Shown here piece after piece: positions 1 through 38,965 of a DNA stretch of 38,965 bases. The position numbers were made by a program, and so were the translations under genes. The notes under the pieces are model-generated. The model had not been told where the DNA came from, did not search any database, and was given only the letters and a program-made list of their open reading frames with translations. The DNA comes from Betaproteobacteria bacterium (lineage in GTDB: Bacteria; Pseudomonadota; Gammaproteobacteria; Burkholderiales; Rhodocyclaceae), in assembly GCA_009779355.1 (NCBI GenBank), contig WREK01000005.1, positions 1 through 38,965 of the forward strand. Direction: 5' to 3'. The stretch's first letter is position 1. Each line of letters opens with the position of its first letter.

Positions 1-120
1 GCTCTTGGCTTCGTGCATCCGGCTCAGTTCGGCAATGATGAAGATCAGCAGCACGAACATCGGCAGGGCAATGAGCAGCTCCGTCATCGAGACGCCCTGC
101 TGGCGGGGTGCCCGTTTCAT
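1..120 (-). CDS. Prepilin-like / TadE-like protein, N-terminal fragment cut by window edge
   Basis: Reverse strand from ATG at 118-120 reads MKRAPRQQGVSMTELLIALPMFVLLIFIIAELSRMHEAKS; short basic leader then a hydrophobic helix typical of pilin/TadE-like N-termini; runs off the left edge. Confidence 0.5.
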   Translation of the reverse strand, partial: MKRAPRQQGVSMTELLIALPMFVLLIFIIAELSRMHEAKS

Positions 121-745
121 CGCCCCGGCTCCGTCAAAGGATTGTTGGGGGTATGGCGCAGTTGCGCACCCGCGCGCAGACCCCGCCGCGCGGCATGTCC
201 GGGACGCCATTCGATCATGCTCCGCGCATTACGGCAGGCGCTCAGGCTGCGCCACGGTTTCAGCGCCGGACTCACTTTGAGTACCTGCCCGCTTTTGGAC
301 AGGAGCACCGCTTCCACGGACTCACTCGCCCATCCCCAGCGTGTGAATGCTGACAAAGGGTAGGAACCGCCATTTACTACTTCCCTTTTCAAAGAATTTG
401 TACCATCAGAATAAATATAAAGAATTACAAAATAACAAACAAATCGTGAAAAACCTCACGAAGTTTATCATTTTGATCCTACCACAGACTCACAATCAGA
501 GAGAACAAATAATTTTGCCCCGACTTTTGAACATGGGCAGATGCCATATTGTTGAGGCGATAGTGTGCAAAAGTTCAGCACTTGAATCCATCTGACACTT
601 GAAACAGGGAGAGCAACGTAATGAGTGAGCTTGTCATTTATTAACCCGGCAACTTTTGTTTTCACATTTAATCCATTAAAAATCAACGAATTACATTAAA
701 TATTCATCGTCTATTTGATTGCCGGTTTAATATCAGCCTGACGGG

Positions 746-863
746 CAGGGCGATTGCATCCCGAAATCATAGTTTGCAGCAAGCGTAGCCCGGAGTGAAT
801 CGTAGGTTGGGGTGAGCTTCGCGAACCCAAACGTTGCTGCCGTCCCCGTGCCCTTGCACGTTG
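746..863. repeat. Dispersed intergenic repeat, copy 1 (modules A' 746-810 and B 837-863)
   Basis: Reverse complement of 746-810 matches 7924-7988 at 58/65 positions without gaps; 837-863 matches the reverse complement of 7989-8015 at 22/27. Confidence 0.8.
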
Positions 864-1006
864 GGGTTTGCTTCGCGCACTCCAATCTATGCTTTACGCA
901 TATTAACTATAGTCCGTGTTGGAAAAACGCTGGTAAATGACTTCGCAGAATCTATTTTTGCGTGTCATAGGCTGTGTGTTGGCCGATATGGAAGCGTGCA
1001 GATTGA

Positions 1007-1041
1007 TAAAAAAAGCCGAACCCGCGTAACACGGGTTCGGC
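1007..1041 (-). terminator. Rho-independent terminator downstream of the acetate transporter gene
   Basis: Perfect 10-bp stem gccgaacccg (1015-1024) / cgggttcggc (1032-1041) followed on the minus strand by a T run. Confidence 0.85.
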
Positions 1042-1064
1042 CTTTCTCGTTTTTGAAGGGTCGG

Positions 1065-1694
1065 TCAGGCTTTCTTCACCCACCCCATCGGTTTGCCAAC
1101 AGGTAGGAGTTGACGGCCAAAGAAGCTGTTCAGGAAGATCGCGCCAGCAGCATAGAAACCCAGTATGGAAATGATGAATTCCGACCATCCGGCCACACTT
1201 CCGTAAAAATGGGCAAGGTCTGGATCAGCTTTGTAGTTGATAAATTGAAGTCCGAGCGCACCAAGAAGCACAACAATCAGCGCAAGGATCACGCCGAAAA
1301 CCTTGTTTACTTCGAAAGCGGCTATGGTGATGAAGCAGCTAAAAATCATGAAGCCAAAACAAGCATACGCAAAATGCTTCAAATCGGCACTTTCAGGAAC
1401 TGTGCCGAAAAAACCATTGGCAATGAACCATAACAGTGCGACAGCTATCCAGAAAAGGCCAAAAACACCTAATACGATAGCACCGAAATAGCTGTTGCGT
1501 TTGAAGTCAAGCGATGCAGCCCATAACTGGGCAAATGACCCGAGGCAGAGCGCCCATGGGATCAAATAGGTGGAATTGCCTGATGTCCAGCCCAGTTTAC
1601 TGGATGAAGCGACAAACGTGATGAGGGCAAGACCGAATACACCTAACGCGGTGGGGTCCGCCGAGACAATCTTGGTTTCTTGAACTTGAGACAC
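1065..1694 (-). CDS. satP: GPR1/FUN34/YaaH (SatP) family acetate/succinate transporter
   Basis: Translation has the ADPTALGVFGLALITF N-terminus and six hydrophobic segments; GTG at 1694 preceded by GGAGG is the likely start (ORF extends to 1751). Confidence 0.8.
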   Translation of the reverse strand: MSQVQETKIVSADPTALGVFGLALITFVASSSKLGWTSGNSTYLIPWALCLGSFAQLWAASLDFKRNSYFGAIVLGVFGLFWIAVALLWFIANGFFGTVPESADLKHFAYACFGFMIFSCFITIAAFEVNKVFGVILALIVVLLGALGLQFINYKADPDLAHFYGSVAGWSEFIISILGFYAAGAIFLNSFFGRQLLPVGKPMGWVKKA

Positions 1695-1873
1695 GTCGAA
1701 TCCTCCACTATGTTGTATTTTTGAACAAGCCTCCCAGTGACCATACCACATTGCATAACTTCATGGCAAACAAAGATCGACTGAGGCCTTGAGCCTAACA
1801 CGGGCAGCAATTTTTGTGAACGCGTAACGGCGGGACGGAGAAGCTGCTTTATTTTGCCGGACTCGAAATTACC

Positions 1874-2800
1874 GTGTCCGTGTCACATGCTGCTCGCTTG
1901 AGCCGCGTTCAACGTGTCTTGCCCCGTAGAAAATGGGAAATGCCCATGGCGCATGGTGTCGGTATCGCCGGACTTGCATTAAACTGGGCGATGCCTTCGA
2001 TGTTTGTTTTTCGTGCTATGAATGATCTGGCAAGCGATTCGGTGCCACTTGTTACACGAGGGTTCTTGCTGGCCTTGGTTGTGTGCCTGCACGCCGCCGG
2101 TGCGGCAGCGTTCTCACGCTTGTCCAGTTTGCCGCGGCACAATGATGAGCCTATGGTGTTGCGGGCAAGCTGGATCAACATTTCTCAACCTGCCCCCTCG
2201 CTTTTGCCGGCGCAACCCACCGAACCTGTTCCCATCGTGCCCCCGGTTTCCCCACCAAGACAGCCAAGGGCCACAGCACCATCACAGCCAAGGGTCAAAG
2301 CGCCATCACAGCCCCAGCCGGCGGCGGTACAATCCATCCCGGCAGTTGTGGAAGATGCTCCCGATATTCCAGTGGATCCGCCCACCCAGGATGACTCAAC
2401 ACCGGATCTGCAGATCGACGTTTCCGCAGCCGTAGCTGCGGCGGCAGTGGCAGCAGGTGGAACGGTTGCCGGGGATGGGGATGATAGAGGTGGGGAGGGC
2501 AGCCGGGATCTAAATTATGTCGGCCCCGACTTTAACGCGAGTTATTTTTCCAACCCGGAGCCGGAATATCCGCCTCAGTCGCGCCGCCTGCGCGAACAGG
2601 GTTTGGTGAAACTGCGCGTCCATGTCACGGTGGATGGGCGCGTGGGCGAGGTGACGTTGCACAAGAGCAGCGGTTATGAACGGCTGGACAAAGCAGCGCT
2701 CGATACCGTACGCCACTGGCGGTTCCGTCCGGCACAGCGAGCCGGAATACCAGTCGCAGGTTGGGTGGTCGTGCCGATCCGGTTTGAATTACAAGGTTGA
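1874..2800 (+). CDS. tonB: TonB family energy transducer
   Basis: N-terminal TM, Pro-rich linker, C-terminal PEYPPQSRRLREQGLVKLRVHVTVDGRVGEVTLHKSSGYERLDKAALDTVRHWRFRPA; real start may be ATG at 2018; followed by exbB/exbD. Confidence 0.9.
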   Translation: MSVSHAARLSRVQRVLPRRKWEMPMAHGVGIAGLALNWAMPSMFVFRAMNDLASDSVPLVTRGFLLALVVCLHAAGAAAFSRLSSLPRHNDEPMVLRASWINISQPAPSLLPAQPTEPVPIVPPVSPPRQPRATAPSQPRVKAPSQPQPAAVQSIPAVVEDAPDIPVDPPTQDDSTPDLQIDVSAAVAAAAVAAGGTVAGDGDDRGGEGSRDLNYVGPDFNASYFSNPEPEYPPQSRRLREQGLVKLRVHVTVDGRVGEVTLHKSSGYERLDKAALDTVRHWRFRPAQRAGIPVAGWVVVPIRFELQG

Positions 2801-2812
2801 TGGGATACATAC

Positions 2813-3589
2813 ATGTCGAAACCCTCTTTGGGCTTTGCCTATTTCTTAGCACATACGGATACCGTCGGTCTTTGCGTTTTAGCAATCCTGACGGCGATGT
2901 CGCTCTTGTCGTGGTATCTGATCGCGTCAAGGTTGTGGCGTTACGTAGCGGTTCGCGTGCGGAGCCGGGCGTTTATCGCGGATTTCCGGCGGGTACGCCA
3001 GCCCTTCAACGCGGAACGCCTGCAGATAGCCATGAGGGGGAACAATCCTTTTGCCCGCCTTTTGGGTGAAGGGTTCCAAGCTTGCCTGTCCTTGCGGGAA
3101 GCGGGAGACGGTGTCAGCGCCCGGAAAGCGGATGGGCCGGGATTCGCGCTCGCTTCGCCCGATGACTATGTCAGTGCCGCGCTGGCACACGGTATTGCCA
3201 GGGAAGTGCGCAGCCTGGAAAACGGCATGACACCGTTGGCATCCATTGCCTCGACAGCGCCCTTCGTGGGGCTGTTTGGTACGGTATGGGGCATTTTCCA
3301 TGCCCTGCAAGGTATTGCGTTCTCTGCGCAGGCAAGTATCGATAAAGTAGCGGGGCCGGTCGGTGAGGCACTCATCATGACTGCCTACGGCCTGTTCGTC
3401 TCCATTCCCGCCTTGCTCGCCTATAACGCGTTCGTGCGGTTGAACCGCAATTTGACCGGGGAAATGGAACGCTTCGCACACACGGTATTCGGCCTGTTGG
3501 GGCTAGGATTGGCGCCGGGTGAGGCACAGGTAGTCACCGCGGTTGCGAGGACGAACGCGGCGAAGGCGAAGGCAGAAGGGGCGCGCTAA
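2813..3589 (+). CDS. exbB: MotA/TolQ/ExbB proton channel family protein
   Basis: ASTAPFVGLFGTVWGIFHALQGI and GPVGEALIMTAYGLFVSIPALLAYN signatures. Confidence 0.92.
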   Translation: MSKPSLGFAYFLAHTDTVGLCVLAILTAMSLLSWYLIASRLWRYVAVRVRSRAFIADFRRVRQPFNAERLQIAMRGNNPFARLLGEGFQACLSLREAGDGVSARKADGPGFALASPDDYVSAALAHGIAREVRSLENGMTPLASIASTAPFVGLFGTVWGIFHALQGIAFSAQASIDKVAGPVGEALIMTAYGLFVSIPALLAYNAFVRLNRNLTGEMERFAHTVFGLLGLGLAPGEAQVVTAVARTNAAKAKAEGAR

Positions 3590-3593
3590 AAAT

Positions 3594-4013
3594 ATGGCTT
3601 TTCATCCCCAGATCGGGCACGACACGCCACGGGCGGAAATCAACATGATCCCGTTGATCGACGTGATGCTGGTGCTGCTCGTCATCTTTATCATTGCCGC
3701 ACCGCTCTTGACCCACGCCGTCAAGATCAACCTGCCTGTAGCCGACAGCGCCGTGGCGGAGGTGAAGCCAGAAACCATCCAGCTTGGCATCAAAGCCGAC
3801 GGGCAATTTTTGTGGAATGGCGAATCCGTCGAAGAGATGGAACTGGAAACCCTGATGCGGGAAGCGGCCAGGCGTATGCCGCCCCCGGAGCTTCATCTCC
3901 AGGTCGACGCTGCCACGCCTTACGCGTTCGTAGCGCGCACGATGGCACGCGCATCCCGCACGGGGCTGGAAAAAATCGGTTTCGTCAGCAAGCCGGAAGA
4001 GCAGGGGCGGTAA
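3594..4013 (+). CDS. exbD: Biopolymer transport protein ExbD/TolR
   Basis: AEINMIPLIDVMLVLLVIFIIAAPLLTHAVKINLP signature. Confidence 0.92.
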   Translation: MAFHPQIGHDTPRAEINMIPLIDVMLVLLVIFIIAAPLLTHAVKINLPVADSAVAEVKPETIQLGIKADGQFLWNGESVEEMELETLMREAARRMPPPELHLQVDAATPYAFVARTMARASRTGLEKIGFVSKPEEQGR

Positions 4014-4035
4014 AGACCGCCCCTCACGCCTGCGA

Positions 4036-4446
4036 TTACGTCGAAGAGGACTCGGCAGCGGCTCGTCTTTTGGCCGCAGCGGCTTTGTAGTCGAGCTTTT
4101 CTTTGATCCGCGCGGACTTGCCGGAGCGGCTGCGCAGGTAGTAGAGCTTGGCGCGGCGCACGTCGCCGCGACGTTTGACTTCGATTGCCGCCAGCAGTGG
4201 GGAATAGGTCTGGAACGTCCGTTCCACGCCTTCGCCGGAAGAAATCTTGCGCACGATGAAGGAGGAGTTAAGACCGCGGTTGCGCTTGGCAATAACCACG
4301 CCTTCGTAGGCTTGCAGGCGCTCGCGTGAGCCTTCCTTTACTTTGACCTGCACCACCACGGTGTCACCGGGGGAGAAATCGGGGATTGTCTTGTTGACAG
4401 TCAGCCGGGTGATTTCTTCTTGTTCAATTTGTTGGATCAGATTCAT
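4036..4446 (-). CDS. rplS: 50S ribosomal protein L19
   Basis: [16 protein letters not shown]...[56 protein letters not shown]. Confidence 0.97.
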
Positions 4447-4537
4447 TTTCATGGACTCCATGTCGTTCAACGGCCAGTGGCCTGACACGCAGAGCAGGCA
4501 GGGCCTGATGCGCGTGGGTTATCATCGAAAAACCGGT

Positions 4538-5329
4538 TCAGGGCTCCGCACCGGTCTTCCTGTTGTGCTCTTCTTGAAATTCTTCCAAGAGGCGCGATTC
4601 TTCCTCATTTACCCCCCTTTGCGCAAGTAGGTCGGGGCGACGCAACCAGGTGCGGCCCAAAGCCTGCTTGAGGCGCCAGCGGCGGATGAGGGCATGGTTG
4701 CCGGAGAGCAGTACCTCCGGAACCTGTTTGTTCCCGAAAACTTCTGGCCGCGTGTAGTGCGGGCAGTCGAGCAATCCGGCTACGAAGGAATCTTCCTGTG
4801 CCGACCCGGCATCGTTCAACGCGCCGGGTAACTGGCGCACGATGGCGTCGATGAGCGCCATTGCCGGCAGTTCGCCGCCCGAAAGAACGAAGTCGCCGAG
4901 TGAGATTTCTTCATCCACTTCGTGGTCGAGCAGGCGCTGGTCGATACCTTCGTAGCGTCCGCAAAGCAGGATCAGACCCGGCAACTGGGCCAGTTCCAGG
5001 ATTTTGGCGTGCGTGAGCGGTGTGCCTTGCGGCGACAGATAAATGACCGGCCCGGACACGCCGAGCGCATCGATCTGCCCTTGCCGCGCCTGAGTGATGG
5101 CCTGTGTCAACGGCTCGGCCAGCATCACCATGCCGGGGCCGCCTCCGTAAGGGCGGTCATCGACTGTACGGTGCGCGTCATTCGTGAATTCGCGTGGGTC
5201 GTGAAAAGCCACCTGGTACAGGCCGCGCTCCAACGCCCTGCGCGTGATGCCGCACCCGGTGAGGGCAGTGAACATCTCCGGGAAGAGGGTAATTGCGTCG
5301 TAACGGCGCGCGGTTTCTTTTCCCTGCAT
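4538..5329 (-). CDS. trmD: tRNA (guanine-N1)-methyltransferase
   Basis: [11 protein letters not shown]...[12 protein letters not shown]...[40 protein letters not shown]. Confidence 0.97.
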
Positions 5330-5336
5330 GGCCGTT

Positions 5337-5843
5337 TCACCAATCTTTCTGCCAGGCCGTGCGGATCGACCCGGCGGCAAGGTCGACATCCAACACGTAA
5401 GCGGCTACGAACGGAATCAAGTGTTCCGTGTCATCGTCCCGCACCTGGAGCACATCGTGTGCGCCTGTGGAGATCAGGCCAATGACCTCACCAAGCGGTT
5501 CGCCCGCTTCATCGTGCACAGCCATGCCGACGAGGTCACACCAGTAGTATTCGTTTTCTTCAGTACGGGGCAGGGATTCGCGTGGCACGGCAACGTACCA
5601 GCCGGTAAACGGCTCTGCCGTGTTGCGGTCAGTAATGCCTTCAAGGCAGACAATCAGCCCTTTCCCGTGCGCCTGGAAACCGCGTAGCGCATACTGCGCC
5701 CATTGCCCGTCAGGCGTTTCAGGCCCGGGAGCCAGCCACCAGTGGGACATTTTCCCCCACGATTCCGAATCATCGTCAAAGGGCTGAATTTTGAGCCAGC
5801 CCTTGACGCCGAAAGGGGCTGTGACGCGCCCCAGCACAACCAT
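5337..5843 (-). CDS. rimM: Ribosome maturation factor RimM
   Basis: [22 protein letters not shown]...[22 protein letters not shown]; between trmD and rpsP. Confidence 0.95.
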
Positions 5844-5857
5844 GCGAACCGCGCTAT

Positions 5858-6121
5858 TCAGGCAACCGCTTGCTGACTGGCCTTGGCGTTCTGCTTGACC
5901 AGACGGGCGACGGTTGACGACAGGGTTGCGCCGTTTTGTTCCCAGTAGGCGAGACGCGCAGTGTCGATGGAAAGCGATTGCCCCGCACCGGAAGCAATTG
6001 GGTTATAAAAACCAACACGCTCGATGAAGCGGCCATCCCGGCGGCTGCGCGAATCGGCAACAACGATGTTGTAAAATGGGCGCTTCTTGGCGCCGCCCCG
6101 GGCAAGACGAATAACAACCAT
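5858..6121 (-). CDS. rpsP: 30S ribosomal protein S16
   Basis: [41 protein letters not shown]. Confidence 0.97.
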
Positions 6122-6292
6122 CTTGAATTACCTCTAGTTTTTCATTGCGGAACATTAAATTATATGATTGCCGCCATGATAAGGCAAGTGCACCTTCCTT
6201 CTGGGAAAGACAGCTCAGTAGAGTCCGTTAAGTATTTGTCGCTAAATCAAGCTTGAGTGATTCCCAGCAAGACAATTTTACATAGAATGCAC

Positions 6293-6326
6293 AGGTACTA
6301 AACACACGTAGGTACTAAACACACGT
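6293..6326. repeat. Perfect 17-bp direct repeat, two adjacent copies (AGGTACTAAACACACGT)
   Basis: 6293-6309 and 6310-6326 are identical and contiguous, just 5' of the 511-aa ORF. Confidence 0.9.
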
Positions 6327-6340
6327 TTCGTGTGCTCAAT

Positions 6341-7867
6341 ATGACAAACGAGCATTCCGCCGATCCCATGCAAGACGTATTTTCCTGGCTCTCCAGCGAG
6401 CCAGGGGATGATCTTGATGCCGAGATGTCGGAGTTGAGCCGCTGTGTCGGGAACATTGCCTCGGCCACCGAATCCATATCAGACGCACGGTGCCAGGAAG
6501 TATTGGGCTTGATCTGCCAGCGTGCCAACGATGTTTGCGGACGTTTCCGCCCCGGTTTACTGGCATGCTCTCTGCCGGTTTCCAATGAATTGCATGCCAA
6601 GGCATTCAGCCTGATCGAGTCTCTCCTTGGCCTTTCCAGTCAGTTACGGGTGCTGTACGACGATATGCGGCACCGCAAGCTTCTGGCTCGGCAGGCCACC
6701 GGGTGGGTCGAGTTGTGCAACTATGCCTTGGAGGTGCTGAGCGAGACTTATCTCCTGAGCACCCTGCTCGGGGCAGCGCCGCCGTTCGGTTTGTGGCAGC
6801 GTATTCACGATGCCTGGATTTCATCCGGCCAGTACGAGCGGCTGAAAGATGATTCTGCCGAACCTCAACCGTCGAGAGCCAACCTGCTTTACAGGCGCCT
6901 GCTGACGATGTCGGTGAGTCAGATGGAAAGCCTGACGTTGCGTGAACAACAATGGTTGTTCGACTACCTGGAAACCGTCGGGGGCGACCTGCTGCTGGCC
7001 CACGTCCCCCTTCCACCCGAGGCATCGAGCTACTGGTTTGACCCGAACCAGGACATGTCTCCTGTGGCCTGTGTGCGGCGCATGCCGGAAAAAGGGGTCG
7101 AAGCGGTCTATTTCAGCATGGAGGAAATCGTCCACCGCATCGACGTGCAGATTCTCTGGCTCGAAAAAGGTCTGCTCGACCTCGACGTCAGTGCGCGCAA
7201 GAGCGGCGACAGTGAAATTCTCGAAGTCGGTTCCGCCATTTTGCCCCTGGGGCTGACCCCGGTCGAAATCCTTTCCTTGCTGCGTCGGTTGCGCGAGCAA
7301 TGGTCGATCACCCCGGAACGCATCGAATTACGTGTCCGCCAGCACTACGCGGTGCAAGTTTGCGTCGGCCTCCGAAACGTATGGGCGATGGGGCGCAACG
7401 CTCCGGTTCTGGCAACCGAATGGACGGTCTACAACGAAAGCCCCGGCGGTTATGCCATTTTGTGTGTAGGAGGCGTGCACCGCAGCCTGTCAGCGGGGTC
7501 AATTGTTGCCTTGCGGCGCGAAGCATCGCAGGAATGGACCATTTGCATGGTTCGTTGGGTGCGAACCGATACCCCCCAGCAGATCGAACTGGGCTTGCAG
7601 GCGCTTGGGCAGGGTTATACCCCGGTATTGATCTGCTTTCGCGGGAACGACGTGCTGACCCCGGCCCTGATGATGCAACGGGGCAAGGGAGCCAGTGAGT
7701 ATCGCGGCCTCGTGACAGAGGCGGGCACTTACGTGTCGAATCAGTTTGTGATGGTGCACGAGGCTGCCGGAAACCTGTATCTCGCCCAGGGTTCGGCATT
7801 TGGGCTGGACATGCAGACGGCCACTATCGAAATTTTCCAGTTCGAAATAGATCCTTACGCCAAGTAA
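6341..7867 (+). CDS. Uncharacterised protein with possible C-terminal PilZ-like domain
   Basis: Long single ORF (ORF track from GTG 6332; ATG at 6341); C-terminus YNESPGGYAILCVGGVHRSLSAGSIVALRREASQEWTICMVRWVRTDTPQQIELGLQALGQ resembles PilZ-type beta-barrel spacing. Confidence 0.6.
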   Translation: MTNEHSADPMQDVFSWLSSEPGDDLDAEMSELSRCVGNIASATESISDARCQEVLGLICQRANDVCGRFRPGLLACSLPVSNELHAKAFSLIESLLGLSSQLRVLYDDMRHRKLLARQATGWVELCNYALEVLSETYLLSTLLGAAPPFGLWQRIHDAWISSGQYERLKDDSAEPQPSRANLLYRRLLTMSVSQMESLTLREQQWLFDYLETVGGDLLLAHVPLPPEASSYWFDPNQDMSPVACVRRMPEKGVEAVYFSMEEIVHRIDVQILWLEKGLLDLDVSARKSGDSEILEVGSAILPLGLTPVEILSLLRRLREQWSITPERIELRVRQHYAVQVCVGLRNVWAMGRNAPVLATEWTVYNESPGGYAILCVGGVHRSLSAGSIVALRREASQEWTICMVRWVRTDTPQQIELGLQALGQGYTPVLICFRGNDVLTPALMMQRGKGASEYRGLVTEAGTYVSNQFVMVHEAAGNLYLAQGSAFGLDMQTATIEIFQFEIDPYAK

Positions 7868-7923
7868 CTCAGAAAACGGAAAAATCGTACGCTGAACCGT
7901 CGGAGGGCGGCCTCCGGCCTTGT

Positions 7924-8015
7924 CCGACCTATGATTCACTTCGGGCTACACTTGCCGCCAACTATGATATCGGGATGCAATCGCCCTGCAACGTGCAGGG
8001 GTATAGGGACGGCGG
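7924..8015. repeat. Dispersed intergenic repeat, copy 2 (modules A 7924-7988 and B' 7989-8015)
   Basis: See copy 1; also contains the perfect hairpin CCCTGCA-ACG-TGCAGGG (7984-8000); ends immediately next to the guaD stop codon. Confidence 0.8.
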
Positions 8016-9335
8016 CTATAAAGCCTGAAAAGCCGGTTCGCCCAATACGTAGGTGGCCGCCACGCAGCGGTCGTCCCCCAACATCATCAATGCGAAGAGA
8101 CGTTCCGCGAGCGTGGTGGCGCGGGACATACGTGCTTCGATCAGCGGTGTGCAGTGAGGGTCGAGGACGATGAAATCGGCTTCACGGCCCGGCAGAAAGT
8201 TACCGATATAGGCGTCCAGGTGAAGCGCGCGTGCGCCGCCAAGGGTTGCGAGGTAAAACCCGGCTTCGGCCGTGAGGGTTTGCTCGGTGAGCTGCAGTAC
8301 CTTGTGGGCCTCGCTGAGTGTTTGCAGCATGGAAAAACTGGTTCCAGCGCCCACGTCGCTTCCCAGCCCTACGCGCAGGCCGAAGTCACGCGCGCGCCCC
8401 AGATCGAACAGGCCGGAGCCGAGGAAGAGGTTGGAAGAGGGGCAAAAACTCATCGACGCGCCACGAATCGCCATGCGGTGGCGGTCTTCGTCGTCGAGCC
8501 AGATGCAATGCGCGAATACGCTACGTTCGCCAAGTTGATGGAACCACTCGTAAATATCCAGGTAACTACGGGCGCCGGGATAAAGCCACATCGCCCAAGC
8601 TACCTCCGCGCGTTGTTCGGCCAGGTGTGTTTGCAGGTAAAGGCCGGGCACTTCGCAAAAAAGCCGTCCGGCCAGGGACATTTGTTCTTCCGTGGAAGTG
8701 GGTGCGAAGCGCGGGGTGACGGCATAAGCCAGACGTTCGCGCCCATGCCATTTTTCGATCAACGCGCGGGATTGGGCATCGCCTTCCGTTTGAGTGTCGC
8801 GCAGGGATTCCGGACAGTTGCGATCCATGAGTACCTTGCCGGCAATCATCCGCATGCGGCGTGCGCGTGCGGCTTCAAACAGTGCATCGGTGCAAACGGG
8901 ATGTACGGTGGTGAAGGCCATTGCCGTGGTTGTGCCATGACGCAGCAGTTGATCGCAAAAGAACCCGGCCTCAGTGGCGGCATACGCGGGATCGGCATGA
9001 CGGGCTTCGGCAGGCCAGGCGTATTTTTCCAGCCATGTTGTGAGTTGTTCGCTGTGGCTGGCGATAATCTCCGTTTGCGCACAGTGGGTGTGGGTGTCGA
9101 TGAAGCCCGGTAGGATCAACTTGCCGGAGCAGTCGACGCGGCGGGCGTCAACCGGCAGGCTGGGTTCGAGTTCTGCCGCAGGCCCGCAATCGAGTACATG
9201 ACCATCGCGGACGAGGAGCAGACCATCGGGGAAATGGACGCAGGCGTCGGTTCCGTACGCGATGGGGTCATCGATGAAATGAACGATCTCGCCGCGTAAA
9301 GCCAGTAACGGAAGCGTGTCGGTGGAGGTACGCAT
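8016..9335 (-). CDS. guaD: Guanine deaminase (amidohydrolase family)
   Basis: LILPGFIDTHTHCAQTEIIAS, QTHLAEQRAEVAW, VFAHCIWLDDEDRHRMA, LGSDVGAGTSFSMLQTLSEAHKVLQL. Confidence 0.9.
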   Translation of the reverse strand: MRTSTDTLPLLALRGEIVHFIDDPIAYGTDACVHFPDGLLLVRDGHVLDCGPAAELEPSLPVDARRVDCSGKLILPGFIDTHTHCAQTEIIASHSEQLTTWLEKYAWPAEARHADPAYAATEAGFFCDQLLRHGTTTAMAFTTVHPVCTDALFEAARARRMRMIAGKVLMDRNCPESLRDTQTEGDAQSRALIEKWHGRERLAYAVTPRFAPTSTEEQMSLAGRLFCEVPGLYLQTHLAEQRAEVAWAMWLYPGARSYLDIYEWFHQLGERSVFAHCIWLDDEDRHRMAIRGASMSFCPSSNLFLGSGLFDLGRARDFGLRVGLGSDVGAGTSFSMLQTLSEAHKVLQLTEQTLTAEAGFYLATLGGARALHLDAYIGNFLPGREADFIVLDPHCTPLIEARMSRATTLAERLFALMMLGDDRCVAATYVLGEPAFQAL

Positions 9336-9482
9336 GGTATTTCGGGTCAAGAATGGTACAACCATACTAACGAATTCTTAATTCTACAGTCTCTATATGA
9401 ATGTCGGTGCCCACATGCCATGGTTTATCATTGGATAGTTGTTGTTGACGTTTTGTGAAACGGAGGCGGGCAGGAACGATCC

Positions 9483-10331
9483 ATGAATCCCGTGCTGAAA
9501 TACCGAGGTGGGAAATTACGGGAGATTCCTCGTTTCCTGCGCTATATCCCGAACGATTTCGACCGCTACATCGAACCTTTTCTGGGCGGTGGCTCGCTGT
9601 TTTTCCATACTGAACCAGCACGCGCGGTGCTCAACGATATCAACGCGCGGCTCATGAAGTTTTACCGGCAGCTCAGGGACGAATATCCACGGATGCGCGA
9701 ACAGCTTGATGCGCTTCAGGCGGAATATGAGGGCAACCAATGGGAGTATAAAAAACGGAAAGCAGAACAGCCGGACGAACGTGTTCCCAACGCCAATGAA
9801 GAGTTGTATTACCGTCTCCGCGCACTCTATAACCGTCCGGACGAAACCTGGCTGGAGGGTGTGCTGTACTTTTTCATCAACAAAACGGCCTATTCCGGCA
9901 TGCTCCGTTATAACCGGCGCGGTGACTACAACGTCCCTTTCGGAAGGTATCCGTACTTCAACGCGCAACGCGTGACGGTGCGGCACAGTGAATTGCTGCA
10001 GCAGGCAGAGCTTTTTAGTGTGGACTACAGCCAGATATTTTCAATGACAGAGAAAAACGACTTCATCTTTCTTGATCCGCCGTACGACTGTGTATTCAAT
10101 GAATACGGAAACATCGGATCCATGGGAGGGTTTGATGAAGCCGAACATCGCCGGCTTGCCGCCGACTTTGGGAGCCTTCACTGCCGCGCACTGATGGTGG
10201 TGGGCAAAACCCCACTGACCATGTCGCTTTATGGTGATTACGTTTGCGACGAGTATCACAAGAAATACGCCGTGAACATCCGCAACCGTTTCAACAACGA
10301 TTCGACGCACATCGTGGTGAAGAATTATTGA
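9483..10331 (+). CDS. D12-class N6-adenine DNA methyltransferase (Dam family), orphan
   Basis: KYRGGKLREI, FLGGGSLFF (AdoMet motif), FIFLDPPYDCVF (catalytic DPPY). Confidence 0.9.
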   Translation: MNPVLKYRGGKLREIPRFLRYIPNDFDRYIEPFLGGGSLFFHTEPARAVLNDINARLMKFYRQLRDEYPRMREQLDALQAEYEGNQWEYKKRKAEQPDERVPNANEELYYRLRALYNRPDETWLEGVLYFFINKTAYSGMLRYNRRGDYNVPFGRYPYFNAQRVTVRHSELLQQAELFSVDYSQIFSMTEKNDFIFLDPPYDCVFNEYGNIGSMGGFDEAEHRRLAADFGSLHCRALMVVGKTPLTMSLYGDYVCDEYHKKYAVNIRNRFNNDSTHIVVKNY

Positions 10332-10341
10332 GGCAGGCAGT

Positions 10342-11619
10342 TTACCGCTCGAACATGAGTTCTCCTTCCACCATCGTGTAGTGCACGCACCCTGGCAGTT
10401 CAAAGCCAAGGAAGGGGGTGTTCTTGCCCTGGCTTTTGAGGTTGTCGCGGTTGACGGTGAAACGGGCGGCAGGGTCGAAGATGCAGAGGTCGGCACGCGC
10501 GCCGGGGGCAAGGTGTCCGGCCTTGGTAATGCCAATGAGCCGTGCGGGTTCGGAGGTGATGCGGGTCAGGGCGTCGGCGAGCGGCAGGTTGTTTTCTTCG
10601 GCCCATTTGAGGGTGAGGGGTAGCAGGAGTTCAAGGCCGGTGGCGCCGGGGTCGGACTCGCTGAAGGGAATGAGCTTGCAGTCGTCGTCGACAGGGGTGT
10701 GGTCGGAGCATAAGGCGTTAATACGGCCTTCGAGCAGCCCTTTTGAGAGGGTGTTGCGGTCTTTTTGGCTGCGTAGCGGCGGGACGAGGTGGCAGTTGGT
10801 GTTGAAATGGCCAATGTCCTGGTCGCACAGGTGCAGGTGGTTGATGGAGATGTCGCAGGTGACATCCATTCCTTCCGTGCGGGCCTGTTCGATGAGGGCG
10901 AGACCCTCGGCGCTGGAAAGGCGGGTGATGTGGAGATGCGTGCCGGTGACTTTGGCAAGTTGCAGGTAGGTGAAGAGGGCAACGGTTTCAGCGGCTACGG
11001 GGATGCCGGTCAGGCCGAGGCGGCCAGCGGTTTCTCCATCATGGGCGTAGCCGCCACGGGCGAGGAAGGGAGCAGTGGGCTGAAGCCATACGCGGAAGCC
11101 GAAAGTGGCTGCGTATTGCATGGCGCGCATGAGCACCGTGGTGTCGAGGACTGGGACGTTGGCCTGGGAGAAGGCGAAACATCCGGCTTCGACCAGCTCG
11201 GCCATCTCAGAAAGGCGTTCTCCCTTGAGGCCGACGGTGAGCGCGCCAATGGGGTAGATGTGGGCACGGTTGAGTTTTTTGGCGCGGTAGCAAAGCATTT
11301 CGACGAGGCCCGGTTCATCGAGGGCAGGGTCGGTGTCGGGCGGGATCGCAACGCTGGTGACGCCTCCGGCCATGGCGGCTTCCATTTCGGATTCGAGGGT
11401 GGCCCGGTATTCGAAGCCGGGCTCACGCAGACGGGCGGCAAGGTCGATGAGTCCGGGGGCGACGACGAGGCCCGTTGCATCCAGGGTGCGTGCGGGCTGG
11501 AAACCGTCGGGGGCAGTGCCAAGGGCGGCGATTTTGCCGTCGGCAATGAAAATGTCCTGTACGCAGTCAATCTGGCGGGCAGGGTCAATGACCCGGCCAT
11601 TGGTGATGCAGATGTTCAT
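10342..11619 (-). CDS. pyrC: Dihydroorotase (PyrC, multifunctional-complex type)
   Basis: MNICITNGRVIDPARQIDCVQDIFIADGKIAALG...VVAPGLIDLAARLREPG...CSDHTPVDDDCK; follows pyrB. Confidence 0.92.
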   Translation of the reverse strand: MNICITNGRVIDPARQIDCVQDIFIADGKIAALGTAPDGFQPARTLDATGLVVAPGLIDLAARLREPGFEYRATLESEMEAAMAGGVTSVAIPPDTDPALDEPGLVEMLCYRAKKLNRAHIYPIGALTVGLKGERLSEMAELVEAGCFAFSQANVPVLDTTVLMRAMQYAATFGFRVWLQPTAPFLARGGYAHDGETAGRLGLTGIPVAAETVALFTYLQLAKVTGTHLHITRLSSAEGLALIEQARTEGMDVTCDISINHLHLCDQDIGHFNTNCHLVPPLRSQKDRNTLSKGLLEGRINALCSDHTPVDDDCKLIPFSESDPGATGLELLLPLTLKWAEENNLPLADALTRITSEPARLIGITKAGHLAPGARADLCIFDPAARFTVNRDNLKSQGKNTPFLGFELPGCVHYTMVEGELMFER

Positions 11620-11629
11620 CGTGTGTTCC

Positions 11630-12589
11630 TCATTGTCCGGCGAGCATGGACATGACTGCCATGCGCACAGCGATTCCGAAGGTGACTTGCGGCAGGATGA
11701 CGGCCTGGGCGCCGTCGGCGACGGCAGAGTCGATTTCGATGCCTCGATTGAGCGGTCCCGGGTGCATGACAATGGCGTCTGGTTTCGCAAGCGAAAGTTT
11801 TTCGGGGGTCAACCCCCACACTTTGTAGTACTCCTGCGGGGAGGGTAGCAGTGCGCCCGCCATGCGTTCGTTTTGCAGGCGCAGCATCATGACGACATCT
11901 ACGTCGCGCAGCCCTTCGCGCATGTCGTTGAAAGTGCGCACGCCCATGTTGTCGATGGAGGTGGGCAGGAGCGTTTTGGGGGCGATGACGCGTAGATCGG
12001 GAACGCCAAGGGTGGTGAGGGCGGCGATTTGCGAACGCGCGACCCGCGAGTGCAGCACGTCGCCAACGATGGCGATGGAAAGCTGGGTGAAGTCGTGCTT
12101 GTAGTGGCGGATCGTGTACATGTCCAACAGGCCCTGGGTGGGGTGGGCGTGCCGCCCGTCTCCGGCGTTGACGACGTGAATGTGGTCGCGGCCCGTAGCC
12201 AGGAGGTGTTGGGCGATGAGCACTGGCGCTCCGCTGGCGGAGTGGCGCACCACGAACATGTCGGCGTTCATCGCGCAGAGGTTGTCGATGGTGTCGAGCA
12301 GGCTTTCGCCTTTGGCAGCGGAACTGGTGGAGACGTTGAGGTTGACGACGTCGGCGGTCAGACGTTTGGCGGCAATCTCGAACGTGGTGCGGGTGCGGGT
12401 GGAGTTTTCGAAGAACAGGTTGAAGATGCTTTTGCCGCGCAGCAGGGGGAGCTTTTTGACTTCACGTTCGGCCACTTCGGTGAAGGGGGCGGCGGTGTCG
12501 AGGATGCGGATGATGACTTCGCGTGGCAGTCCATCGAGGGTGAGCAGGTGTTGCAGCTCACCGTGCATGTTGAGCTGTGGGTTACGCAT
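11630..12589 (-). CDS. pyrB: Aspartate carbamoyltransferase catalytic subunit
   Basis: [58 protein letters not shown]. Confidence 0.97.
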
Positions 12590-13082
12590 GGATCAACCTC
12601 AGGGTCAGGTTGCCGTTTTCCGTCTGCACCAGGCGCAGGTTTTGCGAGGCGGGCAGCGGTTGAGGCAGGGTGTGGGCACAATAGCGGGCGGCGATGGGCA
12701 GTTCGCGTCCGCCGCGATCGACGAGTACGGCCAGTTCGACGCTGGCCGGGCGTCCAAAGTCGAAGATTTCGTTGAGCGCGGCACGGGTGGTACGCCCAGT
12801 GTAGAGCACATCGTCGACGAGAATGACGGGGGCATTTTCGATGGAAAACGGGATGTTGGTGCGTTGCGGGTTGGCATGCAGCCCTTTCGCGCCGTAGTCG
12901 TCACGGTAGAAGGAAATGTCGATGGCTCCGGGCGGTTGCTGGAGTTCAAGCAGGGTATGCAGCCGGCGCGCAAGCCATTCGCCGCCGGTGCGGATGCCAA
13001 TGAGGACGGTATCCGGTTGAAGCTGAGGACGTATTTGCTCGGCCAGTTGGCGGCAGAGGGTTTCTGCATCAGGAAGTTGCAT
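12582..13082 (-). CDS. pyrR: Bifunctional pyr operon regulator / uracil phosphoribosyltransferase
   Basis: [13 protein letters not shown]...DISFYRDDY...[28 protein letters not shown]. Confidence 0.95.
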
Positions 13083-13545
13083 GGCGAAGGGTGTCCAGGA
13101 AATGTTGCAGGATAAGTTGTGCGGCGATGGCATCAAGTTTTTTTTTCCGCACCTGCCAGTTTCTCATGCCTGCGTTGCGTAGGCTATAGTCGGCTTCAAC
13201 TGAACTGAGCCGCTCATCGATGAGATGCACGGGTAGATGGAAACGCCCGTGTAACTGATTGGCGAAACGCCGGCAGCGGGGTTCGAGCATGTGTTCGCCT
13301 TCACCGTCGAGCGGGCGTGGCAGGCCGATGACGAGGGCGACGGGTTGCCATTCTTCGATCAGGCGGGCGATGGCATTGAACCGCGCAGCGCCGGATTCGA
13401 GGGCGATTGTGGTGAGAGGGCGGGCAAGGCCGGTTTCGATCTCGCCAGTAGCGGTACCGATGCGGGCGAGACCGAAATCGAAACCGAGAAGGCAGCCGCG
13501 CGTGGGTAGGCAGAGGGAGTTTGTCTTGGCCGGGCCCTCAGGCAT
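13069..13545 (-). CDS. ruvX: Holliday junction resolvase-like RuvX (YqgF)
   Basis: [19 protein letters not shown]...[15 protein letters not shown]...[13 protein letters not shown]...[12 protein letters not shown]. Confidence 0.93.
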
Positions 13546-14110
13546 GCCCGGCAACCTCGCTGATCTGGGTGAGATCGATGCCGAGTTTTTGCACGGCGGC
13601 TGCCAGACGGGCTTCTGGCGGCATAGCAAAGACGATGGACATGTCGGCGGGGACGGTAAGCCAGGCGTTGTCGGCGAGTTCTTGTTCGAGTTGGCCTGCT
13701 GTCCAGGCAGCGAAACCAAGGCTGACGAGCACTTCGTGCGGTTCGCCCTCGCTACCGATGGATTGCAGGATGTCGCGGCTGCTGGTGAGGCCCACTTCGT
13801 CGTTGACGCGCAATGTGGAATGCCAGTCGCCGCTTGGGCGATGGAGGACGAATCCCCGGTCGGTCTGTACCGGGCCGCCGAAGTAGACGGGTTGCGAATT
13901 GAAAACCTGTGAGTCGAGCCTGAGTTCTACGCGCTCAAACAGTGTACCCAATGTCATGTCGAGTGGACGGTTGACGATGACACCGAGCGCGCCCTGGGCG
14001 GTATGTTCGGCGATGTAGGTGAGGGTACGGGCGAAATGCGGGTCGGCCATATGGGGCATGGCGACCAGAAAGTGATGTGTAAGGTTGTTCGGCACAGTAT
14101 CCATACGCAC
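13538..14110 (-). CDS. algH: YqgE/AlgH family protein
   Basis: [51 protein letters not shown]. Confidence 0.95.
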
Positions 14111-14191
14111 ATTCTACGCTACCTGGATAGGCTGCGCGGTGTGCGAATTGAAACGGTGTACGCACATATACAGAGGCGTTGCGTTATAACG

Positions 14192-17100
14192 TCATGTGCG
14201 GGGGACGTAATTGGCAATCAGACCGAGCAGTTCTTCTTCCTGATATGGTTTGCCAAGGTAATGGTTTGCGCCGATTTCCATCGCGTAGTCACGGTGTTTG
14301 TCGGCAAGCCGTGAGGTAATCATAATGATCGGCACATTCTTCAGTTTGGCGTCGGCGCGGATGTTGCGGACGAGGTCGAAGCCGTCCATGCGCGGCATTT
14401 CGATGTCGGAGAGGATCACGTCGGGAATGTTGTCCATCAGCGACTCGATGGCGTCGACGCCATCTTTGGCGGTGATGACGCGATAGCCTTCACGCTCCAG
14501 CAAGCGGCTGGTGATCTTACGCACGGTCAGCGAGTCGTCGACCACCATGACCGTTGGTTCGTGTATGACTTCCGACTCCAGCAGGTCTTCGATCACCGCT
14601 GGTGCTGTTCCGAGAATCCTGCTTGCCTGAGCATAGCCGATCTCGCGGTTCGCCATCGCGACGGGATTGATGATGAGCACGATCTCGCCGTTGCCGAGTA
14701 CGGTGGCTCCAGACATGCCGACGACACGGGTAAGTTGCGGGCCGGCGTTTTTGACGATGATTTCCTGGTGGCCACGCAGGGCATCTACCTGTAGAGCCAG
14801 GGTCTGCCCGCCGGAATGCAGCAACAATATCCAGCTATAGCGGCCAATTTCCGGTCGGGCGAAAGGATTGCCGAACAGGTTCGGTAAGTAGTGATAGCTG
14901 TATTGCTGTCCAAGCCATTCGATACTGCCTTCTGCCCGCAGGCGATGGACTGCATCGGCCTTCAGTTCAATGATCTGCGAAATCATGCTGGCTGGGATCG
15001 CGTAGAGTTGAGACCCCGAACGCACTAGCAGAGCCTGGGTGACGGCCAGGGTGAGCGGTAGGTAGATGCTGAACATCGTCCCTTCGCCGGGAATGGTGGA
15101 GATGTCGACCCGCCCGCCAACTGCTGCGGTCTCGGCCTTCACGACATCCATACCGACTCCGCGTCCGGAAACGGCAGTTACTTTTTCGGCGGTCGTGAAG
15201 CCGGGAAGGAATATCAGATTCGAGAGCCGCCGTTCATCAGCAACCTCGTCAGGCCCGATCAAGCCATGTTCGCGGGCGCGCGCGGCGATGCGCTCGAAAT
15301 CCAGCCCTGCGCCGTCGTCGGCTAGTTCGATGACGATTTCGTTACCTTCCTGCCGTGTTGTGAGCGTGATCTGGCCGATTTCGGGTTTGCCTTTTGCCTG
15401 GCGCAATTCCAAAGGCTCGATGCCATGCGCCAGCGAGTTGCGCAACAGATGTTCGAGCGGTGCGACGATGCGGTCGAGCACACTACGGTCGATTTCGATG
15501 CCGCCGCCGCGGAGGTCGAGGTTGGCGCGTTTACCGAGTTCCTTGGCACCCTGGCGTACGATGCGGTATAGGCGCACGGCGAGGCTGTCGAACGGAACCA
15601 TGCGCACCTGCATCAGCGCTTGTTGCAGTTCGCGGGTGGTGCGTGCCTGACTGTGCAGGGCAATGTCGGCGCTGTCGAGGTTTTTCAGCAGATTTTGCTG
15701 CACCGTGGTGACGTCGTTGACGCTCTCGGCCATCATCCGTGTGAGTTCCTGCAGACGGGTGTAGCGATCCATCTCCAGCGGATCGAACTCGGCATGGCTC
15801 TTTTCGGCTTGGGCGATGCGGGTCTGCATCTGTACGTCGGCCTGGATTTCGACTTCGCGCAACTGGTTGCGCAGGCGGATGACGTTTTCGGTGAGATCGA
15901 GCAGGCTCCGGCGCAACTGGCGTAATTCACCTTCGATGCGGGTACGGGCTACGCCGATTTCGCTGGCATCATTGACGAAGCTATCCAGCAATTCCGCACG
16001 CACACGCAAGGCAGCGCTGAGGGCCTCGCTTTCGATCTGTGCGGCTTTGGGGGCGGCGGCGGTAGACTTTGTTTCCGGCAAGGACGCGACAACGAAGGGG
16101 AAACTGATCGTTTCGGCGTCCCTGTGCGTGAATTCGTCGTCGGCAAAGGGCTGGATAGGCGGTTCGGTTGGCTCGGGCACAGTTTCGATAGCGGGCACTT
16201 TGGAGGCTGGGTCTGCCAGTGCAGCAACCATCTGTTCGATGCCGTCCAGCGCGGAATCGATTTCGTCAACGAGTGATGTAATGTTGTCCCCGGCGCTGAG
16301 TGCCGACTCTACACGGGATTCAAGCTGGTGTATCTGGTTGCCCAGGATCATTGCCCCAGCCATTCTCGCACTGCCCTTGAGGGTGTGTAGTTGCCGTTTC
16401 ACAAGCATGGGATGCTTGGTGCTGGCGAGATCATTGCCCCAGGCGCGCGAAGTGACGTGCAACTCGTTTATCAGTTCCCCAGCTTCTTCAAGGAAGATCG
16501 GAAGCAGTTGTTCGTCGATTTCGTCGTGGACGCCCGGTTGGGCGCTTACCATCAAGGAGGAGGGTTTCGGCGAGGAGGGCTTTTTCGGCGAAGAAGACGG
16601 TTTCAGCGCGATTTCGGGTTTGGTGACTGCAACGGCTTCAGGGAAATTTTTCGCCACGGCCTCGGCAATGGCCTTGTCGTCGGATTTTGTTGTGTCGATT
16701 ACCTGTTCATGACCAATCCTGTCGAGTTGTTCGATCAGTTCCGGCGTTTCCAGCGGCATGTGCAGACCGATGACTGTGATCAGCATGCTGTCCAGCGTGT
16801 CGGTACAGGTCTTGAGCAAAGCCAGTTCGTTGGCTCTTGGCGGGCGGTTCAGGTCATGGATGCGTTGTTGTGCCAGTTCCAGTGCTTTGCCGAGCGTGTA
16901 AAGCGGGGTACAGCGCGCAGTACCTGAGATACCTGCGCATGAGTGTGCGGCACGCAAGGAGGCTTCCGGCAGCAGCAGCGTGGGATTGTTAGCAAGATGG
17001 CCCAATTCCTGGTGTAGCGTGAAGATGTGCGCCTGGGCTTCGGCTATGTAGAGTTCAAACAACGTCCGTGATATTTCAACATCGTCGATATAGAGTGTGT

Positions 17101-20100
17101 CGTAATCGGGCTTGGCCGATGGTTTTTCAGCGGCAGGACTGGTTTGAACCTTTTCGTCCAAAAAGTCGGGAGTCTTTTGATACGGTTTCGGGAGATCTTC
17201 GATTTCATCAACGCTTGCTTCGCTTACCTGATCACGCGTTGTGGGAATTTCGTCCAGAAAGTATTCCTGTTCATTTTCATTGGGGGGAGGTTGATCCCCT
17301 CCGGTCTCCTGATCGGAGATTTCCAGATACAGTTCGCGGAAGCCTTCAGTTTCATGAATGTTTGTTTCGCTTACCCCGTCACTTATTGCGGGGATTGAAC
17401 CCGACCCGGGTTCGGGCGTTTCGCTCTTGGATAGTTCAAGGTCGAATTCGAGCGTTTTTTCCTCGAATGCCTCAAGACTGGATTCAGAGGGGGCGCCCAC
17501 AGATATCTCAAGGTCGAATTCGATAGGCGTTTTGCTCCTGGATGGTTCAAGATCGAATTCGAGCGGTTTTTTCTCGGATACCTCAAGGCTGGATTCAGAG
17601 GGGGCGCCCACGGATATCTCAAGGTCGAATTCGATGGGCGTTTCGCTCCTGGATGGTTCAAGGTCGAATTCGAGCGGTTTTTTCTCGGATACCTCAAGGC
17701 TGGATTCAGAGGGGGCGCCTACGGATATCTCAAGGTCGAATTCGATGGGCGTTTTACTCCTGGATGGTTCAAAACCAGATTTAGGCGTTTTGCTCCTGGA
17801 TGGCTCAAAACCAGATTTGGGCGTTTTGCTCCTGGATGGTTTAAAGCTGGATTTGGGCGTTGGTTCAATGTCGAATTCGAGTATCTTGTGCTCGGATGGC
17901 CTGAAATCGAATTTAAGCGAGGGCTTTTCGCTCTCAGATGTCTCAGTTTCAAGGCCTATTTTTTCGAGATTGAAATCTTCGCGTTCTCCAAGCTTTCTGC
18001 CAAGTTCAAATGTGAACGGTGAAAAATCAAAAGGCTCGAATTTTGGCACGGCCGGTCGCTTTGGCTTACCGGGTGTGGGATATTTTGCTGCTTTGGAGGG
18101 TAAGGTTTCGGGTTCGTCGCTTTGGGATGTTTCAGGCGCGATAGTCTCAGCGCGGCTTTCTTCGTCGAACACTCCAGGCTCGTCAAGCGAGATGATATCG
18201 ATATCGTCGTCGTCGACAAACTCGTATGGCGTGCCTTCTGGCGTGGGGGGGGCGAAGCCCGGTTCTTCGGCTTCCGGTTCTTCGACTTGCCAGGTGTCGA
18301 GACCGGAAGAACTGGGCGGGATTTCGGGCAAGCTTTCCGGTTCGCCGGCAGCTTGTTCGGATACGGCTTCGGGCGTGGTTTTGAATTCAGGCGCGGTGAG
18401 CGGAACGAATTCTTCGCTTGGCGCACCGCTGCTGCGCAGGTGTTCAGCTTGCGCCAGGAGTGTCGAGACATCGCGCCAGTATTTGGACTTTTTGTCGATC
18501 TGGTTGACCCAGGCCATGAACTCGTCATGAGCAGTGGAGAGCAGTTCCAACAGCGGCGGGGTGATCTGCCATTCGAGTTGTAGCCAGCGGTTGAGGGTCT
18601 GTTCCAGTCCCCAGGCGGCTTCGCCCAGGTCGGTCAGGCCGACCATGCGGCCACTGCCTTTGAGGGTATGAAAACTGCGCCGGATGACAGTAAGATTGTC
18701 GCGCGCGTCGGGTGAGGCGCGAAGCAGTTCGAGATGTTCGATCACCGATTCCAGCACTTCGTGTGCTTCTTCAATGAAGATGGCAAGCAACTCGGCATCG
18801 AGGTCTGCTTGAGGTGTGGTCGACGAAATGTGGGTGGCGACTGGTGGCGAAACGGGTTTTGCGGACAGTTCCAGCAGCGCCTCTACATCTTGCGCATCTG
18901 CCTCGGTTTCGATCACGAAGGTCGGGAAAGTCTCGACGCCGTCGATCGGGCCGGAAGGTGTCTGTGGTTCTGCGGTAGCCGGAATCGCAGGGATATCGGG
19001 CAGTTCCGGCAGGTCGATGCTGAAAATTTCTGGTTTGACAGAAACGGTGGGCGGACTCAGGAACTGGATAATAGATGTGCGATTGTATGGCAGCGACTGA
19101 ACGAAGAAGCCCAGAGCCGAGAAACGTCGCGCGAGTTCGGTGAGTTCGGCATCATCGACAGGCGAATCTTCCGGGGTCAGACGGGTGATGATTTCACCGG
19201 CTTCCCGAATCAGGGAGATGGCATCGTTCTCGTTGAGCAGGGACAATGCGCCCTCGATCTGGTGCAGCGGCGCGTGCAAGGTTTGCAACGGCGCGCGTTT
19301 CGAGTGGTCACGGAAAAAGTCGTCAAGGGTTTGTTCGATGGCAGCGAGGCTGGAAAGAATTTCGCGTGAGAGTTGCGCGATAGCTTCTTTTTCCTGTTGT
19401 TTGCGTGCGGATTCGACACTGGTCGTGCTGGGTTGCGCGTCAAGTTCTTCGCCGCGCGCAAGCGCCTCCAGTCTGGAGAGCGCCTCGCCCGCCTGAGTCT
19501 GGAAGCTGGGGTCAGGAAGTGCACGACCAAGGGCCACTTCCGCTAGCAGGAGGGCAGTGGCGAATTCGAGAGCGATAGGTTCGGAGTAACGCTGCGGGTT
19601 CGCGTCCAACCAGGCGATGAAACGGCACATGCCGCCAAGCAGCCGGTAGAGAACGGGACGACCGAGCGGAGTGGTGGATTTCGTGAAAGCTTCGATCTGG
19701 GCGTTGAATGTGGACAGCGCCGACGTGCCCTGTTCGCCAAAGGTGTTCCATTTATCCTTGATGCGGGTGAGTTCCGTGTGTAGTTCCTGGAGCAACGGCC
19801 CCAGGGGCAGGTCACTGACAATTGCATCTTCTTCGGGAATCAGGGAGTCGAGTTGCCATGCCTGGCGCGTCGCTTGCTGGATCGGTGTGGAGGCGGGCTG
19901 GCTGGCGACGTGGTAGAGCAGTTCGCGCAACAGGCGTTCGGGCAAGACTTGTGGGCCATCCCCGAGGCGGTGCAACTGAGACTCGATCCGGGTCAGCAGA
20001 TGTCTGGTGCCAAGCTGTTCATCAGCCGACATGGTGGAGAACGCGTCGACGAATGCTTGCCCGGCCCACCACAGGGAGCGCATCCCTGGATTGTCTTCGG

Positions 20101-20707
20101 CGATTTCGAGTCCGGCCAGAGCCGTGCGCATAGCATCGATACCGCCAGCGTCTGACTGGCGCAGCCAGTCGATCAGGCCGCGCTGGAAGCGTGTGCGCAT
20201 GGATCGATATTGATGCTGCTGTTGCTCCGCGTCGAGCTTCTGTGCTCCGTCGCGCGAAGGGATGCGCACACTCAGGTCAGGGAAGAAGAGGTCGGCGGGC
20301 GAGGGAGCCGCTTCACCGCGGGCAAGCACGAGTTCCCGGTATAACGGCAACAGGCGCAGGGGCTGGTCGGGAGCGCCGTGAATCAACTCCTCAAGATAGT
20401 TGGCGATGCTGGCAAGCGCACGGCGACCAAGGGCGATTTGTGGGTCATCAAGTGGCAATTCACCTCGGACAAGTGCGGCGAGGAACAAGTCCAAGGCCGC
20501 GACGAATTTCGTCAGTCCATCCAGTCCGATGATAGACAAGGCCCCGTTGGCCTGGTGCAGGTGATTTTGTGCGAACTGTATCTTGTGGGAACTATCTGCT
20601 GATCCGAGCGCTGCCTGGAGGCTTTCGACCGCATGCAACAGCGCCTGGTCGATCTCGCTCTTGACCCAGGTGAGCGGGCCGAGATCCGGTTCATTGGCGT
20701 GCGTCAT
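14192..20707 (-). CDS. chpA: Chemotaxis-type hybrid histidine kinase ChpA/PilL with several Hpt domains, CheA kinase core, CheW and receiver domains
   Basis: Hpt motifs SFHTLKGSGRMVGL, AAHSCAGISGTA, QLHTLKGSARMAGA; kinase core LLRNSLAHGIEPLELR, DDGAGLD, SGRGVGMDVVK; receiver VMVVDDSLTVRKI...LSDIEMPRMDG...MITSRLADKHR. Confidence 0.95.
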   Translation of the reverse strand: MTHANEPDLGPLTWVKSEIDQALLHAVESLQAALGSADSSHKIQFAQNHLHQANGALSIIGLDGLTKFVAALDLFLAALVRGELPLDDPQIALGRRALASIANYLEELIHGAPDQPLRLLPLYRELVLARGEAAPSPADLFFPDLSVRIPSRDGAQKLDAEQQQHQYRSMRTRFQRGLIDWLRQSDAGGIDAMRTALAGLEIAEDNPGMRSLWWAGQAFVDAFSTMSADEQLGTRHLLTRIESQLHRLGDGPQVLPERLLRELLYHVASQPASTPIQQATRQAWQLDSLIPEEDAIVSDLPLGPLLQELHTELTRIKDKWNTFGEQGTSALSTFNAQIEAFTKSTTPLGRPVLYRLLGGMCRFIAWLDANPQRYSEPIALEFATALLLAEVALGRALPDPSFQTQAGEALSRLEALARGEELDAQPSTTSVESARKQQEKEAIAQLSREILSSLAAIEQTLDDFFRDHSKRAPLQTLHAPLHQIEGALSLLNENDAISLIREAGEIITRLTPEDSPVDDAELTELARRFSALGFFVQSLPYNRTSIIQFLSPPTVSVKPEIFSIDLPELPDIPAIPATAEPQTPSGPIDGVETFPTFVIETEADAQDVEALLELSAKPVSPPVATHISSTTPQADLDAELLAIFIEEAHEVLESVIEHLELLRASPDARDNLTVIRRSFHTLKGSGRMVGLTDLGEAAWGLEQTLNRWLQLEWQITPPLLELLSTAHDEFMAWVNQIDKKSKYWRDVSTLLAQAEHLRSSGAPSEEFVPLTAPEFKTTPEAVSEQAAGEPESLPEIPPSSSGLDTWQVEEPEAEEPGFAPPTPEGTPYEFVDDDDIDIISLDEPGVFDEESRAETIAPETSQSDEPETLPSKAAKYPTPGKPKRPAVPKFEPFDFSPFTFELGRKLGEREDFNLEKIGLETETSESEKPSLKFDFRPSEHKILEFDIEPTPKSSFKPSRSKTPKSGFEPSRSKTPKSGFEPSRSKTPIEFDLEISVGAPSESSLEVSEKKPLEFDLEPSRSETPIEFDLEISVGAPSESSLEVSEKKPLEFDLEPSRSKTPIEFDLEISVGAPSESSLEAFEEKTLEFDLELSKSETPEPGSGSIPAISDGVSETNIHETEGFRELYLEISDQETGGDQPPPNENEQEYFLDEIPTTRDQVSEASVDEIEDLPKPYQKTPDFLDEKVQTSPAAEKPSAKPDYDTLYIDDVEISRTLFELYIAEAQAHIFTLHQELGHLANNPTLLLPEASLRAAHSCAGISGTARCTPLYTLGKALELAQQRIHDLNRPPRANELALLKTCTDTLDSMLITVIGLHMPLETPELIEQLDRIGHEQVIDTTKSDDKAIAEAVAKNFPEAVAVTKPEIALKPSSSPKKPSSPKPSSLMVSAQPGVHDEIDEQLLPIFLEEAGELINELHVTSRAWGNDLASTKHPMLVKRQLHTLKGSARMAGAMILGNQIHQLESRVESALSAGDNITSLVDEIDSALDGIEQMVAALADPASKVPAIETVPEPTEPPIQPFADDEFTHRDAETISFPFVVASLPETKSTAAAPKAAQIESEALSAALRVRAELLDSFVNDASEIGVARTRIEGELRQLRRSLLDLTENVIRLRNQLREVEIQADVQMQTRIAQAEKSHAEFDPLEMDRYTRLQELTRMMAESVNDVTTVQQNLLKNLDSADIALHSQARTTRELQQALMQVRMVPFDSLAVRLYRIVRQGAKELGKRANLDLRGGGIEIDRSVLDRIVAPLEHLLRNSLAHGIEPLELRQAKGKPEIGQITLTTRQEGNEIVIELADDGAGLDFERIAARAREHGLIGPDEVADERRLSNLIFLPGFTTAEKVTAVSGRGVGMDVVKAETAAVGGRVDISTIPGEGTMFSIYLPLTLAVTQALLVRSGSQLYAIPASMISQIIELKADAVHRLRAEGSIEWLGQQYSYHYLPNLFGNPFARPEIGRYSWILLLHSGGQTLALQVDALRGHQEIIVKNAGPQLTRVVGMSGATVLGNGEIVLIINPVAMANREIGYAQASRILGTAPAVIEDLLESEVIHEPTVMVVDDSLTVRKITSRLLEREGYRVITAKDGVDAIESLMDNIPDVILSDIEMPRMDGFDLVRNIRADAKLKNVPIIMITSRLADKHRDYAMEIGANHYLGKPYQEEELLGLIANYVPRT
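17410..17870. repeat. In-frame tandem repeats within chpA (111-bp unit, then 36-bp unit)
   Basis: GGGCGCC(C/T)AC(A/G)GATATCTCAAGG recurs at 17491, 17602 and 17713 (period 111); GGCGTTTT(A/G)CTCCTGGATGG(T/C)TCAAAACCAGATTT-type unit repeats with period 36 at ~17750-17858. Confidence 0.95.
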
Positions 20708-20730
20708 GGCTGCCCTATGCTATTTCCCGT

Positions 20731-22629
20731 TCATACCTTGAAGCCGGAAACCGAACCCTTAAGTTCGATTGCAAGGTCAGTAAGTTGACCAACCGATTCC
20801 GCTGTCTGCTTCGTGCCGTGAGTCGTTTGTTCGGTAATGCCAAGTATCTCCTTCATTGATTCGGCTACCCGAATAGCTTCGGCGGCCTGGTACTGCGTAT
20901 CGGTGGAAATTTGTTCGATCAGGTGGGCTGCGTCCATCGACACCTGTCCCATTTCGGCTAGCGCCTGACCGGCTGCGTCGGACAGGCGTGCGCCTTCTAC
21001 CACGTCCCGTGTGGCGTTTTCCATTGCGCCGACGGCATCCTGGGTGTCGGTCTGAATGGTCTTTACAATAGCCGCGATTTGTTTGGTCGCCTCAGCCGAG
21101 CGTTCCGCCAGCCGCTGCACTTCTTCCGCAACCACGGTAAAGCCGCGTCCGGCATCACCGGCGGAGGCCGCCTGGATGGCGGCGTTCAGGGCTAGTACGT
21201 TGGTTTGTTCGGTAATGTCGGAAATCAATTCCACGATTTCGCCGATTTCCTGTGAGGATTCGCCCAGGCGTTTGATGCGTTTGGAAGTTTCCTGAATTTT
21301 TTCGCGGATCGCATTCATGCCGCGAATCGTGTTTTCCACCGAATCGGCCCCTTTGCGTGCAGATTCCAGTGAGCGGCGGGCTACCTGGGCGGTATGCAGC
21401 GCCCGTTCGGATGCAGTAATCATCTGTTGCGCCATGTTTTGCACGGTTGCGCCGGCATCCTCAATCTGGTGCGACTGGCGTTCAGTCGCGTTAAGCAGTT
21501 CGGCGGAGGTGTGCTGGGCGGCCTGGGTAGCGGTTGTTACACGTCCGGCGGCGTCGTTGATCCGGCTTACCAGTGCTGCCAGTTCTTCGATGGTGTAGTT
21601 CACCGAATCTGCGATGGCCCCGGTGATGTCTTCCGAGACTGTGGTGCGGATAGTGAGGTCACCGTCAGCGAGGTCGCCCATTTCATTCATCAGCCGCAGA
21701 ATCGCCGCCTGGGTGTGGTTGCGTTCTTCTTCGGAGAGTCGGCGCTGCCGGTCAATGCTGGCCTGACGGGTGTTGACCTCGGTTCGGTACACCTTGGTGG
21801 TGATGATCAGCACGATCAGGGCGGCAAACGCACAAACCGCGATCAGCCGTAAGAGCGTGCCGGTGAAGTCCGCATTCTGGGCAAAGGTTTTGCTCAAGCT
21901 ATCGAATTCCTGGAAAATGGTTAACGATTGGCTGGACAGGGTATCGCTGGCCGCCAGAACCCGGATGATTTTCCCAAGATCAGAGTTGGTGTCGCCCATC
22001 CACTCGCGGACGGTTTCCGAATTGCCACCAAGCGTCTCGAGCGCACCTGTCTGGCGAGCCAGTTGAAGCATGATGCCCGCAGGGTCGGTTCGGGTTTCGC
22101 CGGTGAACCGGAGTAGTTCGTTCCGGTTGTCAATGATCAGTTGGATATCTTTCTCCATTTCCTGCCAGATGCGGCTGATATTGGTAAGCTGCGGCTGCTC
22201 GATGGTCGGCGTCGGCAGTTTCTGGTTGTCAGGGGTGGCCCCCCCCTGGCTCAGCGCGTTGAGCAATGCGTTGAATTTCTCGCGCCCATCTTTCAGCTCT
22301 TCAAAGGCTTCAGGCTTCCCCTGTAGCGCCAGCCGCCCGGCTTTGGCGATTTTCTGTGAGAGGGCCTGCAGTTCGCCTGACACGGCGACCTGGTGAATCA
22401 CCTCGCTGATGTGCCAAGTCTGGAAGAACATCAAAGCGGCTGTCGCCAAACTCAGTACGATAAATAACCCGGCCAGGAAGGGAACCCGCGTGGAACTCGC
22501 AGGTTTTATTCCGGAGGCTGCATAAATTCGTTCAGCGGTCGACGACCGTATGGCAACCTCTCTGCCTTCCATGAGGGTTGCGTCTGAAGGGTACGCGGGC
22601 GGATTGTTTGAAAAAAGCTTGAATGCCAT
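20731..22629 (-). CDS. pilJ: Methyl-accepting chemotaxis protein PilJ
   Basis: Two TM segments, HAMP, conserved MCP core [50 protein letters not shown]. Confidence 0.95.
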
Positions 22630-22724
22630 TTGCCTTGCTCCACTGCGGTTGTTGACCGCCAGTAGTGGTCTTGGTAAAAAAATCGGAGAAAATTGAATTC
22701 TATTGGAAAGGTAGTGTCCTTGCC

Positions 22725-23240
22725 CTAATTGACGCCGACGTCGAGAAAAATGCTGTTGGATAAAAGTTGCGAAACGTCCAATCGCAACCAGAGATTGTCT
22801 TGTGTGTCCCGAAACCGGGCGATAACCCATGGACGTGGGTCATCCATTTCAGTATCTGGCTCAAAATCTTCTTCATTGCGCAGTCCCAATACGCGCGAAA
22901 CCAGGATGGCGCTATGTACGCCCTGCCGTGCGCCAACGAGCAGCAGGCGCACGGCAGGGGCAGGTGAGGTGATCGTCGGGCCGTCGTGGAAACGCGATAA
23001 ATCGACGACACTGTATAAGACCCCCCGTACATTGACCAAGCCGCGATACCACTCATGTGTAAGCGGAACCGGAACCAGAGCGGGTGGGGCGACGATTTCG
23101 CCGGATTCTGGCAGGCTGAGAAGCCAATGTTCATAACCCGCCCTTATTCCGAGCAAGCCTCTGCGTCCTCCGCTATTTGCTTCTGCCAGGCGGCGTGTGA
23201 GGTTTTCCTGAAACTCGCGTAGGCTGATCCTTTTGGACAT
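22725..23240 (-). CDS. pilI: CheW-like protein PilI
   Basis: [23 protein letters not shown] CheW motif; position between pilJ and pilH. Confidence 0.9.
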
Positions 23241-23249
23241 AACGTTGAT

Positions 23250-23615
23250 TTACCCGATACTTTTGATACGCTCAAGCAAGACGGTAAAGTTGAGAGGCTT
23301 GACGATATAGTCATATGCGCCCTGACGCATGCCCCATATCTTGTCGGTTTCAAGTCCCTTGCTGGTGCACATGATGATCGGGATGCCACGTGTGGTTTCC
23401 CCGCGCGAAATCGTGCGCGTGGCCTGATAACCATTCATGCCGGGCATGACGACATCCATCAGGATCAGGTCGGGCAACTCGCTGCAGCTTTTATTGATGG
23501 CCTCCTGGCCGCTTTCAGCGGTGACAACCTCGTAGCCGTTGCGAACGAGAACTTCGGACAATGCCAGCCGCTCAGTGGGTGAATCATCTACTACGAGTAC
23601 TTTTTTGATGGTCAT
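23250..23615 (-). CDS. pilH: Twitching motility response regulator PilH
   Basis: MTIKKVLVVDDSPTERLALSEVL...LPDLILMDVVMPGMNGYQATRTI...IIMCTSKGLETDKIWGMRQGAYDYIVKP. Confidence 0.93.
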   Translation of the reverse strand: MTIKKVLVVDDSPTERLALSEVLVRNGYEVVTAESGQEAINKSCSELPDLILMDVVMPGMNGYQATRTISRGETTRGIPIIMCTSKGLETDKIWGMRQGAYDYIVKPLNFTVLLERIKSIG

Positions 23616-23643
23616 TGTTTTCCCCATGGGTATCGTAGATCGG

Positions 23644-24030
23644 TCAGCGCAGGCGGGCGCCACTATGTTCTGTAACCGCTCTGATGAGGCTGTCTTTCGT
23701 GAAAGGTTTGGTGAGGTACTCATCGGAGCCTACCATGCGACCACGCGCACGGTCAAAAAGCCCGTCCTTTGAAGACAGCATGATGACCGGCGTTGCCGCC
23801 AGTTTTGGGTTTTTTTTGATGAGTGCGCAAGTCTGGTAGCCATCGAGGCGCGGCATCATGATATCGACGAAAATAACGTCCGGATGATGATCCGTTATTT
23901 TCGCCAGCGCGTCGAAACCGTCCTCAGCCAGCAGAACCTGGCAACCCGCCTGGCTGAGAAAAATCTCGGCGCTACGACGAATAGTGTTGCTATCGTCGAT
24001 TATCATCACCTTGAGTCCGCTCAAATCCAT
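23644..24030 (-). CDS. pilG: Twitching motility response regulator PilG
   Basis: GLKVMIIDDSNTIRRSAEIFLSQAGC...VIFVDIMMPRLDGYQTCALIKKN...VIMLSSKDGLFDRARGRMVGSDEYLTKPF. Confidence 0.93.
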   Translation of the reverse strand: MDLSGLKVMIIDDSNTIRRSAEIFLSQAGCQVLLAEDGFDALAKITDHHPDVIFVDIMMPRLDGYQTCALIKKNPKLAATPVIMLSSKDGLFDRARGRMVGSDEYLTKPFTKDSLIRAVTEHSGARLR

Positions 24031-24247
24031 GCACCGTGCCCCCGGGAATGTGGCATCCGTCCCATAACCATAACCTTATTACAACCATCGGCAAGCATAC
24101 CGCAAAACACATGTTTCAATAAAGGCAGAAATTCCTAGAACAAGCGTAAAAAAGCTTTCGGCGCCTTCAAAAAGGAAGTGTAGGCAAAACAAGACAGTCG
24201 GCATATTCTTTACTAGACAAAATGAATGAATACGTGTCAGCGTAATT

Positions 24248-24401
24248 CCTGTCATTCGTGACGGGGTAAGCGATGCAATCGATTTACGGGCTCGAAGGCT
24301 CCCATAAATAGCCTCCCTTTCTTGAGGGAGGCGGCATGCTGAAGGCGTGACGGAAGGAGTATATCGGAGCAATTTCCGGCCTTTAGGCCGGGGCGGCTCA
24401 A
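24248..24401 (+). mobile_element. Putative solitary IS200/IS605-type right end / omega-RNA-like scar (no transposase or intact tnpB in window)
   Basis: Three hairpins: CCTGTCA-TTCG-TGACGGG (24248-24265), GCCTCCCT-6nt-AGGGAGGC (24311-24332), CCGGCCT-TT-AGGCCGG (24376-24391) followed by GGGCGGCTCAA ending at 24401. Confidence 0.4.
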
Positions 24402-24412
24402 AAAGGAAAAGA

Positions 24413-25057
24413 ATGAATAAAACCAGAAGGTTTTCGTGGCGGGGGCTTTATGCGATTACGCCGGATGAATCCGATACCACGCGTTTGCTGGAGATAAGTG
24501 CCCGTGTCCTCGCCGGTTGCCCGGTATTGCTGCAATACCGCAACAAGTCCGCCTGTCCGGCGCTACGTCGCGAACAGGCGTTGCAGTTGCTTGCGTTGTG
24601 TCGTGCTGCTGCAACGCCGCTCATCATCAACGACGACCTGGAACTGGCTGCTGAGCTTGCTGCCGATGGCGTCCACCTCGGGCGCGGCGACGGTGACGCG
24701 GCCCTTGCCCGACGGGTGCTGGATGCGCTTGGGCCGGGGCGTATTGTCGGGGTGTCGTGTTACGGTGAGTGGGGGAGGGCAGTGGCGGGCATGGAGGCGG
24801 GGGCCGATTACGTCGCTTTTGGCGCAATGTTCGCTTCGGCCACTAAGCCGGAAGCGCCGTGCGTGCCGTTCGAGTTGCTCACGCGGGCACGGCGCGAATT
24901 GAAGCCGAACGTGGCAGTTGCGGCTATCGGAGGCATTACCCTCGACAACGCGGGCATGCTCTTCGAGGCTGGGGCCGATCTTGTGGCGGTCGTCTCCGAT
25001 GTGTTCGGCGCTACTGATCCGGGTGCACGGGCGGCAGCTTATCGGATGCTGGCATAA
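24413..25057 (+). CDS. thiE: Thiamine phosphate synthase
   Basis: RGLYAITPDE...LLQYRNK...PLIINDDLELAAELAADGVHLGRGD...GRIVGVSCY...YVAFGAMFASATKP...VAAIGGITLDNAGMLFEAGADLVAVVSDVF. Confidence 0.93.
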   Translation: MNKTRRFSWRGLYAITPDESDTTRLLEISARVLAGCPVLLQYRNKSACPALRREQALQLLALCRAAATPLIINDDLELAAELAADGVHLGRGDGDAALARRVLDALGPGRIVGVSCYGEWGRAVAGMEAGADYVAFGAMFASATKPEAPCVPFELLTRARRELKPNVAVAAIGGITLDNAGMLFEAGADLVAVVSDVFGATDPGARAAAYRMLA

Positions 25058-25132
25058 AAATGAGGACGGCTTGCAGCAGCACGTCGATGCGGGCGAGAAT
25101 CCCGCCTTGTCCATCTTGCCGGAAAGTACGCC

Positions 25133-26416
25133 ATGAACAACCGTAACGAAGCCCTTTTCAGCCAAGCACAAAAACGTATTCCCGGCGGGGTCAACTCGCC
25201 CGTGCGCGCCTTCCGTTCGGTGGGTGGCGTGCCGTGTTTCATCGAGCGTGCCGAAGGGGCGCAGGTGTGGGATGCCGAAGGCCGGGCCTATATCGATTAC
25301 GTCGGTTCATGGGGTCCGGCGATTACCGGGCATGCCCATCCGGAAATTGTCGAGGCGGTACGTACGGCAGCGGCGAAGGGGCTTTCTTTCGGGGCGCCGA
25401 CGGCAGCCGAGATCGAAATGGCCGAACTGTTATGCGCATTGTTGCCTTCGCTTGAAATGGTGCGGCTCGTCAATTCCGGGACTGAGGCAACGATGAGCGC
25501 GATCCGGCTGGCGCGCGGCTATACCGGGCGCGAAGGCATCGTCAAATTTGAGGGTTGTTATCACGGTCACGCCGACAGCCTGCTGGTCAAGGCCGGTTCC
25601 GGCATGCTGACCTTCGGCAACCCGTCTTCGGCAGGTGTTCCAGCGGATTTTGCCCGCCATACCATCGTGCTCGATTACAACGACCTCGACGGGGTCGAGG
25701 CTGCTTTCAAGGCGCGTGGCGGGGAGATTGCCGCCGTGATCGTCGAACCCGTGGCGGGCAACATGAACCTGGTGCGCCCCCGCCCTGGTTTCCTGGAAGG
25801 GTTGCGCCGCCTGTGCACGCAATATGAAACGGTGCTGATTTTTGATGAAGTAATGACAGGTTTCCGCGTTGGTCCGCAAGGGGCGCAGGGGCTGTTCGGC
25901 ATCTCTGCTGACCTCACCACCCTGGGCAAAGTCATCGGCGGCGGTATGCCGGTGGGCGCTTTCGGCGGGCGGCGTGACATCATGGAGGAAGTTGCCCCGC
26001 TTGGCCCTGTCTATCAGGCGGGTACCCTTTCCGGCAGCCCGGTGGCGGTGGCCGCCGGGCTGGCTTCGCTCAAACTGACCCGTGCTCCGGGTTTTTATGA
26101 GGCGTTGGCCGCGCGTGCGCGCCAACTCACGGAAGGGCTTGCCGATGCCGCATGCGCTGCCGGGGCCATTTTTTCAGCCGATGCCGTGGGCGGCATGTTC
26201 GGGCTTTATTTCAGCGCGCGCACGCCGGAAACGTTCAACGACGTCATGGCGATGGATCGAGAACGTTTCAACCGTTTTTTCCATGCCATGCTGGAGAAGG
26301 GGTACTACTTTGCGCCTTCGGCCTTCGAGGCCGGTTTCGTGTCCTCCGCGCATGGCGAGGCCGAGATCGGCGCCACGATAGCCGCAGCGCGGGAAGTGTT
26401 CGCCAGCCTGGGGTGA
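25133..26416 (+). CDS. hemL: Glutamate-1-semialdehyde 2,1-aminomutase
   Basis: [18 protein letters not shown]...[17 protein letters not shown]...[19 protein letters not shown]...[12 protein letters not shown]...[17 protein letters not shown]. Confidence 0.98.
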
Positions 26417-26432
26417 AGCCCTGCAGCGGAGT

Positions 26433-26954
26433 TCAGGGGCACGGGTCGTCCGCTGCCGTTTCTTCCGTGTAGGTAAACGTCCAGGTGCGCGTGATGTCCA
26501 GCGCGTCCGTGTCGCGGCGGATTTCCGGTGGGAAAGGCTCGAAGGGAGCGGCCCGTCGGGCAATGTCGATGACGCCATCGTCGAGCACCTTGTGGCCTGA
26601 ACTCTGGTCGACACGGGCTTTTTCAAACGAGCCATCGGCGAGAATGGAAATTGTGACGATCATTTCCCCATATACTTTTCCACGCGCCGCCTTGGGGTAA
26701 TGCAGCGAGGCGCTGCACGCGATTTTGCGCCGGAATCCCGCCAGGTACTTTTCAAACCGTGGCTCTGTGATGGTTCCCGCGATCTGTTTGCGCCGCAGGG
26801 CCTGCTGTTGTTGGTAAGCCTGCTTGCGCCGCATTATTTCGGTCTCCAGTTCCCGGATACGCGCTTCATCGGAGGCTTCATTTGCCGTGTTGGCGGGGAA
26901 GGGGACAAGCAGGAGGAACGCCAGGAAGAGCGTGGGAAGCGTGGGTCTCATCAC
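26433..26954 (-). CDS. TonB C-terminal domain (energy transducer TonB family) protein with signal peptide
   Basis: Hydrophobic N-terminus MMRPTLPTLFLAFLLLVPFPANTA; YPKAARGKVYGEMIVTISILADGSFEKARVDQSSGHKVLDDGVIDIARRAAPFEPFP. Confidence 0.8.
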   Translation of the reverse strand: MMRPTLPTLFLAFLLLVPFPANTANEASDEARIRELETEIMRRKQAYQQQQALRRKQIAGTITEPRFEKYLAGFRRKIACSASLHYPKAARGKVYGEMIVTISILADGSFEKARVDQSSGHKVLDDGVIDIARRAAPFEPFPPEIRRDTDALDITRTWTFTYTEETAADDPCP

Positions 26955-26958
26955 GTCT

Positions 26959-28443
26959 TTATAGCAGGAACAGCGTTGCCATCCCGAGGAAAATGAAAAA
27001 TCCTCCCGAATCGGTGAGCGCGGTAATCATCACGGAACTGCCGATGGCCGGGTCGGTACCGAGCCGTTGGCGCAACATCGGGATCAGGACTCCGGCGCTG
27101 GCAGCGAGCAACAGGTTGAGCGTCATTGCGGAGGTCATTACCAGGCCGAGCGAAATGCTGTTGTAGAGCCACCAGGCCAGTACGCCGAGCAGCCCCCCCC
27201 AGACGACGCCATTGAAAAGGGCAACACCGAGTTCTTTCTTTATCAGCCGCTTCATTGCGCCCTGTTCGATCTGGCCGACGGCAATGGCGCGCACGATCAT
27301 CGTGATGGTCTGGTTGCCCGAGTTGCCGCCAATGCCTGCAACGATAGGCATCAACGCCGCCAGCGCCACGAGTTTTTCGATTGAACCCTCGAAAGCGCCG
27401 ATGACCCTGGAGGCAATGAATGCCGTCACCAGATTGATTGCCAGCCAGGACCAGCGGTTTTTCACCGAGTCCCACACCGAGGCGAAAACGTCTTCTTCCT
27501 CGCGCAAGCCGGCTTGGTTGAGAATCTCAGCTTCGGATTCCTGGCGGATGAAGTCGACCATGTCGGCCACGGTGAGCCGCCCGATGAGCTTGGTGGAGCG
27601 ATCCACCACCGGCGCGGAAACGAGGTCGTAGCGCTCGAATGCCTGCGCCGCGTCGCTGGCGTCGTCATTCGGCGAAAAACTGACTTTCGGCTCGTGCTGC
27701 ATCACCTCCGAGACTTTCTTGTCCGGGTCGCTGATGAGCAGCGCCTCCACGGTGAGGATGCCGACTAGGTGTTCCTCACGGTCGATCACGAAAAGTTTGT
27801 CGGTATGATCCGGCAATTCGTCGAAGAGGCGCAGGTAGCGCAGCACCACTTCCAGTTTTACGTCCTCCCGTACCGTCACGAGGTCGAAATCCATCAGCGC
27901 GCCGACCGAACCCTCGTCGTAGGACATCGCTGCGCGCAGTTGCTCGCGCTCGTCGCTGGAAAGCGACTTGAAAACGTCCTCGATGACTTCCGGGGGCAGG
28001 TCGGGTACGAGGTCGGCGAGTTCGTCTGCGTCCAGCGTTTCGGCAGCCGCTTTCAACTCGTGCGGATCCATGACCTCGATCAGGGATTCGCGGACGGCAT
28101 CGGAGACTTCGAGCAGGATTTCGCCGTCACGATCCGCCTTGACCAGGTTCCAGACGTAGCACCGTTCTTCGAGCGGCAGGGCTTCGAGGATGTAGGCGAT
28201 ATCTGCCGGGTGCAGTGCGTCGAGCTGTGCCTGTAGTTCGGCGGCGTGTTCCGGCGTGGGGAGGACGGGGTGGGGCGTTTCGAAATCGTGATCAGCCGCC
28301 CCGATGCTTTCTTCCAGCGCGTGCGAATGCGCCAGCACCAATTGCACCCTGTGCAAGTGTTGCTGGAGTTCGTCGGGGTGTATGCCAACGCCTTCGTCAG
28401 CGTGAAACTGCTCGTTGGCGTGCGTATCTTCTTCCGGAGTCAT
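26959..28443 (-). CDS. mgtE: Magnesium transporter MgtE
   Basis: CBS pair VREDVKLEVVLRYLR...; TM domain ALMPIVAGIGGNSGNQTITMIVRAIAVGQ. Confidence 0.96.
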   Translation of the reverse strand: MTPEEDTHANEQFHADEGVGIHPDELQQHLHRVQLVLAHSHALEESIGAADHDFETPHPVLPTPEHAAELQAQLDALHPADIAYILEALPLEERCYVWNLVKADRDGEILLEVSDAVRESLIEVMDPHELKAAAETLDADELADLVPDLPPEVIEDVFKSLSSDEREQLRAAMSYDEGSVGALMDFDLVTVREDVKLEVVLRYLRLFDELPDHTDKLFVIDREEHLVGILTVEALLISDPDKKVSEVMQHEPKVSFSPNDDASDAAQAFERYDLVSAPVVDRSTKLIGRLTVADMVDFIRQESEAEILNQAGLREEEDVFASVWDSVKNRWSWLAINLVTAFIASRVIGAFEGSIEKLVALAALMPIVAGIGGNSGNQTITMIVRAIAVGQIEQGAMKRLIKKELGVALFNGVVWGGLLGVLAWWLYNSISLGLVMTSAMTLNLLLAASAGVLIPMLRQRLGTDPAIGSSVMITALTDSGGFFIFLGMATLFLL

Positions 28444-28543
28444 CGCGCAAGGCTGATCAGTGGGTGAGTGTGGCCGGAAGCGATTAAAGCTGCCGGGCGG
28501 TTCCGCGAGTGAGGGAAACGGAACGCGCGGAGCGGATTCTACC

Positions 28544-28605
28544 CTTGAGGCGGGAGAGGTGCATCAGGAGAATGTGAGAACAAGGGAGATTTCCCTCGCC
28601 TCAAG
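28544..28605 (-). terminator. Inverted repeat downstream of the dynamin-like gene
   Basis: CTTGAGGCG (28544-28552) pairs with CGCCTCAAG (28597-28605); an inner GGGAGAtttCCC-like stem; lacks a clear U tract. Confidence 0.4.
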
Positions 28606-28607
28606 CC

Positions 28608-30575
28608 TTAAGCCAGGGCAGCCAGAAGCGAGACGTTCTCTTCGGTTATGACCACCGCAGAATCCAGGGCACACCGGATGCCGCCCTGCAACTCTGTGAG
28701 TTCCCTGATCAGCGTTTCGGTTGATATTTCGGTCTGTTTTAATTCTTCGACCCGGTTTTCGAGGGTATCTGTCGCCTGATGGATGCGCCGGACGCTCTCC
28801 AACCGGCGTTTGAGTTGCAACTGGTATTCCCGTACCTGGATTTCGAGTGGAGCCATTACTGCCCGCAGCCATTGGTCGACATCGCGGTTGACGGATTCGA
28901 AAATGCGATGCACCTGAACCGCAGCCGTCTCGAAAAACTTCTTCATCAGAACGCGTTTCTCAGTCGTTACCAGCATCAGAGGGGAGCCAAGATGGCGATG
29001 GCAAACGCTTTCCAGATGGTTAAGTTCCGCCTCGCAACGGCGCATCGAGAATTTTTCCGGCGGGGTGAGCCTGAGTCCGTGTTCAACGCTGAAACGTTTG
29101 TACATGGCGTCGAGCATCCGATAGATCTCAGAGATGTCCGCCTCGGCCTTGCTGAGATGGGTGCGCATGCGCTGGAAGAAATCCTTCATCGCTTCGCGCA
29201 ATCCCAGCGAAAAGCGCGATTCAAGCATTGTGTCGCGCGTCTTGCGGGTTTCGGTGCGTAGGGTGTCCATCCCCAGGTGCGAAAGCAACTGGTTGGAGAG
29301 TCCAGTGAAGACCGAGCGTACGGCGTAGTATTTTTTGAGGCCCTGCTCGAATTCGTCCTTCTCGACGCGGATTTTGTACATCATGTATTCGACGACGCCG
29401 CGATTCTTGCCGTGCAGGCTGTCCAGCTCCTGAAGTTGTCCTTTTACCCCGGTGAGCCGTGCCTGCAGCAGCACTTCGGCCTGATGGATCAGGTCGCGGG
29501 TTTCTCCCAGGGTGTTGTCGCGGATGATTTCCTGCTTGGAAGGGAGCAAATCTTCTGACAGTACCCGTTCCAGGGCAGCCAGACGGCTTTTCCCGAACAG
29601 GTTCTTGTCTTGGTTGACGCGGGCTACCAGTCCTTTTTGCGCCGAAACCGGGAAAACCGAACCCGCGCTGATTTCGAGTGTTTCACTGACCGACTTCACC
29701 TGCCGTTCGAGTTCAGCATTGATGCTGGCTTCGTCGCGCAGGCCGTCCCAGAGTCCATCGATCTTGTTGAGAACGACCAGGCGCCCCTTTTCCCGTGCGC
29801 CGGTGCTGACGAAATCACGCCATACCGTCATGTCGCTCAGAGTGACGCCTGTATCGGCGGCGAGGATGAACAGCACGGCGTGGGCATTTGGCAGCAACGA
29901 AAGCGTCAGTTCAGGCTCTGCACCGATTGCGTTGAGCCCTGGCGTGTCGAGCACCACCAGCCCCTGTTCAAGCAGCGGGTGCGGAAACTGGATCACAGCA
30001 TGGCGCCATTTTGGCACTTCGACCAGATTGTCGGCCCCGGGTTTGAGTCCCGCTTCGCCACTCGGGTCGATCTTGAAGCCCAGATCCTGCGCTTGTTCTT
30101 CCGTCACCCTGTTTACGTCGCCTACTCGTGCCAATGTAGCCTGGAGCTTGGCGGGCGATCCGGTGTCAAGCGGTTCCACCACCCAACATTCCGGCAGCAG
30201 CTTGAGTTCGCTCACCGGCTCTGCGCGGACGCGCGTTTCGATTGGCAGCAGGCGCAATTCCGGCGTGGAATCCGGTGTCCATTGCAATTCCGTGGGGCAC
30301 ATCGTCGTACGTCCGGCGCTCGAAGGCAGGATGCGTCCACCGTGTTCAGCGAAAAAAATCGCGTTAATCAATTCGGATTTGCCGCGCGAAAACTCGGCAA
30401 CGAACGCGACCGTCAACTTATCGGCGCGCAGGCGTTCGATCAGGTATTGCAGGCGCTGATCGGCTTGAGCATCGCAGACGTCGTTGTTGTTCAACCAGTT
30501 ACGTAATCTCAGCACAGCATCGATTGTCTCGTTGCGCCAACGACTATAAGCTGAAAACTTTTCGGCCAGAGTCAT
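28608..30575 (-). CDS. Bacterial dynamin-like GTPase
   Basis: G1 AEFSRGKSELINAIF, G3 VVLDTPGLNAIG, G4 VLNKIDGLWD, long helical C-terminal region; ATG at 30575. Confidence 0.8.
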   Translation of the reverse strand: MTLAEKFSAYSRWRNETIDAVLRLRNWLNNNDVCDAQADQRLQYLIERLRADKLTVAFVAEFSRGKSELINAIFFAEHGGRILPSSAGRTTMCPTELQWTPDSTPELRLLPIETRVRAEPVSELKLLPECWVVEPLDTGSPAKLQATLARVGDVNRVTEEQAQDLGFKIDPSGEAGLKPGADNLVEVPKWRHAVIQFPHPLLEQGLVVLDTPGLNAIGAEPELTLSLLPNAHAVLFILAADTGVTLSDMTVWRDFVSTGAREKGRLVVLNKIDGLWDGLRDEASINAELERQVKSVSETLEISAGSVFPVSAQKGLVARVNQDKNLFGKSRLAALERVLSEDLLPSKQEIIRDNTLGETRDLIHQAEVLLQARLTGVKGQLQELDSLHGKNRGVVEYMMYKIRVEKDEFEQGLKKYYAVRSVFTGLSNQLLSHLGMDTLRTETRKTRDTMLESRFSLGLREAMKDFFQRMRTHLSKAEADISEIYRMLDAMYKRFSVEHGLRLTPPEKFSMRRCEAELNHLESVCHRHLGSPLMLVTTEKRVLMKKFFETAAVQVHRIFESVNRDVDQWLRAVMAPLEIQVREYQLQLKRRLESVRRIHQATDTLENRVEELKQTEISTETLIRELTELQGGIRCALDSAVVITEENVSLLAALA

Positions 30576-30653
30576 GTCAGTTCGTCCGTCACCCGGCATT
30601 TCCGAATATTCAAGTATAACGTGATTGCAATATACGGGATTAGCACAAATTAC

Positions 30654-30814
30654 GGATGGTCTGAATAAGTCGAGCGGTAAGTGTGCGCTGCGGATCGGGA
30701 TGGGATGCAAGGCGCAAACCACAGCCATAGCCGTCGCTATGGCTGTGGTTTGCAACGCCGCAGACCGCCCGACTCCGCAGATGCACACGGCGCGGCGACT
30801 TGTTCAGACCATCC
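30654..30814. mobile_element. 161-bp palindromic MITE-like element
   Basis: Terminal IR GGATGGTCTGAAtAAGTCG / CGACTTGTTCAGACCATCC and perfect central IR GCAAACCACAGCCATAGC-CGTC-GCTATGGCTGTGGTTTGC share the same centre (~30734). Confidence 0.75.
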
Positions 30815-31117
30815 TTAACGCTATCGTATGGCATATGTCGGGCCTCGATTCCCGCGATGAGTGGTAGGGTGAATCGAGGTGTGCGACAAAATCCCAAAAG
30901 TTCTCTTTTGATCATATCGTGGAATCCCCGGCTTTTCGGCCAAGGCGGTTCCAGATCCATCCGTCCGGAACCGATGATGTCCGTGACCCTTCGTTTTCTC
31001 TGCACTTGCCGTTACCCCATCAAAAAACATACCATAACATGTTGGACTTTTCATGTATTGGCTTCGCTATAAACGACGTCCAACTTTTTTCAGTAACCAC
31101 CCGCTGGATTGCCTGCC

Positions 31118-32992
31118 ATGAAGCACCCGCTTGCACGCATCATCATTCTTTTTGGAATCACCCTGGCGTTTTGTCTGCCTGTTTCGTCTGCCTTTGCGGA
31201 AGATCCCGATGAGTTGATCGAATTTAACACGAACACCGACATCAACGCAGACAATCCGGACGGAGATGAAGATGATGACGATGCTAATGACGAGTTCGAC
31301 ATATCCGACGCTGATGCCGCCGATGCTCCCGCCATTGAAAGTCCGGGCGAATTCCCTGCGCAAGAATTGAGTGCAGAAACGCTCCAGGATTTTCTGCTTG
31401 CTGAAATTGCTGCCTCACGTGGTCATTTTCGGGAATCGGCGCAAACCTATATTGCACTCGCACGCAAAACAAGCGACCCACGCATCGCGCATCGCGCCGC
31501 GTACATCGCCTCTCATTCGAAAGATAACAAACTCATCACCGAAGCCGCGCGGCTGTGGATCGAAATCGCCCCTAATTCAAAAGAAGCGCGCCACTTCCTG
31601 GACTATGTCGAACGCGGCTACAGCCCTTCCCTCAACAAACTCCGGGATGCCCTGGCGCAAGGCCTGGCCCAGAATCCCGAAAAACTCGCCCCCAACCTGT
31701 TAGGACTCAACCGCATCCTTTCGAGAGCCGAAAACAAGGATGTGACACGGAGTCTCATTTATCGCGTAACCGAACCTTATCTCACGTACCCCGAAGCCCA
31801 TTTCGCACGCGCCCAGGCGGCTATGGTCGCCAAACGCTCGATGGAGGCGACGGGAGCGCTCGACCGTGCTCTTGAACTGCGTCCCGACTGGCTGCCGGCG
31901 CTGATGCTCAAGACCCATCTTCTGGTCGAAGCCGGCGCGGCGGATCAGGCCAATGTGATGCTCAAAGCTGCGCTGGAACGCGAACCAGGAAACCGTGAAC
32001 TTCGGATTGCCTATGCCCGTAGCCTGGTTGCCGCCAACAAACTCGCCGAAGCGCGCGACGAGTTCAATACTCAGCTTGCCGCCACACCTGATGACCGCGA
32101 CCTGCTCTATGCCGTTGCCATGATTTCCGTCGAGCTCAATGATCCCGCCGCCGAATCGCTATTGAAAAAGGTTCTGGCTTCTGGCCATCCGCAAGCAGAC
32201 ATCATCCGGCTTCAACTCGGAAAGATCGCCATGGAACGGGACGAAAACGCCGCCGCACGAAAATGGTTCGATGCCGTGAGTCCTGGTGGATATACCGCTG
32301 AAGCGCGCATCTACAGCGCCCGGAGCCTGGCAAAGGAAGGCCGTCTCGATCAGGCGCGCAAACTCTTGCGCGAGGCCCCGAATCCCGACATTCAGCGCCG
32401 CTACCTGCTCGCCGAATCCCAACTGCTCATGGAAGGAGGCCGTGTCCGGCAGGCGTTTGATCTCATCGAGAATGCCCTGCGCGAACATCCCGACGACAAT
32501 GACCTGCTCTATGAGTCCGCCATGCTTGCCGAACGCATCGGCATGTACGAGAGCATGGAAGGACGGTTGCGCAAGCTTATTGCCCTGGCTCCCGAACATG
32601 CGCACGCCTACAACGCGCTTGGTTACTCCTTAACTGATCGTGGCCTGCGTCTGGAAGAAGCCGAGGAGTTGATCGCCCGCGCTCTGGAAATTCTTCCCAA
32701 GGATCCGTACATCCTCGACAGCATGGGTTGGGTGCGCTTCAAACGCGGCGACTTCCCCGGCGCGCTGAAATGGATCGAACAAGCCCATACCATCCGTTCC
32801 GACCCCGAAATCGCCGCTCATCTCGGTGAAGTGCTGTGGCGGTTGGATCGTAACGATGAAGCCCGTCGCATCCTTGACGGCGCGCAAGCGGCGCATCCCG
32901 GTAACGAGACTTTGAAAAAAACGATCCACCGCCTGTACCCCGCTCCCAGTAAAAAAGCCCCTGGGAAGAAAACTTCGGGTAAGAAACATTGA
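31118..32992 (+). CDS. Tetratricopeptide repeat protein with signal peptide and acidic linker
   Basis: Signal peptide MKHPLARIIILFGITLAFCLPVSSAFA; Asp/Glu-rich stretch; repeated TPR-type helices e.g. AHAYNALGYSLTDRGLRLEEAEELIARALEILPKDPYILDSMGWVRFKRGDFPGALKWIEQA. Confidence 0.85.
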   Translation: MKHPLARIIILFGITLAFCLPVSSAFAEDPDELIEFNTNTDINADNPDGDEDDDDANDEFDISDADAADAPAIESPGEFPAQELSAETLQDFLLAEIAASRGHFRESAQTYIALARKTSDPRIAHRAAYIASHSKDNKLITEAARLWIEIAPNSKEARHFLDYVERGYSPSLNKLRDALAQGLAQNPEKLAPNLLGLNRILSRAENKDVTRSLIYRVTEPYLTYPEAHFARAQAAMVAKRSMEATGALDRALELRPDWLPALMLKTHLLVEAGAADQANVMLKAALEREPGNRELRIAYARSLVAANKLAEARDEFNTQLAATPDDRDLLYAVAMISVELNDPAAESLLKKVLASGHPQADIIRLQLGKIAMERDENAAARKWFDAVSPGGYTAEARIYSARSLAKEGRLDQARKLLREAPNPDIQRRYLLAESQLLMEGGRVRQAFDLIENALREHPDDNDLLYESAMLAERIGMYESMEGRLRKLIALAPEHAHAYNALGYSLTDRGLRLEEAEELIARALEILPKDPYILDSMGWVRFKRGDFPGALKWIEQAHTIRSDPEIAAHLGEVLWRLDRNDEARRILDGAQAAHPGNETLKKTIHRLYPAPSKKAPGKKTSGKKH

Positions 32993-33612
32993 TCTCTCCG
33001 TTGCTTCGATTCAGGCTTGACCCCACCTGCGCTCTTCGCGTCCGGGTGGCAATCCTCACTGTTGGCATTCTCTCGACAGCCTGCGCCTTCAATCCTGCCG
33101 CGCCGCCGCCTGATCCTGTAGCGCGGCAGACGTTCGATGCCTTTTCGCTTTCGGGCCGCCTTTCCGCCAGCGATGGCAAGCAGTCCGTATCGGGGCGGCT
33201 GGAATGGGAACGTCGCACCGAAACAGATCGCTGGACAGTTTCCAGCCCGCTCGGGCAAATCGTGGCCCAAATCGACTCCGGCCCGGATGGCGCGGAGGTT
33301 TTGTTTGCCAACGGCGAGCGCCGGTACGCTCCGCAAGTCGCCGACCTCATTCCGATATTGCTCCCCGGCGCAGTCGAGGCCGGTTTGCCGCCTGAGCGCC
33401 TGGCTGCCTGGGTGCAGGCCGCGCCACCTGGTGATGCCGAAGTGCGCACGCGCGATGCACGGGGCCGTCCCGCGCGGCTCATCGACAAGGGTTGGATCAT
33501 CGACTACCTCGACTACCGGGACGAGTCCCCCGAAGCCATACCGCGCCTCGTCGACATTTCCCGTGGAGAATTCCGCCTGCGGCTGGTTGTTGACCGTTGG
33601 GAGGCGCCATGA
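32989..33612 (+). CDS. lolB: Outer membrane lipoprotein insertion protein LolB
   Basis: Lipobox LSTAC; FSLSGRLSASDGKQSVSGRLEWERRTETDRWTVSSPLGQIVAQI; followed by ispE; TTG start overlapping the upstream stop. Confidence 0.88.
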   Translation: MISPLLRFRLDPTCALRVRVAILTVGILSTACAFNPAAPPPDPVARQTFDAFSLSGRLSASDGKQSVSGRLEWERRTETDRWTVSSPLGQIVAQIDSGPDGAEVLFANGERRYAPQVADLIPILLPGAVEAGLPPERLAAWVQAAPPGDAEVRTRDARGRPARLIDKGWIIDYLDYRDESPEAIPRLVDISRGEFRLRLVVDRWEAP

Positions 33613-34490
33613 CGCTCTCTCCCAGAATGACGCCGCCGGTTTCGCCTTCACCCGGCTGGCTGAAAGGTTGCCCGGCCCCGGCCAAACTCAACCTTTTCCT
33701 GCATGTCACCGGGCGGCGTACCGATGGCTATCACCTGCTGCAAACCGTGTTACGCCTGCTCGACTGGGGAGATACACTCGATTTCGCCGTGCGGGAAGAT
33801 AGTGAAATTCGCCGCACGAACGCCGTTGCCGATGTGCCGGAAGAAACCGATCTCTGTGTGCGCGCGGCGCGTGCCTTACAGCAGGCCACTGGCTGCCCGC
33901 TTGGCGCCGACATCGCCGTACATAAACGTCTGCCTTTGGGCGGCGGGCTTGGTGGCGGCAGTTCGGATGCCGCCACCACCCTGATGGCGCTCAACCATCT
34001 CTGGAGTACGCGGCTCGGCTTAGTCCGATTGTGTGAAATCGGCCTCAAACTGGGCGCAGACGTACCTTTCTTCCTTTTCGGGCGCGACGCTTTTGCTGAA
34101 GGCATCGGTGAAAACCTGCAACCGGTCACGTTGCCCCCGGCCTGCTATGTCGTGATTGCCCCCGGCGCCAGTGTGCCAACTGTGCAGATCTTCGCTTCGT
34201 CAGACTTGACGCGAAACACGCCCCCGATTAAAATAAACAGCTTTACGTTTGAGCGTACCTGCAACGATTTACAGCCGGTTGCCTGTAAGCTCTTCCCCGA
34301 AGTGGCGGAAGCGCTTTCATGGCTTGGGCAGTTTGCCCCGGCGCGGATGACAGGTTCGGGCGCATGTATTTTTGCCTCTATTGATTCGCCCGAACATGCG
34401 GCGCAAATCGTTCGGCAATGTCCGGCACGCTGGCAAGCATGGCAAGCAGCGGGTCTGGCACGGCATCCGATGCACGGTTTGGAAACGTAA
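33609..34490 (+). CDS. ispE: 4-diphosphocytidyl-2-C-methyl-D-erythritol kinase
   Basis: PAPAKLNLFLHVTGRRTDGYHLLQTVLRLLDW; LPLGGGLGGGSSDAATTLMALN; GADVPFFLFG; MTGSGACIFA. Confidence 0.96.
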   Translation: MTLSPRMTPPVSPSPGWLKGCPAPAKLNLFLHVTGRRTDGYHLLQTVLRLLDWGDTLDFAVREDSEIRRTNAVADVPEETDLCVRAARALQQATGCPLGADIAVHKRLPLGGGLGGGSSDAATTLMALNHLWSTRLGLVRLCEIGLKLGADVPFFLFGRDAFAEGIGENLQPVTLPPACYVVIAPGASVPTVQIFASSDLTRNTPPIKINSFTFERTCNDLQPVACKLFPEVAEALSWLGQFAPARMTGSGACIFASIDSPEHAAQIVRQCPARWQAWQAAGLARHPMHGLET

Positions 34491-34502
34491 ACGGTTTTTA
34501 AA

Positions 34503-34576
34503 TGGGGAGTCGCCAAGTTGGTTAAGGCACCGGATTTTGATTCCGGCATTCGAGGGTTCAAGTCCTTCCTCCCCAG
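34503..34576 (+). tRNA. tRNA-Gln (anticodon TTG)
   Basis: Acceptor TGGGGAG/CTCCCCA; anticodon arm CCGGA-TTTTGAT-TCCGG; T arm GAGGG-TTCAAGT-CCTTC; CCA not encoded (GCCC). Confidence 0.93.
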
Positions 34577-34586
34577 CCCTGTCACG

Positions 34587-34625
34587 ACGGGCAGGCCCCC
34601 AAGGGCCTGCCCGTGGCGCTTTTTG
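34587..34625 (+). terminator. Rho-independent terminator after tRNA-Gln
   Basis: 12-bp perfect stem ACGGGCAGGCCC-CCAA-GGGCCTGCCCGT (34587-34614), then TGGCGCTTTTT. Confidence 0.85.
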
Positions 34626-34669
34626 ACAGCGCAGTTCAATTGCGCTGAATTACCATTGGAGCAGCAGCC

Positions 34670-35623
34670 ATGCCATCCGGCAACCTGATGGTCTTTACCG
34701 GTAACGCTAACCCCAATCTCGCGACAGATGTCGCCCGCCGCCTGGGCATCACGCTCGGCGCGGCAACAGTGGATCGCTTCTCCGATGGTGAAGTACGGGT
34801 CGAACTGCACGTGAACGTGCGCGGCGAAGACGTCTTCATCCTGCAACCAACCTGTGCGCCCACCAATGAAAACCTGATGGAACTGCTGGTGATGGCCGAT
34901 GCCTTCAAACGTGCCTCGGCCCGCCGTATTACTGCTGCCATTCCATACTTTGGCTATGCGCGGCAGGATCGCCGCCCGCGCGGTGCGCGGGTTCCGATTA
35001 CCGCCAAGCTCGTGGCCAATATGCTCCAGGCCGCAGGCGTCAACCGCCTGCTGACGATGGATTTGCACGCCGACCAGATACAGGGTTTTTTCGACATCCC
35101 GGTCGACAACGTCTACGCCTCCCCGGCGCTGCTTGCCGACCTCAAGCAAAAAAATTACGAAAACTTGCTGGTCGTCTCTCCCGATGTCGGCGGCGTGCTG
35201 CGCGCCCGCGCCTTCGCCAAGCGGTTGGAGTGTGACATGGCGATCATCGACAAACGCCGCCCCAAGTCCAACGTGACCGAAGTCATGAACGTCATCGGCG
35301 AAGTCGAAGACCGCACCTGCGTCATCATGGATGACATCGTCGACACCGCAGGAACCCTGTGCAATGCTGCAGATGCCCTCAAGCAACACAGCGCGCGCCA
35401 GGTGTTCGCTTACTGCACCCATGCGGTACTTTCCGGCAACGCGGTCGAGCGCATAAACGAATCCTCGCTCGATGGCCTCGTAGTGACGGACACTATTGCC
35501 CTGCGTGATGACGTGCTTGCCTGCCCGCTCATCCGCCAGGTTCCAGTCGCTACCATCCTTGCCGACACCATGTTGCGCATCAGCAATGAGGAGTCCGTTT
35601 CCTCCCTCTTTGCCGAAGGATGA
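34670..35623 (+). CDS. prs: Ribose-phosphate pyrophosphokinase
   Basis: [71 protein letters not shown]. Confidence 0.98.
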
Positions 35624-35636
35624 ACATTTTTTTCAT

Positions 35637-35663
35637 CCCTGCCTGGTCGCGGGCGGGGTTTTT
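35637..35663 (+). terminator. Intrinsic terminator-like hairpin between prs and rplY
   Basis: CCCTGCC (35637-35643) / GGCGGGG (35652-35658) with one G-U pair, followed by TTTTT. Confidence 0.65.
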
Positions 35664-35679
35664 ACAGGAGCCATAAAAC

Positions 35680-36297
35680 ATGAGCATTACCTTCAAGGCC
35701 ACCCGTCGCGAACAGCAGGGATCGAGTGCGAGCCGCCGCCTGCGTCGCGCAGGGCAACTACCTGGCATCATCTATGGGGGCGGCAAAGAAGCTACGCCCA
35801 TCGTCATGAGTCATAATGACATCTTTTACCTGCTCAAAAAAGAAGCCTTCCACTCCACGCTTCTCACGGCAGAAGTCGATGAGGTCAAAGAAACCGTGAT
35901 CCTGCGTGACACACAGTGGCATCCATACAAACCGCAGGTGCTGCACCTCGACTTTCAGCGCATCGATACCGCACAGATCCTTCACATGAAGGTTCCGCTG
36001 CACTTCATCAACGGCGAAACCAGCCCGGCGGTCAAACTTGGCGGCTGCCTCATCGCCCAGGTCATGACCGAACTCGATGTCAAGTGCCTGCCCAAGGATT
36101 TGCCCGAATTCATCGCCGTCGACCTCGCCAATTTCGAACCCGGCCAATCGCTGCACGTCTCGCACCTGAAACTTCCCAAGGGTGTTGAACTTGCACACCA
36201 CACCGATGCCGACCCCGTGGTCGTCAGCGCGCAACAGAGCCGTCTCCACGCGGACGTCGAAGCCGTCGAACAGGACGGTTCCGAGCCTGTAGCTTGA
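35680..36297 (+). CDS. rplY: 50S ribosomal protein L25/general stress protein Ctc
   Basis: FKATRREQQGSSASRRLRRAGQLPGIIYGGGKEATPI; TL5/CTC C-terminal domain. Confidence 0.96.
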   Translation: MSITFKATRREQQGSSASRRLRRAGQLPGIIYGGGKEATPIVMSHNDIFYLLKKEAFHSTLLTAEVDEVKETVILRDTQWHPYKPQVLHLDFQRIDTAQILHMKVPLHFINGETSPAVKLGGCLIAQVMTELDVKCLPKDLPEFIAVDLANFEPGQSLHVSHLKLPKGVELAHHTDADPVVVSAQQSRLHADVEAVEQDGSEPVA

Positions 36298-36319
36298 GGC
36301 CGCATTACCGAGGCACACG

Positions 36320-36979
36320 ATGACGGCGGCGGCCACTGTCCCCCGGCTCATTGTCGGCCTCGGCAACCCTGGCGCTGGATATGCCAAAACCCGGCACAAC
36401 GCCGGGTTTTGGTTTTGCGAGGGCCTGGCCTGTGACCTGGGCGCACATTTTTCGTTTGAGTCCCGCTTCCACGGCTTTGTCGCCTCGGTGCGCGAAGGAT
36501 CCCGCCCTCCGCTGTGGCTGCTCATGCCACAAACCTACATGAACCGCTCCGGGCAGTCCGTTGTCGCGCTAGCCCGTTTCTACCGCATCCTCCCGGACGA
36601 AATCCTCGTCATCCACGACGACCTCGACCTCCCCCCTGGGCAAATGCGGCTTAAACTCGGTGGCGGCTCCGGCGGACACAACGGCCTCAAGGACACCACC
36701 GCCCACCTCGGCGTACCGGATTACTGGCGGTTGCGCATCGGCATCGGCCATCCCGGCGACCGCGACGAAGTCACCAACTACGTACTCAAGCCCCCGCGAC
36801 AGGAAGAACGGGTTTCCATTCTCGAAGCCATCGACCGCGCATTGGCTGCCTGGCCCCTGCTGGCAAACGGCGACTGGGAAAAAGCCGTGCAGCGCCTGAA
36901 TACCCGCCCTAAACCGCCAAAACCGCTGAAACCGCTACCGGAAACACCATCCGGCCCTGCAGACAAGGAAACCCCATGA
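36320..36979 (+). CDS. pth: Peptidyl-tRNA hydrolase
   Basis: [66 protein letters not shown]. Confidence 0.97.
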
Positions 36980-38067
36980 GTCTCAAATGCGGCATCGTTG
37001 GCCTGCCCAACGTTGGAAAATCCACCCTTTTCAACGCCCTCACCAAGGCAGGCATCGAAGCAGCCAACTATCCGTTCTGTACGATCGAACCCAACGTCGG
37101 CATCGTCGAAGTGCCCGACGCACGGCTCCAGCAACTGGCCAACATCGCCAAACCGCAAAAAACCCTGCCCGCCATCGTCGAATTCGTCGACATCGCGGGA
37201 CTCGTTGCAGGCGCTTCCAAAGGGGAAGGGCTGGGCAACCAGTTCCTCGCCAACATCCGCGAAACTGACGCCATCGTGCACGTCGTCCGTTGCTTTGCCG
37301 ACGACAACATCGTGCACGTTTCCGGCAGCATCGACCCCGTGCGGGACATCGAGATCATCGACACCGAACTCGCGCTGGCCGACCTGTCTACCGTCGACAA
37401 AGCCATCGCACGCGCCAAACGCCCTGCCGGAGCGGGCGACAAAGAAGCCAAGGCAATGCTTGCCGTACTGGAAAAATGCCTTGCCCAACTCGATGCCGGC
37501 GGCGCGGTGCGTACCCTGGCGCTCACCAAGGAAGAACGCATCCTCATCAAGCCACTGTGCCTCATCACCGAAAAACCCGTGCTCTATGCCGCCAACGTGG
37601 CCGAGGACGGATTCATCGACAACCCCCATCTCGACGCCGTGCAACAACGTGCGGCGGCTGAAGGCGCAGAAGTCGTCGCCCTATGCGCCGCCATCGAAGC
37701 AGAGATTGCCGACCTCGACGATGCGGACAAGGCAGACTTTCTCGAATCCATGGGCCTTCACGAACCCGGCCTGGATCGTCTCATCCGTGCCGGCTACAAA
37801 CTCCTCGGCCTGCAAACCTTCTTTACTGCAGGGCCAAAGGAAGTGCGCGCCTGGACCATCCATGTCGGCGACACGGCCCCCCAGGCCGCAGGTGTCATCC
37901 ACACCGATTTCGAGCGCGGCTTCATCCGTGCCCAAACCATCGCCTTCGAGGATTACATTCACTACAAGGGCGAAGCGGGCGCGAAAGAAGCGGGCAAAAT
38001 GCGCGCCGAAGGCAAGGATTACGTGGTGAAGAACGGGGACGTGATGAACTTTTTATTCAACGTTTAG
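36976..38067 (+). CDS. ychF: Redox-regulated ATPase YchF
   Basis: [73 protein letters not shown] overlap with pth. Confidence 0.98.
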
Positions 38068-38078
38068 GGAGGTCTGCC

Positions 38079-38486
38079 ATGAACGCATCCACAATCACTG
38101 TCGAAGAAAACGGCCAGGGCCGCTATCAACAGACGATCCGGGTTGGCGCGCACGAGTTGCTTGCCGACGAACCCGCCGATATGGGCGGCGGCGATGCGGG
38201 GCCGGCCCCTTACGATTTCCTGCTCGCCGCGCTCGGTGCCTGTACTTCGATAACCCTGCGGATGTACGCCGAACGCAAGGCGCTACCGCTGACCAAAATC
38301 AGCGTCGCGTTGCGTCACGAAAAAATCGAGACCGATGGGCAACCTGTCGACCGTATCGAACGCGAAATCACGCTCGAAGGCGAACTGAGCAACGAGCTTC
38401 GCACGCGGATGCTCGAAATCGCCGAAAAATGCCCGGTATACCGCACCCTTTCCGGCCAGATGCAAATAGACAGCGTAGTGCGTTGA
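38079..38486 (+). CDS. OsmC family protein
   Basis: GGGDAGPAPYDFLLAALGACTSITLRMYAERKALPLTKISVALRHEK; EIAEKCPVYRTLSG. Confidence 0.93.
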   Translation: MNASTITVEENGQGRYQQTIRVGAHELLADEPADMGGGDAGPAPYDFLLAALGACTSITLRMYAERKALPLTKISVALRHEKIETDGQPVDRIEREITLEGELSNELRTRMLEIAEKCPVYRTLSGQMQIDSVVR

Positions 38487-38846
38487 ACCTTGCGCAGCTT
38501 TTCTTCCAGCACTTGCAGCAAATTGTGAGCAGCATCAGTCCTGTGTCACTTATAGTGTTGGGAAAAATACGAGAGTGTGAAATATTACGTTGTTCACTCG
38601 CCATCAATGCGATATGGTGCGCGTCCTTTCAACAACACCAAAGCAACGTCTATGTCATTACAACTCACCCTTCCAGCCCCCATCATCTCCGTCACCCCCA
38701 CATCGCTTTCCATAAACACAAAGCGCTTTCGCTTATACCTGAACCTTTGGAATAAGCCTCCTGTAGGCAGTCGGATAATCAGCTTCGTAAGGGGCGCCAC
38801 GGGCTTTGAGGTACGCTTTTTGACAGCAACGCTTGCCGTGGGTTAA

Positions 38847-38965
38847 CAGGATGCTCAAAAATTCCCCGGCACCTTCGGTAACTGGCCTCTGACGGCGACG
38901 GATTGGATTCGACAAACCCCTGGAGAAACCTGGGAACCCGTTTCAGGTGGTTTTTTGGCCCCTTA
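38847..38965 (+). pseudogene. Open frame without start codon running off the right edge; possibly degraded or frameshifted coding region
   Basis: Frame after TAA at 38844 reads QDAQKFPGTFGNWPLTATDWIRQTPGETWEPVSGGFLAP with protein-like composition but no start; preceding small ORF from ATG 38652 (MSLQLTLPAPIISV...) ends at that TAA. Confidence 0.25.

Follow-up and report, generated by a model that had tools for sequence, protein, structure and literature searches.

A probable IS5-group type II MITE whose structured core recurs under many unrelated termini

What is the 161-bp near-palindrome that separates a gene for a dynamin-like GTPase from one for a TPR-repeat protein in a Betaproteobacteria bacterium of the Rhodocyclaceae: a mobile element, a hairpin acting on its neighbours, or an ordinary part of the intergenic region? 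The window analysed here is a stretch of 38,965 nucleotides corresponding to contig 5 of a draft genome (255 contigs, 2.58 Mb, 91% complete). An earlier note, made from the letters alone, had described positions 30654–30814 as a single quasi-palindrome with inverted outer arms, a perfect 18-bp inner stem closed by a CGTC loop and no plausible protein, and this description is borne out by the analysis. Indeed, folding of 30634–30834 as DNA yields −71.6 kcal/mol versus −34.8±3.2 kcal/mol for dinucleotide shuffles (z −11.57, with 0 of 200 shuffles as good), the outer arms are 91% complementary in a mechanical repeat search which also recovers the inner stem and its loop, and comparison with the other genomic copies sets the ends of the element exactly at 30654 and 30814. 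The 161 bp are without coding capacity, and inside them we found neither a promoter-like site nor a T-tailed terminator (a G+C stem followed by a T-run). The features of the locus are collected in Table 1.

Table 1. Features of the element and of its surroundings (window positions).
Feature	Position	Strand	Evidence or remark
161-bp non-autonomous element (MITE)	30654..30814	+ (orientation: core reads AAGGCGC ... GCAACG)	23-copy alignment; empty sites in 8 relatives
Left terminal inverted repeat GGATGGTCTGAATAAGTC	30654..30671	+	1–2 bases from intact IS5 ends GGAAGGTCTGAACAAGTC
Right terminal inverted repeat GGATGGTCTGAACAAGTC	30797..30814	-	1 base from ends of L320 IS5
Left target-site duplication TTAC, mutated from TTAA	30650..30653	.	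relatives' empty site reads TTAA
Right target-site duplication TTAA	30815..30818	.	copy flanks and relatives' empty site
Conserved structured core	30695..30772	+	covariance model R1 match (L001 1546–1623, 81.5 bits); covariation
Core constant box AGGCG	30710..30714	+	kept in 26/26 distant loci listed; near-invariant in alignments A2, A3
Core constant box CAACG	30753..30757	+	kept in 26/26 distant loci listed; near-invariant in alignments A2, A3
Inner hairpin, 18-bp perfect stem 30714–30731 / 30736–30753, loop CGTC	30714..30753	+	mechanical inverted-repeat search
Window-specific patch TGTGG (GAGGA in the other 22 copies), makes inner stem perfect	30744..30748	+	copy alignment
Dynamin-like GTPase gene	28608..30575	-	Pfam Dynamin_N 1.2e-12; true start 30575, 78 bp from element
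TPR-repeat protein gene, divergent neighbour	31109..32992	+	Pfam TPR families

The placement of the element between these two genes, also proposed from the letters, agrees with the Pfam matches obtained for both of them. The 71-aa extension of the GTPase that had been noted as running through the element is likewise found in the sequence, in that a 726-aa ORF (28608–30788) does enter it; the Dynamin_N protein has 655 aa from its natural start, the ATG at 30575. Because this ATG is conserved in relatives and the sequence upstream of it is not, the extension and the ORF start at 30788 are, as judged from the comparison of sequences, an artefact. A cis-regulatory role of the element was considered and discarded, as a simple and noisy ORF calling gave no orientation bias of the neighbouring genes relative to core elements. 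Elsewhere in the window we observed a 66-nt inverted repeat (745–810 and 7924–7989, 89% complementary, 7.1 kb apart) and tandem repeats of 111 and 36 bp (17414–17889) within a 2171-aa ORF (14192–20707, minus strand).

A mobile element is expected in multiple copies with the same ends, and BLAST against the source genome returned 23 full or partial copies with 92–97% identity. Ten are full or nearly full and the rest are partial at contig ends, most of them broken near the apex as expected where a repeat breaks the assembly; the former together with eight left halves amount to at least 18 insertion sites. The ends GGATGGTCTGAATAAGTC / GACTTGTTCAGACCATCC are common to all 23 copies, and a search for the end sequence allowing up to three mismatches resulted in 31 matches in the genome, all within MITE copies, versus none for a reversed-pattern control. 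Exact 4-bp target duplications were identified in six of the eight evaluable copies (TTAA in three, otherwise CAAG, ATAA or TCAA), and the remaining two, including the window copy (TTAC/TTAA), match at three of four bases. Half copies adjoin CTAG, CTAA, CAAG or TTAA, with a single exception (L012, ATAT). Transposases of the IS5 group have a YTAR-like 4-bp target preference, and the targets of the MITE, which include TTAA, CTAG and CTAA and the variants CAAG, ATAA and TCAA, fit such a target.

Using the joined flanks of four copies, we have searched 22 genomes of the genus for orthologous empty sites. At the window site all eight relatives recovered (G020, G012, G010, G009, G014, G018, G013 and G017) lack the element, AAATTAACGC or a close variant of it being uninterrupted there, and the site of another copy (L006) is empty in 6 of 6. 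The window copy was therefore inserted after the split from these species, and since the empty site reads TTAA this was the original target. Clearly, a single copy kept at the same place in all relatives, the outcome which the earlier note had named as speaking against mobility, is not what is observed. The source genome also harbours a second dispersed repeat with ends CAGGATGCTCAAAAA (L002 from 1667, L004, L010, L051 at about 590–1120, and L057), to which the MITE copies in L002 and L004 are directly adjoined, and in L005 a MITE copy is flanked by a further repeat, GTAGGATGGGTAGAGCGTAAGCGAAATCCATC (query 795–891), of which the genome holds eight or more partial copies.

We have investigated the origin of the ends by searching 399 genomes of the order for end pairs, with one mismatch allowed. 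Inverted GGAAGGTCTGAACAAGTC pairs bound 1174 bp in genome G065 and 1165 bp in G330, each enclosing a full-length transposase (a 327-aa ORF), and these IS5 ends differ by one base from the right end of the MITE. CTAG borders the G065 element at either end, and the protein of this element corresponds to NCBIfam IS5_4 at 6e-100. Independently, when 85,000 species genomes were scanned, the exact 19-nt end GGATGGTCTGAACAAGTCG turned up in Candidatus Palauibacter, where it follows CTAG and heads a 333-aa IS5_4 transposase. Extended to 19 nt, the right end of the MITE coincides letter for letter with the IS5 end in L084 and L089. The IS5 ends of G097 (GGCAACGCTGAACAAG) are similar to those of the palindromes in that genome. 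IS5 copies sit at TTAG, CTAG and CTAA, which agrees with the YTAR preference. A resident IS with matching ends, which the earlier note had suggested looking for, was not found in the 91%-complete draft: it contains only partial IS5_4 genes, none of them seen with MITE ends in an assembly fragmented exactly at repeats, and every end-like sequence in it belongs to the MITE itself, so that a resident parent was set aside. From the ends, the mobiliser is identified to family (IS5 group) and not to a resident copy; the candidate would be an intact 1.1–1.2 kb IS5 with GGAWGGTCTGAAYAAGTC ends. An IS630-type mobiliser for relatives ending in TAGTGTAGTG was also considered and is unsupported, DDE_3 (PF13358) being present in only 2 of 12 such genomes.

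Beyond the ends of about 18 bp we saw no likeness between the MITE and IS5 elements, and the element therefore falls among type II MITEs as defined, along with type I, in PMC10969869. Like the type II MITEs mobilised by IS5-group elements it is small, non-coding and multi-copy, with IS ends around a non-IS interior and target duplications of IS length; unlike them, its interior is a conserved structured core common to palindromes with unrelated ends. The IS5-group IS itself (NCBIfam NF033581, IS5_4; the 1174-bp L320 element) has the same terminal 18 bp, apart from one base at the right end, and the same YTAR-like target, but carries a 327-aa transposase and the resemblance ends at the termini.

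When relatives were searched with the element, the palindromes returned were alike only in the middle, where they share a core of about 80 bp (AAGGCGC-stem-GCAG-apex-CGAG-stem-GCAACG). A covariance model built from an alignment of 12 such palindromes matches 161 of 399 genomes and 81 of 159 genera of the order (E≤0.001), and copy numbers are lower bounds, as 12 candidates per genome were scored. Searches at the level of class and phylum resulted in matches in 102 of 369 and 82 of 399 cases, these being model hits among which 26 loci were inspected. All 26 distant loci listed keep AGGCG and CAACG, letters which pairing does not fix, and because of this the distant core family was accepted and the reading of weak hits in other classes as generic hairpins was set aside.

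Inspection of about 100 core-bearing loci for their termini evidences the core under about ten unrelated terminal types, in the order and beyond it, Table 2 being a minimum list of the ends. Among 11 representatives of different terminal types, the core boxes and the first stem have a mean identity of 83% (minimum 67%), and the arms 30–70 nt out have 57%, versus 56% for shuffled arms. A 99-bp MITE in G398 (L323 1501–1599) has nearly the ends of the window element, with CTAA on both sides, around an unrelated palindromic interior. Conservation of the core under different ends, together with the same ends on an unrelated interior, thus indicates that ends and core are separable. Neither the element nor six other loci with the core gave an Rfam covariance-model match, and a literature search with core or end sequences, covering open-access text only so that an earlier name is possible, returned nothing relevant. 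As far as the sequences indicate, the core is apparently a large, uncatalogued hairpin family inside mobile-looking palindromes across Proteobacteria. Some loci contain two cores in opposite orientation, about 105–110 bp apart (L290 1501–1684, L167 261–446 and L289 486–669); such opposed pairs are present in several relatives and sometimes joined by a CCCGAAGGG linker.

Table 2. Ends under which the core was found.
Ends	Where
GGATGGTCTGAATAAGTC	window element
GGGAAACGCTGAAYAAGTC	G097, G184
GGGAACCTCTGCACGAATC	G434, G262; close form on Cupriavidus plasmid
GGGATGCGCTGAACAAATC	G316
TAGTGTAGTGTTTCG	G067; close form in G091
TAGTGTYGCGAATCAGAAA	G226
TAGTACGTCGRCACG	G407, G256
AGAAGGTGTGAA and close forms	G407, G412
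GAACGTGTTTACGATCTCC	G152, Comamonas plasmid
AGAGCCTGTTCAATATC	G084
GGGTCTGTTTGCAATTGG	G260
AGGGAACTTCTAAAAACCC	G384
GGGCTCGTTAATGAA	G093, G181, G301 and others; often with second, inverted core

The conservation of the core concerns its structure as well as its letters. In 109 core sequences 94% of the cells pair and 23 of 26 pairs show double changes, which corresponds to a covariation score of 0.66 versus 0.07–0.15 for slid structures; in 36 further, mostly distant, core sequences the score is 0.78. The boxes AAGGCGC, GCAG, CRAG and GCAACG persist and the stems between them change by compensation. Pairs 1–5 of core stem 1 comprise 39 G·U versus 2 A·C cells (33 versus 2 when counted once per genome), and arms mostly outside the core model 99 versus 38. 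The loci behind these counts were found by means of an RNA model with a mild preference for G·U, the copies are related and the alignments were fitted to the model. As a cruciform under selection on both strands should give equal numbers, the prevalence of G·U over A·C suggests selection on one folded strand of the core, either RNA or single-stranded DNA.

In view of the 23 copies with the same ends, the 4-bp duplications and the empty sites, the reading as a MITE put forward in the earlier note is supported, the resident mobilising IS being the part not found, and we consider it highly probable that the element is a non-autonomous type II MITE of the IS5 group with a conserved core and separable termini. 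Taken as a MITE, the element belongs soundly to a known kind, and the new part is the core common to many termini. An IS5-group DDE transposase supplied in trans would bind the ends of about 18 bp and move the element into a YTAR-like 4-bp target (TTAA in this case), duplicating the target on insertion. The body of the MITE would not derive from the IS, being rather a conserved quasi-palindromic chassis around the structured hairpin core, and termini and core would behave as separable modules, the core also lying inside palindromes with other ends. We infer for the core an independent role as a folded single strand, either RNA or single-stranded DNA, which may lie in RNA processing or in aiding transposition, selfish baggage being the other possibility. 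A bolder proposal, which we put forward tentatively and hold to be somewhat doubtful as a whole, is that the core may be an ancient, independently selected folded strand (RNA or single-stranded DNA) which rides in non-autonomous transposons across Proteobacteria and swaps terminal repeats so that different transposases move it, that is, a modular parasite of transposition systems.

Other readings have to be weighed against the main one, the type II MITE of the IS5 group. That the element is an ordinary IS5-type MITE of one old lineage, in which the core is shared by descent only, the ends have drifted to follow one transposase or another and the core does nothing more than form a palindrome, is a serious possibility to which we give chances not far below even. 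Indeed, the IS5-like terminal types (window, G434, G316 and G409) share some arm sequence next to the core in a graded series, and the lack of orientation bias towards genes is as for selfish DNA; however, constant unpaired boxes and compensatory changes in the stems are still seen in other classes of the phylum, with the arms at the shuffled level between terminal types, the G·U excess is strand-specific, and the same ends also enclose an unrelated interior. The core might instead act as an RNA hairpin in read-through transcripts, for example as an RNase III or protein-binding site affecting the neighbours, as reported for the Correia/NEMIS elements of Neisseria. These are likewise short palindromic MITEs with strong RNA hairpins beside genes, a likeness in general design only, and cleavage by RNase III of transcripts containing Correia elements has been reported (review PMC10969869). 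The predicted fold is very stable and more so on the core strand (−120.9 versus −107.3 kcal/mol for the opposite strand), on which the G·U excess is also found, but the neighbours have no preferred orientation, the element has no promoter-like site and Rfam gives no match, and we regard this reading as rather unlikely.

Folded sites of other kinds fare considerably worse. REPs, which are 20–40 bp long and bear GTAG or CGTC as an unpaired terminal tag on one side (PMC3733652), are also widespread structured intergenic palindromes in Proteobacteria and sometimes form opposed pairs, and both they and integron attC-like recombination sites would account for a structured hairpin in which internal mismatches are conserved and the apex varies, and for the paired inverted hairpins of L290 and L167. 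The window element, however, contains no GTAG, the one CGTC in it forms the apical loop rather than an unpaired tag at the foot, the attC R-box motifs RYYYAAC / GTTRRRY are on neither strand, and terminal inverted repeats are present together with 4-bp target duplications; both identities were rejected for want of tags and R-boxes, and a site of either type is very improbable. An ordinary intrinsic terminator, or an old conserved regulatory hairpin of this locus, would suit a hairpin between two genes, but these genes are divergent, there is no T-run, the window site is empty in all eight relatives and the element is found at no fewer than 18 other sites. This reading, contradicted by the empty sites and the missing T-run, has a practically negligible probability.

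The usual view of a MITE is that of a decayed IS remnant, recognised by its ends. In the present case it is the middle that is conserved, as a covarying hairpin present in about 40% of the genomes sampled in the order, and the ends vary. Should the core prove to be functional in its own right, it would mark a class of modular bacterial mobile elements that annotation based on ends misses. The core family supplies many natural variants for testing the role of the hairpin, and the system offers a MITE whose ends are one base away from those of an IS5 family, as well as a recent insertion between divergent genes.

The perfect inner stem is a property of the window copy only. This copy differs from the copy consensus solely at the TGTGG patch (Table 1), where four substitutions in five bases each bring the right arm into exact complementarity with the left. 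Clusters of arm-matching substitutions such as this one arise when a quasi-palindrome undergoes templated correction, and the window copy would be a natural example of what it produces, its stem being perfect in this copy only because such a correction probably made the right arm complement the left. A further observation concerns G067, in which a fluoride riboswitch (L099 1365–1463, minus strand; Rfam RF01734, with a score exceeding the gathering cutoff) adjoins a core-bearing palindrome.
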